Part shown: positions 1-64,000 of the stretch, piece after piece
Layout: each line of letters opens with the position of its first letter
Numbering within the stretch: the first letter of the stretch is position 1
Assembly: GCF_000875775.1 (NCBI RefSeq)
Contig: NZ_CP010868.1
Location: 1,499,707-1,563,706 of the forward strand
Direction: 5' to 3'
Length of the DNA stretch: 64,000 bases
Origin: Nitrosopumilus piranensis
GTDB taxonomy: Archaea; Thermoproteota; Nitrososphaeria; Nitrososphaerales; Nitrosopumilaceae
Notes under the pieces: generated by a model
The model's database searches: none
Told to the model about the DNA's origin: nothing
What the model saw: the letters and a program-made list of their open reading frames with translations, nothing else
Translations under genes and position numbers: made by a program

Positions 1-2
1 AA

Positions 3-242
3 AACGATGATGCAGTTGCATTTACTGGAACTTCAAGAGAGTCATTTTCCACTCAAACAAGAGACTTTGAATCAGTTGATGTATTTACATCATGGAATGA
101 CAAGTCTAGAGTGGAAAGAAAACAAAAGGACTTTGAAGAGTTGTGGGAAAACAAGACAAAGTACTTGGAGGTTTATGATTTCATGTATGCCCAAGAGAGA
201 AATCTCTTAAAGTATTCATCAGAGTGGCTCTTCAGAGATTAA
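3..242 (+). CDS. C-terminal fragment of a superfamily 2 helicase-like protein (5' end outside window)
   Basis: An open frame enters from the left edge and stops with TAA at 240-242, giving the last 79 residues of a larger protein. The text includes VAFTGTSRESFSTQ, SVDVFTSWND and a KDFEELWENK segment. This resembles the end of DEAD/DEAH helicases that carry a phospholipase D-like module, in which a 'GS.N.S...' strand is followed by an 'FDVF.SW' segment and a helix ending in 'F..LW'. That family link is recalled from pattern, not searched. Its tail overlaps the convergent EndA gene by 11 bases. A different frame over 7-210 also lacks stops but has no protein-like composition. Confidence 0.6.
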   Translation, partial: NDDAVAFTGTSRESFSTQTRDFESVDVFTSWNDKSRVERKQKDFEELWENKTKYLEVYDFMYAQERNLLKYSSEWLFRD

Positions 243-831
243 ATGATTCTTCTAGTCTTGCCTTGTTTTCATGGAAATTCATTTTATTGATTTTGTAATA
301 GATTACTTCGCCACGTCTCTCAATTACTGCAATTATTGGCTCTTTTCCCATTTGTGTTATTTCTTGAATCTTTTTTTGGAGATGTCCCATCTTCTCTTGT
401 TGTCCTTCATTTAGTCCAAATATCAAAAATTTTGCCCCCTTTTCACCAAAGTGTCCTCTCTCATAGACTCTAAAATCAGAGCCAAATCCAAACCCATCCT
501 TTACAACATAACCTCTGTTCCGGAGATCCCGATAAATCAAAAACTTTGTAAGAATTTCAGAGTCAGTCTTTTGACAGATATTCATAAAAGAATCAAAATC
601 GATTTGTTTTTTTCCTTTCTTTAGAATCAGTTTGCTTGTGTATAACAGGTATAGTGTCTCAAATTGTTTTAGAAATAATTTCTCTTTTTCAATTTCCCCA
701 TACCCTTTTAGTTCAAGTTCATGAACCATATCTCCATCAGAGATGCAGGCTTGATCTGAAACCAAAATGCCTTTGACTAAAGGAGTATCTTCCATGACGA
801 AAATAAAACCAAATGATTTCCATATAAGCAT
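232..831 (-). CDS. endA: tRNA-splicing endonuclease EndA-like subunit
   Basis: Predicted tRNA-intron endonuclease, which cuts bulge-helix-bulge junctions in precursor tRNAs. The C-terminal half carries the family pattern: GSDFRVYERG with the catalytic Tyr, a KFLIFG strand, a Lys in QMGKEPIIAV, and a closing VIYYKI strand. At 199 residues it fits the one-domain archaeal type that works as a dimer or tetramer. The expected catalytic His, normally just before '(S/A)KYLV', reads Gly in GEKGAKFLI, so this copy may be a structural subunit paired with a catalytic paralogue elsewhere. The first ATG gives 12 extra hydrophobic residues; Met13 (position 795) is an equally good start. It diverges from uL16 and appears to share its promoter region. 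Confidence 0.8.
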   Translation of the reverse strand: MLIWKSFGFIFVMEDTPLVKGILVSDQACISDGDMVHELELKGYGEIEKEKLFLKQFETLYLLYTSKLILKKGKKQIDFDSFMNICQKTDSEILTKFLIYRDLRNRGYVVKDGFGFGSDFRVYERGHFGEKGAKFLIFGLNEGQQEKMGHLQKKIQEITQMGKEPIIAVIERRGEVIYYKINKMNFHENKARLEESFNL

Positions 832-857
832 TGGAAAACACGAACAAATCTCTTCTA

Positions 858-872
858 ACCGTTAAAATATGG
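858..872. promoter_or_regulatory. Shared divergent TATA region for endA and rpl10e
   Basis: The AT-rich core GTTAAAATATG lies about 28 bases before the uL16 ATG at 895 and about 35 bases before the endA ATG at 831 on the other strand. Both distances suit archaeal TATA boxes, and uL16 would be made from a nearly leaderless transcript. This rests on spacing and composition only. Confidence 0.45.
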
Positions 873-894
873 GCATTCATGGCTTTATCATATC

Positions 895-1404
895 ATGCAT
901 GGTGCCAATTATAGAGAAGGAAATGGTCAGGTCTTTACCAGAAAAAAGTACATCAAAGGTAAACCACAAATCAAAATTGCAAAATTTCAAGGTGGAAAAA
1001 GAGGTACATACCAATACTGTGTACAATTATGCATCAATGAGAAGATGCAGTTAAGACACATGGCAATAGAGTCAACAAGGCTAGCAGCAAACAAGACACT
1101 AGAAAAAACAACTGGAGAATCAGGATACTATTCCAGACTCAGAATTTACCCACATAACATGCTAAGAGAGAATAAACAGATTGCAACTGCAGGTGCAGAT
1201 AGAATTTCAGAAGGAATGAGAAGAGCATGGGGAAAAGCCACCAGCTTAGGTGCAAGAGTAAAAGAAGGTCAATGTATCATGGAGCTTTATGTCAATGGCG
1301 ATGCGCATCTGACAGCAGCAAAAAAGGCACTCAAAAGCGCATGTGTGAAACTACCAGGAACACCAACAATCAAAGTTTTAGATTGGAATAAACCATCACC
1401 ATAG
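895..1404 (+). CDS. rpl10e: 50S ribosomal protein L10e/L16 (uL16)
   Basis: Large-subunit protein uL16, which sits near the A-site tRNA elbow and 5S rRNA. The start MHGANYREGNGQVFTRKKYI is typical of the archaeal L10e branch. The conserved central block includes the RLAANKTLE, SGYYSRLRIYPHN, AGADRISEGMRRAWGK and GARVKEG segments. Length is 169 residues, normal for archaea (about 170-180). Its stop overlaps the convergent small gene at 1396 by 9 bases. The ATG at 895 is chosen because family homology begins immediately there and it fits the upstream TATA spacing. Confidence 0.97.
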   Translation: MHGANYREGNGQVFTRKKYIKGKPQIKIAKFQGGKRGTYQYCVQLCINEKMQLRHMAIESTRLAANKTLEKTTGESGYYSRLRIYPHNMLRENKQIATAGADRISEGMRRAWGKATSLGARVKEGQCIMELYVNGDAHLTAAKKALKSACVKLPGTPTIKVLDWNKPSP

Positions 1405-1659
1405 ATTTTCCAAATCAGATTTTCTGTTTTTAATAAACTCTAAAAATTCTTCAAATTCAACTTTGGTAGGTTCTCGATTCAAGATTCGTTTTGATTGATA
1501 ATAAAATGCATTATAGATTCTGCCAACAACAATACCCAAAGCAAAGGATTTAGAATTATCAATTTCAGACAACATTGAAATCAATTGTTTGATTTCATCT
1601 TTGTTGGAGATTGATTCTTGAATTTTTTCATTAATCTTTTTTAGAAGAATTTCATCCAT
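1396..1659 (-). CDS. Small uncharacterised protein, 87 residues
   Basis: Not recognised. It is a lysine- and glutamate-rich, mainly helical protein with no signal peptide or membrane segment. An IVVGRIYNAFYYQSKRIL helix lies in the middle and an acidic/aromatic segment (VEFEEFLEFI) near the end. The codon use matches neighbouring genes, and the gene fills the space between uL16 and tRNA-Gly exactly, which supports it being real. It is probably a lineage-specific cytosolic protein; no function can be proposed. Confidence 0.6.
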   Translation of the reverse strand: MDEILLKKINEKIQESISNKDEIKQLISMLSEIDNSKSFALGIVVGRIYNAFYYQSKRILNREPTKVEFEEFLEFIKNRKSDLENLW

Positions 1660-1689
1660 AATGATTCTTCATTAAAATAGTTAAAAACA

Positions 1690-1701
1690 GTTTAATATCC
1701 A
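1690..1701 (+). promoter_or_regulatory. TATA box of tRNA-Gly
   Basis: The segment GTTTAATATCC lies about 27 bases before the first base of tRNA-Gly at 1723, the canonical archaeal TATA-to-start distance. Inferred from spacing. Confidence 0.5.
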
Positions 1702-1722
1702 AATTCAGCCTCTAGATTTGTT

Positions 1723-1799
1723 GCAGTTATAGTACAGTCTGGTTAGTACTCGTGCTTGCCAAGTACGTGACCCGGGTTCAAATCCCGGTAACTGCACCA
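1723..1799 (+). tRNA. tRNA-Gly (anticodon GCC)
   Basis: A complete cloverleaf can be drawn. The acceptor stem GCAGTTA pairs perfectly with TAACTGC at 1789-1795. The D arm is GTAC/GTAC. The anticodon stem CGTGC/GTACG closes the loop TTGCCAA with anticodon GCC. The T arm is CCGGG-TTCAAAT-CCCGG. The discriminator is A at 1796 and the CCA tail is encoded at 1797-1799. There is no intron. It would read the GGC and GGU codons. Confidence 0.95.
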
Positions 1800-1800
1800 C

Positions 1801-2229
1801 TTATTGGTTTTTAGGAATTAAAGCAGTTTTTATGATTTCCAATGCATCATGAGCTTTTTCTGGACGTGGAAGTTGAATCGCAATTACATTATCCTTTCCG
1901 TATTGAGATTCAGGAGAATTCAATACAAGCATCGAGGTATTTGCTAGTGCTTCAAAAAACTTCAAGTCAGTTTTTGCATTGACGAGAAATCTTTCAGATA
2001 TATTTCCAATTGAAAAAGTCAAAACAATTTCAACAAAAACATTTCCCAATCTGTCTTGCAGAATGTTAAGATCAGTGTTTACAGAAAATGGTTGTCCCTC
2101 AGTTTTGGCTCTAATATCACCATATTTTTTTGCATCAATAACAATGCAGGGCGTCTCCTTTCCTTCAAAATCAAAAGTGGTAATGCCACCATGTACTTGT
2201 TCTAGCATTCGTTTTAGTTCATCAGACAT
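1801..2229 (-). CDS. Uncharacterised cytosolic protein, 142 residues, coupled to a Kef-type antiporter
   Basis: Not recognised. It reads as an alpha/beta protein without membrane segments: a helix at the start (MSDELKRMLEQVHGG), then strands such as TPCIVIDAKKYGDI and VFVEIVLTFSIG, and a closing helix. Its start overlaps the end of the upstream antiporter gene by 8 bases, a tight arrangement that implies co-translation and possibly an accessory role for the transporter. The tRNA-Gly CCA end lies directly beyond its stop on the other strand. The partner role is inference from gene order only. Confidence 0.65.
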   Translation of the reverse strand: MSDELKRMLEQVHGGITTFDFEGKETPCIVIDAKKYGDIRAKTEGQPFSVNTDLNILQDRLGNVFVEIVLTFSIGNISERFLVNAKTDLKFFEALANTSMLVLNSPESQYGKDNVIAIQLPRPEKAHDALEIIKTALIPKNQ

Positions 2230-3562
2230 TGTCTTTTTCTAATTTGGGGACTATTTTATCTCCGGCTTTTACCAAGAAGGGTGAAAGAAATGCAGTGATA
2301 ATTGAGATAATACCAACAAGAGGGAACAAGAAAGCACTAACTGCACCAATATCTACGCCAGCCTTTACGATTACAATTGAAAATTCTCCTCTAGGGGCAG
2401 CCAAAGTAAATGCAGAACGTAGTGATTTTCCACGTCGTTGCCTAAACAGAATGTTTCCAATCATATTTCCTCCAAACTTCATACCTGTTGCAACTGCAAT
2501 CAAAGCAATAGCTACCCAAATGTAATTTTCAATTTGAGAGACATCCATCAATGCACCAACTGAGATAAAGAAGATTGCAACAAACATGTCTTTAATTGGA
2601 CTAGAAAGAAGTTTTGCAACTTCAGCAGATTTTGATTCAGCTACCAATACACCTGCCAAAAAGGCACCAATTGCAACTGAGAGACCCACAATATTTGCAA
2701 ATAGGGCATAACCAAAGCAGACACCAAGAACACTAAGCAGCAGAATTTCACGATGCTCTGCTGCTGCAACTCTATCAATTAGTGGAGGAATTACGCGAGT
2801 TCCAACAGTAAATGTTCCAACAATTAATCCAGTTGCAACTAGAACAACTACAATTATGGATTCAATGGACACACTACCAACTAGTGCAATTGACTGCAGT
2901 GATGAAATCAAGATAACTGCAATGACGTCTTCTACAATCAATATTCCTAAAACAAGTATAGAAGATTCTCTTTTGATCTTCCCCATATCTTCTAAAATTT
3001 TTACAATAATCGCAGTACTGGATATTGATAAGGCAGCTGCGATGAACAATGCATCCATAAATTCCATACCAAGAGCAGTAGCTGTGTAAAACAAAGCACC
3101 TAAAGTTGAGAACAATCCAATTGTACCAACTCCAACTGCAACACGCCCTATGCTTCTAATTTTTGCATATGGGAATTCAATTCCAATTACAAATAGAAGC
3201 AAAATCACGCCAATCTCAGCAAAAAGATTCAACGCAGAAATATCAGACAGTATTCCTACGCCTTCTAAAACATCTGAAGATGGTCCACCTTCTGGCAACA
3301 CCCAAGACCAAAATGGAGACAGGGGTCCAATCAGCATTCCTGCAAAAAGATATCCAATAATTAGTGGCTGTTTGATTTTAAAAAATGCAAGAGTTACAAC
3401 TGCCCCAATAATCATGATAAATGCCAAGTCTGTAACAAATGAAGTGTGGGGTAGCTCAGGGGTAATCTGTTCAATTAGAGTAGTAACAGTATTGTTAAAT
3501 GAGCTTTGAATTCCACTAGGATTTAGCTGTAGTGGAATATCTTGCATGTTTTCACTTAACAA
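2222..3562 (-). CDS. Kef-type monovalent cation:proton antiporter (CPA2 family)
   Basis: Integral membrane transporter that exchanges K+ or Na+ for protons. It has about 12 hydrophobic segments from residue 40 to 440 with hallmark stretches of the Na/H exchanger fold: IKQPLIIGYLFAGMLIGP, FAEIGVILLLFVIGIEF, the inverted-repeat helix AALSISSTAIIVKIL, and VGLSVAIGAFLAGVLVAES. There is no cytoplasmic RCK/TrkA-N nucleotide-binding domain (446 residues only), so nucleotide gating, if any, would need another subunit. The small gene downstream overlaps it by 8 bases. The ATG at 3562 gives a roughly 45-residue extracytoplasmic lead before the first helix. Confidence 0.88.
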   Translation of the reverse strand: MLSENMQDIPLQLNPSGIQSSFNNTVTTLIEQITPELPHTSFVTDLAFIMIIGAVVTLAFFKIKQPLIIGYLFAGMLIGPLSPFWSWVLPEGGPSSDVLEGVGILSDISALNLFAEIGVILLLFVIGIEFPYAKIRSIGRVAVGVGTIGLFSTLGALFYTATALGMEFMDALFIAAALSISSTAIIVKILEDMGKIKRESSILVLGILIVEDVIAVILISSLQSIALVGSVSIESIIVVVLVATGLIVGTFTVGTRVIPPLIDRVAAAEHREILLLSVLGVCFGYALFANIVGLSVAIGAFLAGVLVAESKSAEVAKLLSSPIKDMFVAIFFISVGALMDVSQIENYIWVAIALIAVATGMKFGGNMIGNILFRQRRGKSLRSAFTLAAPRGEFSIVIVKAGVDIGAVSAFLFPLVGIISIITAFLSPFLVKAGDKIVPKLEKDNV

Positions 3563-3666
3563 ATTTGTTTAAAAATGATTACGGATTAAAAAGTTGAAAA
3601 TAAAATTAGAAAAACATCTCATGATTGAATACAGGCTCAAAAAAAATTTCATAATGTTTAACCTCT

Positions 3667-3756
3667 TTATTTCCAATAGTCATTGTCAAAATGCAGAGTG
3701 ATGATTAGGTCAACTGAATCAAATGTAGAGATATGACCTGGGGTATCTGACTGCAT
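3667..3756 (-). CDS. Possible micro-ORF of 29 codons, divergent from the CxxC micro-protein
   Basis: An ATG-initiated frame encoding MQSDTPGHISTFDSVDLI and ending in HFDNDYWK. Its start lies about 29 bases from the AT-rich segment ATTAATATC (minus strand, near 3785), so it would be leaderless. The acidic/aromatic composition is protein-like, but such a short frame could occur by chance. It is listed because of the promoter spacing and the palindrome it shares with the gene at 3813. Confidence 0.35.
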   Translation of the reverse strand: MQSDTPGHISTFDSVDLIITLHFDNDYWK

Positions 3757-3779
3757 AATTGGTTACGTTGTCATTACCT

Positions 3780-3812
3780 TGATATTAATAGTACGGTACC
3801 ATACCGTACTAT
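3780..3812. promoter_or_regulatory. Bidirectional TATA element with a perfect 11-bp palindromic operator
   Basis: GATATTAATA at 3781-3790 is centred about 27 bases before the ATG at 3813 and about 29 bases before the opposite ATG at 3756. Overlapping its right side, ATAGTACGGTA (3788-3798) and TACCGTACTAT (3802-3812) form a perfect inverted repeat around a 3-base centre. The repeat ends exactly at the ATG of the plus-strand micro-gene and would cover its transcription start, the usual place for a repressor site. Confidence 0.6.
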
Positions 3813-3920
3813 ATGATTCAATGTGAATATTGTACAAGAGGTTTTATCGAGACAGCAAACGGACTGGCCGAAAAGACCTTTCATGAGTTACTACACGAAC
3901 CAGAAGTTGTAAACAAGTAA
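3813..3920 (+). CDS. CxxC micro-protein, 35 residues
   Basis: A micro-ORF starting MIQCEYCTRGF, followed by a polar helix (NGLAEKTFHELLHEP), 35 residues in all. One CxxC pair near the start and His residues downstream (FHELLH) suggest a metal site or half of a zinc knuckle. The ATG directly abuts a perfect palindrome and is correctly spaced from a TATA element, so a leaderless, possibly autoregulated gene is likely. The function is unknown. Confidence 0.6.
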   Translation: MIQCEYCTRGFIETANGLAEKTFHELLHEPEVVNK

Positions 3921-3981
3921 CTCTTTACATTTTTTATTTTAGACCTAACTTTTTTATCGTTAAATTTTCAATTCAAGTGAT

Positions 3982-5499
3982 ATGGCTGCAAAAACTACAA
4001 AGAAAAAGACCCCAAGCAAGACAAAAAAAACTGTAAAAAGAGAACCAAGTCCATCTGTTTTACTAAAAAAAGTAGCAACAGTCTCAGACACCAACAAAGC
4101 ATTACAAAAAGAGATCAAAGCAATGTCAAAAATTTTTGGTGAAAACCAAAAAGTTCTAGTGTCCATGAAAGGAATGATTGATTCTCTAACGACAGCACTA
4201 GAACATATCCAGAAACAATCAAAGCAGATCAACATTATTGAAGATGACACACAAAAGCTATATGCAGGATTGAATCAAGTTAGGACACAATCTAATCTGG
4301 TAAACAAAATTAACAATCAAACTGCAAAATTGCAAGAAGAGATTAACAGAATTACAGAATTACAAAAATCAACAAAAACTCAAGAAATTACTCAGCAAGT
4401 AGAAGAGAGTATGAACTCCATTAGAAATAACTCTCAAATGATAATCAAGATTGCACAAAGAATCGACGAGGTAAGAGATGATCTTAGAAAAGTATCAGGA
4501 AAGACTGATTCATTTTTAGAAGTTGGTGCAGAAATTGATAAACTAAAAAACAACATTGAAGAGATTTCAGGAAAAACACAAAAGCTTGAAACAGGCGCTC
4601 AAATTATTGAAAGTCTAAAACAAGAGCTCTCAAAAATTACTGAAGGAGTATCAGATAATTCAAACCTAAATTCAGAACTAGATGCAATCAAAGTAACAAT
4701 TGATGCAATTTCAGCAAAGGCATCAAAGATTGACTCTCTAGGCGGAGTTATCGAAGGTCTAAAGCAACAATTTGAAACAGTTTCTGCCAAGGCCAGCTCA
4801 GCAGACAATGTAAGTCTAGAATCAATTAAAGAGTTAACAGGCAAGATTGACAAGATTGAGACAGAGATTGGAACCCTGTCCCATAGAGCAGACTCTACTG
4901 CATTTGTAGGTGAAGGCCTCAAATCAGTACAAGAGGATCTCTCAGATTTCAAGCAAAACGTCTTTGATAAGACAAACAGCATTGAGCAAAAAATCTCATC
5001 TGCATCAGAGATGCTAAAAAGACAAGATGCATCTACTATAGAATTTCACAAAAAGACTGAAAAATTGTTTGAAGAGATGCAATCAGTTAGAAATGTTACA
5101 AGTAAGGCCTCAGATGATTCCTCAAAGGAGATGATGGCATTGTTGAAGCTATCAGAGTATCAATCAAATATCAGAATGAATGCAGAATCAAAGTATGGGG
5201 ATGTAAAGGATCTTGAAAAGATGGCAGCCCAAACTGCAGACATTGTAAATCTGTTTGACAGAATTTCAATAGAGTCAGGTGAAAAGATTCCCCTACCACA
5301 TGAAGTCAGACAATGGGCAGTAAGTAAAATCCTAGATTGTGCAGATAAGTGGGAGATTCGATTCAGTGACGTTTATTCAATTTTGACAAATGCCATTGGA
5401 CGTGACTTGTTAAAAGAAGCAGTTAGAGTTCAACAGATTAGAGATATTTACGGAATCAGAGCAGTTGATGAGATTAGAAAGGATCTAAATATTTCTTAG
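3982..5499 (+). CDS. Long coiled-coil protein with C-terminal globular domain, 505 residues
   Basis: The N terminus is very basic (MAAKTTKKKTPSKTKKT). Residues about 25-390 are nearly unbroken heptad-type helix rich in K/E/Q/S/I, with repeating 'I.E.I..K...L' phrasing. Residues about 395-505 form a distinct globular tail (LPHEVRQWAVSKILDCADKW, then IRDIYGIRAVDEIRKDLNIS). The architecture resembles chromosome-organising, scaffold or tethering proteins, but no ATPase motif is present and no family was identified. The basic head could contact DNA or membrane. It converges with the glycosyltransferase gene, overlapping it by 4 bases. Confidence 0.8.
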   Translation: MAAKTTKKKTPSKTKKTVKREPSPSVLLKKVATVSDTNKALQKEIKAMSKIFGENQKVLVSMKGMIDSLTTALEHIQKQSKQINIIEDDTQKLYAGLNQVRTQSNLVNKINNQTAKLQEEINRITELQKSTKTQEITQQVEESMNSIRNNSQMIIKIAQRIDEVRDDLRKVSGKTDSFLEVGAEIDKLKNNIEEISGKTQKLETGAQIIESLKQELSKITEGVSDNSNLNSELDAIKVTIDAISAKASKIDSLGGVIEGLKQQFETVSAKASSADNVSLESIKELTGKIDKIETEIGTLSHRADSTAFVGEGLKSVQEDLSDFKQNVFDKTNSIEQKISSASEMLKRQDASTIEFHKKTEKLFEEMQSVRNVTSKASDDSSKEMMALLKLSEYQSNIRMNAESKYGDVKDLEKMAAQTADIVNLFDRISIESGEKIPLPHEVRQWAVSKILDCADKWEIRFSDVYSILTNAIGRDLLKEAVRVQQIRDIYGIRAVDEIRKDLNIS

Positions 5500-7568
5500 A
5501 TTCCAGATTCGTCTACTTGTTTGAGTTGCTCTTTCTTTCTTTTTAGTGCTGCAAAGATTCCTAACAGTGCAGCAATCCAGACTGTTGCAAATACCATATT
5601 TGCAACACTGACATACATGTATGGGGTTGCATCCATGATGTTAGTTTTGATAAGAAGAGCTCTATCACTTACATCCATCATTCCAGTATGATATGCAGAA
5701 CTATCCTTTGGAACTGTAGATATTTTATCAACGCTTGCAAGCATTGTGTCAAGATTATCTTGAATTCTAACAAAGTTTGTAGATTCAGTTGAAAATAGCC
5801 AAACAGGGTTTTTAGATATTAGTTCACCATCAGCATTAGTTTTTTCAGGGATTAGATCATTTGCCATAATAGTATCCATGTCTGCCTGAATTGCCACCAA
5901 ATGAGTGCGAATTGCAGCAGGATCAGATGAACCAATAATTCCATCAAGGTTGCCCCTTATTCTATCAAGTGGATAAATGTCAACACTATACCCGTAGATT
6001 GCCATGAATCCACCAAAAACAATTATTCCAACAATTCCAACCATGGAAAGTTTGTAAACTCTATTTGCCATCTTCTCTTTCTTGGTCATTACACGGGAAA
6101 CACTTGATTTATTTCTTTTAAATCGAGTGTGTGACAGGCTCAGGTAAGCAATATAGAAGAATCCAATTGTTTGCAGGGCAATAATTGGAACAAAGATAGG
6201 GTTGTTTGAAAATATTGAAACAAAGATGCCCAACATACCATAAATTCCAAAGAAGATCTCAAGAAGAGTCACTTGTGAGAAAGGCAAGTTGTATGCGTTG
6301 CTTTTCCAATCATCTTTTGTCTTAAGGACGCCATATTTTGGAGTTCTAAGAAATTCGTTCTTTTTGCCAAGTACTGCATCAAATACTGCAACAGTATTGT
6401 TCACAGACATTCCAGCATTATAGACTAGCAATGTAGGAAGTATCTTTGCCTTTGATTTCCACGACTTGTGATACATGCTTTGTATAATCATAATGTATGC
6501 ACCAGGACCCATTGCAAGATATGTTGCAATTGTTATTGCAGGAAGAAAGCTAATCACATAGAGATTAACTTGTCCTGCTAACAAAATAGGCAGTGCCAAA
6601 AACTGAATCAACATTAGTGGATAAACAACATGACGAGTAAGTTGGATGAATGCCTGAATCTTGGCTTCAATTGCAACTTTACGTTTTATTGCAATGTCAG
6701 TAAGTAATTTTATTGCACACTGTATTGAGCCCTTTGCCCAACGGAATTGCTGCCTTTTTGCAGCATTCATTTGAACTGGCAACTCTGCATCAACTACAAT
6801 GTCTGGCAGAAAGACACATTTCCATCCCTTCATTTGGGCACGATAACTAAGATCAAGGTCTTCAACCAATGTAGCAGTATGCCATCCTCCAGCATCTTCT
6901 ATACAATCACGTTTCCAGATTCCAGCAGTACCATTAAAGTTCATGAAAAGATGAGAGTTGCTTTTTGCCTTTTGTTCAATTAGAAAATGAAAGTCAAGAC
7001 TCAGGGCTTGTGCTTGAGTTATTGCAGAATAATTTTCATTGACATGGCCCCATCTACATTGGACTAGCCCAATTTTTGAGTTTGAAAAGTGAGGAATGGC
7101 ACGTTTTAGAAACCATGTTGGTGGAATAAAGTCAGCATCAAAGATTGCTACAAGTTCAGTGTCAGTTGACTTCATTGCATGCTTTAGTGCACCTGCCTTG
7201 TATCCGTCTCGGGTTCCACGTCTTACGTGTTCAATTTGAAATCCTTTCTTTTTGTAGTCATCAACAGTGTCTGCTAAAAGTTCCACAGTATCATCATCTG
7301 AATCATCTAATACCATTATCCTCATTTTGTCTTGAGGATAATCCAGATTACATACAGAGTCAACTAGTCTTTTTGCAACATATTTTTCATTGTATATTGG
7401 CAATTGTATTGTAATTGAAGGGGTACCCAACTCGGCAGTCTGCAGTAAATCCTTTCTCTTTCTTGAGAGAAACGCCAGATAGTAAAAATTGCAAGTGTAT
7501 GCAGTAATAATAATAGCAGATATGATAAATAGATCAAAAACCAATTGCGTGAAAGGGTTGAATGCCAT
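5496..7568 (-). CDS. Membrane-embedded family 2 glycosyltransferase (cellulose-synthase-like)
   Basis: Processive-type GT2 enzyme that would polymerise or transfer sugars across the cytoplasmic membrane. One N-terminal membrane helix (about 10-35) precedes a cytosolic GT-A domain with LDDSDDD (88-93), FDADF (144-146), VEDLDLSYR (235-240) and QQFRW (273-277), the D,D,D,Q..RW signature of cellulose/hyaluronan synthases. Four or five membrane helices follow to residue about 540. A roughly 110-residue extracytoplasmic insert rich in D/N/S then precedes a last helix and a basic tail. The insert before the last helix is unusual. The product is likely a surface polysaccharide or lipid-linked glycan. 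It is a single gene on its strand. Confidence 0.85.
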   Translation of the reverse strand: MAFNPFTQLVFDLFIISAIIITAYTCNFYYLAFLSRKRKDLLQTAELGTPSITIQLPIYNEKYVAKRLVDSVCNLDYPQDKMRIMVLDDSDDDTVELLADTVDDYKKKGFQIEHVRRGTRDGYKAGALKHAMKSTDTELVAIFDADFIPPTWFLKRAIPHFSNSKIGLVQCRWGHVNENYSAITQAQALSLDFHFLIEQKAKSNSHLFMNFNGTAGIWKRDCIEDAGGWHTATLVEDLDLSYRAQMKGWKCVFLPDIVVDAELPVQMNAAKRQQFRWAKGSIQCAIKLLTDIAIKRKVAIEAKIQAFIQLTRHVVYPLMLIQFLALPILLAGQVNLYVISFLPAITIATYLAMGPGAYIMIIQSMYHKSWKSKAKILPTLLVYNAGMSVNNTVAVFDAVLGKKNEFLRTPKYGVLKTKDDWKSNAYNLPFSQVTLLEIFFGIYGMLGIFVSIFSNNPIFVPIIALQTIGFFYIAYLSLSHTRFKRNKSSVSRVMTKKEKMANRVYKLSMVGIVGIIVFGGFMAIYGYSVDIYPLDRIRGNLDGIIGSSDPAAIRTHLVAIQADMDTIMANDLIPEKTNADGELISKNPVWLFSTESTNFVRIQDNLDTMLASVDKISTVPKDSSAYHTGMMDVSDRALLIKTNIMDATPYMYVSVANMVFATVWIAALLGIFAALKRKKEQLKQVDESGI

Positions 7569-7622
7569 ATTCCCTAGCTCTCAGAATCACTATTCATTAT
7601 TTATACTTGCAAAAAACTTTGA

Positions 7623-8570
7623 TTATTTCTGTTCGAAGATCTTGATTGCCTGGGGTGGACAAACTCCCTCACATGCAAGACAAAAGATACAATCAGGTTC
7701 TTTTGACATTAGTGGTTTCTTTTCAGATGCAGGATTTCCTGGAGTGTCAAACCACTCATACACACCTACTGGGCATGCTTCGATACATCCACCATCTGCA
7801 ACACAGATATCATAGTCAACTGACACAAACTCTCCCCAAACGCCCAAGATTGCATTGCTTGAGCCCTTTCTGCCCCAAGTCTTGATAGTATGTTCAGGTG
7901 CCTCATAAGGAGCAGATGTTTTCATCTTTTGTTTGAATTCAACATCAATTGGTCCAGGTTTTGCACCATCTGGAATTTCTATATCACCATCATCATCTTC
8001 TACTTCTTCTTCAGTAGCTTCAACTGGTTTTGGTTTTGCACCAAGGACAATCTTTGCTAGTGGAGTAAGGTCTTCGAGTTTTTGAATTGCTGCAACTTCA
8101 GATATTTTTTCTGTCTTTACAAAATAAGAAATCATCTTGTCTGCCAAGATTGTGTTTCTTAGAATAGTATCAATTACCATTTTTGCAAAATGGTCTGCCT
8201 TCTTTCTGTAATCTTTGACCCAGTTAGGATCTCCAAATTTTTCAATTGGGAAAATCTGATAAATAATATCAACTACTTCGCCAGTAACAATTTCAACTGT
8301 TACAGATAACTCTACTTCTTCGTATCCTTTTGCATCAGGATCATCCATGTTTTTTTCAGTCCAACGATATGTTGCAAAAACTCTATCGGCATACTTGTCC
8401 ATCTCAAATGCTTTTTTGAGACCATCATGAACGGATTTAATCTCATTAGGATCCTCTAAATTAATGGGTAATCTGTATAGTCCCAGTTTGAATCCATGCA
8501 AAGGATATACACCACGTTTTGCAGTAGGTGCTTCCATAGACCAAACTCGATCTTTGAGGAGTAATGACAT
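7623..8570 (-). CDS. Dicluster ferredoxin with long N-terminal domain (Sulfolobus-type C terminus)
   Basis: The last 80 residues match archaeal ferredoxins of the Sulfolobus type: GEFVSVDYDICVADGGC, then IEACPVGVYEWFDTPGNPAS, then DCIFCLACEGVCP. This gives one cluster with CxxxxxCxxxCP spacing and one CxxCxxxCP cluster. The 230-residue N-terminal part lacks cysteines, is acidic between about 190 and 215 (EEEVEDDDGDIE), and is of unknown fold. The fusion suggests a dedicated electron carrier docked to a specific partner. It is followed 36 bases later by a small gene and a rhodanese lies beyond, so it may belong to sulfur or redox metabolism; that link is inference. Confidence 0.85.
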   Translation of the reverse strand: MSLLLKDRVWSMEAPTAKRGVYPLHGFKLGLYRLPINLEDPNEIKSVHDGLKKAFEMDKYADRVFATYRWTEKNMDDPDAKGYEEVELSVTVEIVTGEVVDIIYQIFPIEKFGDPNWVKDYRKKADHFAKMVIDTILRNTILADKMISYFVKTEKISEVAAIQKLEDLTPLAKIVLGAKPKPVEATEEEVEDDDGDIEIPDGAKPGPIDVEFKQKMKTSAPYEAPEHTIKTWGRKGSSNAILGVWGEFVSVDYDICVADGGCIEACPVGVYEWFDTPGNPASEKKPLMSKEPDCIFCLACEGVCPPQAIKIFEQK

Positions 8571-8606
8571 CTGAGTCTTGTGAATCGATTTTATTTAAAA
8601 AGGTTA

Positions 8607-8918
8607 TCAGTCGTCATCGTCAGGGCAAGTAAGTTCTCTTAGTTCAGTGTATTTTTTCTCCATTGCTTCAGCATGCACCAAAACAGCAGAAAGATCGTAA
8701 GAATCCTTTGGGAAATACCACCTAATTGGAACCCAATGACCAATTCCATCCATATCATGAATCATTCCTTTGTCAGCCTTGACATTGAGTTTTTCATCAA
8801 CAGATGTCTCCTTTACATCTAGTCCTCTCTTTGTCTTGTCTTCTATGACAAGATCAGTTTCAGAATCTTTGATAAAATAAAAAGATCCTTTCTTTAGAAC
8901 AGGAAGGTCTAACAGCAA
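8607..8918 (-). CDS. Uncharacterised 103-residue protein coupled to a rhodanese
   Basis: Not recognised. It starts at TTG one base after the stop of the rhodanese gene, so the two are almost certainly co-translated. The protein is soluble, with a strand-rich first half (KGSFYFIKDSETDLVIED), a WVPIRWYFPKDSYDLS core and a very acidic end (CPDDDD) with a single Cys. A small partner protein of the sulfurtransferase or ferredoxin is a reasonable guess from context only. Confidence 0.7.
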   Translation of the reverse strand: MLLDLPVLKKGSFYFIKDSETDLVIEDKTKRGLDVKETSVDEKLNVKADKGMIHDMDGIGHWVPIRWYFPKDSYDLSAVLVHAEAMEKKYTELRELTCPDDDD

Positions 8919-8919
8919 T

Positions 8920-9765
8920 TTATTTTTCCACTGGATTTCCTATCATGTTTCCCCATTCAGTCCAAGAACCATCATAGTTTCGAACCTTTGGATAACCAAG
9001 TAGGTATTTTAGAACAAACCAGCTATGTGAAGAACGCTCTCCAATTCTACAATAACAAATTACATCTTTGTCAGGTGTAACTCCCTTTGGTTCATAGTTT
9101 TTTCTTAGTTCTTCAACTGCCTTGAAAGTTCCATCAGCATCATTGACTGCAGTTGCCCATGGAATATTATTTGCATTTGGAATGTGGCCGCCTCTTTGCG
9201 CATGCTCCATTGGATACTCTGGTGGTGCAGTAATCTCTCCTGAAAATTCTGCAGGAGATCTAACATCAACCATGACTGTATCTTCTTTTCCAAGTGCACG
9301 ACTTACATCAAATAGATATGCACGTAGTCCCTCATCTGGCGGTTGTGCCTTGTATGCAACAGATGCAAATTGTGGTTCTTCAGTTGTGTATTCTCTATTT
9401 TCTAGCTCCCACTTTTTTCTGCCACCATTCATAATCTTTAGATTTTCATGTCCATAGATTTTAAAAACCCAAAAAACAAATGCTGCAAACCAATTGTTAA
9501 AATCACCATAAAGAATTACTTCGGTGTTTTCAGTAATTCCGTTTTTTGCCATTAGTTCTTCAAATTTCTTTTTGGAGATAATGTCTCTTGTAACAGGATC
9601 ATTAATGTCGCGTTTCCACCAGATTAGACTGGCTCCATTAATGTGACCTTTTTGATATCCATTTACGGGATCATAATCGACTTCAACTAATTTTCTATTT
9701 TCATTTGGAGGATTTTGTGAAACCCATTCTGTATCAACTAAAACTTCTGGATGTGCGTAACTCAT
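8920..9765 (-). CDS. sseA: Thiosulfate/3-mercaptopyruvate sulfurtransferase (tandem rhodanese)
   Basis: Two rhodanese domains: an inactive N-terminal one (residues about 8-125, with the HINGASLIWWKRD motif) and an active C-terminal one (about 155-275) with VDVRSPAEFSGEI, GGHIPNANNIPWA and the catalytic loop ICYCRIGERSSHSW, Cys239. It transfers sulfane sulfur from thiosulfate or mercaptopyruvate to thiophilic acceptors in the cytosol. The length of 281 residues is typical. The active loop CRIGER is the thiosulfate:cyanide type rather than the mercaptopyruvate CGSGVT type. It heads a likely three-gene unit with the 103-residue protein and the ferredoxin. Confidence 0.92.
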   Translation of the reverse strand: MSYAHPEVLVDTEWVSQNPPNENRKLVEVDYDPVNGYQKGHINGASLIWWKRDINDPVTRDIISKKKFEELMAKNGITENTEVILYGDFNNWFAAFVFWVFKIYGHENLKIMNGGRKKWELENREYTTEEPQFASVAYKAQPPDEGLRAYLFDVSRALGKEDTVMVDVRSPAEFSGEITAPPEYPMEHAQRGGHIPNANNIPWATAVNDADGTFKAVEELRKNYEPKGVTPDKDVICYCRIGERSSHSWFVLKYLLGYPKVRNYDGSWTEWGNMIGNPVEK

Positions 9766-9835
9766 GTGTTAGTCTAGATGTTTTTCATACTTATTTGTTT
9801 TTCCTAGTAATGGAAAAAATATCATTTTTAAGTAA

Positions 9836-10672
9836 ATGCAATTTTTAGAAAACTGGTTGAAACTACAAAACGTTGCAGTGGTAAGTAAAGTAGGGAACAA
9901 GGATTCTGAGAAAGCTGCAATAAATGTTACAAGAAAATTATTGGCAAAAAAATCCAAAGTATACACAATTTCACCTATTCAAGTTCAAGGTGCAAAAACA
10001 ATCGAGTCCCTTGAGGAATTAAAAAAGATCAAACTTGATCTAGTCATAACACTTGGGGGGGATGGAACGACATTACGTGTTTTTAGAAACCTGGAAAATG
10101 AGACACCAATTTTGACAATCAATGTAGGGGGAAACAGAGGGATTCTAGCTGAGATTACAATAGACGAGATAGATAATGCACTAAACCAAATTCAAAAAGA
10201 CAAATTTTTCTTAGATAAAAGAACTAGAGTTACTGCATCTTGCGGAGGAAAAGAGTTTCCACCTGCACTCAATGAAATATACATCAGTAGAACAAATCTG
10301 ACAAAAACTGCCGAAATTGAAATAAAATTCCAAAATGATACTGTAAAACAAAAGATGGATGGAGTAATTGTTGCAACTCCAAGCGGTTCTACTGGACACT
10401 CTTTTTCATTGGGAGGACCAATTTTGCATGAGAGTTTAGATGTTTTGATAATTACTCCAGTGGCACCAGTGTATAGATTGGAATCAATTGTTGTACCAGA
10501 CGAAAAGATTGAGATCATTAGCTCTCATGATTGCAACATTGTAATGGATGCACAAGTAGTCAAATCTGCAGGGTTTGAAGAGACAATAACTATCAAGAAA
10601 TACAAAAAGCCCGCAGTATTTGTTAGATTGAAAAAACGTGGATTAAGACAAATGAGTAAGCTTGGATTTTAG
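9836..10672 (+). CDS. nadK: NAD kinase
   Basis: Makes NADP by ATP (or polyphosphate)-dependent phosphorylation of NAD. It shows the signature LVITLGGDGTTLRVFR (GGDGT at 74-78), NVGGNRGILAEI, ALNEIYISR, and VIVATPSGSTGHSFSLGGPI with the NAD-binding Ser/Thr region. Length is 278 residues, normal. The ATG at 9836 follows an AT-rich stretch closely. The TTG start of Nob1 lies inside its last four codons, so the pair forms an operon. Confidence 0.95.
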   Translation: MQFLENWLKLQNVAVVSKVGNKDSEKAAINVTRKLLAKKSKVYTISPIQVQGAKTIESLEELKKIKLDLVITLGGDGTTLRVFRNLENETPILTINVGGNRGILAEITIDEIDNALNQIQKDKFFLDKRTRVTASCGGKEFPPALNEIYISRTNLTKTAEIEIKFQNDTVKQKMDGVIVATPSGSTGHSFSLGGPILHESLDVLIITPVAPVYRLESIVVPDEKIEIISSHDCNIVMDAQVVKSAGFEETITIKKYKKPAVFVRLKKRGLRQMSKLGF

Positions 10673-11141
10673 AATTTTAGATGCTAGTGCATTTTATGCA
10701 GGTGTTCCATTTAGATCATCTAGTGATTGTTATACTACACCACTAGTTTATGATGAGATAAAACACATAAAGAAAAATCATGATGCCTTGGGGACATTAC
10801 TTGAAACAAACAGACTAAAAATAAGAGAGCCTGACGAAGCATCTACAAAAGCTGCTACCAGTGCTGCAAAAAATACAGGAGATTATCCACAACTATCAAA
10901 ACAAGACTTGTCAGTCATTGCATTATGTATTGATTTGAATGGCGAGATAATCAGCGATGACTTTGCCATATCTAATGTTGCAAAAAATTTAGGGTTGAAA
11001 ATATCACCTATCATGACTCAGGGAATTAGAGATGTTGGAAAGTGGGTACACTACTGCCCTGGATGCAAAACTAATCACACTACAGGAAAAGAATGTCCAA
11101 TGTGTGCAACCCCACTAAAAAGAAAACTACTCAAAGAATAG
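10662..11141 (+). CDS. nob1: rRNA maturation endonuclease Nob1 (PIN domain plus zinc ribbon)
   Basis: Cleaves the 3' end of pre-16S rRNA. The PIN-domain acidic residues are visible: ILDASAFYAG (Asp7), PLVYDEIKH, LSKQDLSVIAL and EIISDDFAISNV. A C-terminal zinc ribbon, HYCPGCKT...CPMCATPLKRK, supplies four cysteines. 159 residues is normal for archaea. No ATG is available: the TTG at 10662 is used, overlapping nadK by 11 bases, which points to translational coupling. The basic tail probably binds rRNA. Confidence 0.93.
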   Translation: MDFRILDASAFYAGVPFRSSSDCYTTPLVYDEIKHIKKNHDALGTLLETNRLKIREPDEASTKAATSAAKNTGDYPQLSKQDLSVIALCIDLNGEIISDDFAISNVAKNLGLKISPIMTQGIRDVGKWVHYCPGCKTNHTTGKECPMCATPLKRKLLKE

Positions 11142-11159
11142 AGTTTCAAATTAATTTAA

Positions 11160-11187
11160 AAATAAAAAAAATGGAGAAAATACTCCA
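11160..11187 (-). terminator. Hairpin plus T-run after the phasin-like gene
   Basis: On the minus strand the gene stop (11188) is followed at once by TGGAG-TATTTT-CTCCA and then a run of eight T residues and further T-rich sequence. This short stem with a U tract is a plausible intrinsic terminator for the minus-strand transcript. The convergent nob1 gene ends 19 bases beyond it. Confidence 0.5.
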
Positions 11188-11610
11188 CTATACTTTTTGA
11201 TTAAATGGGGAAATTAAAGAATCAACCATGCCTTTGTGAATGTTGACAAAAGTACTTGAATTCTCATTCCATGTCTTGATGTTTTGCTTCATTGCATCAA
11301 TTGATACAACAGACATCTTGCTTTGAACATCCAGTGAACGATTCACCTTTTCTGCTGAATCATGTACAAAACTAATTGATGCTTCTGGGAGATTTGATTT
11401 AATTCCTGCTTTAGTTGCAAATTCTCTCTGAATTTCAAGTGTAGATGATGCTGCATTACTCAATGATCTTACATATTCCTGAAACAGATTGGTAGTTGCT
11501 TGATGCAGTTGTGGAACTGATTTTTCTATGTTTGAATAGAATGTTTCCATGCCATCTTTCCATACAGAATAGAGATCTTTGTGATTGCTTATATTTTCAA
11601 TTTTACTCAT
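11188..11610 (-). CDS. Helical phasin-like protein, 140 residues
   Basis: Almost wholly alpha-helical soluble protein without cysteines: SVWKDGMETFYSNIEKSVP, then QEYVRSLSNAASSTLEIQRE, then SIDAMKQNIKTWNENSSTF. The size, helix pattern and A/S/N/Q-rich amphipathic faces resemble phasins and PhaE-like proteins that coat polyhydroxyalkanoate granules, which some ammonia-oxidising archaea make; the match is weak and rests on pattern only. The strongest feature is upstream: a perfect Shine-Dalgarno 7 bases before the ATG, preceded by micro-ORF 11645-11812, the same arrangement as the S-layer gene. It is probably a very abundant protein. Confidence 0.7.
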   Translation of the reverse strand: MSKIENISNHKDLYSVWKDGMETFYSNIEKSVPQLHQATTNLFQEYVRSLSNAASSTLEIQREFATKAGIKSNLPEASISFVHDSAEKVNRSLDVQSKMSVVSIDAMKQNIKTWNENSSTFVNIHKGMVDSLISPFNQKV

Positions 11611-11617
11611 ATTTTTG

Positions 11618-11629
11618 CACCTCCTCCTA
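11618..11629 (-). promoter_or_regulatory. Strong Shine-Dalgarno site TAGGAGGAGGTG
   Basis: On the minus strand TAGGAGGAGGTG ends 7 bases before the ATG at 11610, near-perfectly complementary to an archaeal 16S rRNA 3' tail. Most genes in this window are leaderless or weakly led, so this is exceptional. The identical 12-mer occurs at 39646-39657 before the S-layer gene. Confidence 0.8.
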
Positions 11630-11644
11630 TTTGATTAAGTGTGA

Positions 11645-11812
11645 TTACTTGAGATCCTCAAGCACGTCTTCATCTTTGAATATCCATGACAAACCTAGCA
11701 TGTCAATAGTAGAAATCTCCTGGCTAAAACTTGGAGCGTTTTTGGCATCACCAGTTTTTAGCACAGACAAACTGTCTGTTGTTTTCTTTGCAATTTGTAT
11801 GAGTTGACTCAT
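11645..11812 (-). CDS. Leader micro-ORF A (55 residues), paralogue of the S-layer leader ORF
   Basis: The frame starts with ATG at 11812 and stops with TAA at 11645. The peptide begins MSQLIQIAKKTTDSLSV, contains TGDAKNAPSF, then IDMLGLSWIFKDEDV, and ends EDLK. It shares M.Q, SLS, DAKNA, GLSWIF and the following acidic tail with the 53-residue frame at 39664-39825, in the same order and spacing, so this is a conserved coding sequence rather than a chance frame. A TATA-like TTAATAAT lies about 26 bases upstream, making the peptide the first, leaderless cistron. The stop is 34 bases before the phasin-like ATG with the strong Shine-Dalgarno in between. The role is unknown; a leader peptide or small regulator are the main options. 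Confidence 0.8.
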   Translation of the reverse strand: MSQLIQIAKKTTDSLSVLKTGDAKNAPSFSQEISTIDMLGLSWIFKDEDVLEDLK

Positions 11813-11832
11813 GGTAATAGTATGAGGTCAGA

Positions 11833-11843
11833 GATTATTAAGG
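11833..11843 (-). promoter_or_regulatory. TATA box for leader micro-ORF A
   Basis: On the minus strand CCTTAATAATC is centred about 26 bases before the ATG at 11812, which would place transcription start at or next to the start codon. Confidence 0.5.
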
Positions 11844-12152
11844 AAAGAGATAGATGACTCTAATCTGAATGAAATCAACTGTAATCTGTAGTTAATTAGG
11901 ATAGATACAATATTGCCTTAGTGAATTCGTGATAAGACAGCTGTTCTATATTAGTATCCTATCTCATTTTCAAAAACAGGTCTGCCTTCATTTGAATTCA
12001 CTTTACAAATTAGAATTATGAAAGATGTGAGCCAACAAAGAATATTAAATTAGAACAAGGCTCTAGTTTTATTCTTGTAGTCTTTATCTATTGAATTAGG
12101 TGTTGTCATTAAAAATAGTCACAGAAAATTGTAAAAATAATAACTTAAAGTG
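11844..12152. other. Intergenic region without a recognised gene
   Basis: About 310 bases of AT-rich sequence between a divergent promoter and the TPR gene's stop. Only frames under 15 codons are present. No hairpin, repeat or tRNA-like fold was seen. Confidence 0.5.
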
Positions 12153-12644
12153 TTAAACTGTAATTTCTTTAAATTCATTAAGTTTTCGTATCCCTTCAAA
12201 TTCAATATCAAATTTAGCTTTTTCTTTGAATGAAAAATCTAATTTGATAACATTAGATAAGATCTTTATTCCTTCTTGAATTTTTCCAGATTTTATTAAA
12301 GATGATGCTTTGTTGTAAAGAGTAGTAGGGTTGTTAGGTTTTTCTTTCAAGACTTTATCATAGCAACCTATAGCAATATCAACTTGTCCTAGATAATGGT
12401 GTGCCAATCCTTTGTTAAGTAATGCTAAGAGATGTTTTTCTTGAGAAAGAACAGCATCATATGCAATGATTGCTTGCTCGTATCTAGCCAATTGTCCTAG
12501 AATATGTCCTTTTTTTAGCAAAGCCTGAATATGTTTTGGATCTTGTGCAAGAATTTTATCATAAATTATCAATGCATCTTTTGGATTTCCTAGATTCATC
12601 AATGTCTGACCGCTTTTTATCAGAGATTCAATTGTTTCAGACAT
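12153..12644 (-). CDS. Tetratricopeptide repeat protein, 163 residues
   Basis: Three to four TPR units of 34 residues fill the protein. The recurring pattern is 'A...YDK.L..DP.....L..KG..L..L...E.AI..YD': for example ALIIYDKILAQDPKHIQALL, LARYEQAIIAYDAVL, VDIAIGCYDKVLKEKPNNPT and LYNKASSLIKSGKIQEGIKI. TPRs mediate protein-protein contacts. There is no signal peptide, so it is cytosolic. It has its own promoter and stands alone on its strand; partners are unknown. Confidence 0.88.
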   Translation of the reverse strand: MSETIESLIKSGQTLMNLGNPKDALIIYDKILAQDPKHIQALLKKGHILGQLARYEQAIIAYDAVLSQEKHLLALLNKGLAHHYLGQVDIAIGCYDKVLKEKPNNPTTLYNKASSLIKSGKIQEGIKILSNVIKLDFSFKEKAKFDIEFEGIRKLNEFKEITV

Positions 12645-12725
12645 TAGATAATGTATTAGTTTGATTTTCTATATATTCTTCTGATTCTCTAGATTCAATT
12701 TTAGTCCAATTATTGTTGGAATAAT

Positions 12726-13409
12726 TTAAGAGTCTAGAGTTTTTTGATTTGATTTTTTTAGATGTTTGCTTTTAGAGTCAAGGGTTTTCTTGATTTTCTT
12801 TGCTCGTGATTCTCCTAGTCCCTCTACTTTAGCAAGTTCAGCAGTAGTTGCTGCAAAAACCTTCAATGGCGTTCCAAACTTTTCAAGCATTCTTACAGCA
12901 AATTTCTCACCAACACCAGGCAAGCTACAAAGAACGGATAGTTGTTGTCGTTCCAGATCAGATGATTTTTTTATTTTTTTGAGATACGGCCCTTTTGGAG
13001 CATCCTTTCTTGAACACATTGATACCAACAATTTTGCAGTATGTGTTGCACTAGGTGTAGGGATTACTGGAATTTTAAAATCAAGTACCACAGTTGAGAT
13101 TGCACCATAAAATATCAAGGGGTTTTCTGCAATCTCTTCAATCTCATCAACATTTCCCTCCATTAGAACAACAGGGTTTTCAAAATGCTCCTTGAGTCTA
13201 GTACATTGATCAAACAGTCTCCCATCAAAGACTGATGCCATCAGATCACGAATACTTTTTCGCTCTACAACTGTTTCAGGAGCTACAATATAGTCACCTA
13301 TTGGAAGAGTCTTCATCTCAAGGTTTAGGCCAACTGATTTTAGTAGTTCAGGGATGCCACTTTTTCTCTCTCTCTCATCTACAATAATTCGAAGATTTTC
13401 TAGTTTCAC
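12726..13409 (-). CDS. xpf: XPF/Mus81-type structure-specific endonuclease (ERCC4 nuclease plus HhH)
   Basis: Cuts branched DNA such as flaps and fork structures in repair. The ERCC4 nuclease domain spans residues 1-145 with IIVDERERKSG, IGDYIVAP and the VERKSIRDLMASVFDGRL core (ERK at 49-51). A tandem helix-hairpin-helix domain follows (SLPGVGEKFAVRML and KVEGLGESRAKKI). This is the short crenarchaeal/thaumarchaeal form (227 residues) lacking the helicase domain of euryarchaeal Hef. In relatives this form works with PCNA through a C-terminal PIP motif; a lysine-rich tail is present here but no clear PIP box was seen. It may form the distal end of the exosome superoperon. Confidence 0.92.
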   Translation of the reverse strand: MKLENLRIIVDERERKSGIPELLKSVGLNLEMKTLPIGDYIVAPETVVERKSIRDLMASVFDGRLFDQCTRLKEHFENPVVLMEGNVDEIEEIAENPLIFYGAISTVVLDFKIPVIPTPSATHTAKLLVSMCSRKDAPKGPYLKKIKKSSDLERQQLSVLCSLPGVGEKFAVRMLEKFGTPLKVFAATTAELAKVEGLGESRAKKIKKTLDSKSKHLKKSNQKTLDS

Positions 13410-13462
13410 AGATTATAGTTGAAAAGAATTGTTAATATCTTATATGAAAAATATCTCAGAGA

Positions 13463-13852
13463 TTATTTTCTAGGATTATCTTCAGGTTTTGGAGATTCTG
13501 CAGAACCACTCTTCATCATTTCAGTGATCTTTGCTTCTTGTTCTTTGAGGGTTTCTTTGACACGTGTCTCTTGTTTTTCTAGTACTGTGGCACGTGTTTT
13601 TGCCATCTCTTGTTTTTCTTCCAACTCATCAATTAGTTCTTTTTTTGTAGATTTTAGCAAGACAGTTCCTGCTTGTTTGAATACTGCATCAGCATCACCA
13701 ATTTTCTTGAGTTCCTCAAGTGCTTTTTCAGTCTCTGCCTTTTCCATTTCAAGGTGTTGTTTTTGAGTCATGATTGACTGGAGGTTTTGTTGAGATTGTT
13801 GTAGTTTCATCAATTGTTCTTGAAGCCATGGTGGCATTTGTCCTGCTGACAT
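13463..13852 (-). CDS. pfdB: Prefoldin beta subunit
   Basis: Subunit of the jellyfish-shaped prefoldin chaperone (alpha2 beta4) that hands unfolded proteins to the thermosome. Two coiled-coil helices flank a short beta hairpin: PWLQEQLMKLQQSQQNLQSI, then KKIGDADAVFKQAGTVLLKS (the conserved 'YK.VG..L.....' region), then a second helix. 129 residues is slightly long because of a charged C-terminal tail ending KPEDNPRK. It is the last gene of the superoperon, as in other archaea; prefoldin alpha lies at 49294. Confidence 0.92.
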   Translation of the reverse strand: MSAGQMPPWLQEQLMKLQQSQQNLQSIMTQKQHLEMEKAETEKALEELKKIGDADAVFKQAGTVLLKSTKKELIDELEEKQEMAKTRATVLEKQETRVKETLKEQEAKITEMMKSGSAESPKPEDNPRK

Positions 13853-13875
13853 GATTTATCACAATTTTTGTTTCA

Positions 13876-14121
13876 TTATATCTTTACCGATTCAATAGAA
13901 TCGTTGCTTACCTGAATCAGTCTTAGAGTAGAGTTGAGATTTGCCCTCAAATGAGGAAGGTGTTCAGACTCTACAGAAATTATTATTTTTTTGTCTAGTT
14001 TAATTTTGGTTTTAACTGGATTTTCAGGATAAAACTCATTATCAGTATTTACAGAATCAAAAATTGCCTTTGTTTTGTCTTTTGCATCAACTGTGATTTT
14101 TGCACTAAATTTTAACATCAT
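13876..14121 (-). CDS. pcc1: KEOPS complex subunit Pcc1
   Basis: Small dimerisation subunit of the KEOPS complex, which makes the universal t6A37 modification of ANN-reading tRNAs. The 81 residues contain the family pattern: a strand (LKFSAKITV), a helix, VKTKIKLDKKIIISVESEHLP and a final helix LRANLNSTLRLIQVSNDSIE. It overlaps the upstream L37Ae gene by 17 bases and sits in its usual superoperon position before prefoldin beta. Confidence 0.9.
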   Translation of the reverse strand: MMLKFSAKITVDAKDKTKAIFDSVNTDNEFYPENPVKTKIKLDKKIIISVESEHLPHLRANLNSTLRLIQVSNDSIESVKI

Positions 14122-14317
14122 ATGCTGTTCCAGCTACTTTAAAGCTGCATTTTTTACAAGACCAGATTCCAACTGCATCTCTTCCAAATGTTGTTGAACC
14201 ACATTCAGGGCATGCTCTCTTTTCTTTTAATTTAAGATGAATTTTGGTGTATTCTTTTCTAATCTTAATTCCGTATCTTGCGCCAAGACCTTTGAGAGAT
14301 TTCTTTCCTTTTGCCAT
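14105..14317 (-). CDS. rpl37ae: 50S ribosomal protein L37Ae (eL43)
   Basis: Zinc-ribbon ribosomal protein. It reads MAKGKKSLKGLGARYGIKIR followed by ACPECGSTTFGRDAVGIWSC and KKCSF, giving the C..C...C..C zinc site. The length of 70 residues is normal. It is co-transcribed with the exosome genes; its stop lies inside the Pcc1 coding region, leaving no room for the Rpb12 (RpoP) gene that often follows in other archaea. Confidence 0.95.
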   Translation of the reverse strand: MAKGKKSLKGLGARYGIKIRKEYTKIHLKLKEKRACPECGSTTFGRDAVGIWSCKKCSFKVAGTAYDVKI

Positions 14318-14318
14318 T

Positions 14319-15137
14319 CTATTGACCTGCCTGCTGAGCTGCTTTTAATTTTTCTCTTATTTTTGCACCTACTCTAACTGAAATTTCGCCACATTGAACT
14401 ATTTCATCTACTGTAAATCCATCTTCACCTCCTTTTTGTAAGGCACAGATGTTTCCATCAGAGTCGCTTGTAATTGTAATTCTTGCATCCATGCTCTCCC
14501 ATTCATCACCATTAGGATCAACTATGATGTGCTTTCCAATTTTGGCCATAGTTACTGATACAGGAATTGTAGTAATTGGGACCGGTACGTCTTCTCCTTC
14601 AACTAGTGCAGGGGCGTCATCAACCCAATTCCATTTTGGGCTTTTAGATGATAGTAATGCAGCAGTTGCAGCATAAGAGCATGCATCAAAGAGATTTCCG
14701 TCATAATCAACAACAACATTGTCTGCAAAAACACCAATGACTGACTTGTCTTTTTCGATAACTAATTGTGATACATCAATCATGTGACTTTCTCTAATTC
14801 CTCTATCCACAACTCTTGCTAATTCAATTACCTCAGGTCCTGGAGGTCCTGTCTCAACTGTAGGATGAGACAGTGGTAATAGTTCAGCAGTACAAATGAA
14901 GAGACCTTTGTCACCAGTATCAGGAAATGGTCTGTCTGGTTGAATTTTAACACCACATACAACTTCGGTATCACCTAGTCTAACTCTTGCAGAACCATTT
15001 GCTTTTGGAATTGCATTTATTTGAATGGTGACTTCTCTTGGCTCATCTAGTGCTCTGCCATCTACTCTTTTTCCTTGTTCTAATAGTTCAATAATTTGAT
15101 TTTTCTTTAATTCATCGATAACTGTATGTGATGTCAT
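14319..15137 (-). CDS. rrp42: Exosome complex component Rrp42
   Basis: RNase PH-fold subunit that pairs with Rrp41 in the hexameric archaeal exosome ring for 3'-5' RNA decay. Typical blocks are VDGRALDEPREVTIQINAIP, RVRLGDTEVVCGVKIQPDRP and LSHPTVETGPPGPEVIELAR. It lacks the phosphate-binding active site that Rrp41 carries but shapes it. The length of 272 residues is normal. It follows rrp41 with a 3-base gap. Confidence 0.95.
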   Translation of the reverse strand: MTSHTVIDELKKNQIIELLEQGKRVDGRALDEPREVTIQINAIPKANGSARVRLGDTEVVCGVKIQPDRPFPDTGDKGLFICTAELLPLSHPTVETGPPGPEVIELARVVDRGIRESHMIDVSQLVIEKDKSVIGVFADNVVVDYDGNLFDACSYAATAALLSSKSPKWNWVDDAPALVEGEDVPVPITTIPVSVTMAKIGKHIIVDPNGDEWESMDARITITSDSDGNICALQKGGEDGFTVDEIVQCGEISVRVGAKIREKLKAAQQAGQ

Positions 15138-15140
15138 TTC

Positions 15141-15875
15141 CTAGTCCCCACTATTTCCAAAGTATTTGTCGTTGAGTGCCTTCTTTTGTAATTCATAAAC
15201 AAGTTTACAACCGTCTACTCCAACTTGAACACATTTTTTGTATTCTTCAGGAGTAAGTACGCCGTCTAATTGTAATAGAGTAATTTTTTCAAGGTTTGGC
15301 ATGTAACCAATTGGCATGTCTGCTTGACCTGCTTGGTCTTCTTCATTATTTACATCAAGAATTACAGTATCTGCAACTTTGCCTGCGGCAATTGCTGCAA
15401 CCATATCTCTCATTGGAATTCCTGCATCAGCTAATGCAACAGATGCAGCAGTAAGTGCAGCACAACGGGTTCCACCATCTGCTTGCAATACTTCGATAAA
15501 TACATCAACTGCAGTTCTTGGAAATTTGTCCAACATTACTGCAGGCTCTAGTGCCTCTTTGATTACTTTGGAGATTTCAATCTCTCTTCTTGAAGGGGCA
15601 GGATTCTTTCGCTCACCGACAGAGAATGGCTCCATGTGATATCTAACTCTCAAAATACCAGTGTCAGTGTTTGACATGTGTTTTGGATGAACATCTCTTG
15701 GACCAAAGACACCAACTAGAATTTTGTTGTCTCCAAATTCAATATAGGCAGAACCGTCTGCGTTTTTTAGTCCGCCTGCTTTAATCATAATTCTTCTTGG
15801 CTCATCTACGGTACGTCCATCACAACGTTTTCCGTTTTCGTCCATAAGGACCATTGTTGCTTCTCTTCCACCCAT
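15141..15875 (-). CDS. rrp41: Exosome complex component Rrp41 (catalytic)
   Basis: Phosphorolytic exoribonuclease subunit. Key blocks are RCDGRTVDEPRRIMIKAGGL, GDNKILVGVFGPRDV, VRYHMEPFSVGERKNPAPSR (RNA contact), EVLQADGGTRCAALTAASVA with the phosphate-binding GGT-R motif, and ILDVNNEEDQAGQADMPIGY with the catalytic Asp residues. 244 residues. The ATG overlaps the Rrp4 stop by one base. The first residues MGGREATMVLMDENG allow alternative starts at Met8 or Met11. Confidence 0.96.
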   Translation of the reverse strand: MGGREATMVLMDENGKRCDGRTVDEPRRIMIKAGGLKNADGSAYIEFGDNKILVGVFGPRDVHPKHMSNTDTGILRVRYHMEPFSVGERKNPAPSRREIEISKVIKEALEPAVMLDKFPRTAVDVFIEVLQADGGTRCAALTAASVALADAGIPMRDMVAAIAAGKVADTVILDVNNEEDQAGQADMPIGYMPNLEKITLLQLDGVLTPEEYKKCVQVGVDGCKLVYELQKKALNDKYFGNSGD

Positions 15876-16555
15876 TATGATTCACCTTTTTTATCTAACA
15901 TTTCTTTCACTTGATCAGTCAAATTTGCAACGTGTGCTTGCTCATTTACCATCTGAATTGCTTTTTTAGCCTTTAATAATCCCTCTGGGGATTCACATGA
16001 AACCACAACCCAGCCATTTTGGCCTATTGTGATTGCAGCATCAGTTGCCTCCTCTATCATCTGAATCATACTTCCTTTCTTTCCAATTAGGCGTGGGACT
16101 TTGCTTGGAGAGATTTCTACCAAGTCTCCAGAGTCAATCTTTCCCAGGTCTCTATCAGAGATGGAAACCAGTGGATCTCTAGTTCTATCAAAGTTTGCAA
16201 TCCTTGCAGCTACAAGATCTCCTGTCTTTAGTTTAGTGGCAAGTTCATCAGCATGTGCTGAAAAGTCACGGCCAAAGACATCTTGTGCTGGTAAAAATCC
16301 AACATAGCATGAATTGATATCCAACTCCCATGACAATGATGTATGTGAGTTTACTTTGCCAATTACTAGATCATTGATTTTTGGAATATATTTTCCTGTT
16401 AATGGAATTACACGAACTGAATCATCATAAATTTCAGAGATTCCAATAGTAGTAGAAATTATTTTGTTGCCATCAAGTATTACATTTTGTTCAGGTCTAA
16501 AGGGACCAGTAGTTACAACATCGCCTGGAATAACGTATTTTCTCCTATCTGCCAT
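15875..16555 (-). CDS. rrp4: Exosome complex RNA-binding cap protein Rrp4
   Basis: Caps the exosome ring and feeds RNA into it. It has the N-terminal beta-sandwich (YVIPGDVVTTGPFRPEQNV), a central S1 domain (DLVIGKVNSHTSLSWELDI, LKTGDLVAARIANFDRTRDP) and a C-terminal KH domain with PRLIGKKGSMIQMIEEATDA. 226 residues, typical. It joins the SBDS gene upstream and rrp41 downstream by single-base overlaps. Confidence 0.96.
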   Translation of the reverse strand: MADRRKYVIPGDVVTTGPFRPEQNVILDGNKIISTTIGISEIYDDSVRVIPLTGKYIPKINDLVIGKVNSHTSLSWELDINSCYVGFLPAQDVFGRDFSAHADELATKLKTGDLVAARIANFDRTRDPLVSISDRDLGKIDSGDLVEISPSKVPRLIGKKGSMIQMIEEATDAAITIGQNGWVVVSCESPEGLLKAKKAIQMVNEQAHVANLTDQVKEMLDKKGES

Positions 16556-17241
16556 TACTGCATTACCTCAACTGAAGCAGAGCCTTTGGTTATAGAACCT
16601 AATCTGTCTATCACGTTTGGCCTTGCTGCAGCGGGTATTTCAAGTATTGCTTTTAGAGAACCATTATTTTGCCATTCTTCTTTTTTCAGAGAACCTACTG
16701 ATTTTAGAACGGCATATGATTGCGAAGCATATTGTGCTGGGATGATAATCTCTAATTGCAAATTTTCAGATTTTAGTGCAATTATTGAACGGAGTTTTTC
16801 TACAATATCTTTTACTTGTTCATCAACGCTTTTTTGTGGATCAACTGAAACTCGTCCATCTTTCATTGCTTGCTCAACTCTCAGAGGAGGATGAGGCAAG
16901 TGAGTTTTAGGATCGACATAGGTCTTTGCAATGTATGATACAATCTGTTTTTTCTTGTCTTCAATCATTTTTCGTCTTTGATCAGTTGTAAGGTTAAGAT
17001 CACCTTTCTGCATAATTATCTTAGCAATCTCTGCCTGATCTTCAGTCTTGAAAGCTTTGAGTAGTTTTTCAGTTGAAGGCTTTGTTCCCTTTCCTGAATC
17101 AGTGTAGATTTCATCTGAAACCAAAATTGCAGAAATATCTTTCTTCTTCCCAAGCTTGTACTCTAGTGCAGGGTCTGGTTTTACCAATATCTCAAACTTC
17201 TCTCCTTCAAAAGAGAATCTTGCAACTGTTACATCGGCCAT
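16555..17241 (-). CDS. sdo1: Ribosome maturation protein SBDS (Sdo1)
   Basis: Removes the anti-association factor aIF6 from nascent 50S subunits together with elongation factor EF-2. The start MADVTVARFSFEGEKFEILV, then KDISAILVSDEIYTDSGKG, then ILQKGDL-like IMQKGDLNLTTDQR, are the SBDS N-terminal hallmarks. The central helical and C-terminal ferredoxin-like domains follow. The frame opens 14 codons earlier at 17283, but family homology starts at the ATG at 17241. A TATA-like ATAAATAC lies about 30 bases upstream. It is the first gene of the exosome superoperon. Confidence 0.95.
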   Translation of the reverse strand: MADVTVARFSFEGEKFEILVKPDPALEYKLGKKKDISAILVSDEIYTDSGKGTKPSTEKLLKAFKTEDQAEIAKIIMQKGDLNLTTDQRRKMIEDKKKQIVSYIAKTYVDPKTHLPHPPLRVEQAMKDGRVSVDPQKSVDEQVKDIVEKLRSIIALKSENLQLEIIIPAQYASQSYAVLKSVGSLKKEEWQNNGSLKAILEIPAAARPNVIDRLGSITKGSASVEVMQ

Positions 17242-17343
17242 TTCTAAGTAATGTATGATAATTTGGTATTTATCTCTACACACAAAACTACATCATATTG
17301 ATTTGAATAGTTGCACTATACATCATATTTAGAAATTAATTGT

Positions 17344-17697
17344 CTAATTGTGAATTAGATCAAGTATTTTTTTAATGATACTTGTGTGATCAGCATCGAT
17401 CTCAGTTGTAATCATTAAGAGATGGGTTTCATCAACTGGAAATGTTATTCGTTTAATTTTGTCATATTCTGCCAATGCATACTTTGCAGGACCAATCTTA
17501 TGCTCAATATTTTTCCGAGTTTGCCATCTTTGGGATGCATGGTAATGCATCATCTCAAGTTCTTCATCGCTGAGAATCGGACTAATCCCATCTCTAAAAC
17601 CACCTGCAATTTTTACACCAGCACTATTTTGAATCGCAGCATATCTAATGGAAGAATTCAAATTCATAGTATCAGAATAGAGTTTTTCAAAATCCAC
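17344..17697 (-). CDS. Conserved archaeal protein with roadblock/longin-like look, 117 residues
   Basis: Reads MDFEKLYSDTMNLNSSIRYA and then AIQNSAGVKIAGGFRDGISP, a helix-strand-turn-strand arrangement like profilin/roadblock folds. It continues with YHASQRWQTRKNIEHKIG and ends with strands (IKRITFPVDETHLLMITTE) and a helix. I associate this pattern with a recurrent thaumarchaeal domain of unknown function, possibly DUF6659, but cannot confirm it. It may be a small signalling or sensor protein. It stands alone, divergent from rpoD. Confidence 0.7.
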   Translation of the reverse strand: MDFEKLYSDTMNLNSSIRYAAIQNSAGVKIAGGFRDGISPILSDEELEMMHYHASQRWQTRKNIEHKIGPAKYALAEYDKIKRITFPVDETHLLMITTEIDADHTSIIKKILDLIHN

Positions 17698-17785
17698 AGA
17701 TTTTCTAGAAAAAATATGGACTTAAGCATATCTTCTAGAATTCAAAATAGACTTGTTTCAGACTCAAAACTAGCTAGATTTTTAT

Positions 17786-18451
17786 GTGGATTTTAAAGAT
17801 TTTCTTCAAGATTTGTCATCCTTAGAAGTAATTAGCAAAGATAATCAAAAAATAGCTTTAAAGCTTAAGGGCGTACCATTACAGTATGCAAATGCCCTCA
17901 GACGTGTTTGCCTTAATGGAGTACCAGTCTTTGCAATTGATACAGTAGACATTATTGAAAACACCTCTGTTTTACCAGATGAAGGTCTGGCACACAGATT
18001 GGGCCTTATTCCACTCAAGACAGACTTGAGTAGATTCAATGAGCCATCAAAATGTGACTGCCAAAGTGAGACAGGATGTTCAAATTGTAAAGTAATGTTA
18101 GTTTTAGATTCTGGGGACACAGATGTCACAAGAACAGTTCTGTCAAATGAATTATCATCTGAAGATGATTCAATTGCTCCAATTTCTGACAAAATTCCAA
18201 TAGTAGAACTTGCACCAGGTCAAAAGATCAAAATTGAATGTTATGCAAGACTTGGACGTGGCACAGAACATGCAAAATGGAACTCTGCAAACATTTCAAT
18301 GCTAACTGAGACAGACAAAGATGACGAAAGAATTCTCACTGTTGAATCAACTGGCGCCCTTAATCCTGAACAGATCATTTTATCAGGAGTAGAAGAAGTA
18401 GGTAACAGATTGACCGAATTCAAAGACACAATCAGTCAAATTAGTGAGTAG
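17786..18451 (+). CDS. rpoD: DNA-directed RNA polymerase subunit D (Rpo3)
   Basis: Assembly-platform subunit (alpha-like). Conserved parts are LKGVPLQYANALRRVCLNGV, PVFAIDTVDIIENTS, LPDEGLAHRLGLIPLKTDL and a final dimerisation helix. A four-Cys group (KCDCQSETGCSNCK) near residue 90 marks a domain that in some archaea holds an Fe-S cluster; the spacing here suggests a cluster or zinc site. The GTG at 17786 is the start. It heads the RpoD-L18e-L13-S9 operon, a standard archaeal arrangement. Confidence 0.95.
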   Translation: MDFKDFLQDLSSLEVISKDNQKIALKLKGVPLQYANALRRVCLNGVPVFAIDTVDIIENTSVLPDEGLAHRLGLIPLKTDLSRFNEPSKCDCQSETGCSNCKVMLVLDSGDTDVTRTVLSNELSSEDDSIAPISDKIPIVELAPGQKIKIECYARLGRGTEHAKWNSANISMLTETDKDDERILTVESTGALNPEQIILSGVEEVGNRLTEFKDTISQISE

Positions 18452-18494
18452 GAAGCATATACGTTATATTTGGGTTTTAAACCGCATTATTCAC

Positions 18495-18842
18495 ATGACT
18501 AATCAAGTAGTTATACGCATGGCAAAAGATCTAAAGTCAGCATCAGCTAAAAACGATGCTCCAATATGGGCAAAACTAGCTGAATATGCACTAAAACCAT
18601 CTATTGCCAGAAGAGATATCAACTTGAACAAGATTGCCAAGCTAACCAAAGAAAACGATACTGTAGTATTCCCAGGTAAAGTTCTTGGAACAGGCAATGT
18701 ACCTCACAAAATCACACTATGTTCATTTTCAATTTCAAATTCTGCAGCTAGCAAAATTCTTGAAAGTGGCGGAAAACTAATCAGTTATTCCCAACTAATC
18801 GAGCAAAACCCTACTGGAAAAGGAGTCGTATTACTTGGCTAG
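18495..18842 (+). CDS. rpl18e: 50S ribosomal protein L18e (eL18)
   Basis: The start MTNQVVIRMAKDLKSASAKN at 18495 is favoured over the open frame beginning at 18444 because family homology begins here and AT-rich TTATATTTG lies about 27 bases upstream. The protein shows NDAPIWAKLAEYALKPS, VVFPGKVLGTGNVPHKIT and the C-terminal LISYSQLIEQNPTGKGVVLL, all typical. 115 residues. The TTG start of L13 overlaps its end by 8 bases. Confidence 0.95.
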   Translation: MTNQVVIRMAKDLKSASAKNDAPIWAKLAEYALKPSIARRDINLNKIAKLTKENDTVVFPGKVLGTGNVPHKITLCSFSISNSAASKILESGGKLISYSQLIEQNPTGKGVVLLG

Positions 18843-19299
18843 CCAAGAGACAGTCGTCAGAACTGACAGACCAATTGTAGTAGATGCAACTGATCATATT
18901 GCAGGCAGGTTATCATCAAATGTTGCAAAATTACTAAAACAAGGTCACAGAGTTTCACTTGTAAACTGTGAGAAAATTATGTACAGCGGAACAAGATCAA
19001 ACCTAATCAAAGAGTACAGAGCATTTTTAGAGATTAACAGTATCATTAATCCAAAACATGGACCAGTCCATTATAGAAGGCCAGACACAATAATTACAAA
19101 AATGATTCGTGGAATGCTACCATATGAGAAAAAGCCATCAGGAATTGTAGCACACAAAAGACTAAGAGCATACATTGGTTCTCCAAAAGAACTAAAATCA
19201 TTTGATAAGATTCAATTTGAGAAAGCAAAAATTAAAAAATCTGCATCAAACTATACCACAATGGGAGAATTGTGTAGGGTTATAGGGTGGACTGAATGA
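18835..19299 (+). CDS. rpl13: 50S ribosomal protein L13 (uL13)
   Basis: Reads PIVVDATDHIAGRLSSNVAK, VSLVNCEKIMYSGTRSN, YRRPDTIITKMIRGMLPYEK and KRLRAYIGSP, the archaeal uL13 pattern. 154 residues. The TTG start overlaps L18e by 8 bases and the stop overlaps the S9 ATG by 4, so translation is likely coupled along the operon. Confidence 0.95.
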   Translation: MASQETVVRTDRPIVVDATDHIAGRLSSNVAKLLKQGHRVSLVNCEKIMYSGTRSNLIKEYRAFLEINSIINPKHGPVHYRRPDTIITKMIRGMLPYEKKPSGIVAHKRLRAYIGSPKELKSFDKIQFEKAKIKKSASNYTTMGELCRVIGWTE

Positions 19300-19745
19300 C
19301 AACACCAAAAACTGAAATTTATTTTGCAACTAGGAAAACATCTAGTGCACACGTTTACATCACTAAAGGACAAGGTAAAGTTAGAATTAACAACGTACCA
19401 GTTGAGATGATTCCACAAGAGACTGCTCGCGAAGTAATTTTAGCACCACTTGAAATCACAGGTGATTTGAGAGACAAAATCGACATCTCAGTTAGAGTTA
19501 GAGGAGGAGGCTTTATGGGACAAGCAAGTGCTGTTGCAACTGCAATCTCAAGGGCACTAACTGGATGGACAAAGTCAAAGAAGGATCCAAAAGATCATCC
19601 ATTCCCAAAATCAACTAGAGAAGACCTTAGAAAGAGAATCACAGATTATGACAAATACCTAATCAGCGGGGATGCCAGAAGAAAAGAACCAAAGAAGTTT
19701 GGCGGACCTGGTGCAAGAAGAAGAAAGCAAAAATCATACCGTTAG
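19296..19745 (+). CDS. rps9: 30S ribosomal protein S9 (uS9)
   Basis: Contains ATRKTSSAHVYITKGQGKVR, the DKIDISVRVRGGGFMGQASA core and the C-terminal GPGARRRKQKSYR tail that reaches the P-site tRNA. 149 residues. The ATG overlaps the L13 stop by 4 bases (ATGA). In many archaea RpoN (Rpb10) follows, but here a nucleotidyltransferase begins 3 bases later. Confidence 0.96.
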   Translation: MTTPKTEIYFATRKTSSAHVYITKGQGKVRINNVPVEMIPQETAREVILAPLEITGDLRDKIDISVRVRGGGFMGQASAVATAISRALTGWTKSKKDPKDHPFPKSTREDLRKRITDYDKYLISGDARRKEPKKFGGPGARRRKQKSYR

Positions 19746-19748
19746 ACT

Positions 19749-20468
19749 GTGAAGGCAATAATTTTAGCCGGTGGCAAAGGCACACGTGGCAAGCCATATA
19801 CAGAATTTTTCCCAAAGGCAATGACTCCAATTAATGGAAAGCCAGTCATAGATTATGTGATAAGATATCTTCAGAAATTTAGTTTCATAAAAGAAATTAT
19901 CATAATTTCTGATTTTAATGGACTAGGGGGCCAAATCAAAAACTATTATGGGAATCAAAAAGGCATCTCCTTTGTCCAAGACTCGCAAAGCGGAACGGGT
20001 GGAGACCTTTTGCACATTGAAAATAAACTCAAAGGAGAATCTGAATTTGTGTTATGGTTTGTAGATAATTTGTGTGCAATAGATCTCAAAAAGATGATAG
20101 ACGTATTTGTTACAAAGAAAAGTTCTGCATGTATTGCAACTAGAACAAAAAGAAAAGAAGAGACAGGATTTGCAGTAGTAGAAGATGGAATAATCAAAGA
20201 GTTCAAAGAAAAGCCAATAATGAAATTGCAATTATCAGAGTGTCTTGGTATTTACATGCTTGGAAAAGACGTAATCAAAAAAATAAAGGCAAAGAAAAAA
20301 CAAAAAAATATCAATCTATCATATGATATCTTGCAGCAATTATCAAAGGAAGGAAAGATTAGTACATTTGATATTGGAGATAATGAATGGATTGATGCAG
20401 AATCTCCTTCTTATTTGGAAAGAAACGAAAAGACTGTAAAAAAGATCATAAAACAGATGGGACTGTAG
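19749..20468 (+). CDS. Sugar-phosphate nucleotidyltransferase (NDP-sugar pyrophosphorylase)
   Basis: Reads MKAIILAGGKGTRGKPYTEF then FPKAMTPINGKPVIDYVI, the GxGTR...PK...P signature of enzymes that make UDP-, dTDP- or GDP-sugars from sugar-1-phosphates. LWFVDNLCAIDL is the metal-binding Asp region and TGFAVVEDGIIKEFKEKP is also typical. 239 residues: only the catalytic domain, without the left-handed beta-helix acyltransferase part. The GTG start at 19749 follows rps9 by 3 bases, so it is co-expressed with ribosomal genes, which is unusual. Substrate undetermined; surface glycan synthesis is likely. Confidence 0.88.
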   Translation: MKAIILAGGKGTRGKPYTEFFPKAMTPINGKPVIDYVIRYLQKFSFIKEIIIISDFNGLGGQIKNYYGNQKGISFVQDSQSGTGGDLLHIENKLKGESEFVLWFVDNLCAIDLKKMIDVFVTKKSSACIATRTKRKEETGFAVVEDGIIKEFKEKPIMKLQLSECLGIYMLGKDVIKKIKAKKKQKNINLSYDILQQLSKEGKISTFDIGDNEWIDAESPSYLERNEKTVKKIIKQMGL

Positions 20469-21030
20469 ACTTTTTTTCAAACTCAGAAATTTTGTCTTCG
20501 TATTGGTAGGTCTGTGCAATGTCATCTAGTCCCTCTAAGAGAATCTTCTTTTTGTGAGGATCAATCTCAAAGGGTATTTCTTCAGAAAAAGTCTTGATTG
20601 TTTGGTTTTCTAAATCAACTTCAACTGGCTGTGTTTCTTGTTGTAGTTTTTCCACAATTTTTTGGTCCAATGAGATTGGCAAAATTCCGTTTTTGAAGCA
20701 ATTGCTAAAAAAGATATCAGCAAAAGAAGGTGCAATTATTACTGCAAATCCATAGTCTTGCAGCGCCCATACTGCGTGCTCCCTGCTTGAGCCACACCCA
20801 AAATTGTCTCCTGCAATTAGAATTTTGGAATTTTCATATTTAGAGTCATTTAATACAAAATCAGACTTTGGATTCTCATTTTCATCATATCTCCAGTTAA
20901 AGAATAGAAACTTTCCAAAGCCGGACTTTTGAACTAGTTTTAAGAATTGCTTTGGAACAATTTGATCAGTATCAACATTTACCTTATCAAGTGGAGTCAC
21001 AATGCTTTTTGTTTTCTTAAATGGCTCCAT
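20446..21030 (-). CDS. leuD: 3-isopropylmalate dehydratase small subunit (bacterial-type LeuD)
   Basis: Swivelling domain of the leucine-pathway isomerase. It shows TPLDKVNVDTDQIVPKQFLK then LVQKSGFGKFLFFNWRY, the specificity loop typical of bacterial LeuD, and [20 protein letters not shown]. 194 residues. It follows its large subunit by one base. The convergent end overlaps the nucleotidyltransferase gene by 23 bases. Confidence 0.93.
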   Translation of the reverse strand: MEPFKKTKSIVTPLDKVNVDTDQIVPKQFLKLVQKSGFGKFLFFNWRYDENENPKSDFVLNDSKYENSKILIAGDNFGCGSSREHAVWALQDYGFAVIIAPSFADIFFSNCFKNGILPISLDQKIVEKLQQETQPVEVDLENQTIKTFSEEIPFEIDPHKKKILLEGLDDIAQTYQYEDKISEFEKKSTVPSVL

Positions 21031-21031
21031 T

Positions 21032-22447
21032 CTAACTCAAGTCCATCTTTCTTACATCAACAAAATGTCCATTTATTGCAGCAGCTGCTGCCATGACCGG
21101 ACTAACCAAGTGAGTTCGTCCGCCATTGCCTTGTCTTCCTTCAAAATTTCTATTAGAAGTACTTGCACATCTCTCACCAGGAGCTAAAATGTCAGGATTC
21201 ATTCCAAGACACATGCTACATCCAGCTTCTCTCCATTCAAAATTAGCATCAATGAAAATTTTATCAAGACCCATCTCTTCAGCTTGTTTTTTTACCATTT
21301 GTGAACCAGGAACTACCATTGCACGAACATCTGGAGAAACTTTTTGTCCTTTGACTATTTTAGATGCCTCAATAAGATCTTCTAGTCTTGCATTAGTACA
21401 AGAGCCAATAAAGACTCTATCAATTTTTATTTCTTCAATTGGCGTTCCAGGTTTCAAGTCCATGTAATCAAGTGCTTTTTGTGCCCCCTTCTTTTGATTA
21501 GAATCGCCTTTAGAAAACTCATCAGGACTTGGAACGGATTCAGTTACATCGCAAGTCATGCCAGGATTTGTTCCCCAACTTACCTGAGGTGCAATGTCAT
21601 CAATGTGCAGTGTGAACTGTTTTTCAAATTTTGCATCATCGTCTGTCTTTAGATTTTCTCTCCAATAGTCAACAAGAGATTCATAGTTTTTTGGAGTGTA
21701 TTGCCTGCCTCTAAGATACTCATAGGTCTTCTCATCAGGGGCAATCAATCCTGCACGGGCCCCTGCCTCAATTGACATATTACAGATAGTCATTCTCTGC
21801 TCCATTGAGAGATCCTCGATTCCCTGGCCTCGATACTCTATTACGGTTCCAGTTCCACCTCCTGTTCCAATGTGCTTAATGATAGATAATATGATGTCTT
21901 TGGCAGTTACTGCATGCGGATTCTTTCGCTTTCCCTCAACCCTAATCTCAAATGGTTTTGGCTTTTCTAGCCACAAAGTTTGGGATGCCAAGACATGCTC
22001 AACCTCGCTTGTTCCAATTCCAAATGCAAGTGCACCAAATGCCCCGTGAGTTGAAGTATGGCTATCACCGCAGACAATTGTAGAGCCAGGCAAAGTGATT
22101 CCTAGCTGAGGGCCAATAACATGGACAATTCCCTGATTGGGGCTGTTAATATCAAATAGCTTGATTCCAAAGTCTTTGCAGTTTTTTTCCAAGGTCTGAA
22201 TTTGTACTGCAGATGTTTGATCTAAGATTGGCAGTGTCCTGTCATTTGTTGGGACGTTATGATCCATGGTAGCAATGGTAAGATCAGGACGTCTGACCTT
22301 TCTGCTATTAATTCTTAATCCATCAAATGCTTGGGGAGATGTTACTTCATGTACTAAATGTCTGTCAATGTAAACTAAAGAAGGTCCACTTTCTTTTCCA
22401 ACAACAATGTGAGAATCCCAGATCTTTTCAAAAAGAGTTTTTCCCAT
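21032..22447 (-). CDS. leuC: 3-isopropylmalate dehydratase large subunit (bacterial-type LeuC)
   Basis: Fe-S dehydratase that isomerises 2- and 3-isopropylmalate in leucine synthesis. It starts [20 protein letters not shown] at 22447, directly after the upstream stop; the frame opens 15 codons earlier without homology. The cluster ligands are in [14 protein letters not shown] and [15 protein letters not shown], with the final [19 protein letters not shown]. The length of about 471 residues is the bacterial class. It is the third gene of a four-gene operon that also holds an archaeal-type pair. Confidence 0.94.
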
Positions 22448-22448
22448 T

Positions 22449-22940
22449 TTAATCCTGATCTGGTTTGTAGTTGAAAAGACCGCCTGCTGCAATTATCTTT
22501 CCAATAATTTCTGAAAATGGTTTCATCTTGTATGTCTGGTTTTTTGTAATGTTTGTGATTTGATTAGTAGAAATGTCAATATCAACCTCATCGCCTTCAG
22601 AGATTCCATTGTATGCATCTTCATCAATTTCAATAGGTAGCAAAAATGCACCATCTACTGCATTTCTGTAAAATATTCTTGCAAAAGATAATGCAAGTAC
22701 TGCTTTTACTCCGGAATGAGATAATGCAATTGGTGCATGTTCACGAGATGAACCGCATCCAAAATTTTTTCCTGACAAAATAAAATCACCCTCCTTTACT
22801 TTTGAATGAAAGTCAGGATCAAGTCCCTCCATTGCATGTGTTGCAAGTTCTGCATAATCATGAACCTTGAGATACTGGCCAGGAATAATTACGTCAGTAT
22901 CGATGTTGTCTTGTGCGTATTTTATGATATTTCCCTTCAT
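22449..22940 (-). CDS. Small subunit of a second aconitase-family isomerase (archaeal LeuD/HacB type)
   Basis: 163 residues, the short archaeal form. It reads [20 protein letters not shown] then [20 protein letters not shown]. The substrate-recognition loop after 'Y' is YLKV, unlike the YLRT of homoaconitase and different from the FLKL loop of the bacterial-type partner in the same operon, so the two enzymes probably differ in substrate. Isopropylmalate, citramalate or a methyl-branched analogue are options. Its ATG overlaps the large-subunit stop by 4 bases. Confidence 0.85.
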
Positions 22941-24208
22941 TTCAAGTCCCTCGGATCAGTTATTTTTCCAGTTACAGCAGAAGCTGCAGCAACTAATGGA
23001 GATGCAAGATAAGTTTGTGACTCTACATGACCCATTCTTCCTGGGAAGTTTCTGTTTGTGGTACTGATACAGATTTCATCTTTTGCCAAGACGCCCATAT
23101 GAGCGCCACAACATGCACCACATGTAGGTGGACCAACTGTCACACCAGCATCTAAGAAAATTTTAAGCAAACCGTTTTCCATCGCACGCTGATAAATCGA
23201 TATTGCTGCAGGTAAAATTTCAGTTCTAATCTTTACCTTTCTGCCCTTTAGAATTTTGGCAGCTGCCTCCAAATCCTCGTATTTTGCACCAGTACAAGAG
23301 CCAATGTAAGACTTGTCTAATTCCACAGAAGGAGCTTCGCCAACTACACAAATGTTTTCAGGTGAAAATGGTTTTGCAATAATTGGTTCCATCTCTGATG
23401 CTTCATATTCAAAGGTTTTTGCATATTCGGCATCAGTATCACCGTTAATCAAATTGATGTTTGTTGCACCTCTACTTGAAAGATAATCAACTACTTTTTG
23501 ATCTGGTTCAACAATTCCGTTTTTTGCACCTGCCTCTGTAGTCATGTTACACAAAGTCAATCTGCTTTCCACAGACATCTCATCAATGCCGCTTCCACCA
23601 AACTGCATAGTTCTGTATGCACCACCATCAGTTCCAATCTCTCCAATAATTTTGAGGATTAGGTCTTTTGCCATGACGTGATCTGGTAACTTTCCGTTTA
23701 GCTTAAAGTAGTAAGTCTCTGGAACCTTGAACCATATCCTTCCATTCAATAAAACATATGCAACATCAGTGTGGCCCAATCCACATGCAAATGCACCTAG
23801 TGCTCCAGTTGTATTGGTATGAGAATCACCACCGACATAGACATCACCAGGCATTACCATTGCCTCTTCATGAGATAATGTATGGCAAATTCCATACTGG
23901 CCCATTCCATACTTGAAATGCTTTTCAATTCCATAATTTTTTGTGAAATTAGTTAGTTTTACAATATTTTCAGCAGATACTTTTTCTGCAGAAGGAACAA
24001 AGTGATCTTCGGCAACCCAGACCTTGGTTGGATCCCATAACTTGTCAACTGCAATTCCTTGCTTCTTTAATTTATCAAATACCTTAAGCACTCCAGGTCC
24101 AGACACATCATGAACCATTACCTTGTCTACATTGGCAAAGATTACATCATCAGGTGCTACTTGGGATTTTCCTGATGCACGTGCAAGAATCTTTTCAACT
24201 ATATTCAT
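22937..24208 (-). CDS. Large subunit of a second aconitase-family isomerase (archaeal LeuC/HacA type)
   Basis: 423 residues, the archaeal isopropylmalate/homoaconitase class. It shows MNIVEKILARASGKSQVAPD, VYVGGDSHTNTTGALGAFAC, SYIGSCTGAKYEDLEAAAKI and VGPPTCGACCGAHMGVLA for the Fe-S ligands, ending in STTNRNFPGRMGHVESQTYL. It is the first gene of the four-gene operon. Having both an archaeal and a bacterial-type pair side by side is unusual; one pair may serve leucine synthesis and the other a related reaction such as citramalate isomerisation for isoleucine. Confidence 0.87.
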   Translation of the reverse strand: MNIVEKILARASGKSQVAPDDVIFANVDKVMVHDVSGPGVLKVFDKLKKQGIAVDKLWDPTKVWVAEDHFVPSAEKVSAENIVKLTNFTKNYGIEKHFKYGMGQYGICHTLSHEEAMVMPGDVYVGGDSHTNTTGALGAFACGLGHTDVAYVLLNGRIWFKVPETYYFKLNGKLPDHVMAKDLILKIIGEIGTDGGAYRTMQFGGSGIDEMSVESRLTLCNMTTEAGAKNGIVEPDQKVVDYLSSRGATNINLINGDTDAEYAKTFEYEASEMEPIIAKPFSPENICVVGEAPSVELDKSYIGSCTGAKYEDLEAAAKILKGRKVKIRTEILPAAISIYQRAMENGLLKIFLDAGVTVGPPTCGACCGAHMGVLAKDEICISTTNRNFPGRMGHVESQTYLASPLVAAASAVTGKITDPRDLK

Positions 24209-24281
24209 AATCCCAAAGGCCTGTTCTACAGATTAAAAGCTTTTCAGAACAATAAAAAAGAAAAAGGACACTCATAACATT

Positions 24282-25061
24282 GTGCAATTAACAGTTTTAC
24301 CACTTTTGGCAGATAGAATGAGTGAGAAATTTGATGTTTTTGAAGTTTTTTTGAAGACACTGGAAAAAAACGACATTAAACTGCAAGACGGCGATGTTTT
24401 AGTAATTTCAACAAAATACATCTCAAACTCACAAGGAAGAATTGTGGATCTTGATAAAATTAAAATTTCAGAAAAAGGATACGGCATCTCAAAAAAATAT
24501 CAACTAAGACCAGAGATTGCAGAAGTAGTAATTAGAGAGTCAGATAAAATTTTTGGCGGCATTGGGGGATTTGTCATTACATCATCAGATAATATCATGG
24601 CACCAAATGCAGGAATTGACAAGTCTAATGCAAAAAAAGGCAAAGTCATTCTTTATCCAGAGAACCCATACTTGGTAGCAGAGCAACTTCGAAGAAAGAT
24701 TTTCCTAAAGATGGCAATCCACATTGGGGTGATTCTAGTTGATAGTAGGTTGATGCCCGCAAGAATTGGGACATCAGGTGTTGCAATTGCATGTGCAGGA
24801 ATTGAGCCAGTATTAGATATGAGATCCAAAAAAGATCTTGACGGCAATCCTCTCAAGGTTACATTTCAGGCAGTAGTAGATAATTTGGCAACAATTGCAA
24901 ATCACAAGATGGGCGAGGGTGCCGAATCAAAGCCATTTGCAATCATTAGAAATTCTGGTGCAACTCTAACTGATAGGAAAATTGATTCCTCAGAGATGGC
25001 AATAGATCCTGATCAGTGTGTTTACGTCAGGGGTCTTTCAAATCCTCCAAAAAACCAGTAA
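24282..25061 (+). CDS. cofE: Coenzyme F420-0:L-glutamate ligase
   Basis: Adds glutamate residues to F420-0 using GTP, finishing the deazaflavin cofactor. It reads LQDGDVLVISTKYISNSQGR, VITSSDNIMAPNAGIDKSNA, LVDSRLMPARIGTSGVAIAC and KPFAIIRNSGATL-like ends, the CofE pattern. 259 residues. The GTG at 24282 is the only sensible start. It stands alone, divergent from the isomerase operon with about 70 bases of promoter space. Confidence 0.93.
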   Translation: MQLTVLPLLADRMSEKFDVFEVFLKTLEKNDIKLQDGDVLVISTKYISNSQGRIVDLDKIKISEKGYGISKKYQLRPEIAEVVIRESDKIFGGIGGFVITSSDNIMAPNAGIDKSNAKKGKVILYPENPYLVAEQLRRKIFLKMAIHIGVILVDSRLMPARIGTSGVAIACAGIEPVLDMRSKKDLDGNPLKVTFQAVVDNLATIANHKMGEGAESKPFAIIRNSGATLTDRKIDSSEMAIDPDQCVYVRGLSNPPKNQ

Positions 25062-25106
25062 AATTGTTGTTCTGCTTTAAATAGAGGTATTTTCTGCAAC
25101 AAAATA

Positions 25107-25661
25107 TTGGAATACCTTACAACATATCCAAAGACTGTTTCATTTCTTGATGGACTAAAACACAAGATTGATGTTGACAGTAGGGAAGGAGTTGAACAAC
25201 TTCATGTTGTTGTAAAGAAGAGTTTTGATGAATTGATGAAGATCTTTACTGAAGAGGGATTCACCAAGGTAAAATTCGAACACAAGCAGCCAGACCAAAT
25301 AGGAAGTGGTCTTAATCTTAAACTAAAAAAGCCATGGGAGATGCACGTAAGGATGGTAGACCTCAAAAAAGGACTTATTGGAATTCATGCAGAAGTCGAA
25401 GTCTCTAGAGATTATCTTCAGCACTTGTTTTCCCAGAGAACCCCAGTTGTATATGAAGTAGAAGAGATTCTAAAAAAATATCAAATAGAATACAGCATAT
25501 GGCATGACAAAATTAAGAAAAACGTTCATGCAATTGTAGATAACTATAAGGTAAAACTTTCAACTCCGAGTATTCCTGTATTTGCATGGAAGCCAATGCT
25601 ATTTGTCATTGGAACTGTTGCTGCATTTTATGCTTGGAAGTATTTCAATACAATACTTTAG
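25107..25661 (+). CDS. Tail-anchored protein of unknown function, 184 residues
   Basis: Not recognised. A cytosolic part of about 160 residues with alternating helices and strands (VVVKKSFDELMKIFTEEG, WEMHVRMVDLKKGLIGIHAE) is followed by one C-terminal membrane helix (PMLFVIGTVAAFYAW) and five residues, a tail anchor with the bulk in the cytosol. The TTG start at 25107 is supported by a TATA-like CTTTAAATAG centred 27 bases upstream, giving a leaderless mRNA. Probably conserved in the lineage. Confidence 0.7.
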   Translation: MEYLTTYPKTVSFLDGLKHKIDVDSREGVEQLHVVVKKSFDELMKIFTEEGFTKVKFEHKQPDQIGSGLNLKLKKPWEMHVRMVDLKKGLIGIHAEVEVSRDYLQHLFSQRTPVVYEVEEILKKYQIEYSIWHDKIKKNVHAIVDNYKVKLSTPSIPVFAWKPMLFVIGTVAAFYAWKYFNTIL

Positions 25662-25662
25662 A

Positions 25663-25992
25663 TTATACACCAAGAGATTCTGCTTTGCTTAGTTCCAAAA
25701 AGACCTTATCTCCAACTGAGAGACCCATGTCCTTGTATTCATGCATCTCTAGTTTTAATTGAGTAACACCACCTTGCATTCCCATACCTCCACCCATACC
25801 TGAAAGCATCTTGTTGAGGTCTTTCATCATATCATTCATGTTTGAGAAATTCATGACCTTGGGACCGCCAAAAGGAGTCTGTGGGTTTTGATTTCCTTCT
25901 TTTAGATCTTTTACAGAAGATAATGATACAACTACATATGGTGCGCCATCAGGGGCAGCATCAATACTTCGTACTACATATTCTTTTTTCAT
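25663..25992 (-). CDS. Uncharacterised 109-residue protein with a Gly/Met-rich linker
   Basis: Not recognised. Two strand-rich halves (YVVRSIDAAPDGAPYVVVSL and VTQLKLEMHEYKDMGLSVGD) are joined by a flexible segment rich in N, M and G (LSGMGGGMGMQGG). The second half resembles a small barrel (SVGDKVFLELSKAE). Cytosolic. Convergent with the tail-anchored gene, one base apart. Confidence 0.65.
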   Translation of the reverse strand: MKKEYVVRSIDAAPDGAPYVVVSLSSVKDLKEGNQNPQTPFGGPKVMNFSNMNDMMKDLNKMLSGMGGGMGMQGGVTQLKLEMHEYKDMGLSVGDKVFLELSKAESLGV

Positions 25993-26087
25993 TATATGGT
26001 GACATGCTCCCCATCTAATTTTAATTTTGAGGTCAATTTATCCTAGTATATTGAAGCTTTAATTACAATTTTTGAGACTAGAAGGTA

Positions 26088-26621
26088 TTGACTGAAAGTC
26101 TAAAGACAACACTGCGATACTATGGCATTTCTCCATGGGAGATCGAGGTGTTGTATGGATTTTTGAATTCTCATTTTACAATAATTCAAGACGAGATAGA
26201 GGCAGATGATGAGAATTTTGTTAGTTTCTTAGATATGGATATTCCTCTGACATTTAATGACGCATTTTTTGAGTGGTTTGATTTCAAACGCTGGGAGAAA
26301 GTCAAGGCAGTATTCAAAGAGATGAAGAGGAGAAGGGGCAGCGGCAATGCACTAAAAATTGTCATCAACTTTTCTGGCAATCCAAAGATAGGATTTACAG
26401 TTGATACTGAAGAGAAGCAGTGGTTTGATAATGCCATTGAAAAGATTGACTCTGTTTTGGAGTTGTTGCCATACCATCTTGATCCTCAAAAGATTCCATC
26501 TGAAATAACTAAAGTAGATTACAAGTTTGATTCAAAATCAATCAGATGGCGACTAAACACAGCCTCATCACCTGAAAAACAATTTATGTTCAAGGGCGAC
26601 TCGTGGAAAGAGATCAAATAA
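26088..26621 (+). CDS. Uncharacterised soluble protein, 177 residues
   Basis: Not recognised. It begins MTESLKTTLRYYGISPWEIE and carries an aromatic-rich segment (NDAFFEWFDFKRWEKVKAVF), a strand block (ALKIVINFSGNPKIGFTVDT) and a polar C terminus. No cysteines, signal or membrane segment. The TTG start fits a TATA-like CTTTAATTAC about 27 bases upstream. Its end overlaps the convergent gene by 8 bases. Confidence 0.68.
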   Translation: MTESLKTTLRYYGISPWEIEVLYGFLNSHFTIIQDEIEADDENFVSFLDMDIPLTFNDAFFEWFDFKRWEKVKAVFKEMKRRRGSGNALKIVINFSGNPKIGFTVDTEEKQWFDNAIEKIDSVLELLPYHLDPQKIPSEITKVDYKFDSKSIRWRLNTASSPEKQFMFKGDSWKEIK

Positions 26622-27054
26622 GATCTTTTTGCAACGGTTCCAATAATTCGTGTAGTTCTTTGTATTTTGATTCCAAAAACTCCAAGGCATGATCTAATTT
26701 TTTTGATTTTCCATACTTGTAGCGAATCAGTTCACGATGATGCCAAAACGTTTTCCCATCATCAACTGAGAGTGTTGTAAAGTAATCAGTTCCCTTTAGG
26801 TTATCAGGTAACTTGACGTCATGTGGAAATAGCATATCTACGATAAACCACTCATCGCCATCAGGATAGTCAGCGCCAGTATCCACATCAAAAAATATGT
26901 GAAGCAAGTCAGACTGCATAAGGCCATCATCACTTATTGCTGGATGCCTTACAGATGATTTTTGAAAATCCAAGTTTAGTAGTTGCGGTTCAAAAAAACC
27001 TTTGATTATTGATTTTCGAAAGATGGTGTTTGCCTCATTAATATTCAAATGCAA
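26614..27054 (-). CDS. Uncharacterised soluble protein, 146 residues
   Basis: Not recognised. An acidic alpha/beta protein with GFFEPQLLNLDFQKSSVRHP, FFDVDTGADYPDGDEWFIVD and a long charged C-terminal helix (KYKELHELLEPLQKDL). No motif for catalysis or metal binding stands out. Codon use matches neighbours. Transcribed toward the 26088 gene. Confidence 0.65.
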   Translation of the reverse strand: MHLNINEANTIFRKSIIKGFFEPQLLNLDFQKSSVRHPAISDDGLMQSDLLHIFFDVDTGADYPDGDEWFIVDMLFPHDVKLPDNLKGTDYFTTLSVDDGKTFWHHRELIRYKYGKSKKLDHALEFLESKYKELHELLEPLQKDLI

Positions 27055-27104
27055 GATACACTTCTACAAAACTTGCCTATAACCTGTTTGGTTTAGAGTT
27101 ATAA

Positions 27105-28067
27105 TTACACTTCAAGTGAATCTAGGATTTGCGAGATATCAGTATTGGAGAATCCATTCTTTGAGATGCTTTGTTTTGCAGGTGGATTTTCCATATAATT
27201 TGGAATTTTATCACGTAGTCTTGTAGCATATGGAGAGATTGTTTCATTTTTGTAAAACACTCCAATTGGAATCTTGTTTCCCCACTCTAGCGATTTGATT
27301 AGTGATTGTGAAAGCTTTTCATTAATTTCTGCCTCATCATTGTAGTGGACTACAGGTTCATATCCGTGTTCTTCTAGCTTGTAAATTCTTGAATGTCTTT
27401 TTTGAGCTTCATCAACTAGGTCAACTCCAGCATACCAATCCCTTGTGTTAAGATCATTGTAAGTTGGACATGGTTGTAAAACATCTAAAAATGAAAGACC
27501 TTTGTGATTGACTGCCTGAACTATCAAGTCCTTGAGATGTCTTACATCATAAGAGTATCCACGTGCAACAAATGTAAATCCACTTGCAACAGCCAGTCCA
27601 ATTGGATTGACGTTATAATTTGTGTTAGGGGAAGGAAGTGATTTTGTCTTTTCTCCAAGTTTTAGTGTTGGAGATGCCTGTCCCTTTGTTAATCCATAAA
27701 CGCCATTATCAAAGATAATGTATGTCATATCCACATTACGTCTACCTGCTGCAACAAAATGTCCTGCACCAATTCCCAGGCCATCACCGTCACCGCCAAC
27801 TGCCACAACAGTCATTTCGGGATTTGCGATTTTGGCACCCTGTGCAAATGTCAAAACTCTGCCGTGCAGAGTATGAATTCCGTAGGTGTTGATATAATGA
27901 GATGTCTTTCCAGAGCATCCAATTCCAGAAAATATTGTAGTCTTGTCTCTTTGAACACCCATTTCAGCTAGAGCCATCTGGATAGCATTTACAATTCCAA
28001 AATCACCACAACCAGGACACCAGTCGTTATGGACATCTGTCTTGTAGTCTGCCATCTTAAGCGCCAT
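27105..28067 (-). CDS. korB: 2-oxoacid:ferredoxin oxidoreductase, beta (TPP) subunit
   Basis: Binds thiamine diphosphate and decarboxylates a 2-oxoacid to acyl-CoA, or runs in reverse to fix CO2. It shows [60 protein letters not shown] and the TPP motif [17 protein letters not shown], plus [16 protein letters not shown]. 320 residues. The start overlaps the alpha/gamma gene by 11 bases. Substrate (2-oxoglutarate or pyruvate) cannot be told from motifs alone. Confidence 0.93.
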
Positions 28068-29967
28068 GCATTAGAACCTCCCTTTTGTCTGCCTTGTTTT
28101 CAACAATTCTCTTAAGTGAATCATAAACTTCAGTACTAGTCATTGCTCTGCCAGTGTATTTTAAGATAAAATAATCAACGTCTCGTTCTACATTTTGTTT
28201 GAACAATTTTGATAGTTGTGCAGAGTGATTTGCCTCAACATCAATGATTGTCTTTGCGTCTTTTAGCAGAGATGAGACATACTCACTTGGAAATGGATGC
28301 AAGAGTTTTAGTTGTATAAATCCAATAGAGATTCCTTCTTTTTTGAGCATCTTTATTGCATCAAGAATTGGACCCTTTGCAGAACCCCATGAAATTATTG
28401 TGTAATCCTCAACACCAAAGGAGACTACCTTTTCTGTATCAGGAATTTCTTTGAGTATCAAGTCAAGACGTGACATTCTCTTATCCATCATCTTTGCACG
28501 CAGTACTGGATCCTCTGTAATGTGTCCTGTCTCATCAGACTCATCTCCAGTATCCCAAAATATTCCGTTATCCATTCCTAATCTAGAACGTGGAGATACA
28601 CCATCATCAGTAAATGCAAATCTCTGGTATCCAGATTCTACTTTGTCTAAGAGTTTTCCTCGGTTAATTGAAATTTTAGATGTATCAAATCTTTTGCAAG
28701 TAACAACTGAACTTGCAATGAATTTATCCATTAGGTGAATGACTGGAACCTGAAAGACATCAGCGTAATTGAAGACATTTCCAGTATCATAGAAGCTCTC
28801 CTCTACATCGCCTGATGCATAAACAATTTTTGGAAAGTCTCCATGTCCTGCATAAACTGAGAAAAGCAAGTCATCTTGTCCATGTCGGGTTGGTAGTCCA
28901 GTAGATGGGCCACTTCGCTGGTAGTTTGTAATTACAACAGGCACCTCATTTATCCCCGCCCAGCCTAGCATTTCTGCCATAAGTGCAAATCCAGGGCCAG
29001 AAGTACATGTTGCAGAACGCGTTCCAGTCAGGGCACTTCCAATAGTCATTCCCATTGCACAAATCTCATCTTCAGTCTGAATTACTGCAGTAGAGCCAGG
29101 ACGTGCATCAATGATTTCTAAAATTTCATTTGATTCTAAGAATACAGATTCGTCTGAAGCTGGAGTAATTGGATAGTAAGGTTGCATTCTACAACCACAT
29201 GCCATCTTTCCTAATGCAGTTCCTTGGAATCCTTGAACCAAAAGTGTTCCAGGTTCTTTTTGAATTCCAGTTAAGGTATGATTGAAATTCTCAAACTTTG
29301 CAGTGGCATAATTGTAAGAATAGTTTGCAGCTTGCTGATTTATTTTTGCAATCTCTTCTTTCTTTGAAAATACCAGTCCAACTGTTTTTTGTAGCGAGTC
29401 AGGAGGCATATTTACTAGCCCCAGTGACAAAGAGACTCCAATAACGTTGAACATTCTAATCAATCCTTTGAGACGGGGATTTTCAGTCTCTTCAGCTAGG
29501 GTTTCAAGAATAGATTTGAAGGAAACTGGATACAGCAATACTCCATTTTCTTTTGCAATCTCCAAAACACCTGCAATTGAGAATGGTTTGTTCTTTGATT
29601 CTAATTTTTTGTGTAGTCTTTCCTTGAATGGCGCATCAAGTGTATGGACCTTATCAGTAGTAACATCATCAAGGTCTGCATCATAAATTATCCCACCACC
29701 TGAAACCACTTCATCATAATGACGGAAAATTGTTTCAGCATCAAAGGATGCCATTAATGTTACATCATTGATGTTTGAGTGAATTTTTTCATCAGATATT
29801 CTTACTGCAAAGTAGCTGTGTTCACCTTTGATGTTAGAGTAAAATTCTCTTTTTCCAAATACTTGGTAGCCCATCTCAGCGCATACTCTTGAGAATATGT
29901 TTGCACCAGACTCTACACCGCTGCCTTGAGGACCGCCAATTAGCCAAGTAAAATCAACAGAACTCAC
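28057..29967 (-). CDS. korA: 2-oxoacid:ferredoxin oxidoreductase, fused gamma-alpha subunit
   Basis: The N-terminal gamma domain (residues 1-200, [20 protein letters not shown]) is fused to the alpha domain (about 235-636, GNEA-less type: [55 protein letters not shown]). This two-gene (gamma-alpha + beta) form lacks a delta ferredoxin subunit, so an external ferredoxin must carry electrons; the ferredoxin at 7623 is one candidate. 636 residues, usual for Crenarchaeota and Thaumarchaeota. Confidence 0.93.
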
Positions 29968-30015
29968 AGCAAATCACCTACAAAATGAATAGTAATAATC
30001 AGTTTTACCAAATTC

Positions 30016-30162
30016 TTATCCTCCTGTTGCTGCATCAAATAATGCACATTTGCATTCATCACGTTCGCCACAATAGGGGCAAACACAAACACATTTTTCA
30101 ATAGAATTGCCACATTCTACACAAATTGCAAATTCCTCTTCTTCTTTTGCTTCAGAAGACAT
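30016..30162 (-). CDS. Cysteine-rich zinc micro-protein, 48 residues
   Basis: The frame starts at ATG 30162 and stops with TAA at 30016. After an acidic lead (MSSEAKEEEEFAI) come eight cysteines: CVECGNSIEKCVCVCPYC then ERDECKCAL, enough for two treble-clef or ribbon zinc sites. Too short for default gene callers but clearly protein-like. It diverges from the hydroxyacid dehydrogenase. Function unknown; regulatory or ribosome-associated roles are common for such zinc micro-proteins. Confidence 0.75.
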   Translation of the reverse strand: MSSEAKEEEEFAICVECGNSIEKCVCVCPYCGERDECKCALFDAATGG

Positions 30163-30207
30163 GTAGAATTTACAAGGAAATCGTATAAATGGTTTGAGAT
30201 AAATCTC

Positions 30208-31182
30208 ATGTCTATGAGAAAGAAAGTGTTTCTAACAAGGACACTTCATGACTTTGCTTTAAAGGAGTTGAGGAAAAAATATCAGATTGAAGTTCATCTA
30301 GGAAAGATTCCAGTTCCTCAAAAAAAGTTACGATCAAAAATTAAAGACATTGATGGATTGATCTGCTTCCCATATGACAAAATCAACAAAGAGACAATTG
30401 ATTTGGCAGAAAATCTCAAAGTTATCAGTACCTATAGTGTAGGTTTTGATCACATTGATACAAAGCATGCAAAAGAAAAAAAGATCAGAGTAGGATACAC
30501 TCCCGAAGTACTAACTGATGCTACAGCAGATTTGGCTTTTGCATTATTACTTGATGTTCTAAGAAGAGTTTCAGAAGGAGATAGAATCATTCGAGACGGA
30601 AAGTGGAAAGAGATCTATGGAGCATATGATTATGTAGGACTAGATCTTCAGGGAAAGACTCTAGGAATTTTGGGGCTTGGTAGAATCGGAGGAACACTTG
30701 CAAAAAGAGCAAAGGCATTTGATATGAAGATAATCTATCACAACAGAAATCGCATATCAAAGTCTAAAGAAAAGTCACTAGGGGCAAAATACGTGCCGCT
30801 AGAGAAGATAATCTCCCAAAGCGATGTGATATCAATCCATGTTCCGCACACAAAGGAAACAGACAAGATGTTTGGTATGAAAATTTTTAGAAAGATGAAA
30901 AAAACTGCGTTTTTAATCAACACATCAAGGGGCAAAGTGATTAACCAAAAAGAACTGGCCACAGCACTAAAGAAAAAGATCATTGCAGGGGCGGGACTAG
31001 ATGTGTTTGAAGAAGAGCCAGTTGGTAAAAACAATTCGCTTGTAAAATTAGAAAACGTGGTCTTGGCACCACACATAGGAAGTTCTACTGAAGAGACTAG
31101 AGCCAAAATGGCTGAAATTACTGTAAAAAATCTCAATCTAGGAATGAATGAAAAAAAACCGATCTACTCAGTTGGATACTAG
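30208..31182 (+). CDS. D-isomer-specific 2-hydroxyacid dehydrogenase (glyoxylate/hydroxypyruvate reductase-like)
   Basis: NAD(P)-dependent oxidoreductase. The Rossmann motif is LGILGLGRIGGTLAKRA, with catalytic residues in INTSRGKVIN (Arg), GLDVFEEEPVG (Glu) and LAPHIGSSTEETR (His). 324 residues, right for GyaR/GhrB-type enzymes; no ACT domain, so it is not SerA. The first ATG is at 30208. The Met3 ATG at 30214 lies 27 bases from the TATA centre (TATAAAT at 30184-30190), so the true leaderless start may be 30214. Confidence 0.9.
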   Translation: MSMRKKVFLTRTLHDFALKELRKKYQIEVHLGKIPVPQKKLRSKIKDIDGLICFPYDKINKETIDLAENLKVISTYSVGFDHIDTKHAKEKKIRVGYTPEVLTDATADLAFALLLDVLRRVSEGDRIIRDGKWKEIYGAYDYVGLDLQGKTLGILGLGRIGGTLAKRAKAFDMKIIYHNRNRISKSKEKSLGAKYVPLEKIISQSDVISIHVPHTKETDKMFGMKIFRKMKKTAFLINTSRGKVINQKELATALKKKIIAGAGLDVFEEEPVGKNNSLVKLENVVLAPHIGSSTEETRAKMAEITVKNLNLGMNEKKPIYSVGY

Positions 31183-31249
31183 ATTGACGCCCAGATACTC
31201 TAAACGAAAATGTGGAGTTTTTATATCTAAACTGTAGATAAAAAGTAGA

Positions 31250-31336
31250 TTGAAAAAATTCAAACATACAAACGAAGAATTAGAATTAGCTAAACTACAA
31301 TCTGAAAAAGAAAAGAAGAAGAAATCTCAAGAATAA
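31250..31336 (+). CDS. Charged micro-ORF, 28 residues, followed by a terminator
   Basis: TTG-initiated frame reading MKKFKHTNEELELAKLQSEK followed by EKKKKSQE. It would form a single, highly charged helix. The start lies about 27 bases after TTTATATCTAA, and a perfect 8-bp terminator hairpin follows 10 bases after the stop, so this is a discrete transcription unit of about 120 bases. It could be a micro-protein or a small RNA with an incidental frame. Confidence 0.55.
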   Translation: MKKFKHTNEELELAKLQSEKEKKKKSQE

Positions 31337-31346
31337 TATTTTTTCT

Positions 31347-31375
31347 CCTTGTCTTTTTCAGACAAGGTTTTTTTT
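31347..31375 (+). terminator. Intrinsic-type terminator
   Basis: CCTTGTCT and AGACAAGG form a perfect 8-bp stem with loop TTTTC, followed by eight T residues on the plus strand. It ends the small transcript at 31250. The reverse strand has an A-run instead, so the signal is one-directional. Confidence 0.75.
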
Positions 31376-31745
31376 AAAATTTAATTTTAGAAGAAAACTT
31401 TTGGATTAGATCATCATAGATTTTTTTTCTTTGAGGAATTAGTGTTTTAGAGTCATCATACATTTTTGTAAAAAATGCTGCCAAAACTCTTTGGCCATCT
31501 TTATCAAAGAATCTTACACTAAAACTTGTGCGCTCAGGCTTTTCTTCTTGGATAAACTCTGCTGAACTTATCAATTCTGAATCAACATGTATGTGTGCAG
31601 GTCCGTCATTTTCACCCATAGTAATCCACTTTTCCTTCTGTCTAATGCTAAGCGGACTCCTGACCTCACTTGTGGCACTGTTACTTTTTACAATAAACAA
31701 GATATCTTGAATCTTTACAATATCAGAGAGTAATTCAAGTAACAT
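31374..31745 (-). CDS. Uncharacterised protein, 123 residues
   Basis: Not firmly recognised. It contains KWITMGENDGPAHIHVDSEL, then TSFSVRFFDKDGQRVLAAFF, a His-containing strand followed by a beta pair. The order 'pHiHv......SFsvrFfD.dG..vl..f' faintly recalls heme-utilisation ChuX/HutX-type folds, but the size is smaller and no search was possible. It is a soluble cytosolic protein; the next gene upstream on the same strand is 21 bases away. Confidence 0.6.
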   Translation of the reverse strand: MLLELLSDIVKIQDILFIVKSNSATSEVRSPLSIRQKEKWITMGENDGPAHIHVDSELISSAEFIQEEKPERTSFSVRFFDKDGQRVLAAFFTKMYDDSKTLIPQRKKIYDDLIQKFSSKIKF

Positions 31746-31766
31746 TAGATAGTCTAGGAATTGAAA

Positions 31767-32054
31767 TTAATTTAGACTTTTGGGATTTTTCATGTCAATT
31801 TGGACAAAATCTTCTTCATCGCCATGAATACAATCAGTTCCAACAGCCTTTACAGGTGCAAAATTAATTGTTCCATCATGAATTTTGCCCTCTTTTTGTA
31901 AAATTCCTATCTTTCCTGAGACAATTTGTTTGTGTTTCCCACATGTTACGCCTACCATATATTCGTCTTTTCTATCAACTATGGATACAATAAACTCAGG
32001 GGGGTTTGCACATTGTTTTCCTTCTTCAGTAACAGAACACTTGTCAGGTAACAC
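31767..32054 (-). CDS. Small Cys/His protein of unknown function, 95 residues
   Basis: Not recognised. Begins LPDKCSVTEEGKQCANPPEF (GTG start) and has a second Cys/His group, VGVTCGKHKQIVSG, then AVGTDCIHGDEEDF. CxxxxxxxC and CGKH spacing suggests one zinc-binding site. It probably forms a unit with the 123-residue gene 21 bases downstream. Confidence 0.62.
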   Translation of the reverse strand: MLPDKCSVTEEGKQCANPPEFIVSIVDRKDEYMVGVTCGKHKQIVSGKIGILQKEGKIHDGTINFAPVKAVGTDCIHGDEEDFVQIDMKNPKSLN

Positions 32055-32142
32055 AATTTAATTTGAAATTTTATCAGATATTAACCTTGATTGCCACAGA
32101 TTCCATTTATTATCAACTAAAACGAAATTAAAGTGAAAACAG

Positions 32143-33456
32143 TTGGCACATGATTTTGATGTAGTAATTATTGGTGGGGGCATACTTGGGACATCTATCT
32201 CATATTTTCTGTCATTTCTAAACAAATCAAAAAAAATAGCAGTAATTGAGCAAGCTCAAAATGTTGCTTTTCATACCAGTGGCAGAAATACAGGAAAGGT
32301 TCATGCTCCATATCTATACAATCCTGAAAAGAAAAAGCTGTTTGCAAACGCTGCATTTCATGGATTTGAGATGTGGGAGAGATATTCTAGATTGCATGAC
32401 TTGCCATTTAAAAAAGATGGAGTAATAGAAGTTGCCCTAGACAAGAAAGGAATCAAGGTCTTAGAGAAATATCTCAAATGGGGAAAACAAAACGGACTAG
32501 AAGAAAAAGACATAGAGTTGATGGATAAATCACAACTGGCAAAAATAGAGCCAGAGATAAAATGTGAAGCTGCAATTTATGTTCACAAGGATGGCTCAGC
32601 AGACTATTCGGCATACACTAAATCACTAATGAAAGACAGTGAAAAGAATGGAATGACATTTCTTTTGGACACAAGAGTAACAGATGTAAAAAAAGAAAAC
32701 TCAAAGTGGAAGATTACACTAGATGAAGAACATGAAATTTTTGCAAAATTTCTAATCAATGCTGCAGGTGGGGAGGCAGTAGACATTGCACACGGTGTGG
32801 GGGTTGCAAAGGAGTTAACTGATGTTCATTTTAGAGGCGAATACTGGAAGGCCCCATCTGAATACAACACACTGACAAAGACTAGCATCTATTCTGTTCC
32901 AGAATTTCCAGACTATCCATTTTTGGATCCTCACTGGGTTATTCGCGTTGATGGGAGTTGTGAGATTGGACCCAATGCGGTTCCTGTCTTTAGTCCATAT
33001 GGGTATAACAAGGCAGAAAACATCAAGGAGTTTATTCCAAAGATGTTAGAGATGCTAGGTTCTGGCGCAAGAAAAGCAATATTTGATAAGCAATTCCAAG
33101 AACTTGCAATAAATGAAATACAGTCATCAATGTCAAAATCTGCAATGGTTGAGCGAGTAAGAAGATTCTTGCCAAAAATTGAGGCAGACAAAATTACAGA
33201 AAAAGGCACAGCAGGTATTCGTTCATCTGTAATTGATGAGAACGGCAAGTTTTCACCAGATGTAATTTTAATTGATGAGGAATCATCATTTCACATTCTA
33301 AATTATAATTCACCAGGAGCTACTGGGGCACTGCCATTTTCTGCACACATTGTAAATCACTTGCACACATCAGGTCTGGTTTCTAGTGAAGACATGGATG
33401 CACAATGCGGTCCATGGAAATTTACAGAAATTATTGAGAAACTAGAAAGAAAGTAG
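32143..33456 (+). CDS. FAD-dependent oxidoreductase (L-2-hydroxyglutarate oxidase-like)
   Basis: DAO-family flavoprotein. It shows the FAD-binding DFDVVIIGGGILGTSISYFL, an AFHTSGRNTGKVHAPYLYNP segment typical of LhgO, AKFLINAAGGEAVDIAHG (second dinucleotide contact) and HFRGEYWKAPSE. 437 residues, slightly longer than bacterial LhgO (about 420). It would oxidise L-2-hydroxyglutarate or a similar hydroxyacid and pass electrons to the quinone pool or oxygen. The TTG at 32143 is the start. Single gene. Confidence 0.85.
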   Translation: MAHDFDVVIIGGGILGTSISYFLSFLNKSKKIAVIEQAQNVAFHTSGRNTGKVHAPYLYNPEKKKLFANAAFHGFEMWERYSRLHDLPFKKDGVIEVALDKKGIKVLEKYLKWGKQNGLEEKDIELMDKSQLAKIEPEIKCEAAIYVHKDGSADYSAYTKSLMKDSEKNGMTFLLDTRVTDVKKENSKWKITLDEEHEIFAKFLINAAGGEAVDIAHGVGVAKELTDVHFRGEYWKAPSEYNTLTKTSIYSVPEFPDYPFLDPHWVIRVDGSCEIGPNAVPVFSPYGYNKAENIKEFIPKMLEMLGSGARKAIFDKQFQELAINEIQSSMSKSAMVERVRRFLPKIEADKITEKGTAGIRSSVIDENGKFSPDVILIDEESSFHILNYNSPGATGALPFSAHIVNHLHTSGLVSSEDMDAQCGPWKFTEIIEKLERK

Positions 33457-33475
33457 AATCAGTTTATGTCAGGAT

Positions 33476-33604
33476 TTAGCCAAAAACATGATTCATTCCA
33501 AGTACTACAAATGCCATCCCTAATGGAGCATATGCCAAATTAGCAATAGTTTGGGGTTCGATTGTAATGGAGGGGCAAATATAGTATTTTTCTTTTCTAG
33601 TCAG
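33476..33604 (-). CDS. Membrane micro-protein with apparent CTG start, 42 residues
   Basis: The frame reads (CTG)TRKEKYYICPSITIEPQ followed by IANLAYAPLGMAFVVLGMN and ends HVFG, TAA at 33476. The composition, a charged head, one membrane helix and no in-frame stops, is strongly protein-like. The frame's upstream limit is a TAG, and between that TAG and the coding body there is no ATG, GTG or TTG. CTG at 33604 overlaps the DM13 stop as CTGA, mimicking the common ATGA coupling. If CTG is not used, translation would have to start internally at TTG or ATG and lose the head. Confidence 0.5.
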   Translation of the reverse strand: MTRKEKYYICPSITIEPQTIANLAYAPLGMAFVVLGMNHVFG

Positions 33605-34140
33605 GATAATTCTGCGCTGCCAAACAATACACTAAATGCCTTGCACCAAATCAATACCTTGTTGAATTTGGTCAGATCAGCATCATCAGGTATCTCATAA
33701 TTTTGATTACCTCTGTTTGCCTTGAGCTCACCTAGATTAAGAAACTCTGATGCATTATCATCAGTTGCCAAATACACGTACAAATCAGGGCCATTAGTTG
33801 ATTGAAAGTTTTCTAGTCGCAGGACATTGCTTCCATCATCAAGTGGGATTGTGTATGCAATACCTTGGGCATCATGAATTCCATCACCTACACCAACAAA
33901 GGTTCCAGAATGTACAACAGGAGTGACTTGTTTCATAGTTTCATCCATCATAGTTTCATCCATCATAGTTTCATCCATCATAGTTTCATCCATCATAGTT
34001 TCATCCATCATAGGCTGAATAATTGCGCCAGATGGTAATGCCTCATCTATAGTAGATTCTGTAAAATACGGGGAAAGGGCATATGCAGAAACTGCACCAA
34101 CTATTATTATCGCAATAAAAGATATCAGATATTTATTCAC
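33601..34140 (-). CDS. Membrane-anchored DM13-domain protein with MMDET repeats
   Basis: An N-terminal membrane helix (YLISFIAIIIVGAVSAYAL) anchors an extracytoplasmic part. Five perfect MMDET repeats (residues about 44-69) form a spacer. A DM13 domain follows (about 75-179): VVHSGTFVGVGDGIHDAQG, VLRLENFQSTNGPDLYVYL and FNKVLIWCKAFSVLFGSAEL with the family's conserved Cys in the 'W C' motif. DM13 domains are thought to act in surface redox or heme-like electron transfer (established only loosely). It is probably a surface protein. The repeat length may vary between strains. Confidence 0.87.
   Translation of the reverse strand: MNKYLISFIAIIIVGAVSAYALSPYFTESTIDEALPSGAIIQPMMDETMMDETMMDETMMDETMMDETMKQVTPVVHSGTFVGVGDGIHDAQGIAYTIPLDDGSNVLRLENFQSTNGPDLYVYLATDDNASEFLNLGELKANRGNQNYEIPDDADLTKFNKVLIWCKAFSVLFGSAELS
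33934..34008 (-). repeat. 15-bp tandem repeat x5 (MMDET)
   Basis: Five identical copies of CATAGTTTCATCCAT in direct tandem within the DM13 gene, encoding MMDET. There is no synonymous drift between units, so the array expanded recently or is kept uniform by slippage. In-frame (15 bp), so copy-number change would lengthen or shorten the spacer without a frameshift. Confidence 0.95.
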
Positions 34141-34184
34141 AGAAAAAACAATAGCAATTTAGTATAAAGGTAATTTTCCAAATA

Positions 34185-34325
34185 TTAGATAGATTTTTTT
34201 AAAATATCATTTATTACTTTTGAAAAACTAACTGTTGCTGTTGTTTTTTTCATTTCTGAGGCTTGCTTTAACCGTAATTTTTTGTAGGTATGATCATCAA
34301 TAATTAATGAAATACGTTTTGACAT
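34185..34325 (-). CDS. Ribbon-helix-helix-like micro-protein, 46 residues
   Basis: The ATG frame reads MSKRISLIIDDHTYKKLRLK then QASEMKKTTATVSFSKVIND and ILKKSI. A basic strand (KRISLIIDD) followed by two helices with 'TYKKLR...' and 'FSKVINDILKK' is the Arc/MetJ ribbon-helix-helix pattern, so it is probably a DNA-binding dimer. It lies 163 bases after the S-layer gene on the same strand and could regulate surface genes. The start at 34325 has no strong Shine-Dalgarno. Confidence 0.7.
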   Translation of the reverse strand: MSKRISLIIDDHTYKKLRLKQASEMKKTTATVSFSKVINDILKKSI

Positions 34326-34488
34326 ACTTTCTTAAAGTGTTAACCATATTTAATGGACGTGGGTGTTTTGTAATTGTGAGGATGTGAATAAGTCTTTTAA
34401 TTCAAATAATATAAAAATATTCAATTAATTGATTTTTCAGACATGCATTTTAGAAACAAAATAAATAATTTACTAAATTTATTCACAA

Positions 34489-37400
34489 TTAGTTTACATC
34501 AATTGTAAACTCTACAGTAGGACTCAAGGCAATAGGATTAGTCAAACTAGTCCAAACAAAAACTGTTGCAGTGTATTTTCCAGATTTTTCAGGTATCCAA
34601 GAGACTGCGGGAGAGAAGTTTTGATTAACCTCAAGGCTTCCAGTAATCCAAGACAAAGATTGTACAGAATTGTTAGAGTCTTGAATTTGTACAAGATAGG
34701 TAAATGGCTGAGTTGCAATGTTTTTGTTAGAAATTCCTGTAGTTATCTGAATTTGCTGATCAGCCTTAACTTGTCCAATAACATTTCCAAATGAATCCAC
34801 AACTCTAGGAGTTCCCACAGGTACTCGTTCTAATGGTGGAATAACAGGACCCACAACAGTACTAGAGATAATTTTTAACTCATCTGCCTTTGCGTATGGC
34901 TTTGGCAGTGTATTGTCTTCATATTTTGCAGTAACAAAATCACCTTCACTTACACGCAACCTATGACCAGATGACTGATCTTTGGAAGAAAATGTAACAT
35001 GACCCTCAAAGATTCCTGTTGCCTGACCAGTCTCAGTCACTGTAAGGTCAATTCCACCAAGATCAGAATCAGACCACACATCTATAGTGAATGTGTTTAC
35101 TGTGTTAGGATTGAGATTCATATCAGGATCTATGACACGTATAATTCCGTTTCCATTGGCAGATGTTGCACCTTGAACCCATTCAACATTACCTATGTTC
35201 CATTTGATTAATGCAGATGCAGTCAAAGTTTGTCTGTCTGAATATTGGAAGGATACAGTTAATCCATCATCATTCTTTGATTCTAAGAATCCATTTTTAG
35301 GACCACCATTACTTTTTGGTTCGGTTCTTGGAGTGGTATCAATTCCATCAATGCTACCAGTTCTAGGATTTCCATCAGCATCATGTTTGAACCCAGTTAG
35401 TATTACTTCGCCGACAAAAATTCCAGTGTTAAATCCAGTCTCAGTTAGTTTGTATTGAGACAATTTGTTTGAGCGAGTAGAAATTTTAATTTCGTTATCA
35501 GATTTACTTCCTATCTCGTCTATTTTATTTTCATTAAAATTATGATCAGGTGCAATAATTGTGATGTAGACTTTTTCAGTCCACGAGTATACTTTCTTGT
35601 CCAATGCTATCTGAGATTGGAAGTTTGATGTTGAGAATCTTATCTCTACTTTCTGATCATTTTTTCCAACAAAATCGGAGCCTGGTGTTCCCCAATCGGT
35701 GTATGTGACTTTGATGTTCTCGCCTCTATCAACTTGCTTTTTATTTATTTCAGATGGGATTTTTATCGATGTCTGAAATATTCCAGTAGATTCTCCTGTT
35801 TCACGTAGTCCAACAGGTCGTGGATCAAATATTTTTCCATTGTTTGTCATAGCACCACCCAATGCACCCATAGAGACCTTGGCATCATCAGACTTCCACT
35901 CCAATACATCAAGTGAGTATGTCTCTGCTTTTCTGGAATCAAAATTCAAGTCAGGATCAATTAATGTGATTAATGCGTCGCGGCCAACAATGTAAGATTG
36001 GGTATCAGATTGGAGTACACCCATCCTGAGATCAAATGCAGCAGAATCAGTCACAGTTCTAGATGAGCCAGAGGCATCAGCCTGATCAGCATATTCTACA
36101 GTAATAATATCACCTTGCAAGACACAATAGCTTCCAGAAGAAGGCTTTGCATCAAATCTTGATAAAACACCGGTTTTTGATTTATCTAATTTTTCAAATC
36201 CGGATTCCAAAGTAGTTGGACATTTTGTAGAAGATGGACCATCGACATACTTGATTGGTAAACTAAACTGGAATACTCCTGAGCTAGGAGATGTTTCTGG
36301 AATTGGTCCAAACTCTCTTGTAATACCACTTTTTACATTCTTACCAACAGTAATTACTCCTACTTTTGCTTCCTCTCCACCTGCAGTTGCCAAAACAATG
36401 GTTGAGGAACCTCTAGTAACCATTACTTTGATTGGCCCATTTGTTGTTCCGCCAATGTTTTGGGATAATTTGTCTTCTCCATTAGGAGATAGATTGTAAT
36501 CAGCATCATGGATTCTGATATCAAGCATTGTATCTCTTGGTCCAATCTCTTCTCCAGAGTCAATTGCTTTGAAATCTCCATTTTTAGTAATCGCAGTTAG
36601 GTGGAAAGGGAATATGGAATTGCTATCAGGAATTGTAGAAGAAGTTTTTCCTGATTCATAAAAGTTAGAAACTGCACCTATTGGTACTGGGTATGTTGTT
36701 CTATCAAGCTTGACAATTCCGCTTGTTGCACCAACTGATGCGCTTGCAGATGTTATTGCTGCCTGACTTGATTGCCCTCTAAAGTCATAGTATACTGCTC
36801 CAATGTCAACACCAGATGTAGATTTTACAACACCGCCATCATTTCTTGAACAGTATTGAGAAGGAATTTTGAAATCGCCTTTGAACTCACCTGTCTTTTT
36901 TCCTGTCTCAACTAAAGTAAATCCAGTTGAACTTAATCCATCTAGTCCAGAGATTGCAGAACATGATTTACCATTGTGCAAAATGTTGGATTTTAACCAT
37001 CGTTCATCATCAAAAGTAATCTCTAACAATCTACCAAATGGCTGATTGTTCTCTCTAAATCCTAGATTTGCAAGTCCTACCGTATCAACTGCAGGATCAT
37101 TTGGGAATTTTGTAGCATCAACTACAGTATAGATATCAACAAGATCAGAATTAGTATTCAAATCCTTATCAAGCAAGTTTACACCAACAGTATCACCAGG
37201 CTTGAATGTCTTGACTGACAGTACTACTATTCCCATATGAGACAATACGTCTTGTTGATCAGATATTGTAGTCTGTACTCCATCAGAGCCCAAGTCATTG
37301 TAACTTATTCGCGGTGCTTCGTTTCCTTTGAGTTCATCAATGATTATGAATACAGGTTCATCATCAATTGGAAGAATTTGCTCATACGTTTTAGAATCAA

Positions 37401-39648
37401 AGATGTTGAGTTGGTTTAGCATAATATATTCAAGACTGCCTCTGAACTTTCCTGCGCTGTTTGATAGTTCTTCCATCTCTACACGGACAATTTGATTTGC
37501 TACTCTGTCACTTTTTGCAGTGCCGGCATTTTTTAGACCATATGAGAAAAAGTCAGCTACGATTGGTTTTGTCTCTGTTCCAATGTTTTGTATTTTAGGA
37601 TATGCAAACATCAAGCCAATTTTTTCATTTCCTGAAAAAGATGATGAAAACAAGTTAGAGTGAAGTGTTTGCGGACTAGAAACTTGCTGTGTAGAGTTGA
37701 GATTAATCAGATTCTGAACAGTTGTATCAGATGCAATCTTGATTGCAGTAATGCCAGAAGTTGGATTTCCTGAAGAGTCAAGAATAGATGATGTTGTAAT
37801 TAGAAGATAGATATCGACACTACTAATTTCAGTGCCAAGTGAACGTATATCAAAATTAAACATGTTTAGCCCTTTGAATTTCTTGGATGAATCAAATGGG
37901 TTGTTTATAGAAGAATAAAGTTCAGATAGATTTGTTTTCAGATCAATTACTAGTGCATCAGAATCAGTGTTAGATGAAGGATCTATTCTTGCCCTATCAC
38001 TGTGCTTTTCTACCAAGACACTAGTACCAGTACCCAAAACTGTTTCTGAAAGTGTGAACTGTCCAGAGGTTGTAGGGGTTAGAGTATATCCATTTAGAAA
38101 TGATGCAGTTGTTTTGGTGTTTGATTCTGTTCCACTTTCACCTAAGGTGTATGGGTCTCCCGTACTTAATGCTGGAATTGCCTTGTAAGATGGATTAAAC
38201 AAATCAAGATCTTCTTTTTCTAAATTATTCTTGTTTGCATCAGAATCTATCAATATCACAGGCATCTCTTCACCAGAATTCCACTCGTTTCCCTTCAAAG
38301 ATTCATCAAGAGAAAGTGTGCCCTTGCCAAATCCAATTAAAAGTGTGGTTGATTTTTTATTATATTCTATTGATGCAGATGTTCCTCTTTGTGCATTGTC
38401 AGTTGTAAGTAAAACAGAGTCATTGTTTGCATCAGTAGTTGTAAAGACTGCACTGTTTGGTCCAGTTTCAGTTATTGTTACAGGATATTTTCCTGTAGCA
38501 ATAGAGCCACCACTGGTTGCAATTTGGGATATGTCTAATTCTCCATCACCATTTGTTTGGGAATTACTATTATCTTGAATTGTAAGAACATTTGATTGTC
38601 CTTGTACGTTTGGATTTATCTTGAGAACTCCATTATCTTTGAACATCATGGAACTGAGTTTTGATGCTAGATTTACAGCACCTGTAGTTCCATCTGAATC
38701 ATTTTTGCCAGAATCTTCATAGAGCAGATAATATGTAGAAGGGCCTGATGGCAAGGTTCCAAATGACCAAGAATCCTCATCGGTAGGATCTATGTTTAAG
38801 CTAAGATCTGTAATTTTGAGATTAACGTCTGAAGATCTAGGATATGAGGTTCTATCTAGTTCAAAATTTACAAGTTTGTCTGCTGAATCAAATGTAAGTG
38901 TAGTTTGTTGTGGACCGCCACCACGGTTGTATTGAACTACTACATTTCCGCCTTTAGAAAAATCATAAAGTTGGATAAATGGCCAAAGGTCTTGTGATGC
39001 CAATCCAACTTGTCCCAGTTTGACAGAACCACCGCCAGAGTTTATCGTCTTTGCCTGTCTAACTACATTAATGGAATTTTTTGTGTATGGGGAAGACAAG
39101 GAACAGTCTTGGGAAATCTCTTTTGGTGTAGAACCGTTTTCGCCACCAATACCAGTACCACTAACAGGTATTGCAATGCCAACAGTCTCAGTTACAGAGA
39201 ATCCAAGAACAGATGAGCTTGGAGTACAAAGAGTTCCAAAGTCAAGACCCTTTCCTGTCAGGCCAACTGTACTGTCTGCAATCTGGGCTTGTGCTCTATC
39301 TGCAAAATAACCATACCAATTGCCATCAACTGCTTGAACCATTCGAAGATTTTTGCCATTGACTGTAACATCTGGTTCGCCTATTGCTTTTCCAGTATCA
39401 CCAATATTTTGATCACGAATTACGACTTCAATTACTTGCGGACCTGAAATTCTATTTTGAGATTGAGGATTGTTTGCTGAAACATAGAGATTAGTTGTTT
39501 GCGCATCAGCTGTGAAAAGATTTCCAAAAGATACACTTCCTGTAAAAATTAGAATAGATAGTGCAATTGCAGATAAGATTCTTTGGCGAGACATTTTGGT
39601 AACAATTTCCTTGGTTTTAATGGTATGAAAGGATTGTGTACTTTTCAC
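34489..39648 (-). CDS. S-layer protein with repeated Ig-like modules, about 1.7 kresidues
   Basis: Giant secreted protein that most likely forms the cell's surface lattice. A Sec signal is seen in MSRQRILSAIALSILIFTGS (Met19 of the open frame) with a cleavage region TADAQ-TTNLY. The mature part is acidic and rich in D/N/S/T/G, built of many beta-sandwich modules carrying paired motifs: a 'DPD.N' turn (IDPDLNF, IDPDMNLNPN, LDKDLNTN) and 'ETG..TGIF.G' (LTETGFNTGIFVGE, VTETGQATGIFEGH, LRETGESTGIFQTS). There is no C-terminal membrane helix. The first in-frame start is GTG at 39648 inside a strong Shine-Dalgarno, the next is ATG at 39594. The leader micro-ORF lies directly upstream. Confidence 0.9.
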   Translation of the reverse strand: MKSTQSFHTIKTKEIVTKMSRQRILSAIALSILIFTGSVSFGNLFTADAQTTNLYVSANNPQSQNRISGPQVIEVVIRDQNIGDTGKAIGEPDVTVNGKNLRMVQAVDGNWYGYFADRAQAQIADSTVGLTGKGLDFGTLCTPSSSVLGFSVTETVGIAIPVSGTGIGGENGSTPKEISQDCSLSSPYTKNSINVVRQAKTINSGGGSVKLGQVGLASQDLWPFIQLYDFSKGGNVVVQYNRGGGPQQTTLTFDSADKLVNFELDRTSYPRSSDVNLKITDLSLNIDPTDEDSWSFGTLPSGPSTYYLLYEDSGKNDSDGTTGAVNLASKLSSMMFKDNGVLKINPNVQGQSNVLTIQDNSNSQTNGDGELDISQIATSGGSIATGKYPVTITETGPNSAVFTTTDANNDSVLLTTDNAQRGTSASIEYNKKSTTLLIGFGKGTLSLDESLKGNEWNSGEEMPVILIDSDANKNNLEKEDLDLFNPSYKAIPALSTGDPYTLGESGTESNTKTTASFLNGYTLTPTTSGQFTLSETVLGTGTSVLVEKHSDRARIDPSSNTDSDALVIDLKTNLSELYSSINNPFDSSKKFKGLNMFNFDIRSLGTEISSVDIYLLITTSSILDSSGNPTSGITAIKIASDTTVQNLINLNSTQQVSSPQTLHSNLFSSSFSGNEKIGLMFAYPKIQNIGTETKPIVADFFSYGLKNAGTAKSDRVANQIVRVEMEELSNSAGKFRGSLEYIMLNQLNIFDSKTYEQILPIDDEPVFIIIDELKGNEAPRISYNDLGSDGVQTTISDQQDVLSHMGIVVLSVKTFKPGDTVGVNLLDKDLNTNSDLVDIYTVVDATKFPNDPAVDTVGLANLGFRENNQPFGRLLEITFDDERWLKSNILHNGKSCSAISGLDGLSSTGFTLVETGKKTGEFKGDFKIPSQYCSRNDGGVVKSTSGVDIGAVYYDFRGQSSQAAITSASASVGATSGIVKLDRTTYPVPIGAVSNFYESGKTSSTIPDSNSIFPFHLTAITKNGDFKAIDSGEEIGPRDTMLDIRIHDADYNLSPNGEDKLSQNIGGTTNGPIKVMVTRGSSTIVLATAGGEEAKVGVITVGKNVKSGITREFGPIPETSPSSGVFQFSLPIKYVDGPSSTKCPTTLESGFEKLDKSKTGVLSRFDAKPSSGSYCVLQGDIITVEYADQADASGSSRTVTDSAAFDLRMGVLQSDTQSYIVGRDALITLIDPDLNFDSRKAETYSLDVLEWKSDDAKVSMGALGGAMTNNGKIFDPRPVGLRETGESTGIFQTSIKIPSEINKKQVDRGENIKVTYTDWGTPGSDFVGKNDQKVEIRFSTSNFQSQIALDKKVYSWTEKVYITIIAPDHNFNENKIDEIGSKSDNEIKISTRSNKLSQYKLTETGFNTGIFVGEVILTGFKHDADGNPRTGSIDGIDTTPRTEPKSNGGPKNGFLESKNDDGLTVSFQYSDRQTLTASALIKWNIGNVEWVQGATSANGNGIIRVIDPDMNLNPNTVNTFTIDVWSDSDLGGIDLTVTETGQATGIFEGHVTFSSKDQSSGHRLRVSEGDFVTAKYEDNTLPKPYAKADELKIISSTVVGPVIPPLERVPVGTPRVVDSFGNVIGQVKADQQIQITTGISNKNIATQPFTYLVQIQDSNNSVQSLSWITGSLEVNQNFSPAVSWIPEKSGKYTATVFVWTSLTNPIALSPTVEFTIDVN

Positions 39649-39657
39649 CTCCTCCTA
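39646..39657 (-). promoter_or_regulatory. Strong Shine-Dalgarno site of the S-layer gene
   Basis: TAGGAGGAGGTG on the minus strand, identical to the site before the phasin-like gene. Its last three bases are the GTG at 39648. No start codon lies at the usual 5-10 bases beyond it, and the likely signal-peptide ATG is 51 bases downstream, so which start it serves is unclear. Confidence 0.7.
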
Positions 39658-39663
39658 GTTGGT

Positions 39664-39825
39664 TTAAGCGTAATTTGTCAAATCATCATCTAAGAATATC
39701 CAGGACAATCCGGCCAATTCTGTCCAGTTGCAGGACGTACTGGTTGGAAGAGCATTTTTGGCATCACTTCCAACCAGAGATAATGACTGGTCTGGTCTTT
39801 GGATGTTTAGTGTAACTTGTTTCAT
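39664..39825 (-). CDS. Leader micro-ORF B (53 residues) upstream of the S-layer gene
   Basis: The frame runs from ATG at 39825 to TAA at 39664. The peptide starts MKQVTLNIQRPDQSLSL, contains VGSDAKNALPTS, then WTELAGLSWIFLDDDL and ends TNYA. It is homologous to the 55-residue frame at 11645-11812 (shared SLS, DAKNA, GLSWIF plus acidic residues). A TATA box (TTATAAG) sits about 27 bases upstream, making it the leaderless first cistron of the S-layer mRNA. The stop is 6 bases before the strong Shine-Dalgarno, and it is in the same reading frame as the S-layer gene, separated by TAA and TAG. It may be a leader peptide, translational coupling device or small regulator. Confidence 0.82.
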   Translation of the reverse strand: MKQVTLNIQRPDQSLSLVGSDAKNALPTSTSCNWTELAGLSWIFLDDDLTNYA

Positions 39826-39846
39826 TAACAGAGTATAGTGAGTGTA

Positions 39847-39857
39847 TCTTATAACCC
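39847..39857 (-). promoter_or_regulatory. TATA box of the S-layer leader ORF
   Basis: On the minus strand GGGTTATAAGA is centred about 27 bases before the ATG at 39825. This is one of the best TATA matches in the window and fits the very high expression expected of an S-layer gene. Confidence 0.6.
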
Positions 39858-39960
39858 ACTAGAGAATTGTGCAAAATTAATTTTAAGATAATTAGTTGAC
39901 TTTGTTCAGTCTAAAATCAACTAATGAACAATTTATCCTAAATCTATTTTAAGTTGGATT

Positions 39961-40016
39961 GAGATGAAATTCCCTACAAAGGAATTCTCCTAGTTGGTTG
40001 TAGGGTTTTTCATCTC
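39961..40016. other. Long inverted repeat between tRNA-Ser and the S-layer promoter
   Basis: Two 19-base arms (39961-39979 and 39998-40016) pair at 17 of 19 positions; cores CCCTACAA/TTGTAGGG and GAGATGAAA/TTTCATCTC. The 18-base loop holds CTCCTAGTTGG, which continues into the right arm as CTCCTAGTTGGTT, a 13-base copy of the segment around the S-layer Shine-Dalgarno. It may end the tRNA-Ser transcript or regulate the S-layer locus. Confidence 0.65.
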
Positions 40017-40053
40017 ATTGATAATTTGGTAAAGAATTTTGTATTCAAGAAAA

Positions 40054-40154
40054 TGGCGCCGGGAGGGAGATTTGAACTCCCGTTCCCTTGCGAGAACGCG
40101 CTTTATGGTTAACAATTTCCAGGCGCGCGCCCTACCAGGCTAGGCGACCCCGGC
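40054..40154 (-). tRNA. tRNA-Ser (anticodon GGA) with a 14-base intron
   Basis: Acceptor GCCGGGG pairs with TCCCGGC (one G-U), discriminator G, and CCA is encoded (40056-40054). The D arm is GCC/GGC, the anticodon stem CGCGC/GCGCG, the long variable arm GTTC...GAAC (the serine hallmark), and the T arm GGGAG-TTCAAAT-CTCCC. The region between the anticodon-stem strands is 21 bases instead of 7; removing 14 bases (40116-40103) after position 37 leaves loop CTGGAAA with anticodon GGA. The canonical 37/38 intron site suits cleavage by EndA. Confidence 0.93.
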
Positions 40155-40205
40155 ACAAGTCTTGCGACAAATTTAGTTTTTAGAATCTGATTATAAATTG
40201 TGTTA

Positions 40206-40652
40206 CTACTTCCAAATAGTTACAGTAGTTGAACGTTCTACTTTTTTTCCCATTGGATCAAATCCTTTTGTTGAAATCTTGTAGAGGCCTTCTAATGTAA
40301 CATCACCATCATTTTTTATTTGATCCCAGGAAAGTTCCACCTCTTCATTTGGTTTGAGTTCAGAAATTACTTGGGCAGATGTTGGAGTATACATCAAAAT
40401 GCCAGACAGTCCGGTAATTCTTAATCCATATGATTTATCTGAAAATGTTATCGGGACAGTTCCAGTGTTTTTAATTATAATGTTAATCTCTTCGCCTTTC
40501 TTAAAATCAAATTTTTCAGTTAGAATTGAAATTCCAGGACCTTCAACATATACTAGTTGACTAGTATTTTTTACATCGATTAGAAAAATTCCATATCCCA
40601 ATCCAGCAATTACACCGATTCCAACAAATATTACAAGACTTTTTGAGAGCAA
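40206..40652 (-). CDS. Single-pass membrane protein with extracytoplasmic beta domain, 148 residues
   Basis: Not recognised. An N-terminal signal-anchor (LVIFVGIGVIAGLGYGIFLI) is followed by a strand-rich domain with ILTEKFDFKKGEEINIIIKN then TGTVPITFSDKSYGLRI, reminiscent of intracellular proteinase inhibitor/BsuPI or Ig-like sandwiches. It begins with TTG at 40652, 3 bases after the Cbf5 stop, so it may be the last gene of the SecY operon. Confidence 0.68.
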   Translation of the reverse strand: MLSKSLVIFVGIGVIAGLGYGIFLIDVKNTSQLVYVEGPGISILTEKFDFKKGEEINIIIKNTGTVPITFSDKSYGLRITGLSGILMYTPTSAQVISELKPNEEVELSWDQIKNDGDVTLEGLYKISTKGFDPMGKKVERSTTVTIWK

Positions 40653-40655
40653 TTT

Positions 40656-41654
40656 TTATTCTTTAGAAGAAGGTTTTGTTCTCCATTTTTTAGGATATGT
40701 GTTTGGGGCCATTATGATTCTCCTTGTCTCAAATGCATAGCCCTTTGTTGCATCACGAATCTCTTCTTCACTCATTGTGGATTCTGCCAGTGCTACTGCT
40801 TCACCTTTTTGAGTATAGATTCCAACAATGTCACCTTTCTTCAAATTTGGAGATATCTTCAAAATTCCTGGAATTGCAAGTTGTGCGCCATGACACATTG
40901 CATCTACTGCAGAATCACGAATCACTATTGATTTTAATTCACTTAGTGCAAGCTCTACGGGCTTTATCATGCTCTTGAGTTTAGCATCATCTTTTTTTTC
41001 TTCCCACAATGCAAATGCATTTGCTAATTCATGCAAAGTTACCAGTCCATCAGTCTCTCTGAACTGATCAACTCTAGTTCTTCTAAGCTCAATCATAGTT
41101 GCACCAGGTCCCAAAATCTCACCTAGGTCATAGTACAGTTTTCTGATGTAGGTTCCTGCCTCACACAAGACTCGAGTTAGTAGTAATCTCTCTTTTTGTT
41201 CTAATACTTCAAATTCATAAATTGTTCTTGTCCTTGTTTGTCTGACTACTGCTGAGCGCTGTGGAGGTTTTTGGTAAATCTCCCCAGTTAGTGACTCTAC
41301 AATCTCATGTAGTTTTTCTTTTGATGGAAGGGAGTGGACACGTCCTAGTGCATGATACTCTTTTGGTCCAAAGAGAAGTACTCCTAATGCTTTAGTTGCC
41401 TCACCAAGACCTAGCGGTAAAACTCCAGATACTTGAGGGTCTAGTGTTCCGCTATGTCCAATCTTTGGCAGCTTTAAGATTCTCTTTGTCCAAGCTACAG
41501 TCTCATGGCTTGTAGGACCAGGAGGTTTGTCTAAAATAATTATTCCATAGTTTAGTAGTTGCTCGATTGTTCTTTTGTCATAGTATGTGCCGTATGCATC
41601 ATCAGTAATGTCTTGATCAACTTCGATTAGATTCTCTAGTTGCTTTAGAGTCAT
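40656..41654 (-). CDS. cbf5: tRNA/rRNA pseudouridine synthase Cbf5 (TruB family with PUA domain)
   Basis: Catalytic subunit of the archaeal H/ACA RNP and tRNA Psi55 synthase. It has GIIILDKPPGPTSHETVAW, the catalytic loop KIGHSGTLDPQVSGVLPLGL (Asp in TLDP), an IYQKPPQRSAVVR segment and CEAGTYIRKLYYDLG. A C-terminal PUA domain covers about 250-325 (KPVELALSELKSIVIRD, GDIVGIYTQKGEAVALAES). 332 residues, normal. It overlaps Cmk by 4 bases. Confidence 0.95.
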   Translation of the reverse strand: MTLKQLENLIEVDQDITDDAYGTYYDKRTIEQLLNYGIIILDKPPGPTSHETVAWTKRILKLPKIGHSGTLDPQVSGVLPLGLGEATKALGVLLFGPKEYHALGRVHSLPSKEKLHEIVESLTGEIYQKPPQRSAVVRQTRTRTIYEFEVLEQKERLLLTRVLCEAGTYIRKLYYDLGEILGPGATMIELRRTRVDQFRETDGLVTLHELANAFALWEEKKDDAKLKSMIKPVELALSELKSIVIRDSAVDAMCHGAQLAIPGILKISPNLKKGDIVGIYTQKGEAVALAESTMSEEEIRDATKGYAFETRRIIMAPNTYPKKWRTKPSSKE

Positions 41655-42211
41655 AGTAGTTTTCGCACCGTTTCTGTTGCAACATCAATTACTTGTTTTG
41701 CTGTGAGATGATCCGTGTTAATTATTACATCAAAGACTGACTTGTCATCACCAAAATCAAAATCGTATAATTTTTTGTAGAGTGCCTTGTTCTTATCAAA
41801 TCGCTGCTTTGTTATTTGGTATGCTTCCTCAGAGCTCATGTCATCTCGTGATTGCATGCGTTTTGTGCTGCTCTCATGAGAGCCTTCTAGCCATATTTTG
41901 ATGCCGTCATTAACCAACCATGGTAAGGTGTAACTAGTAATTACCATCCCGCCTTCATTGAATAGTTTGGTTAGCTTTTCATCTAGTCTTTTATCAAACT
42001 CTGAATTTTGTTCTCTCTGATTTAGAAACTTCATTCCATCTTCTGTATCCCACCAATCATCACCTGATGAATCAAATCCTTGCTCTTTTGCCATCTCCTT
42101 GAGTACATCACCGCCACTAAGATATTGTAGTGAGAACTCTTCTGCTAGTCCTTTGGCAACAGTTGTCTTTCCTACAGCAGGAGGACCTGATATTACAATG
42201 GATTTTGTCAA
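41651..42211 (-). CDS. cmk: Cytidylate kinase
   Basis: Phosphorylates CMP/dCMP. It has the Walker A KSIVISGPPAVGKTTVAKGL, a substrate region YLSGGDVLKEMAKEQGFDSS, IWLEGSHESSTKRMQSRD (LID-like Arg residues) and a C-terminal NTDHLTAKQVIDVA. 186 residues, the archaeal size. It lies in the usual archaeal context between the EMC3-like gene and cbf5, overlapping both by 4 bases. Confidence 0.93.
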   Translation of the reverse strand: MTKSIVISGPPAVGKTTVAKGLAEEFSLQYLSGGDVLKEMAKEQGFDSSGDDWWDTEDGMKFLNQREQNSEFDKRLDEKLTKLFNEGGMVITSYTLPWLVNDGIKIWLEGSHESSTKRMQSRDDMSSEEAYQITKQRFDKNKALYKKLYDFDFGDDKSVFDVIINTDHLTAKQVIDVATETVRKLL

Positions 42212-42831
42212 CTGAGATCCATTGAGGTTTTTGTTAGTTTCATAATAATGCCACTAAACGCAATTGAGGAGAGGAAATACCAAGCCCAAAGGAACAATGC
42301 GTTTTCGGTAGTACAAACATGTTCGGGGTCTGCTGCTTGCTCTGCAGTACATGTCAGTTGGAATAAATCTCCGGGAATTACATTTAGCGGAATTGGAGAG
42401 ATAGCTACAGTATAAGAGAAGAGTTGTGGCAATACGAAATAAAATATCAAAATCAATGGAACAAATGTAATCATCATTGGTCTCATGTTCATCTGCATCA
42501 TCTCCATCGACATCTTGTTCATGTATGAGGATTTTTTGTTGAGCTCAGCTGTTTTTGCAGTATCTTTTGCTCTCATTGCAGCCATTCTTTCTTTTTGCCA
42601 TCCGCGAGTCTCTTTCATTATTCGTTTTAGCTTTACTTGATCAACCATCTTCTTTCTGACTCCAGAGTTGAAGATGTTTAGCAATATACCAAATCCGGCA
42701 ACTGCAAACATTGAGAGAATCAGGCCTTTGATGATGGGGTCATCGCTGCCAAGTGCACCTCTCTCACCTCCAAGAAAATCAAACTGGAGAGGTATTGATT
42801 CGATAAATAGTAGAATAATTCCAAAGTCCAT
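42208..42831 (-). CDS. EMC3/TMCO1/DUF106-family membrane insertase (archaeal YidC-like)
   Basis: Predicted archaeal Oxa1-superfamily insertase that helps membrane proteins integrate. It has three membrane helices (residues about 25-45, 120-140, 180-200) with a basic coiled cytosolic hairpin between the first two (KRIMKETRGWQKERMAAMRA), and a Met-rich stretch (SMEMMQMNMRPMMITF) that would contact substrate. 207 residues. It sits with secY, adkA and cmk as in most archaea. Confidence 0.9.
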   Translation of the reverse strand: MDFGIILLFIESIPLQFDFLGGERGALGSDDPIIKGLILSMFAVAGFGILLNIFNSGVRKKMVDQVKLKRIMKETRGWQKERMAAMRAKDTAKTAELNKKSSYMNKMSMEMMQMNMRPMMITFVPLILIFYFVLPQLFSYTVAISPIPLNVIPGDLFQLTCTAEQAADPEHVCTTENALFLWAWYFLSSIAFSGIIMKLTKTSMDLS

Positions 42832-42834
42832 TTT

Positions 42835-43422
42835 TTACAGTCCTAATGATTGAATTATCTTATCTGCTGCTTCATCAACCTTTCCCTCACGATTCAAGAT
42901 GTACTTGACTGGAGAGCCAGTAATTACTGAACATGCTGAAATCATGCCTGACTGGACGTCTAGTTCCGTCTTTACATTTGCAAGAGTGTTTTTGTCTCTG
43001 TTTCGGGTCTCATCAGTCATTCGTCTGCTATAGATTTCCTCAGGCTTTGCTGAAACTGAGATAAAGTTTGATGGTTTTATGATTTTGAGGACATGCTCTG
43101 GCAGTCCTGGATAGTATCCTTCTGGAGAACTGATGAATGCATGAGTATCAATAATTACAATTTCTTCAGTGCATGCAGCAATATTTTCAGCTGCAATCTT
43201 TTGTAGCTCTTGCTGTTTTGTTACAGGTAGTTTTCTTAATTCATCTCTGTCATTGAGACCGTTTTGTTTTGCAACCTCAAACATTAGTGTTCCATAGCTT
43301 ACAACATTGACACTTTTTTGTTGGCTTTTGATGTGGTCTAGTATCTTTGATAATAATGTAGTCTTCCCAACTCCGGGGATTCCAACTAGGATGATTTTTT
43401 TACTTTCTGCCAAGCAAAGCAC
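42835..43422 (-). CDS. adkA: Archaeal adenylate kinase
   Basis: Balances ATP, ADP and AMP. The P-loop is KIILVGIPGVGKTTLLSKI, followed by VVSYGTLMFEVAKQNGLNDR, EIVIIDTHAFISSPEGYYPG and KPEEIYSRRMTDETRNRDKN, the trimeric archaeal AdkA pattern rather than the bacterial one with a LID. 195 residues. The start is TTG at 43422 or the TTG three codons later; both lie inside the end of secY. Confidence 0.93.
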   Translation of the reverse strand: MLCLAESKKIILVGIPGVGKTTLLSKILDHIKSQQKSVNVVSYGTLMFEVAKQNGLNDRDELRKLPVTKQQELQKIAAENIAACTEEIVIIDTHAFISSPEGYYPGLPEHVLKIIKPSNFISVSAKPEEIYSRRMTDETRNRDKNTLANVKTELDVQSGMISACSVITGSPVKYILNREGKVDEAADKIIQSLGL

Positions 43423-44830
43423 CCAAACGCGGCATTACAACTTCGACTTGTTCTCTAACCAATTGCGTGTAGTAGTTGATGAGAATATCTACCATAAGTA
43501 AAATTCCAATACCAGAACCAAATACACCCAAGACATCAGATACTCCTGCTAGTAGACCCAAAATAGTTGAGCCAATGATTGTAACTGATGGAATGTATTT
43601 GTTCAACAATGCTTCTACTGGTTTGTTTGATCTTCTAAATCCAGGAATTTGCACGTCTGCATCAAGTAAGTTCTGAGCTGCACTCTTTGGTGAAAGACCA
43701 CCTAGCTCTACCCATAACCTACCAAATACAATTACGATTCCAATCATGAATAATACATAGCCAACTGCACGTCCAGGATCCAAGATTGCAACATCTAGTC
43801 CTCTAGGTGGTGTGATGTAGTAGATAAGACCACCAATTGGGCTAGACGGACTTGTCGGGTCAAATTGCGCTATGAAATTCATAAAGAAATTATTGTTACG
43901 CGGGTTCATGTTGGCCCACAACATCTGGAAGATAAAGACGGCGTTTGCAGTAAGTGCAGATGCCAAGATAACTGGAATATTTGATACATACATCATCTTA
44001 ATTGGATAGACTGCAGAGAAACCTCTGTATTTTGTAGATACGATTGGAATCTCAATCTTCATTCCTTGTGTAAATACAAGTATCAGTAAGACTCCCGCAG
44101 TAAGACACAAACCAAAGATGCTCGGAAGCTGGTTTGAACGGAAGAATACATTTGAGAGATCACCTGCCATAATTGATTGGCCGATGTATGGTAAGATACC
44201 AATAGTTCCTCCATCACCTGCCGGTAACGGGCTAAACAGACTCCACAAAATTTGTTGAGCAACACCTGCCATAATGAAAAGACTGATTCCACTACCAAGA
44301 CCCCAGCCTTTCTGAATTAATTCGTCTAAGAACATGATGATAATTGACGCGGCCATCAGCTGTCCGACCATAATATACAGTATGTTAGGATCCGCTACTC
44401 CAGGACCATAGACTGCTACGCCATATACAATGGACTCTGCTACAATTACAACATAAGTTACCAACTTTGTTGCAGTCTGAAAGATACCTCTCTCTTCGGG
44501 TTTCTTAAAGTCAAACTTGAGAATGTCTGAACCTCTAAGTAATTGCATCAAGAGTCCTGCAGTTACAATCGGCCCAATTCCTAATTCAACAAGTGTGCCT
44601 TGTTGTGATGCAAAAATTACTCTAGCAAATGCTAGAAAGTCAAATTCAGGGGTTGTTGCTCCAAATAGTGGTGTCTGTCCCATTACCATGTAGATGAGTA
44701 ATGCAACTCCACACCAGAGTAATCTAGTTGATAATGGAATCTTCTTTTTTGGTTTTGGAACCTGTGGTAGATAGGGCTCTGCTTTGAAAACTACTTTTCT
44801 AATAACTGCTGTAACTGTACCCTCAGCCAT
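43400..44830 (-). CDS. secY: Protein translocase subunit SecY
   Basis: Pore-forming subunit of the Sec61/SecYEG channel. Ten membrane helices over 476 residues, with the plug/TM2 region (FDFLAFARVIFASQQGTLVE), LGIGPIVTAGLLMQLLRGSD, GWGLGSGISLFIMAGVAQQI and the cytosolic loop KYRGFSAVYPIKMMYVSNIP. It overlaps rpl15 by 8 bases and adkA by 23. Its partner SecE is at 56714. Confidence 0.97.
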   Translation of the reverse strand: MAEGTVTAVIRKVVFKAEPYLPQVPKPKKKIPLSTRLLWCGVALLIYMVMGQTPLFGATTPEFDFLAFARVIFASQQGTLVELGIGPIVTAGLLMQLLRGSDILKFDFKKPEERGIFQTATKLVTYVVIVAESIVYGVAVYGPGVADPNILYIMVGQLMAASIIIMFLDELIQKGWGLGSGISLFIMAGVAQQILWSLFSPLPAGDGGTIGILPYIGQSIMAGDLSNVFFRSNQLPSIFGLCLTAGVLLILVFTQGMKIEIPIVSTKYRGFSAVYPIKMMYVSNIPVILASALTANAVFIFQMLWANMNPRNNNFFMNFIAQFDPTSPSSPIGGLIYYITPPRGLDVAILDPGRAVGYVLFMIGIVIVFGRLWVELGGLSPKSAAQNLLDADVQIPGFRRSNKPVEALLNKYIPSVTIIGSTILGLLAGVSDVLGVFGSGIGILLMVDILINYYTQLVREQVEVVMPRLGALLGRK

Positions 44831-45287
44831 TTTCTGTTAGCACCTCTTCCCCATCAGTTTTTTCTTTGGTAGCAGATAAGACTTCTCCGCCAACGGCTTT
44901 GAGTTTTTCTTCTGCAGATGCAGTAAACTGAGTTACTTTGACGGAATAAGCATTTGTTACTTTTCCGCCACCAAGGAGTTTCTCGTATCCTGCGCTTTGA
45001 AGGTCTACAATCTTCTTTCCTCCTTCTTCTTTACCGAACTTAGTAAACAAGTCATCAAGATCACGGACGCTAGCCCATTTCTTGGTAATATTTGGGTGAG
45101 GTGGTTTAGTTGAATCATGGCCATAATGATCTGGTTCGTCTTTTAGTGTTGTACTCCAATGATGCTTCATCATTCCAGTAACTCCAAGACCACCCTTGTG
45201 ACCACTTGCACGATGTTGACCTACTTGGCCCCATCCCATGTGGCGTCCTCCCCTAAGTCGTCTTGTCTTTCTTAATCTTGTTGCCAT
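44823..45287 (-). CDS. rpl15: 50S ribosomal protein L15 (uL15)
   Basis: Reads MATRLRKTRRLRGGRHMGWG then QVGQHRASGHKGGLGVTGMM, the archaeal uL15 N terminus, with a C-terminal domain ending in an acidic extension (KEKTDGEEVLTENG). 154 residues. Placed between L30 and SecY as in the standard spc operon; one base separates it from L30. Confidence 0.96.
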   Translation of the reverse strand: MATRLRKTRRLRGGRHMGWGQVGQHRASGHKGGLGVTGMMKHHWSTTLKDEPDHYGHDSTKPPHPNITKKWASVRDLDDLFTKFGKEEGGKKIVDLQSAGYEKLLGGGKVTNAYSVKVTQFTASAEEKLKAVGGEVLSATKEKTDGEEVLTENG

Positions 45288-45288
45288 G

Positions 45289-45756
45289 TTAAATCATATT
45301 CCTTACAATTGTTCCAAGTTCTTTGTTTGATCCTAGGACTCCTTTTTGACCATACAACTTTTTGGTGCTTCTCTTGAATCCAGTTCTTGGTGGTGCTAAT
45401 GCAAACCAGGGCTTTAGTGGTTTTAATTTTGATAGAGTTGCCTTTCCTTCTGAAAGTGCAGTTGCCAATTCATCAGAACTTGCAAACCCAAGTTCCTTCA
45501 AGTCTTCAGCAGTAATTTTTTGATATCCAGATTTTCTTGCCTTTTTGTCAATGAGTTCTTTTGCCAATTCAGAGTCAAGTTCAACCCATGAGACATAGTG
45601 CTGTACTTTTTTTAGCATTCCCAATGTGTTTTCTTTTGCTGGCAATATTGTTGCGCGATATTTCTTGTCTAGTTTTAAGAGCATCATGGTGTGGGTTGCC
45701 CAGTAAGGACAATCAGCTTGGCCTTTAATTCTAACAACAAGATATGCATTTGCCAT
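45289..45756 (-). CDS. rpl30: 50S ribosomal protein L30 (uL30)
   Basis: Begins MANAYLVVRIKGQADCPYWA and contains the uL30 core MLKKVQHYVSWVELDSELAK and the C-terminal archaeal/eukaryotic extension (PPRTGFKRSTKKLYGQKG). 155 residues, normal for archaea. Confidence 0.95.
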   Translation of the reverse strand: MANAYLVVRIKGQADCPYWATHTMMLLKLDKKYRATILPAKENTLGMLKKVQHYVSWVELDSELAKELIDKKARKSGYQKITAEDLKELGFASSDELATALSEGKATLSKLKPLKPWFALAPPRTGFKRSTKKLYGQKGVLGSNKELGTIVRNMI

Positions 45757-45762
45757 TTTTTA

Positions 45763-46485
45763 TCAACCCTGACTAAATGTCTGTCTAAGACAGTCCAAGA
45801 TAGCTTTTGAAGTAGAGTTCATTGTTGGAGTAGAGCCTTTTGCCGTAGTCCAAGCGTCTTTGAGACCTGCTAATTCCAATAATCGTTTAATTTTACCTCC
45901 AGCTACCAGACCTAATCCACGTGGTGCGGGAATAATTTCAATAGTAACACTTCCGCCCTTTCCTCTTACTCTAAATGGAACAGAATGTTTTTGATCACAT
46001 CTACATTCCCAACTGCCACATCCCATCTTGATTGGGTTGACGTTAAGATAAGCAGCGTTTGTTGCCTTTTCAATTGCAATTCTCATTTGTTTTGATTTAC
46101 CTTGACCAATTCCCAAGTAACCGTTCTCGTTTCCAGTTGCAACGATTGCTTTGAATCTAGTTGATTGTCCGTTTGATGTCATCTTTTGAATAATCCCAAC
46201 ATCAACTACCTCACTCTTCAAATCAGGAAGTAGTTTTTTGATAATTCCTGCTTCTTGAATTCTTAATCCTAATTCAATAATTTCTTCAAGAGATGTAATT
46301 TCTCCTGATGCTACTTTTTGTCCCAAGATTGTTTTTGGAACCCAAACTTCTTCTTCTGGTTCTCTACGTGGTCTTCTTGGACGGTCTCCACCTTTTGAAC
46401 CACCAGGTGGGCCTCTACCATAAGTTGGTGGAGCTTTTCCTCTTGGTCCGCCTTGTGCGGGTTTAGATTGTGCTGTTTGACTCAT
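45763..46485 (-). CDS. rps5: 30S ribosomal protein S5 (uS5)
   Basis: Has a long Pro/Gly/Arg-rich N-terminal tail (QGGPRGKAPPTYGRGPPGG) before the conserved body: KTILGQKVASGEITSLEEI, VGIIQKMTSNGQSTRFKAIV, GNENGYLGIGQGKSKQMRIA and RGLGLVAGGKIKRLLELAG. 240 residues; the tail is longer than in most archaea. Lies one base after L18. Confidence 0.96.
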   Translation of the reverse strand: MSQTAQSKPAQGGPRGKAPPTYGRGPPGGSKGGDRPRRPRREPEEEVWVPKTILGQKVASGEITSLEEIIELGLRIQEAGIIKKLLPDLKSEVVDVGIIQKMTSNGQSTRFKAIVATGNENGYLGIGQGKSKQMRIAIEKATNAAYLNVNPIKMGCGSWECRCDQKHSVPFRVRGKGGSVTIEIIPAPRGLGLVAGGKIKRLLELAGLKDAWTTAKGSTPTMNSTSKAILDCLRQTFSQG

Positions 46486-46486
46486 T

Positions 46487-46969
46487 TTATTTTACCTCAG
46501 TATCAATTGTAGATTTCATTTTGGAAATTTCGTTTTTAACAGTAAGATGTTCTCCGTTGATTCTATCTTCGGATGGAAAAGTTTCTTCATCAGCTGGAAC
46601 TTCTAGACCGGCATCAATTACGCCCTTAAGAGCGGCTGCCATTCTTTGGGTGTATCTTCTTGTTCCAGTATACAAGATTGCATCCTTTGCACCCTGTCCA
46701 AGTGCTTTCTTTCCTGCCAGATATCCTGTAAGATATGCTGCAGGTACACTCTTTCTAGAACCCTTCCAGCCTTTTTCTAACAGATATCTAGAGTGTGCAG
46801 ATGCAACAACCTTGTCGCCTGTCATTCCAGGCTTTAGAATTTGGACTTGAGTATTTTCATTAGTAATATTTACAGTGATAAAGTCACGCTTACCCATCAA
46901 CATTGTACCGCGTTTTTTATAATTGGTCTTCTCTTCCCTTAATCTTCTCAATATTTTTGAATAGGCCAT
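46487..46969 (-). CDS. rpl18: 50S ribosomal protein L18 (uL18)
   Basis: 5S-rRNA-binding protein: SKILRRLREEKTNYKKRGTM, FITVNITNENTQVQILKPGM, VVASAHSRYLLEKGWKGSRK and PAAYLTGYLAGKKALGQGAK. 160 residues. It is the first gene of this unit, with a good TATA box 28-31 bases upstream, so the spc operon is broken here and L19e/L32e, normally upstream, are found at 54305-55148. Confidence 0.96.
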   Translation of the reverse strand: MAYSKILRRLREEKTNYKKRGTMLMGKRDFITVNITNENTQVQILKPGMTGDKVVASAHSRYLLEKGWKGSRKSVPAAYLTGYLAGKKALGQGAKDAILYTGTRRYTQRMAAALKGVIDAGLEVPADEETFPSEDRINGEHLTVKNEISKMKSTIDTEVK

Positions 46970-46993
46970 GTATAGAATTCGAGTTTGAACGTG

Positions 46994-47004
46994 CTCTTAT
47001 ATAC
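46994..47004 (-). promoter_or_regulatory. Promoter TATA box of the L18-S5-SecY operon
   Basis: On the minus strand GTATATAAGAG lies about 30 bases before the L18 ATG at 46969 and directly after the argF stop, in a 36-base intergenic space. This fits an archaeal TATA box giving a leader of only a few bases. Confidence 0.6.
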
Positions 47005-47005
47005 G

Positions 47006-47920
47006 TTAAGCGCGAATTAGAGAGGCAAGCAATGCCTTTTGAGTGTGAAGGCGGTTTTCTGCCTCATCCCAAATAACAGACTGCGGTCCATCAATTACAG
47101 ATGATGTAACTTCTTGATCTCTTTTTGCTGGAAGACAATGCATAAAGATCGCATCTTTGTTTGCAGACTTCATCAGTTTTGGGTTGACTTGGTACTTTGG
47201 AAGAAACTTTTTGATTCTCTTTGGATCATCATTATGAATAGAAGAATACGTATCAGTTACAACTACATCAGCATTTTTTGCTGCAGCAATAGGATCAGTA
47301 GTCAATTTTATCTTAGTTGATTTTTGTGCTTCTTTTACTGTCTTTTTGTCAGGCTCAAAGCCCTTTGGAGTTGCAATAGACATGGAGGCACCTGACAATG
47401 CTGCGCCATAAATCATAGAGTTGCAGACATTATTGCCATCACCAACCCATGCAATCTTTATTCCCTGGAGTTTCTTTTTCTTTTCTTTTATTGTCATAAA
47501 GTCAGCTAATATTTGGCAGGGATGAAATGCATCTGAAAGTCCATTGATTACTGGAATCGTTGCATGCTGAGATAATTTTTCTAGCAAGTCATGATCATAA
47601 ACTCGGGCCATAATACAATCAGTGTATCGCGACAAAGTCTTTGCAGTATCTTCAACTGACTCGCCACGAGAGAGTTGCATGTCATTTGATGAGAGATTAA
47701 CTGCATAGCCTCCTAGCTGAGACATTCCAATTTCAAAACTTACTCGTGTTCGAGTAGACGGTTTTTGGAAAATCATTGTTAGTGTTTTGTTTTTTAGAAG
47801 AGGTTTGTTTCCACCTTTTTTGAGTTCTTTTTTTAGTTTGATTGATTCATCAATTAGGCCCACAAATTCCTTTGGGGATAATTCCGCTAAAGTGAGTAAA
47901 TTTTTTGTTTTTAGTTTCAT
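47006..47920 (-). CDS. argF: Ornithine carbamoyltransferase
   Basis: Makes citrulline from ornithine and carbamoyl phosphate in arginine synthesis. It has KPSTRTRVSFEIGMSQLGGY (carbamoyl-phosphate loop), NGLSDAFHPCQILADFMTIK and FMHCLPAKRDQEVTSSVID with the catalytic HCLPA. 304 residues, normal. Its ATG overlaps the ftsY stop by 4 bases, so it is co-transcribed with pfdA-ftsY. Confidence 0.95.
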   Translation of the reverse strand: MKLKTKNLLTLAELSPKEFVGLIDESIKLKKELKKGGNKPLLKNKTLTMIFQKPSTRTRVSFEIGMSQLGGYAVNLSSNDMQLSRGESVEDTAKTLSRYTDCIMARVYDHDLLEKLSQHATIPVINGLSDAFHPCQILADFMTIKEKKKKLQGIKIAWVGDGNNVCNSMIYGAALSGASMSIATPKGFEPDKKTVKEAQKSTKIKLTTDPIAAAKNADVVVTDTYSSIHNDDPKRIKKFLPKYQVNPKLMKSANKDAIFMHCLPAKRDQEVTSSVIDGPQSVIWDEAENRLHTQKALLASLIRA

Positions 47921-49290
47921 CTCTTAAAGAACCCGAACCTACTCTTTTTCTTTTTTGGTTCTTCTTTATCATGTTTGTGAATTTCTTCATCTTCATCATC
48001 ATCTTTAGATTCTCCAGGATTTGGTTTTCCATCTTTAATCCATTGACGAATCTTGTTACCTAGATTGATAGCTTTATCATCATTTTCTGGGGGAGGAACA
48101 TCAAACAAATCTGAATAAGTTGTAATCTCATCATCAGTAATTCCTTCAAACGGATCATCAGAAGTTGGTTCTGGTGTTGGTTCTGGTGTTGGTTCTGGTG
48201 TTGGTTCTGGTGTTGGTTCTGGTGTTGGTTCTGGTGTTGGTTCTGGTGTTGGTTCTGGTGTTGGTTCTGGTGTTGGTTCTGGTGTTGGTTCTGGTGTTGG
48301 TTCTGGTGTTGGTTCTGGTGTTGGTTCTGGTGTTGGTTCTGGTGTTGGTTCTGGTGTTGGTTCTTTCTTAATATCAACTCCTTCAAGAGTTCCAAAAACT
48401 GTTTCAAGGAAAGTCTTCTTATCAAAAGGCTTTAGATCAGGATATTCTTGTCCAACTCCAACAAACATCACAGGAGTCGATGTTACTTTTACAATAGATA
48501 ATGCAGCACCACCTCTTGCATCAGCGTCACTTTTTGTCAAAATAGAACCATCAAATTTCACATGCTCATGGAATTCACGTGCTTGGTTAACAGTATCATT
48601 TCCAGCTAAAGAGTCACCTACAAAAATTTTCAAATCAGGATTTACAACTTTGGTGATTTTTTCAATCTGCTGCATCAAGTTTTCACTTGTTTGCATTCGT
48701 CCAGCAGTATCAATTAGGACAACATCTGTTTTGTGAGATTTTGCATACAACACAGCATCACGTGCAACAGCAGCAGGATCAGAGTTGTAATTTTGTGCAA
48801 CAAGTTTTAGGTTAAGACGATTGGTGTGTTCTCGTAGTTGCTCAATGGCACCAGCTCTAAAAGTATCGGCTGCTGCAACAACAACAGAATATTTTGCTTG
48901 TTGTAACATATGTGCAACTTTGGCGAGCGATGTTGTTTTTCCAGTACCGTTAATTCCAACAAATAAAATCAAGTAAGGTTGCTCTTGTTGTTTTTTTTCA
49001 TTAATTCTTTGGAAGAGATCAATCTCTCCGGCATTATCAAAGTGTGTAGAAATACTTGAAATCAAACTGTCTTTAACAAACTTTTCAATTTCTTTTTTGT
49101 CAACTTTAGAGCCAATCAGTTTTTCTTTTAGATCATCTTTAATGGAATCAATTACTTCTGTTGCAACATCAGACTCTAAGAGAGCAATTTCTAATTCAAA
49201 GAGAATGTCTTCAATGTCTTTTTCATTGAGTTCTTTTTCGCCTAAACTTTTCGCTGCATTAGAAAACGCACTACGAAGTTTATCAAACAT
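47917..49290 (-). CDS. ftsY: Signal recognition particle receptor FtsY with C-terminal EPTP repeats
   Basis: SRP GTPase receptor that docks ribosome-nascent chains at SecY. The N and G domains occupy residues 1-300: LFVGINGTGKTTSLAKVAHM (G1), VVAAADTFRAGAIEQLREHT (DTFRAAA-like), LIDTAGRMQTSENLMQQI, ILTKSDADARGGAALSI. An insertion not usual in FtsY follows: 16 EPTP units (about 310-375), an acidic segment (DDDEDEE) and a basic amphipathic tail (KKKKSRFGFFKR) that may bind membrane. Bacterial FtsY carries its acidic membrane-tethering part at the N terminus; here the extension is C-terminal. Confidence 0.95.
   Translation of the reverse strand: MFDKLRSAFSNAAKSLGEKELNEKDIEDILFELEIALLESDVATEVIDSIKDDLKEKLIGSKVDKKEIEKFVKDSLISSISTHFDNAGEIDLFQRINEKKQQEQPYLILFVGINGTGKTTSLAKVAHMLQQAKYSVVVAAADTFRAGAIEQLREHTNRLNLKLVAQNYNSDPAAVARDAVLYAKSHKTDVVLIDTAGRMQTSENLMQQIEKITKVVNPDLKIFVGDSLAGNDTVNQAREFHEHVKFDGSILTKSDADARGGAALSIVKVTSTPVMFVGVGQEYPDLKPFDKKTFLETVFGTLEGVDIKKEPTPEPTPEPTPEPTPEPTPEPTPEPTPEPTPEPTPEPTPEPTPEPTPEPTPEPTPEPTPEPTPEPTSDDPFEGITDDEITTYSDLFDVPPPENDDKAINLGNKIRQWIKDGKPNPGESKDDDEDEEIHKHDKEEPKKKKSRFGFFKR
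48167..48358 (-). repeat. 12-bp tandem repeat x16 within ftsY (EPTP)
   Basis: Sixteen identical copies of GGTTCTGGTGTT (plus-strand reading) in tandem, plus a partial seventeenth. They encode EPTP and keep the frame. The complete lack of synonymous variation shows recent expansion or homogenisation; long stop-free frames on both strands across this block are artefacts of the repeat. Confidence 0.97.
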
Positions 49291-49293
49291 GGT

Positions 49294-49743
49294 TTATCCC
49301 GATTGTGGAGGTTGACCTTGTTGTTGACCGGATTGTTGCATGGCTTGCATCATTTGATTGACTTGGGCTTTGCCTTGTTCTAATCTTTGAGCAGCATCTT
49401 GTTTTTTTGCAGCAGTATCTTGTATTGCAATTTCAATTTCTTTGATTCGCTCTTCAAGATAATTAATTGCAGAAGCAAAATCTTTTTCCACTGCAACACC
49501 TGCACCGATATTTAGAATTATTTTGCTGTTGGATGAAATTTTTGTTGGGATAAAAGTTCCCAATCCAATTGGGACAAGAGTATCTGATTCAGGATTCTGA
49601 CTAAGTGACTTTATTGATTCAATAGCTGCAGTTGCCTCTCTAAATACGCTCATGAATGTTCCCTCTCTTTGAGATAAATCTGCAAAATAGGTTTCAAGCA
49701 TTTGCATTTGTTGCATCAATTGCTCTGCTTGTTCTTGACTCAT
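49294..49743 (-). CDS. pfdA: Prefoldin alpha subunit
   Basis: Two coiled-coil helices around a double beta hairpin: EQLMQQMQMLETYFADLSQR, LVPIGLGTFIPTKISSNSKI with LNIGAGVAVEKDFASAINYL, and a second helix IKEIEIAIQDTAAKKQDAAQ, then a Q-rich tail. 149 residues, typical. It lies 3 bases before ftsY, a common archaeal pair. Confidence 0.94.
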   Translation of the reverse strand: MSQEQAEQLMQQMQMLETYFADLSQREGTFMSVFREATAAIESIKSLSQNPESDTLVPIGLGTFIPTKISSNSKIILNIGAGVAVEKDFASAINYLEERIKEIEIAIQDTAAKKQDAAQRLEQGKAQVNQMMQAMQQSGQQQGQPPQSG

Positions 49744-49829
49744 TTACAACAAGGCTTTCTCTTATGGTTATAAATTCATTCATAGATTCAACCAAAAATG
49801 TAGAATAAATAAAAAATAAAGAATGGACT

Positions 49830-50450
49830 TTATTTTGCTTTAGAGAATCTGCTCTCTACCTCATCCCAGTTAACTACATTCCACCATGCTTCAATGTAAG
49901 CAGGTCTTTTGTTTTGGTAGTTGAGATAGTATGCGTGTTCCCAAACATCACAGCCTAACAATGGCACTAGTCCTTCAGTTCTAGGACTTGTTTGGTTTGG
50001 CATTGATTTGTATTCAACCTTTCCAGAGGAAGGATTGTATACTAACCATCCCCAACCACTGCCTTGAATTACTGCTGTAGTGGATGAAAATTTCTCTTTG
50101 AAGTCAGCAAAGCTTCCAAAGGAATCATTGATTGCATCAGCAATTGATCCTCCAGGTTCACCGCCTCCATTTGGTTTCATGTTGTTCCAAAATAGCCTAT
50201 GGTTGTCATAACCACCACCGTTGAAATTAATTGCACCTCTTTTGTCCTCTGGAACAGACTTGATATCAGACAAAATGTCTAAGATATCTTTGTCTTGAAT
50301 TTCAGCTGGACATGTTTCAAGAGCTGCATTTAGTTTGTCAGTGTATGTTTGATGATGCTTTGTGTGGTGAATCTCCATCGTTCTTGCGTCAATGTGAGGT
50401 TCTAATGCATCATAAGCATATGGCATTTCAGGAAGTTCGTATTTTCCCAT
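49830..50450 (-). CDS. sodA: Superoxide dismutase, Fe/Mn type
   Basis: Converts superoxide to peroxide and oxygen. The metal ligands are visible in [20 protein letters not shown] (His), [20 protein letters not shown] (His) and [20 protein letters not shown] (Asp and His). 206 residues, normal. Cytosolic (no signal). An ammonia oxidiser with high oxygen exposure would need it. Single gene with its own promoter. Confidence 0.97.
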
Positions 50451-50526
50451 GGGGACTTTTGATAGCTTATTCCATTTATTGGTTTACAGGTAATCATTTT
50501 TACTTGTTAAAATTGATACAAGATTT

Positions 50527-52548
50527 GTGAAATTCTTAGCGATTTTTTCTTTTATTGTTGTAATTTTGACGGGTTTAGTTTTGTCCCAATCATTGCATTT
50601 TGAAAACGAGATTCAGACATATCTTGAAAGAAGTGTTCCGTTTGTCGGAACAGATATTCCTAGAATAGAAGGAATTGATGGCACTGGAATCAAGATAGCA
50701 ATTATTGATACGGGTGTGGACTATAACCATCCAGACTTGTTTGGTTGGGGACCAGATGGAAAAGTAATTGGAGGATACAACTTCATTCAAGAAGGCAAAC
50801 CACCAATAGATAACAACGGACATGGAACTCAGGTTGCAGGAGTCATTGCAGCTGATGGGCAAGCAGTAGGGGTAGCACCCAAGGCAAAGATTCTTGCCTA
50901 CAAGGTCTCAGAAGACGGAGAAGGAGTATCATCGGATTTGATAATCAGGGCAATTGAAAAAGCAATTGAAGATGATGCAGACATTATCAATATCAGCTTG
51001 GGAGTAAACAAAACAAACACAAAGATTGAGAGAGCAGTAAACCTTGCATTAGAAAAAGAAATTTTTGTAGTAGTTGCTGCTGGAAATGATGGTCCAGGAA
51101 TTGGAACAATTGGAAGTCCTGGAAGAAACTTTGGTTCAGTTACAGTTGGTGCAACATACAACAATCTTACATCAAGTCTAGTTGCAACACTAGAAGTTGA
51201 TGAGAAACCATACACAGTAATTCCAATGGTAGGAAATCAAATCTCAGAAGATACAATTTCAGGAAAGCTTGTTTTTGGAGGATATGGAAAAGCAGGAGAG
51301 TTAAAAGATTTGGATGTAAAGGACTCCATACTAATTGTAGAGAGAGGAAGTGACGTAGAAGGAGAGTTGCTGTATTTTTCAATAAAGGAAACTAATGCAG
51401 CTGATGCTGGAGCAAAGGCATTAATTGTATACAACAATGTCCCAGGAATTTTCTTGGGAGAATTAATTCATGATTTTATTGAACCAGACTATTCACCGCA
51501 GATTCCAGTGGTATCAATGGATAGAGAAGAGGGATTGGAGATTGTCAAATCAATTAATGGAAATGAGGCAGTACTAAATCTGTTTTTTAATCCAGACTAT
51601 CTTGCACACTTTAGCTCCCGTGGTCCAGTATCTCCATTTTACATAAAGCCTGAGATTGTTGCACCAGGAGCATACATCAATACCACACAAAGCAATGCAG
51701 GATACAACTTTACTAGTGGAACAAGTTATGCTGCTCCCCATGTAAGTGGGGCGGCAGCACTATTACTCCAGAAAAACCCCCAACTCCACCACCACGAGAT
51801 AAAGTCACTATTACTTACTACAGTTGAGCCTGTATCTGATGCCCACGGTAATGAATTCTCCATTCAAGAATCAGGTGCAGGAAGGCTAAACATTGCAAAA
51901 GCATTTGAGGCAAAGCTAATCATAGAGCCCCCTAACTTTGTTGCAATCACATCATCAGACAACAATGTTGCTCAAAAGAAATTTCAACTAAAATCAATGG
52001 ATGGTACATGGGATGGATTTGATGTTACATTTGATGGGCCTGAGTTCATAAAGTTTAGTGGAGAACTTGTAGATGGAAATGTTTTGAGTGTGAGAATGAG
52101 TATGTTAGAAGATAATTTTGGAGAGCATGAAGGAAAGATGATGATAAGCCACAATGAAATACAATATGTTGTTCCATTTTTGCTGCATCATACACCTGGT
52201 TCAGTTTCAGCAGTACAGCAAAATGAAAAACTGTTCTTTGAGATTTATCATCCTCAAGAATGGAGTTTTGCAAAAATTTCAGTTACAAACAGTAAGGATG
52301 GAACAGTTGATACAACAACTGCAACACCAGACAAAACTGCAACAATTGATGTCTATGAAAATACAAAGTATTGGATTGATGCAAAAATCAGAGTCAGTGG
52401 AAACTCGTCAAGTGCATACAACACTATTGATGTAAAATCAATTCAAGAAAGAGAGAGATTCGATCTTGTCATCCCAGAAAGACAGATGGCAATAATTGCA
52501 GGTGCAGTTATAATAATTGGAGTTGTCGGTATTCTAAAAAGAAGATAG
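50527..52548 (+). CDS. Secreted subtilisin-like serine protease with PA domain and C-terminal anchor
   Basis: Signal peptide in the first 22 residues (KFLAIFSFIVVILTGLVLS). The S8 catalytic triad is IAIIDTGVDYNHPDLFGWG (Asp), NGHGTQVAGVIAADG (His) and FTSGTSYAAPHVSGAAALLL (Ser), with the oxyanion Asn in VVAAGNDGPGIG. A PA domain is inserted before the Ser motif, and a beta-rich domain and a final membrane helix (MAIIAGAVIIIGVVGILKRR) follow. 673 residues, GTG start. Acts at the cell surface, perhaps in S-layer or exoprotein processing. Convergent with pckA, one base apart. Confidence 0.93.
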   Translation: MKFLAIFSFIVVILTGLVLSQSLHFENEIQTYLERSVPFVGTDIPRIEGIDGTGIKIAIIDTGVDYNHPDLFGWGPDGKVIGGYNFIQEGKPPIDNNGHGTQVAGVIAADGQAVGVAPKAKILAYKVSEDGEGVSSDLIIRAIEKAIEDDADIINISLGVNKTNTKIERAVNLALEKEIFVVVAAGNDGPGIGTIGSPGRNFGSVTVGATYNNLTSSLVATLEVDEKPYTVIPMVGNQISEDTISGKLVFGGYGKAGELKDLDVKDSILIVERGSDVEGELLYFSIKETNAADAGAKALIVYNNVPGIFLGELIHDFIEPDYSPQIPVVSMDREEGLEIVKSINGNEAVLNLFFNPDYLAHFSSRGPVSPFYIKPEIVAPGAYINTTQSNAGYNFTSGTSYAAPHVSGAAALLLQKNPQLHHHEIKSLLLTTVEPVSDAHGNEFSIQESGAGRLNIAKAFEAKLIIEPPNFVAITSSDNNVAQKKFQLKSMDGTWDGFDVTFDGPEFIKFSGELVDGNVLSVRMSMLEDNFGEHEGKMMISHNEIQYVVPFLLHHTPGSVSAVQQNEKLFFEIYHPQEWSFAKISVTNSKDGTVDTTTATPDKTATIDVYENTKYWIDAKIRVSGNSSSAYNTIDVKSIQERERFDLVIPERQMAIIAGAVIIIGVVGILKRR

Positions 52549-52549
52549 T

Positions 52550-54154
52550 CTATTGTGGCAGTTTTGGACCAGCATCAATGATTTCTTGTGAAACACCATC
52601 AAATTTCTTAAAGTTCTCAACAAACATTTGAGCTAGCTTCTTTGCAGACAAGTCATACGAGTCTTTGTCAATCCAAGTGTTTCTAGGATCTAAAATCTCA
52701 GATGGAACTCCTTCTACTTCTGTTGGAATATCTAGATTAAACAAGTCATTGTGAGTATACTTTACAATATCAAGTGCACCTGATAATGCAGCAGTAACCA
52801 TTGCACGGCTATACTTTATCTTGACTCGTTTTCCAACTCCGTATGGGCCACCAGACCAACCAGTATTGATGAGGTAGACTACGGTGTTGTGTTTGTTGAT
52901 TTTTTCACCTAGTAGTTTAGCGTAAACTGATGCGGGTCTAGGCATGAATGGTGCTCCAAAGCACTGAGAGAATACAGATTTTGGTTCTTTGATTCCTCTT
53001 TCAGTTCCAGCAAGTTTGCTAGTGTAACCTGACATAAAGTGGTACATTGCAGCTTCCTTGGTAAGTCTTGAAACAGGTGGCAACACACCCAATGCGTCTG
53101 CAGTCAAAAAGATAATCACTTTAGGATTTCCACCTACACTTGGAATTACAGCTCCTGGGATGAAATCCAAAGGATATCCAACACGAGTGTTTTCAGTTAA
53201 TGTGTTATCGTCATAGTCAGGTACATTGTCTTTTAGTACAACATTTTCTAAAAGTGCACCAGGCTTGATTGCATTCCATATTTCAGGTTCTGCTTCTTTG
53301 CTAAGGTTGATACATTTTGCATAGCATCCACCTTCAAAATTAAAAGTTCCATTATCAGACCAACCATGTTCATCATCTCCAATTAGTTTTCTATGTGGAT
53401 CTGCTGAGAGGGTAGTCTTTCCAGTACCAGATAATCCAAAGAATAATGCAGTATCTCCTTTTTCTCCAATGTTTGCAGAGCAGTGCATTGGAAAAATTCC
53501 TTTTTCAGGTAAGAGATAGTTCATTACACCAAACATAGACTTTTTCATTTCACCAGCATATTCAGTTCCACCAATTAAGACAATCTTTCTTGTCAAATCA
53601 ATGAGAATAAAGATATCACTTCTTGTTCCATCAATCTCAGGATCTGCCTTAAAGTCATTAATGCAGAGAATTGTAAATTCTGGTTCGTGATTTTCTAGTT
53701 CTTCTTTTGTTGGTCTAATAAACAAATTACTTGAGAACATACTTTGCCAGACATGATCATTGATTACTCTGATTGGCAAACGTGTCTCAGGATCTGCTCC
53801 TACAAATCCATCAAATACAAATAATTCCTTGTTTTCAACAAAGTTTTTCATTTTTTCTAATAGTTTCTCAAACTTGCCACTTGGGAATTGGTGGTTGATT
53901 TTTCCCCAATCAATTGTTTCATGAGTTTTGTCATCATATACGATAAAGCGATCATCAGGTGAGCGGCCCGTATACTTTCCAGTATTGACTGAAAGGGAGC
54001 CTGTTGAGTTGACTACACCCTCTTTTCTCTCAACTGCAATGCGTACCATCTCATCTGTAGGAAGGTTTCTGTGGACTTTGGATGGATTAATCCCAAAATC
54101 TTTGAGTTGAGTTGAAAATTTCTCAGTTGCAGCAGTACCTTCTACTTGGGTCAG
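52550..54154 (-). CDS. pckA: Phosphoenolpyruvate carboxykinase (ATP), probable CTG start
   Basis: Converts oxaloacetate and ATP to PEP and CO2, the entry to gluconeogenesis. Motifs: VNTGKYTGRSPDDRFIV, MHCSANIGEKGDTALFFGLS with GTGKTTLSADPHRKLIGDDE (kinase loops), and NTGWSGGPYGVGKR. The first ATG (54049) starts at MVRIAVERKEGVV, but homology runs further upstream in frame (QLKDFGINPSKVHRNLPTDE is the family's N-terminal region). No ATG, GTG or TTG exists between the upstream TGA and that region; CTG at 54154 gives MTQVEGTAATEKF and 534 residues, the normal size. A TATA-like TTAATGATAT lies about 28 bases before it. Confidence 0.9.
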   Translation of the reverse strand: MTQVEGTAATEKFSTQLKDFGINPSKVHRNLPTDEMVRIAVERKEGVVNSTGSLSVNTGKYTGRSPDDRFIVYDDKTHETIDWGKINHQFPSGKFEKLLEKMKNFVENKELFVFDGFVGADPETRLPIRVINDHVWQSMFSSNLFIRPTKEELENHEPEFTILCINDFKADPEIDGTRSDIFILIDLTRKIVLIGGTEYAGEMKKSMFGVMNYLLPEKGIFPMHCSANIGEKGDTALFFGLSGTGKTTLSADPHRKLIGDDEHGWSDNGTFNFEGGCYAKCINLSKEAEPEIWNAIKPGALLENVVLKDNVPDYDDNTLTENTRVGYPLDFIPGAVIPSVGGNPKVIIFLTADALGVLPPVSRLTKEAAMYHFMSGYTSKLAGTERGIKEPKSVFSQCFGAPFMPRPASVYAKLLGEKINKHNTVVYLINTGWSGGPYGVGKRVKIKYSRAMVTAALSGALDIVKYTHNDLFNLDIPTEVEGVPSEILDPRNTWIDKDSYDLSAKKLAQMFVENFKKFDGVSQEIIDAGPKLPQ

Positions 54155-54304
54155 AGGGTTACGCCCCCAAAAGTAATATCATTAATCCCAGGCTTGTTCA
54201 TGAGATATTTCGATCCGCATTCAATTTCCTTATTATCTCTTGTCATCTGAAATTATTTTTTATGTCTAGGAACGTATTTATTCCAAAATTCAAGAGTCAA
54301 TTTG

Positions 54305-54709
54305 ATGCCGATCAATAAAGAAAAGATTGCAAAGAGACAGGAAGCAAAAGAACACAATCCTGATTTTAAAAGACCAGAGAGCTGGCGTTATGTTAGACTT
54401 CAAACTGGTTGGAGAAAACCAAAAGGAATTGATCATCATCAGAGAAAACAATGGAGTAGAGGTCGTCCAGGTCTAGTCAAAGTAGGATTTGGTGGACCAA
54501 AAGAAGCAAGAGGATTGCATCCTTCAGGATTTACAGATAATTTAGTTTACAATTTAGATGATTTGTCAAAACTTGATCCAAAAACAGATGGAGTAAGACT
54601 AGGTCACAGTGTTGGTACTAGAAAAAGAAAAGAGATTGTTGCAAAAGCAGTTGAACAGAAATTCAAAATTTTCAATGCGAGAGTGAGTGTAAGTGGTAGT
54701 AAATCTTAA
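54305..54709 (+). CDS. rpl32e: 50S ribosomal protein L32e (eL32)
   Basis: Starts MPINKEKIAKRQEAKEHNPD and contains the eL32 core SWRYVRLQTGWRKPKGIDHH, GRPGLVKVGFGGPKEARGLH and GVRLGHSVGTRKRKEIVAKA. 134 residues. The ATG at 54305 is 27 bases from a TATA-like TATTTATT. It overlaps L19e by 17 bases. These two genes are spc-operon members elsewhere but are separate here. Confidence 0.95.
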   Translation: MPINKEKIAKRQEAKEHNPDFKRPESWRYVRLQTGWRKPKGIDHHQRKQWSRGRPGLVKVGFGGPKEARGLHPSGFTDNLVYNLDDLSKLDPKTDGVRLGHSVGTRKRKEIVAKAVEQKFKIFNARVSVSGSKS

Positions 54710-55148
54710 AGCTAAGAAAAGACTGGCATCCAGAGTTACTGGTGTTGGAATTCACAGAATAAAATTTGATTCAGACCATCTTACTGATGTTGCAGATGCA
54801 ATCACAAGAGAAAATATCCGCAGTCTAATTACAGCTAACACAATTAGAATCGATTCATTCACTGGAACGTCTAGAGGAAGAGCACAAACCAAAAGAGACC
54901 AAAGAAACAAGAGAGGTACCAAACAAGGTTCAAAACAAGGACGCAAAGGCGCACGTGTTGGTAAAAAAGAAGTCTATGTTGCAAAGGTCCGCGCATTGAG
55001 ACGACTGCTAAAGATTGCAAAGGATAGAAAAGATCTGACTAATCCAGAATTTTGGGCACTATACAAAAAAGTAGGTGGAAACACAGTCAGAAACAAGGCC
55101 CACTTGAGACAATTAATGGAAGAGATTGTCGCAAAAAGAGCAAAGTAG
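54693..55148 (+). CDS. rpl19e: 50S ribosomal protein L19e (eL19)
   Basis: Long basic helical ribosomal protein: VNLKAKKRLASRVTGVGIHR, NIRSLITANTIRIDSFTGTS, RGRAQTKRDQRNKRGTKQGS and a C-terminal VRNKAHLRQLMEEIVAKRAK. 151 residues, GTG start. Translated in overlap with rpl32e. Confidence 0.95.
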   Translation: MVVNLKAKKRLASRVTGVGIHRIKFDSDHLTDVADAITRENIRSLITANTIRIDSFTGTSRGRAQTKRDQRNKRGTKQGSKQGRKGARVGKKEVYVAKVRALRRLLKIAKDRKDLTNPEFWALYKKVGGNTVRNKAHLRQLMEEIVAKRAK

Positions 55149-55201
55149 AATTTTTTTCAATTACCAAAAATCCTTTTAATTGCTAAAAGCAAATTTGCTA
55201 C

Positions 55202-55597
55202 ATGACAAATACTCTCAAAGCAACATCTATGGACCATGTAAACATGAATGTAAGGAACCTGGCAAAGACTGTAGAATTTTACAAAAACTTGTTTGGTTTT
55301 GAGGTTAGAAAAGAAGACAACTCTCCAAACAAACTTGATGCACCCTCAAAGATTATTGGAAATGACTCTATCAAGATTTGTCTGTATGAGGACCCGCATG
55401 TTACACCTGCTGGAGGAATTGCTCACTTTGGTTTTCACGTTGAGAACTTTGAGGACATTATGCAAAAGTGCAAGGAGCTTGGAGTTGAGGTGTTGTATGA
55501 CGGTCCCATTGATTTTGAAAAATCAAGATCAGTTTACATCAAGGATCCAACTGGATACGATATTGAGTTAAGCGAAGTTGTTGGCGGCGGGCTATAA
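55202..55597 (+). CDS. VOC-superfamily (glyoxalase/dioxygenase) protein
   Basis: 131 residues with two beta-alpha-beta-beta-beta units: MDHVNMNVRNLAKTVEFYKN, LFGFEVRKEDNSPNKLD, then GGIAHFGFHVENFEDIMQKC and SVYIKDPTGYDIELSEVVGG. Metal-ligand His and Glu are at the expected places (HVNM, HFGF, YDIELSE). Candidates are lactoylglutathione lyase-like, methylmalonyl-CoA epimerase-like or bleomycin-resistance folds; the substrate is unknown. The ATG at 55202 has a TTTTAATT box about 28 bases upstream. Confidence 0.85.
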   Translation: MTNTLKATSMDHVNMNVRNLAKTVEFYKNLFGFEVRKEDNSPNKLDAPSKIIGNDSIKICLYEDPHVTPAGGIAHFGFHVENFEDIMQKCKELGVEVLYDGPIDFEKSRSVYIKDPTGYDIELSEVVGGGL

Positions 55598-55601
55598 AAA
55601 A

Positions 55602-55901
55602 TTAGAATCTATGAATGGTTTTTTCCCAATCTAAAATTTTTCCATTTTCAATTTTAATTCCCTCATCATGCAGCATCTTTGTTTTGATGTGCTCGCCATA
55701 TGCATATCCGCCAACCTTACCATTTGACATTACAACTCTATGACATGGAATGATTACGGGATATGGGTTCTTGTTCATTATTCTTCCAACTGCCCTTTGT
55801 CCGTTCTTCAGGCCAACTGCCTTTGCAAGTTCACCATAAGTTGTGATTTGGCCTTTTGGGACCTCTAGTAATTTTTTGTAGATCTTTTTCTCAAGACTCA
55901 A
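55602..55901 (-). CDS. ogt: Methylated-DNA-protein cysteine methyltransferase (short, DNA-binding domain only)
   Basis: Repairs O6-alkylguanine by transferring the alkyl group to itself. It has a winged-helix part (KGQITTYGELAKAVGLKNGQ), RAVGRIMNKNPYPVIIPCHR and VVMSNGKVGGYAYG. The reactive Cys is in PCHRV, so it is not an alkyltransferase-like (ATL) protein, which has Trp there. Only 99 residues: the N-terminal domain of full AGT is absent. It starts 4 bases inside the dtdA end (ATGA overlap), so the two are co-expressed. Confidence 0.93.
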   Translation of the reverse strand: MSLEKKIYKKLLEVPKGQITTYGELAKAVGLKNGQRAVGRIMNKNPYPVIIPCHRVVMSNGKVGGYAYGEHIKTKMLHDEGIKIENGKILDWEKTIHRF

Positions 55902-56674
55902 AGCTTGATTACCTCAAGTTCTGTAGATTCAAGAAGGTCAAGAACTTTTTGCTTGTTTGGTCCAAGTCCATTCCAATCCAGCAGAGCAAACTTTGCTGCA
56001 CTGTTTTGCTTGAGAATATGAGAGAACAACTCCTCATCAAGATTATCTAGTGCATGTTTTGGAATTACTGTTCCAAGTGCATATTTGCCATCTAAGAGTT
56101 GTTCTGTAAACTTTGTAGGATAATGAGTTCCACCAAAACACAGTGCCACTGGATTCGTTGGAATGTCATGAGATATTACCTCATGAACTAGTTTTGCAAC
56201 TCTGTGACAGAGCTGCTCATCAGTCCACTGCTTTTCAGTTGTTCCAATTTCGATAAATATTGTAGGCTTTTTGAGAGCTGTTGGCCCGTGATGTGTTGCT
56301 TCTATTGTAATGTCGAATTCTGTAAAATCTGACTTGTGATCTCGCAGAGTCTGAAGATATTTTTTTTGCAAGTCTGGATGAGATATTGCTACCTGTCTGT
56401 CATTTCCACCAAACTTTGCCTCTGAGAAATTTCCAGTGCTATGGCAAGTAAGTGCCAGCACACCAGATTCAGCTGCATGTTTTGATAAAAAGATAAATCC
56501 ATCATAATCATATTTTTCTTCTAACCAATCTGCAGAAATTGCAGGAGTTGGAATAATTACCAGATCATAGTACTTTCCACGAAATACATCTCCATCCCGA
56601 GTCATATCTTTGCAAAGAAACTTTGCCATATTGTGGCCAGCAGGATCATCGGCGTATGCAACTAGCAGCTCCAT
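55898..56674 (-). CDS. dtdA: D-aminoacyl-tRNA deacylase (DtdA)
   Basis: Archaeal/plant-type DTD2 proofreading enzyme that removes D-amino acids from tRNA. It starts MELLVAYADDPAGHNMAKFL at 56674; the frame is open 41 codons further, but that part is hydrophobic and covers the divergent SecE promoter. Motifs include LVIIPTPAISADWLEEKYDY, LTCHSTGNFSEAKFGGNDRQ, ITIEATHHGPTALKKPTIFI and FGGTHYPTKFTEQLLDGKYA. 258 residues. Operon with ogt. Confidence 0.93.
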   Translation of the reverse strand: MELLVAYADDPAGHNMAKFLCKDMTRDGDVFRGKYYDLVIIPTPAISADWLEEKYDYDGFIFLSKHAAESGVLALTCHSTGNFSEAKFGGNDRQVAISHPDLQKKYLQTLRDHKSDFTEFDITIEATHHGPTALKKPTIFIEIGTTEKQWTDEQLCHRVAKLVHEVISHDIPTNPVALCFGGTHYPTKFTEQLLDGKYALGTVIPKHALDNLDEELFSHILKQNSAAKFALLDWNGLGPNKQKVLDLLESTELEVIKL

Positions 56675-56713
56675 GAAATAAGAGATATAAAGAGACCCTA
56701 TTAATTTCCACCA

Positions 56714-56887
56714 ATGAACCCAAGACAGACTTTGAAGAACATGGCAAATACCATGAAAATGGCCAAAAAACCAGACAAAGATGAGTATCAACAGCATCTT
56801 AGATTGGTATTATTAGGAATAGGTGGCGTCGGAGCTATTGGATTTACAATACAGTTTGTCTTTTCGGTGATTACATTTGGTAGGTAA
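56714..56887 (+). CDS. secE: Protein translocase subunit SecE (Sec61 gamma)
   Basis: 57 residues: a basic amphipathic cytosolic helix (MNPRQTLKNMANTMKMAKKP, DKDEYQQHLR) and one membrane helix (LVLLGIGGVGAIGFTIQFVF). This is the exact archaeal SecE/Sec61gamma layout and lies directly before Spt5, as in nearly all archaea. It clamps SecY. The ATG at 56714 to TAA at 56887; 2 bases separate it from spt5. Confidence 0.93.
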   Translation: MNPRQTLKNMANTMKMAKKPDKDEYQQHLRLVLLGIGGVGAIGFTIQFVFSVITFGR

Positions 56888-56889
56888 AA

Positions 56890-57348
56890 TTGTCTGAGGA
56901 AGTAAAATCACATTTGTTTGCAATTAGAACCACTGGTGGACAAGAAAAAGTGGTAATGAGATTATTAGAAGCAAAAGCTAACGCTAATCAAATCAACATT
57001 CAATCAGTATTTTGGGTAAGTGATCTTAAAGGATATGTCGTCATTGAAGCAGTCAATCCAAGTGATGCATACATGGCAGTAGAAGGTGTAAGACACATCC
57101 GCGGTCAATTAAGAGGGGAATTAGAGTTCAAAGATATCGAGGGATACTTGGTAAAGAAATCAACTGTATCAACACTGGCAGTAGACAATGTAGTAGAAAT
57201 TACTGGTGGGCCATTCAAGGGAATGAAGGCAACAATCACCAGAATAGATTCAGAGAAAGAAGAAGCTACAGTTGTATTGCTTGATGCATCATACCAATTA
57301 CCAGTAACAGTAGACGCAAACTATCTAAAACTATCAACTGAGGGTTAG
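56890..57348 (+). CDS. spt5: Transcription elongation factor Spt5 (NusG)
   Basis: Processivity factor that binds the RNA polymerase clamp. It has the NGN domain (HLFAIRTTGGQEKVVMRLLE, SVFWVSDLKGYVVIEAVNPS, VEGVRHIRGQLRGELEFKD) and a KOW domain (VVEITGGPFKGMKATITRID). 152 residues, TTG start. Partner Spt4 is not in the window. Confidence 0.95.
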   Translation: MSEEVKSHLFAIRTTGGQEKVVMRLLEAKANANQINIQSVFWVSDLKGYVVIEAVNPSDAYMAVEGVRHIRGQLRGELEFKDIEGYLVKKSTVSTLAVDNVVEITGGPFKGMKATITRIDSEKEEATVVLLDASYQLPVTVDANYLKLSTEG

Positions 57349-57383
57349 GAAGGATTAAATTTTCATTTAGAGGTGATTAAACT

Positions 57384-57863
57384 ATGGGAGAACAAAAAAT
57401 ATCATCACTTGTAACAGGCGGAGCAGCATCAGCAGGTCCACCTTTGGGTCCAGCACTAGGTCCGCTTGGCGTCAACATCATGGAAGTTATCAATGCAATT
57501 AATGATAAAACCAAAGACTTTGAGGGAATGAAAGTTCCAGTTACAGTAATTGTTGATAGCGACACAAAAAAGTATGAGATTGAAATTGGTATCCCATCAG
57601 CAGCTGCACTAATCATGAAGGAGGCAGGAATCCAGAAAGGTTCTGGTGCTTCTGGAACTGAATGGGCAGGAGACGTTACAATGGATTCAATAGTCAAAGT
57701 TGCAAATACAAAACTTGAGAAATCCTATGCATCATCAATAAAGTCAGTTGCAAAAACCATCATTGGTACATGTGTAGCTTTAGGAGTCAAAGTAGAAGGA
57801 AAGACTCCAAAAGAGATTACAGCTGAAATCAATGAAGGTAAATGGGATGAGAAATTCCAGTAA
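57384..57863 (+). CDS. rpl11: 50S ribosomal protein L11 (uL11)
   Basis: GTPase-associated-centre protein: ISSLVTGGAASAGPPLGPAL, GPLGVNIMEVINAINDKTKD, YEIEIGIPSAAALIMKEAGI and AKTIIGTCVALGVKVEGKTP. 159 residues, archaeal size. The ATG is preceded by GAGGTGA at a 7-base distance, a usable Shine-Dalgarno, and follows spt5 by 35 bases in the SecE-Spt5-L11 operon. Confidence 0.96.
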   Translation: MGEQKISSLVTGGAASAGPPLGPALGPLGVNIMEVINAINDKTKDFEGMKVPVTVIVDSDTKKYEIEIGIPSAAALIMKEAGIQKGSGASGTEWAGDVTMDSIVKVANTKLEKSYASSIKSVAKTIIGTCVALGVKVEGKTPKEITAEINEGKWDEKFQ

Positions 57864-57871
57864 AACAGATT

Positions 57872-58057
57872 CTATCTCTTTTCATCAACGTCTGCAATAA
57901 TCTTCTTCATACAATCATGACAAATTACGGATTTGTCATGCAGTTGTCGTATAATTTCATGGTCTTGAAAAACTGAATCATATGTTGCGCCAATTACTAT
58001 TTTGTTAGTCCAGACCTCAAAGTCTTCTTTTAGCTTGGCACATACAAAGCAGTTCAT
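57872..58057 (-). CDS. Two-CxxC zinc micro-protein, 61 residues
   Basis: Not recognised by name. Reads MNCFVCAKLKEDFEVWTNKI, then VFQDHEIIRQLHDKSVICHD and CMKKIIADVDEKR; CxxC near the start and CxxC near the end would clamp a zinc with a helix between. It lies 8 bases beyond the L11 stop on the opposite strand and is the last of four small genes running leftward. Confidence 0.72.
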   Translation of the reverse strand: MNCFVCAKLKEDFEVWTNKIVIGATYDSVFQDHEIIRQLHDKSVICHDCMKKIIADVDEKR

Positions 58058-58112
58058 AAAATCTCTAAAATAACATATTTTTATTAAATTTTACATACGG
58101 TTTTTGTCCACA

Positions 58113-58223
58113 TCAGATAAAGGGATTTTTGATAAAGCCGTTTGCTAAAAGAACAACCAGACCTACTGCAGTCCCAGTTCCACCAATAATACCTATCAAA
58201 AATGCAGCGTCACGTTTGTCCAT
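58113..58223 (-). CDS. Membrane micro-protein, 36 residues
   Basis: ATG frame MDKRDAAFLIGIIGGTGTAV then GLVVLLANGFIKNPFI, a single hydrophobic helix with GxxxG-like glycine spacing that favours helix packing. Stop TGA at 58113. Short, but the topology (charged lead, one helix, basic end) is typical of small membrane-protein subunits. Function unknown. Confidence 0.55.
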   Translation of the reverse strand: MDKRDAAFLIGIIGGTGTAVGLVVLLANGFIKNPFI

Positions 58224-58256
58224 CTAGTATATTTCAAAAACCTCGAACTTATGAAT

Positions 58257-58382
58257 TTAGAGTTTTGGGAGTTGGCCTGTTTTATCCAAGTTTGATTTGC
58301 AGACCTTGCAATACAATCTAACCTCACTTGAAGGAAATTCAGTTCCACAGTTTTTGCAAGTGTAAAATTTTGTATCACCCAT
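58257..58382 (-). CDS. Zinc-ribbon micro-protein, 41 residues
   Basis: ATG frame MGDTKFYTCKNCGTEFPSSE then VRLYCKVCKSNLDKTGQLPK. CKNC...CKVC forms one classical zinc ribbon. Such small ribbons often bind RNA or act in transcription. Start ATG 58382, stop TAA 58257. Confidence 0.7.
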   Translation of the reverse strand: MGDTKFYTCKNCGTEFPSSEVRLYCKVCKSNLDKTGQLPKL

Positions 58383-58428
58383 GATTCTACAACACAAGTT
58401 GCAGACTTAAGGGTTGATAATTTTGGAT

Positions 58429-58533
58429 TTAGTGTGGTTTTTCGGATTTTTCTTGTGCAGTATCAATACCATACTGTTCCTTTCGTTTCTTGTTTGATAG
58501 CTCACAATAGAAAATTTGTTTTTCTTCAGACAT
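58429..58533 (-). CDS. Charged micro-ORF, 34 residues
   Basis: ATG frame MSEEKQIFYCELSNKKRKEQ then YGIDTAQEKSEKPH, TAA at 58429. A single Cys (FYCELS) and a strongly charged helix. It follows the pattern of the other small genes in this run; low but real protein-likeness. No function can be inferred. Confidence 0.48.
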   Translation of the reverse strand: MSEEKQIFYCELSNKKRKEQYGIDTAQEKSEKPH

Positions 58534-58576
58534 TATAATTTCTGGCCTGTCTTGGTTATTAATAGATGTGCAATAA

Positions 58577-59107
58577 TCATGTTAATTCATTAAGATAGAC
58601 TGGATCTTTGTCTGTCTTTTGTAATTCCACAAAGGTCTCTGTATTTTGAATGCCTTCAATTTTTCCAATCTTCTCAATCACTACTGAGTGAAGTGACTCC
58701 AAGTTCTTTGCATATACTTGGATCATAATATCAAATCTGCCTGTAATCTCAGATATTGAGACAACTTCGGGAGTTTCCATGAATTTTTTGTGAATTTCGT
58801 CTTTGAACTTTGGATCTCTATTAATTCCAACATTTGCTTTGACACTAATTCCCAATAGAGAGTCGTCAATTTCTACGGTAAATTTCTTGATTAGTTTCTT
58901 TTTTACTAGCCTCTTTATTCGGCTGTATAACACAGATGCATTGATTCCCAGTTTCTTTGAGAGTGTAGGTACTGAGATGGAACCATCTTTTGTTAGCTCA
59001 AAGAGTAATTTCATATCAAGTTCGTCGAATCCATGCAATATATTAGAAAATTCTCGTTGTGATTTAATATATGTAGGTTTTGAGACAAAACTGTTGTGTA
59101 TTTTCAA
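58577..59107 (-). CDS. Lrp/AsnC-family transcription regulator
   Basis: Winged-helix domain (residues about 25-85: LDMKLLFELTKDGSISVPTL, SKKLGINASVLYSRIKRLVK) and a C-terminal RAM ligand-sensing domain (about 95-170: VVSISEITGRFDIMIQVYAK, VVIEKIGKIEGIQNTETFVE). 176 residues. It starts with a roughly 25-residue extension before the HTH that is longer than usual. Lrp-type proteins form octamers and respond to amino acids; targets are unknown. Confidence 0.9.
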   Translation of the reverse strand: MKIHNSFVSKPTYIKSQREFSNILHGFDELDMKLLFELTKDGSISVPTLSKKLGINASVLYSRIKRLVKKKLIKKFTVEIDDSLLGISVKANVGINRDPKFKDEIHKKFMETPEVVSISEITGRFDIMIQVYAKNLESLHSVVIEKIGKIEGIQNTETFVELQKTDKDPVYLNELT

Positions 59108-59201
59108 TTATTTTGGGCAAAAAATGAAATTTTTTAAAAACAAACTTCACCAGAATTACTGCATCTAAACGATTTCAAAAAATTGTTAGATTTTGGCAGT
59201 C

Positions 59202-59855
59202 TTAAGACTTGGCAGTAATCAGTCTTTTTGTTTTGTTTATTTTTATAATTTTCCAGATCAAAGTAGGTGGAATTATAAAATAAATTCCAATATTTACAAT
59301 AATAATTCCAACTCCATAGATCAAAACTTTTTCTTCTGAATCCATCTCCACACCATTTAGAATTGAAAGTGTGGTTAACAAAGGAATCAAGATAGTTTTT
59401 ACCATCTCTTTGAAGATAGGGTTTTCTCTTTGATAATCAGCTATTGTAGGACTAAATGAATAGTATACTGCATTAAATGAATCCATAAAACTTGTGCCAA
59501 CATCTGTCTGCATTAGTTTGTTGTCACGCAGTTCACGTAATTGTTGAACCTGAATAGATAGTTCTGTTCCGTGTGCAGCTGTTGCAATCAAACAACCTCC
59601 TTTGTTTTTTTGCTCATCAATCATTCCAGTTTTTTCTTTTAATTCTTTTACATATTGTTCTTCGCAACCATAATCTTCTATGCACTGGTCATATTGGCAG
59701 ACAATTCCACTAATGCACCTTGATTCACAATAGTCCATTCTATCGATGCATCTGTCAAGTTCTTGTTTTTCATCGCCGTAGACCATAGGGGGTTGAATCA
59801 TTATAATCACCAAACCAATTAGAAACAGGCTAACTGCATTACTTTTTGCAACCAT
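59202..59855 (-). CDS. Membrane/secreted protein with CFI-box-like C-terminal region
   Basis: Signal sequence (NAVSLFLIGLVIIMIQPPMV) followed by a cysteine-rich extracellular part, CIDRMDYCESRCISGIVCQY then DQCIEDYGCEE with seven cysteines, then GGCLIATAAHGTELSIQVQQ and LRELRDNKL. This 'C(F/L)IATAA.GTE...V..LR..RD..L' pattern is the CFI-box C-terminal domain seen on many prokaryotic surface proteins. Two membrane helices and a basic tail follow. The cysteines probably form disulfides. Role unknown; perhaps surface attachment. Confidence 0.78.
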   Translation of the reverse strand: MVAKSNAVSLFLIGLVIIMIQPPMVYGDEKQELDRCIDRMDYCESRCISGIVCQYDQCIEDYGCEEQYVKELKEKTGMIDEQKNKGGCLIATAAHGTELSIQVQQLRELRDNKLMQTDVGTSFMDSFNAVYYSFSPTIADYQRENPIFKEMVKTILIPLLTTLSILNGVEMDSEEKVLIYGVGIIIVNIGIYFIIPPTLIWKIIKINKTKRLITAKS

Positions 59856-59995
59856 AGTGAATTTAAAAAAATCTAGTTAATATCTTAAGTGGTATCTTGT
59901 TGTAATCGGTAATCGATTATTTTTTTAGAAAGAATTTTCCAATTTGGATTTGTTCTATGTGGAACCGTTAAATGCTAAATTAGTTAACTTACTTA

Positions 59996-60292
59996 ATGGT
60001 ATTGCATTTTAGACCTCTAAATGCTGTAACGCAGATTGTATTAATTTGCGTGATTGTAATCAGTTTTTTACTATTTTCACTGTATACATTTTACCCAAAC
60101 ATAGTTTCTTTTATGGATGTAATCACAGAATCATCAGTAGTAATTGAGAATTCTGTAAGAGTATGCGTAGTAAAGACAGATGATCCATATGTCGAGACTA
60201 AAATCATTAATGACTGTGATTTACCTGCAGGTACGGAGGCCGAAATATTCTATAGCCCAGGTGATCCATATGCATACTTATCGCCCCCATAA
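59996..60292 (+). CDS. Single-pass membrane protein, 98 residues, next to a pilin locus
   Basis: Not recognised. One N-terminal membrane helix (IVLICVIVISFLLFSLYTFY) and a short extracytoplasmic part with two cysteines (VRVCVVKTD, INDCDLPAG) that could pair, ending DPYAYLSPP. It lacks a class III (pilin) signal. It precedes the pilin gene by 65 bases on the same strand, but that gene has its own TATA box, so linkage is uncertain. Confidence 0.6.
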   Translation: MVLHFRPLNAVTQIVLICVIVISFLLFSLYTFYPNIVSFMDVITESSVVIENSVRVCVVKTDDPYVETKIINDCDLPAGTEAEIFYSPGDPYAYLSPP

Positions 60293-60357
60293 TATCATAT
60301 AATAAGAAATAAAGTTATCAATATATCTTTAAATAGATCTATGATCAAAACTAGACA

Positions 60358-61008
60358 ATGAAAAAACTGCACGCATTAAAAAATGCAAAAAGAAAAGCAG
60401 TATCTACAATTATTGCAACACTTCTAATGGTTGCAGTAGCAGCAACAGGTGGTACAGCTCTATTCGGATTCTCACAGGGGTTCTTTAATGAACAACAAGT
60501 GGGCGCTCCAGCAGGATTAGAGCAACTTGAAGTTACTGGTTTTGATGCCACAGACAGTAATGACAGAAAATTGCATAATGCCAATATCGATAACGGTACT
60601 GGAACCCATACTACAGGTGAAGGCAAACTTGCAGAAGGAGATAGAGTATACATCTATCTATTAAACAAGGGAAGCAATCCAGTGGCAATTAATGAATTGC
60701 GATTTGCTGGAATTTCATATGCCCATCAGCTAACAGCATCCGCATCAGAGATTGATGGTACAGTAGCTACTGAGTCTGTATCATCATCAGTTCCAGCATT
60801 ACCAGTACGAACTTCATTCGTTTTAATTGAAACAGGTGATGAAACTTCAACTGATAAAATACCAGAACTAGAGCCAGGTCAAGAAGTTACTATTGTTTTA
60901 ACTCTTGATGATCCAATCAAAATTGGACGTGATGCTCAGTTAAAGATAACCACTGCGGCAGGTACTGAGTTTACAGACGTAATAAACATAGGGCAACTAG
61001 ACGACTAG
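60358..61008 (+). CDS. Archaeal type IV pilin/archaellin-like protein
   Basis: A class III signal peptide, KNAKRKAVSTIIATLLMVAV, is cut by a prepilin peptidase near KRK|A or KRKA|V; the hydrophobic helix then forms the filament core. The mature body (about 190 residues) is S/T/D/E-rich and beta-rich, with a conserved-looking C-terminal strand block (LEPGQEVTIVLTLDDPIKIG). 216 residues. A TATA-like CTTTAAATAG lies 27 bases before the ATG (leaderless). It stands with a secretion ATPase and a platform protein at 61471-63994. Confidence 0.88.
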   Translation: MKKLHALKNAKRKAVSTIIATLLMVAVAATGGTALFGFSQGFFNEQQVGAPAGLEQLEVTGFDATDSNDRKLHNANIDNGTGTHTTGEGKLAEGDRVYIYLLNKGSNPVAINELRFAGISYAHQLTASASEIDGTVATESVSSSVPALPVRTSFVLIETGDETSTDKIPELEPGQEVTIVLTLDDPIKIGRDAQLKITTAAGTEFTDVINIGQLDD

Positions 61009-61136
61009 AGTCCTTTCATTCTTTTATTTTTAATATGACAATTGATAAATTATTGTTGTTTGCTAGTCACAGTTTTCATTATTGTGTGAATTAATTTCAT
61101 AGTTAACTTTATAACTTGTGTGATGTATTTTATAAT

Positions 61137-61331
61137 ATGACACAAATAAATGCAAAAATAGATGATGAGATATTACAAGAATTTCGTCATGTCATATATG
61201 AAAAATATGGTCTAAAGAAAGGGGATTTTAAAAATGCCTTGGAATCAGCCATGGTTGATTATGTTTTAAAGTATTCCAAAACAGACACTGCCAAAGAACT
61301 GGCAAATCGCCTAAAAGACGAGAACAAGTAA
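61137..61331 (+). CDS. Small RHH-like protein, 64 residues
   Basis: Starts MTQINAKIDDEILQEFRHVI at 61137 (27 bases from ACTTTATAAC; the frame opens 7 codons earlier), then YEKYGLKKGDFKNALESAMV, DYVLKYSKTDTAKELANRLK. A strand with 'INAKIDDEI' followed by two helices ('GDFKNALESAMVDYV') matches ribbon-helix-helix DNA-binding proteins. It sits between the pilin and the ATPase genes and is a candidate regulator of the locus. Confidence 0.68.
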   Translation: MTQINAKIDDEILQEFRHVIYEKYGLKKGDFKNALESAMVDYVLKYSKTDTAKELANRLKDENK

Positions 61332-61347
61332 AACCAATAGTTTAGAA

Positions 61348-61419
61348 ACGACAGTCGTCAATTCATCTTTATTTCATTCTTTAATTAATTATATTTGGAT
61401 GTATTTTTATGACTGTCGT
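61348..61419. promoter_or_regulatory. Inverted repeat before the secretion-ATPase gene, possible operator
   Basis: ACGACAGTC at 61348-61356 recurs as its exact reverse complement GACTGTCGT at 61411-61419. The left copy is itself a palindrome (ACGAC-A-GTCGT). Two such sites 63 bases apart upstream of the ATPase operon and just after a small RHH-like gene suggest a DNA-binding site, or a loose hairpin. No protein binding is known. Confidence 0.45.
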
Positions 61420-61470
61420 AACGATAACTTATGTTAGCAATGGGTTTTCATGTTCTGGAGATGATAAATA

Positions 61471-63048
61471 GTGGAATCTAGTTTGAATCAAAGCGATACT
61501 GACAAAACTAAATCCAAAATTAATCTGAGTAAGGAAGATGCATTAAATACAACCAAAAGATTAAACAAAAACTATCTAGATCTATCCAAACTGGATTATT
61601 CAGATTTTGACATTTATTCAGGAATATTAAAAGATGCCAGTTCAGAATCTGGAATAAAATATGAAGTGATTGAACCTACCATGTCAAAGAAGAATATCGC
61701 ATCATATAATGAATTGAAAAAAATTTTAATGGCAGAGCTTGTAATAGACCTGAACGAATTAAAAAGTAAGCAGGGAGCTGAAAAATTATTAAAACAGCAA
61801 ATAATTTCGATTGTTAAAAAATACAAATTAAAGATTCCAGCATCAGTCCTCCCAAAAATTCTTTATTATGCGGTAAGGGATTTAATTTACCTAGGGAAGA
61901 TTGAACCGTTTTTACATGATCATATGATTGAAGAGATCAGTTGTGATGGTTCTAAAATCCCAATATATGTATGGCACAGAGAACACGAATCAATTCCATC
62001 AAATGTAATATTTGAAGATGAGAAGGAATTAGAAGATTTTACAAGAAAGCTTGCATATGTTTCTGGAAAAAACATTTCAGTTGCTCAACCCATAGTAGAT
62101 GCATCACTACCAGATGGAAGCAGAGTTAATCTTACATTTGGACGTGAAATAACAAAAAAAGGTTCCACGTTCACCATTAGAAAGTTTAGATCAGATCCAA
62201 TTACAATTATAGATTTGATCAAATTCAATACATTGTCTTCAGATATTGCAGCATACCTTTGGTATTTTGTAGAAAAGAAGTTAACGATGATTGTGGCAGG
62301 CGGTACTGCAAGCGGTAAAACAACCACCCTGAACACCTTGGCTTCATTTATCACTCCAGGACAAAAGATAATCAGTATAGAAGATACTCAGGAACTTAAC
62401 CTTACACATACAAACTGGGTACCGTCGGTTTCACGAGAAACTTTTTCTGGTACACAAATTGCTGAAATTTCACAATTTGATTTGTTGCGTGCATCGCTCA
62501 GGCAGAGACCAGATATAATTATTGTAGGCGAAACAAGAGGTAAGGAGGCCTATACCCTATTTCAGGCCATGGCAACTGGGCACGGGGGTTTTTCATCAAT
62601 CCATGCAGACTCTATTCCATCTACAGTTACAAGACTTGTTTCGGAACCCATGAATGTTCCAAAAACGCTCATAGTAAATACGCTTGACGCAATACTATTG
62701 CAGCTTAAAATGAAGGTACACGGAAAAACCGTAAGAAGAGTGATACAAGTATCTGAACTTGCAGGACTGGATGAAAAGACTGGCGAAGTTTTGCTAAATG
62801 ATGTATTTCGTTGGAATCCATCTACGGATCAACATTCATTTACGGGGCGCAGTGTAGCACTTGAAAAAATAGAAAACGAGTTTGGAGAATCTCAAGAGGA
62901 TATAAAATATGAGCTAAATAAGAGAAAGACAACACTAGACTGGATGGTAAAAAATAACATTGTAAGATACAATGAAGTTTCTTCAAACATAATAGAATTT
63001 TACAAGGATCCTGACAAATTTTATGAGCGAAAACGAATCCTGTTGTGA
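61471..63048 (+). CDS. Type II/IV secretion ATPase (pilus/archaellum assembly, FlaI/GspE-like)
   Basis: Hexameric motor ATPase. It has an N-terminal domain (1-250), then the P-loop VAGGTASGKTTTLNTLASFI, DIIIVGETRGKEAYTLFQAM with Walker B-like Glu, and the His box ATGHGGFSSIHADS. The C-terminal part includes QVSELAGLD. 525 residues, normal. GTG start with GGAG 10-15 bases upstream. It drives assembly or retraction of the pilin at 60358 through the platform protein that overlaps its end. Confidence 0.92.
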   Translation: MESSLNQSDTDKTKSKINLSKEDALNTTKRLNKNYLDLSKLDYSDFDIYSGILKDASSESGIKYEVIEPTMSKKNIASYNELKKILMAELVIDLNELKSKQGAEKLLKQQIISIVKKYKLKIPASVLPKILYYAVRDLIYLGKIEPFLHDHMIEEISCDGSKIPIYVWHREHESIPSNVIFEDEKELEDFTRKLAYVSGKNISVAQPIVDASLPDGSRVNLTFGREITKKGSTFTIRKFRSDPITIIDLIKFNTLSSDIAAYLWYFVEKKLTMIVAGGTASGKTTTLNTLASFITPGQKIISIEDTQELNLTHTNWVPSVSRETFSGTQIAEISQFDLLRASLRQRPDIIIVGETRGKEAYTLFQAMATGHGGFSSIHADSIPSTVTRLVSEPMNVPKTLIVNTLDAILLQLKMKVHGKTVRRVIQVSELAGLDEKTGEVLLNDVFRWNPSTDQHSFTGRSVALEKIENEFGESQEDIKYELNKRKTTLDWMVKNNIVRYNEVSSNIIEFYKDPDKFYERKRILL

Positions 63049-63994
63049 TCTACATATGGAAAAATCTACACAACCCAAAAAATTGACAAAATCTAAAGTC
63101 ATTGAAAAAAAACATAGAAGTACAATATTCACAATAAGTTATGTTTTGCTCAATGAGGTTATTGGAATTCTTTATACTCGTTTTCCCAACTTGAAAAAAA
63201 CATTGAGACAAACACACATTCCTGTGATGTTTGAAGCCTTTGTTTGCACCATGGTTTTTGTCAGCATTATCGCAACCATTGCAGGAGTAATTACAGGATT
63301 GACTATATCTTATCTGCTTCAAAACAACGAGTTTGTTACATCTTATTCTGCTATTCCTATTGCTCTTGGAGCAGTATTTGGTATTGTAGCTTTTGTGATG
63401 ACATATCAATATCCACAAAATGAGAAGTTGAAACGAAAATCAAAAATTGCCGAAGAAATGGCTTATTTCTCTGGATATATGGGAACCCTTGCTTCTAGCG
63501 GTCTTACGCTTGAAGGCATTTTTAGAACCATAGCAATCGAACAAACTAATGAGGAAATTGTCAAAGACGCACAACATCTTACAAGAGATTTAGAATTACT
63601 TGGCATGGACATTGAAAATGCACTAAAGGATCTTTCAGATAGATCTCCTTTAGATACATACACTGAATTTCTTGAGGGAATAATATCGAATTTAGAAGTA
63701 GGTGGCAATCTTAAAGATTATTTTGTTGCTTCTGGTGAAGTGCAACTAGAACAACGAAAAAACAGGATTAGAGAAGCTAATCAATCATTAGGAATTGTGA
63801 CAGAAATTTACACAATACTGCTTATTGTATTTCCACTTCTTGGTGCAATCATGTTATCCATTATGGGAATGATGTCGGTGAATCTTTATAATTTCAGCAT
63901 AATATCTCTAATGAATATTCTTACCTATGTTTTTGTTCCTGCATTTGGAATCATAATGATACTCATGATTGATTCATTAATACCAAAGAGATGA
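63023..63994 (+). CDS. Type II secretion system F-like platform protein (TadC/FlaJ family)
   Basis: Membrane partner of the ATPase. After a basic cytosolic lead it has helices near residues 70-95 and 105-130 (FVCTMVFVSIIATIAGVITG), a cytosolic domain (EEMAYFSGYMGTLASSGLTL then EGIFRTIA) typical of T2SSF, and two helices at the end. 323 residues: one F domain, smaller than FlaJ. The ATG overlaps the ATPase gene by 26 bases; Met12 (63056), downstream of the ATPase stop, is an alternative start. It ends 6 bases before the window edge, so the locus may continue. Confidence 0.88.
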   Translation: MSENESCCDLHMEKSTQPKKLTKSKVIEKKHRSTIFTISYVLLNEVIGILYTRFPNLKKTLRQTHIPVMFEAFVCTMVFVSIIATIAGVITGLTISYLLQNNEFVTSYSAIPIALGAVFGIVAFVMTYQYPQNEKLKRKSKIAEEMAYFSGYMGTLASSGLTLEGIFRTIAIEQTNEEIVKDAQHLTRDLELLGMDIENALKDLSDRSPLDTYTEFLEGIISNLEVGGNLKDYFVASGEVQLEQRKNRIREANQSLGIVTEIYTILLIVFPLLGAIMLSIMGMMSVNLYNFSIISLMNILTYVFVPAFGIIMILMIDSLIPKR

Positions 63995-64000
63995 TAAATT

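Follow-up and report, generated by a model that had tools for sequence, protein, structure and literature searches.

Features of the locus

The window, by which we mean the whole analysed stretch of 64,000 nt from Nitrosopumilus piranensis, carries a micro-ORF with a palindrome in front of it, in the following setting.

3691..3756, plus strand: structured C/D-box-like RNA, identified by covariation; a neighbour of the operator and not part of it
3761..3778, no strand: imperfect inverted repeat GGTTAC-N6-ATTACC (family form GGTNA-N8-TNACC), from alignments of relatives
3783..3790, plus strand: TATA-like TATTAATA of the micro-ORF promoter, kept in position and sequence in relatives
3788..3812, no strand: perfect dyad and proposed operator, with 11-bp arms and a 3-nt spacer, kept in about 30 same-clade genomes
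3792..3808, no strand: operator core TACGGTA-CCA-TACCGTA (family consensus TACNGTA-N3-TACNGTA; 117 distinct sites, four in the own genome)
3813..3920, plus strand: 35-aa micro-protein MIQCEYCTRGFIETANGLAEKTFHELLHEPEVVNK with a CxxC...HxxxH pattern, with orthologs and a pN/pS of 0.10

The two arms, ATAGTACGGTA and TACCGTACTAT, match at 11 of 11 pairs around a CCA spacer. The palindrome that the initial annotation had reported at 3780-3812 is therefore real, although its start had been placed 8 bases too far left (true start, 3788). Its last base (3812) directly precedes the ATG at 3813. TATTAATA (3783-3790) lies 23-30 nt 5′ of this plus-strand ATG and overlaps the dyad, as had been claimed; from the spacing it appears to be the TATA element of the micro-ORF, whose transcript is probably leaderless.

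That a 25-base dyad would be very unlikely by chance was an overstatement. Counting arms of 11 or more with loops of 0-8, a first-order Markov model predicts 0.24 dyads in every 64 kb. A further 11-bp dyad with a 3-nt spacer, no less perfect, is present in the window at 5583-5607, and a palindrome alone is therefore weak evidence. (The second dyad sits within a 690-aa frame, 5496-7568 on the minus strand, and is probably due to chance.) The significance of the operator dyad lies in its conservation rather than its rarity, and it is conservation that rules out a chance palindrome. Aligned relatives retain both dyad and TATA element, with nearly all changes falling mid-arm or in the spacer. What is conserved is TACNGTA, twice, while the central G/C is free to vary; the GC-rich core pointed out earlier is thus a minor feature, and in a GC-rich relative (G021) the dyad is retained within GC-rich surroundings. 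The repeat at 3761-3778, which ends 4 nt 5′ of the TATA element, is conserved as well and may be the site of a second regulator or activator.

The CxxC ORF expected after the dyad is present at 3813-3920. Its orthologs occur in 31 of the 61 genomes searched (79-100% identical) and in deeper relatives (65-85%), and C4, C7, H24 and H28 are invariant across 14 distinct versions of the protein. These orthologs and invariant residues, together with the pN/pS of 0.10 and variation concentrated at third codon positions (10/9/30 variable columns by position), mark the micro-ORF as a genuine protein-coding gene. Its Cys/His motif is zinc-finger-like and metal binding is putative; against Pfam there was no zinc-finger family match, only a sub-threshold one to Fer2_2, and a single-sequence structure model gave only a helix and was uninformative.

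The RNA upstream has a terminal stem (ATGCAG/CTGCAT) and an inner stem (AGGTCA/TGACCT). In an alignment of eight chosen versions, compensatory changes support 9 of 11 pairs, a result equalled by 0 of 500 shuffles and by no slid control. With a C-like box (GTGATGA at 3698-3704), a D-like box (CTGA at 3747-3750) and the covarying terminal stem it has the box and stem features of a C/D box sRNA, although it does not match Rfam at gathering score. The 12-nt complement of the D-guide has no other occurrence in the own genome with at most one mismatch, and no guide target was found at that length. Since its two would-be guide regions pair with each other, it is possible that the RNA is not a conventional methylation guide. 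Elsewhere in the window, Rfam finds a 98-nt tRNA, probably intron-containing, that ARAGORN missed (40057-40154, minus strand).

The initial annotation had also read the locus as a divergent promoter, in which one TATA element serves the plus-strand micro-ORF and a minus-strand micro-ORF from 3756. In about half of 30 relatives the latter frame is cut short by a stop after 11-16 codons, 9 of the 30 carry another triplet in place of its ATG, and the frame runs antisense to the covarying plus-strand RNA (3691-3756); we reject it as a gene, and the divergent promoter with it. Three relatives (L332-L334), in which the upstream neighbour is a different one, have the micro-gene with TATA element, dyad and GGTNA-N8-TNACC repeat but no such RNA, which assigns the operator to the micro-gene rather than the RNA. 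The tightly controlled switch proposed for the CxxC micro-protein was to be judged by the conservation of the dyad and of both micro-ORFs: dyad, spacing and plus-strand micro-ORF are conserved in about 30 genomes, in support of an operator, and only the minus-strand micro-ORF is not kept.

Operator sites across genomes

A genome search for further copies, suggested in the initial annotation as a way to define a regulon, succeeded. The exact core TACNGTA-N3-TACNGTA has four matches in the 1.71-Mb own genome and none in reversed controls. It occurs 2-6 times per genome in 35 of the 37 same-clade genomes (those labelled own or same genus, the own genome included), for a total of 137 sites in the 37 against 4 reversed-control matches, while 24 genomes of other families yield 1 match in total against 2 in controls. 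The 117 distinct sites collected have the consensus TACCGTA-Y-N-R-TACGGTA, in which the search pattern itself dictates TAC and GTA. When one mismatch is allowed, totals do not exceed those of reversed controls, and we therefore claim no weaker targets. Each of the four matches in the own genome falls at a promoter.

G000 C1:1503498: exact core at the micro-ORF
G000 C1:1326685: exact core at the own promoter of a ~115-aa winged-helix protein
G000 C1:1612236: exact core at radA, abutting the ATG
G000 C1:1047553: exact core between trpE and a divergent gene for a 62-aa CxxC...CxxH protein
Own genome, just downstream of C1:1326701: the ~115-aa winged-helix protein, MMRARLTYVPLEVAEQF...

RadA and TrpE were identified by NCBIfam/Pfam family models. 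Placement of the core is characteristic of each target. Its end lies 4 nt from the start codon in 36 of 39 micro-ORF promoters and at -1 nt in most promoters of the winged-helix gene (67 of 87) and of radA (14 of 18); at nearly all genes of the latter two kinds it overlaps the ATG or ends 2 nt before it. At the 62-aa protein it stands +34 nt from the start, just 5′ of the TATA element, in 11 of 14 promoters. Deeper relatives show the same target gene set. Some genomes add a 128-aa protein (G007, G036, G004 and G028) and further ones 37-38-aa TCYRCG proteins. In the GC-rich genome G021 the core also stands 2 nt before the start codons of three proteins that are TFB-like by eye and by a weak model match (L076, L077 and L149), possibly an additional branch of the regulon.

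An extra site in G043 was rejected as a promoter operator, as it falls inside a 402-aa frame. The dyad is absent from radA promoters of other families. Viral operators were rejected too: in viral DNA, 39 stretches match one half-palindrome pattern, none of them a few bases before an ATG, and the other pattern has a single match, in GC-rich unrelated DNA. Taken together, the sites suggest that the dyad is a conserved repressor-type site common to about four genes in ammonia-oxidizing ocean archaea; we found no description of a radA regulon with this dyad in the literature searched.

Candidate regulator

Among the core targets, no gene other than the winged-helix gene resembles one for a transcription factor. 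Of 61 genomes, 31 encode its protein, and these all belong to the motif-bearing clade. The exact core stands in the gene's own promoter at 75 of 80 named loci; four more have a 4-nt spacer. (In groundwater relatives, L349, L350 and L309, the 4-nt spacer occurs in the regulator's operator and the other sites have 3 nt.) Carrier loci are named Nitrosopumilus, Nitrosarchaeum, Nitrosopelagicus and Marine Group I, so the regulator-bearing clade extends beyond a single named genus. The regulator's promoter contains up to three phased half-sites (TAAGGTA-N3-TACCGTA-N3-TACGGTA). One genome (G030, 91% complete) has radA and lacks the regulator, the micro-ORF and all sites; in two others (G028, 90% complete, and G014, 56%) sites are present and the regulator was not detected. 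The winged-helix protein probably binds the dyad.

The structure model (pLDDT 86.6) predicts a single winged-helix domain that has short strands at its N-terminus and a helix at its C-terminus. By Foldseek and VIA-align it belongs with AspA-like and PadR-MarR proteins, an assignment that covers fold only and not family, and its best fold matches are of the Sso10a-2, AspA, RosR and PadR types. The closest solved folds are AspA (pNOB8) and Sso10a (Foldseek E about 1e-3, VIA Z 11-12.5), with sequence identity of just 16-20%. The protein is not a member of NCBIfam NF053610 (Sso10a), scoring 16.8 bits against a cut-off of 60, and a Pfam search of it found no LexA-type DNA-binding domain and no self-cleaving peptidase domain. 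Many invariant residues of its alignment fall in the putative recognition helix, IRMKKSFLNYLHL.

Two side observations concern the surroundings of this gene and its homologs. Proteins that are PII-like by eye are encoded upstream of the regulator gene on both strands (L078:198-530, plus; 761-1342, minus). A viral contig (IMGVR_UViG_3300009376_001036, L265:2486-2872) encodes a 128-aa homolog that is 36-39% identical and keeps IRMKKSFLNYLHL; about 1.3 kb upstream of it is a gene (phrog_7339) that resembles a DNA-repair exonuclease.

Proposed mechanism and alternatives

We think it likely that an autoregulated winged-helix repressor governs a small radA regulon in the Nitrosopumilus clade, with the dyad as its operator. 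The protein would bind TACNGTA-N3-TACNGTA as a dimer or higher oligomer and, once bound, would block TBP/TFB/polymerase at a site between the TATA element and a leaderless start; a block of initiation is proposed because the site fills the TATA-to-start space at three of the four targets. Repression would cover the regulator's own gene, the 35-aa micro-protein, radA and the trpE/62-aa protein intergenic promoter. Against repression at the 62-aa protein is the location of the site upstream of the TATA element, and activation is possible there. Some signal would then relieve repression, for which DNA damage or replication stress is our favoured guess because radA is a core member. Induction of the regulon by DNA damage is plausible, although the core set includes just one DNA-repair gene, which counts against a DNA-repair reading.

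The main rival to DNA damage retains the same operator and repressor and makes the signal metal (zinc) or redox, with the small Cys/His proteins acting as metal buffers or sensors and radA as one of several stress genes. It owes this position to the Cys/His-rich character of the small regulon proteins, with paired Cys/His in the micro-protein (CEYC..HELLH), the 62-aa protein (CYVC..CDVH) and the 37-38-aa TCYRCG.. proteins; the regulator fold also resembles, among others, that of haloarchaeal RosR, which is linked to oxidative stress. The regulator alignment, however, has a single near-invariant Cys and no metal- or thiol-binding motif, and the own-genome regulon holds no transporter or metal enzyme, and we regard a metal or redox signal as rather unlikely. 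A tie to growth or nitrogen status instead of stress would fit the two PII-like genes (by eye) that flank the regulator gene in the own genome, and the site shared by trpE, but is improbable in our judgement, given that the exact core is at no nitrogen-assimilation gene in that genome.

Two further alternatives concern what recognizes the dyad. A different transcription factor might bind it, with the winged-helix gene a mere target: a site at a gene's own promoter is no proof of autoregulation, and sites persist in the two incomplete genomes without a detected regulator (G028 and G014). We consider this unlikely, since no other core target looks like a transcription factor, gene and motif have matching distributions, and up to three phased half-sites stand at the gene's promoter, an arrangement often found at self-controlled genes. 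As RNA, in the 5′ leader of the micro-ORF, the perfect arms could also pair into a hairpin of 11 bp capped by a 3-nt loop. Among nine distinct versions there is no compensatory double change, which points to a protein-bound DNA site rather than a hairpin; the same pairing is reached by 207 of 500 shuffles, and 3 of the 9 have lost the pairing at 8-18, the one inner pair that varies freely. Moreover, at the 62-aa protein the core lies upstream of the TATA element, and at radA it directly adjoins the start codon, leaving no common leader structure. A hairpin is accordingly very hard to credit.

Comparison with known systems

LexA is a repressor with a DNA-binding domain and a self-cleaving peptidase domain, and the bacterial SOS regulon includes the RecA gene. 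The arrangement here is similar in having an autoregulated repressor (as we infer), a palindromic operator over the promoter and a RecA-family recombinase gene; the core abuts the ATGs of both radA and the regulator gene, which places recombinase and inferred repressor under the same operator. It differs in that the candidate is a ~115-aa winged helix without a peptidase domain and the gene set is tiny.

In Halobacterium, radA is damage-inducible and a UV-B motif, TTTCACTTTCA, is present at radA and a few other genes, with UV induction measured in that archaeon (PMC2556686). This motif, located upstream of the TATA element, is 11 bp long and includes an internal repeat; its binding factor was not identified in that paper (PMC2556686). 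Both cases have a shared archaeal promoter motif at radA and few other genes, but the sequence and the gene set differ, and the conserved element here, TACNGTA-N3-TACNGTA, is a palindrome between TATA element and start rather than TTTCACTTTCA upstream of it. The DNA-damage response of Sulfolobales, as outlined in two reports, involves an AAA+ Orc1 paralogue, Orc1-2, and a short hexanucleotide motif (PMC9738581, PMC5817253). On that outline it too is an archaeal promoter-motif regulon, tied there to DNA damage, and differs in its AAA+ regulator from the winged-helix candidate here. DNA repair genes were not increased in UV arrays of Sulfolobus (PMC2246294).

Implications

In the literature searched we found neither a regulator of radA or recombination repair in this clade nor data on its induction by DNA damage. 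A tentative, SOS-like extension of the proposal is that a non-LexA, autoregulated winged-helix repressor, relieved by damage or replication stress, raises RadA together with Cys/His micro-proteins that aid repair or feed back. Were this so, the virus-encoded homolog (L265), which shares the putative recognition helix, would be a viral hijacker of the switch. The regulon would give the widespread 35-aa Cys/His micro-protein its first functional setting. Ammonia-oxidizing archaea are among the most abundant ocean microbes, and a near-invariant palindrome at four genes, radA included, would make a damage response in them open to direct tests of binding and expression.

Follow-up and report, generated by a model that had tools for sequence, protein, structure and literature searches.

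A predicted leaderless micro-gene with a covarying hairpin inside its coding sequence, a candidate leader cassette of Nitrosopumilaceae

The window, a stretch of 64,000 nucleotides from the genome of Nitrosopumilus piranensis, contains two related micro-ORFs on its reverse strand. The first, a long-form member of the GLSWIF family at 39664–39825 (−), has 53 codons and is predicted to be leaderless. Its TATA box, TTATAAG at 39848–39854 (−), starts 29 nt before the ATG, and upstream of the box lies a candidate operator, the P3-class inverted repeat TTAGTTGA-N17-TCAACTAA at 39892–39924 (−). The frame closes with TAA and runs into ACCAACTAGGAGGAGGTG; the Shine-Dalgarno sequence (SD) TAGGAGGAGGTG occupies 39646–39657 (−), where no start codon stands at a working distance. 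The second micro-ORF, of 55 codons at 11645–11812 (−), is followed by the same TAGGAGGAGGTG at 11618–11629 (−), and 7 nt further on begins the ATG of a phasin-like protein of 140 aa (11188–11610 (−)). The label “phasin-like” denotes paralogy to the gene adjoining phaC and phaE, not a family match. Both the 53-codon frame, with its TATA box, TAA and SD, and the likeness of the second frame, which shares M.Q, SLS, DAKNA, GLSWIF and the acidic tail, are as the initial annotation described them.

A tblastn search of the organism's own genome recovered this pair (E 2e-4) together with a third copy at G000:C1:1498400-1498552, which lies 1.2 kb outside the window, is 53% identical to the first micro-ORF and is followed on its 3' side by CCAACTAGGAGGAGGTG and then by a secreted protein of ~200 aa. 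AGGAGGAGGTG occurs only four times in the 1.71-Mb genome, and three of these occurrences are the leaders; the fourth was rejected as a further leader, being antisense to a coding repeat and lacking a hairpin. We also noted a tRNA gene at 40057–40154 (−) of the window (L239:1825-1922), recognized by Rfam and missed by ARAGORN, possibly with an intron in the anticodon region.

Beyond the first micro-ORF lies an S-layer-like gene (34489–39594 (−)), one of three such paralogues in the genome. It had been taken for the S-layer gene of the organism, but it begins MSRQRILSAIALSIL in place of the canonical N-terminus, and the canonical-type gene (MNNEIGRKITSLTLMTIM... N-terminus) is the paralogue at G000:C1:26388, which has no micro-ORF. 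Nor is the SD confirmed as leading the window gene: the sole plausible start, the ATG at 39594, was placed by alignment of the N-terminus to orthologues, and the SD ends 51 nt before it. Just 5' of this ATG stands CACAATCCTTTCATACCATTAAAA (39615–39638 (−)), a promoter-like element common to orthologues that matches CACAATGCTTTCATACTATGAAAA before the G036 and G002 genes. Among close orthologues of the window gene in eight other species the leader was found directly upstream in none (0/8), so that the S-layer context is not conserved; the G061 orthologue has another type of micro-ORF 204 nt upstream.

The order in G036 is leader, SD, a gene for a 199-aa secreted protein, promoter-like element and S-layer gene. 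The window sequence matches that of G036 through the leader as far as GGTGAAAAG, where it passes directly into the promoter-like element, the secreted-protein gene being missing; a paralogue of the missing gene stands 40 kb away behind a leader of its own, the third copy. Because G036 has the secreted-protein gene between the leader and the S-layer promoter, the leader in the window appears stranded. It was probably orphaned by deletion or relocation of the secreted-protein gene, leaving the S-layer gene with its own promoter, a gene-loss reading drawn from one relative, G036. An RNA start downstream of the micro-ORF is plausible at this locus. Control of the S-layer gene, a role at first proposed for the leader, is not supported: the copy is specific to this genome, no start codon stands at a working distance from its SD, and the gene has a promoter-like element of its own downstream of that SD.

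Relatives of the micro-ORF are widespread. Family matches were present in 55 of 56 good-quality Nitrosopumilus genomes, at 1–17 copies each, when tblastn was combined with the C-terminal profile A2 (the family alignment A1 was too diverse for collection scans), and in an order-wide sample at E ≤ 0.01 they fell in eight genera, all Nitrosopumilaceae. The C-terminal motif is GL[ST]W[IV]F with acidic residues, and its wider form G[LI][ST]W[IVL][FI] ends nearly all members. A long form of ~45–60 aa, the window type, can be told from a short form of 23–25 aa (e.g., MSNQDNQNKPSWEEVQGLSWIFYED and MQDNNNQSSWEEAIGLSWLISDE). Many short forms are stand-alone genes of 23–25 codons with their own promoters, and stand-alone copies have neither the hairpin described below nor an SD-led gene, which disproves the expectation that members always precede an SD-led gene. 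In nine close pairs with synonymous changes, pN/pS over whole ORFs was 0.11–0.46, indicating that the amino-acid sequence is under purifying selection; the pooled value for the cores, 0.16, is biased because the cores had been picked by the motif. The search suggested by the initial annotation, for homologues under purifying selection, thus found them across Nitrosopumilaceae.

The micro-ORFs matched no family in Pfam and NCBIfam at E ≤ 1, literature searches on the GLSWIF microprotein family returned nothing, and viral contigs contained no relatives of the long form. AlphaFold2 modelled the window peptide with a mean pLDDT of 60.6 and a 5-residue helix as its sole structure. A match in a plastocyanin-like gene (L004/L006) was taken as chance, the protein similarity being weak. 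At L065:2739-2810(−) (G000:C1:1058238-1058309) a 23-aa short form is immediately followed by a second micro-ORF (MSSFNSICSPNCWCKLEKS...) with a C-x3-C-W-C motif, and this two-peptide operon, seen also in L047, L052, L087 and others, ends in a hairpin and a T-run. The Trp codon position of the second peptide is TAG in N. piranensis, L090 and L095, where the peptide looks broken.

The initial annotation was right about the micro-ORF and its paralogue but overlooked an RNA hairpin within them. An inverted repeat, in the window CTGGTTGGAAG-TGATGCCAAAAATGCT-CTTCCAACCAG, codes for the conserved peptide block SDAKNAL / SEAKNPLS. Its structure has 11 pairs, then a position that is variably paired or mismatched, a G-C pair, a bulged A, two pairs and the loop CCAAAAA. 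At 39740–39777 (−), in the first micro-ORF, 14/14 pairs are formed; the hairpin of the second leader, at 11724–11761 (−), forms 12/14 with compensatory arm sequences unlike those of the first. RNAalifold predicted no structure on the unsorted set, because stand-alone copies break it, and the hairpin was therefore tested by pair counts. In a gapless 54-nt alignment of peptide-pattern copies, with the stand-alone P2 copies included, 77% of cells were paired versus 69% in shuffles. With the P2 copies left out and three inner pairs added, 26 peptide-chosen sequences gave 85.7% versus 72.1%, and 13 of the 14 pairs had changed on both sides. A set of 34 sequences, which takes in eight held-out matches themselves chosen by the covariance model, had double-sided changes in 14/14 pairs and 66 double-changed cells versus 21.3 in shuffles.

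Such counts are inflated by the kinship of the sequences, and shuffle counts are not probabilities; a codon null and slid controls were added for that reason. Slid positions were 34–50% paired versus 87% at the hairpin (34 sequences). Random synonymous codons drawn with the usage of the window formed 8.8 of the 14 pairs (sd 0.24) versus 12.2 observed (z = 14). The codon preceding AAA AAY, which codes for Ala, Val, Ser, Thr or Pro, ended in C in 33/34 sequences against 9% expected, and even the amino acids track the pairing, V-G tending to accompany L-P and V-E to accompany L-S (GGA/TCC versus GAA/TTC). Judged from these alignments, the covariation exceeds what the coding sequence explains, as expected of a cis-regulatory RNA hairpin; the comparisons show selection on the peptide and on the hairpin each, and the amino-acid choice that follows RNA structure in this block is, at the sequence level, a clean case of dual coding.

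The covariance model, built from the peptide-chosen sequences, had exactly three matches in the N. piranensis genome, namely the three leaders. Held-out copies in other genera were matched at E 2e-13 to 7e-4, nearly all of them in micro-ORFs with P1-type operators 5' of phasin or small secreted-protein genes. Weak matches in other families (G060, G202 and G210; E 0.003–0.02) had no micro-ORF and were taken as chance. In the stand-alone P2 copies the peptide block is kept and the stem is lost (8.1 versus 12.0 pairs, p = 4.5e-5), a natural control that ties hairpin and leader role to each other. At E ≤ 1, Rfam 15 had no relevant match to either leader of the window (the best scored 22.4 bits on the opposite strand, the family cut-off being 44) and none to eight loci at gathering score. 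At 11645–11668 (−) of the window and in the phasin leaders of most species, the final codons ahead of the stop would fold into another small hairpin (CTTGAGGAxxTCAAG).

In the phasin clade of 11188–11610, 9/9 loci have a leader, a strong GGAGG-type SD and a micro-ORF ending 33–34 nt before the ATG, while in the other phasin clade, found beside phaC, phaE and an AbrB-like gene (Pfam), 0/21 loci scanned had one, some of the automatic start codons there being wrong. Other long-form leaders stand 5' of signal-peptide proteins, and some hairpin copies (L118, L120 and L230) are without a downstream gene nearby. Certain leaders close in ..KRRCI in place of the GLSWIF end, yet they keep the hairpin and the SD, which is contained in their last codons (AGG AGG TGT). 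The distance from stop to start is 4–9 nt in the KRRCI types, 21–28 nt in several secreted-protein leaders, 33–34 nt in the phasin type and 69 nt in front of the S-layer paralogue of the window. The predicted order of operator, TATA box, leaderless micro-ORF with hairpin, SD and gene is strict before one phasin clade and recurrent before secreted proteins; the loci compared show the hairpin to be associated with leaders and the spacing to SD and gene to be conserved in the phasin clade. The proposal that conserved peptide and conserved architecture together signify function is borne out by the Nitrosopumilaceae homologues, their pN/pS and the constancy of leader, SD and spacing in that clade.

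TATA-like boxes lie ~27–30 nt 5' of the micro-ORF ATG, and the micro-ORFs are therefore expected to be leaderless or nearly so. Further 5' of the box we found three recurring motifs: P1, RGCATRCCACAAA; P2, around ACGAATCATTCGT; and P3, around TCAACYRGTTR, the type of the window copies. The spacing from the P1 operator to the ATG is 41–42 nt in nearly all P1 leaders. Sites of RGCATRCCACAAA with fixed spacing (e.g., L098:541, L129:539 and L241) numbered ~50 in 22 genomes of the genus versus ~5 in the reversed control, and they form a candidate regulon of a putative regulator. The palindrome ACGAATCATTCGT stands directly 5' of the TATA box in nearly all 25-aa micro-genes (L021, L066, L070, L110 and others), a second candidate regulon. 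One peptide type can be found behind differing operators, and leaders that are nearly identical can stand before different genes, as in G107, where a phasin follows at L110 and an unrelated secreted protein at L109; the leader cassette has therefore been reused. In L104:2924-5483 (G094:C4), two nearly identical leaders in tandem precede two different secreted-protein genes, a recent cassette duplication.

We propose, with a probability of about 0.5, that this is a leader cassette of Nitrosopumilaceae in which hairpin occupancy controls the SD-led second cistron in cis and the microprotein has a second role in trans. The leaderless micro-ORF, with the hairpin coded within it, would begin at or beside the RNA 5' end, and the strong SD would lead a second cistron for a phasin, a small secreted protein or a surface protein. 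The hairpin would be a binding site, most likely of an RNA-binding protein, whose occupancy may decide both the passage of the ribosome started at the leaderless AUG and the translation of the downstream SD-led cistron; the microprotein, through its GLSWIF-acidic tail, may act in trans. The operator of phage MS2 coat protein is likewise one hairpin, in which a conserved loop, there of 4 nt, sits two pairs above a bulged A. The leader hairpin has the same shape, but its loop is of 7 nt (CCAAAAA) and host and context differ, so that the resemblance is one of shape only. Of the roles the initial annotation offered, a cis element gains from the covarying hairpin and a self-acting small protein from the stand-alone copies, while S-layer control as such is not supported.

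A leaderless first and an SD-led second cistron fit the coexistence of both initiation modes in archaea (PMC7531240). Termination-reinitiation coupling is known in archaea (PMC6728339) and falls off beyond ~30 nt (PMC12548453). The coupled pairs of these studies share with the leaders a short upstream cistron and an SD before the second. KRRCI-type leaders, with the SD within the upstream ORF and only a few nt between its stop and the following ATG, would be within reach of coupling, whereas the 33–34 nt of the phasin leaders lie at or beyond its range, so that coupling is not clearly the mechanism there; a conserved hairpin within the first ORF does not belong to the coupling mechanism. By architecture the cassette can also be likened to sRNA154 of Methanosarcina (PMC11456600), in that one RNA combines a leaderless micro-ORF with a regulatory RNA part. 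sRNA154 is a regulatory sRNA, whereas the leader micro-ORF is linked in cis to varied protein genes and contains the hairpin within its coding sequence. An attenuator in which the 5' arm of the hairpin masks the SD was rejected, since own pairs were no better than swapped pairs (permutation p = 0.70) and no mutually exclusive pairing was supported.

The wide distribution of the family in the genus, its frequent stand-alone genes with their own promoters, the purifying selection and the motif common to leader and stand-alone forms would also agree with a microprotein that is itself the product that matters, with a partner-binding GLSWIF and co-transcription with envelope or granule genes, the hairpin tuning mRNA stability or protein ratio. 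We consider this unlikely, though not negligibly so, as the constraint that the hairpin puts on codons, and on amino acids too (VG..LP versus VE..LS), exceeds the needs of a stability tweak, and the KRRCI leaders dispense with the GLSWIF end and not with hairpin and SD. If the hairpin were instead a small riboswitch, a metabolite would bind an aptamer of bulged A and CCAAAAA loop and control the second cistron; the near-invariant loop and bulge, the covarying stems and the restricted set of linked genes give it that look. Such a switch is improbable given a single 38-nt hairpin within a translated ORF, with no Rfam match and no supported alternative pairing to the SD region.

Short ORFs upstream of a controlled gene are familiar from bacterial arrest and attenuator leaders such as TnaC, the Erm leaders and the trp leader. 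Stalling of the ribosome at the Trp/Ile/Phe-acidic end, exposing the SD, would suit the short leaders, with their invariant Trp close to the stop and the strong SD past it. In contrast to the bacterial leaders, however, neither an alternative pairing nor a terminator nor a run of codons was found; the distance from motif to stop varies widely, from ~5 to 14 codons, and the same motif ends stand-alone genes that have no downstream cistron and is missing from KRRCI leaders, so that nascent-peptide arrest seems quite improbable. The resemblance of the hairpin arms CTGGTTGA/TCAACCAG to the P3 repeat of the window raises the idea that the inverted repeat acts at the DNA level, as the operator of a regulator whose other site is that upstream repeat. 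We give this very little credence: in a sequence-specific operator the sequence should be preserved, whereas here it changes and the complementarity stays (e.g., 11724–11761), G-U pairs occur often, and copies under P1 promoters retain the hairpin.

Extending the cassette reading to a family-wide regulon is more tentative, and we regard it as possible but doubtful. A coding stretch read twice would yield a microprotein acting in trans and a hairpin for one putative RNA-binding protein, by which envelope and storage-granule genes would be set together at translation, the cassette having been transferred among genes and operators in the course of evolution.

Among marine ammonia oxidisers, archaea of the Nitrosopumilus type belong to the commonest; their post-transcriptional control is poorly known. 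The microprotein family occurs in nearly every Nitrosopumilus genome and yet has no match in the protein-family libraries searched. The element is compact and has a precise consensus in its covariance model, operator classes and fixed spacings. Taken together, micro-gene and hairpin appear to make up a hitherto undescribed element that controls genes of storage granules and of the cell surface.
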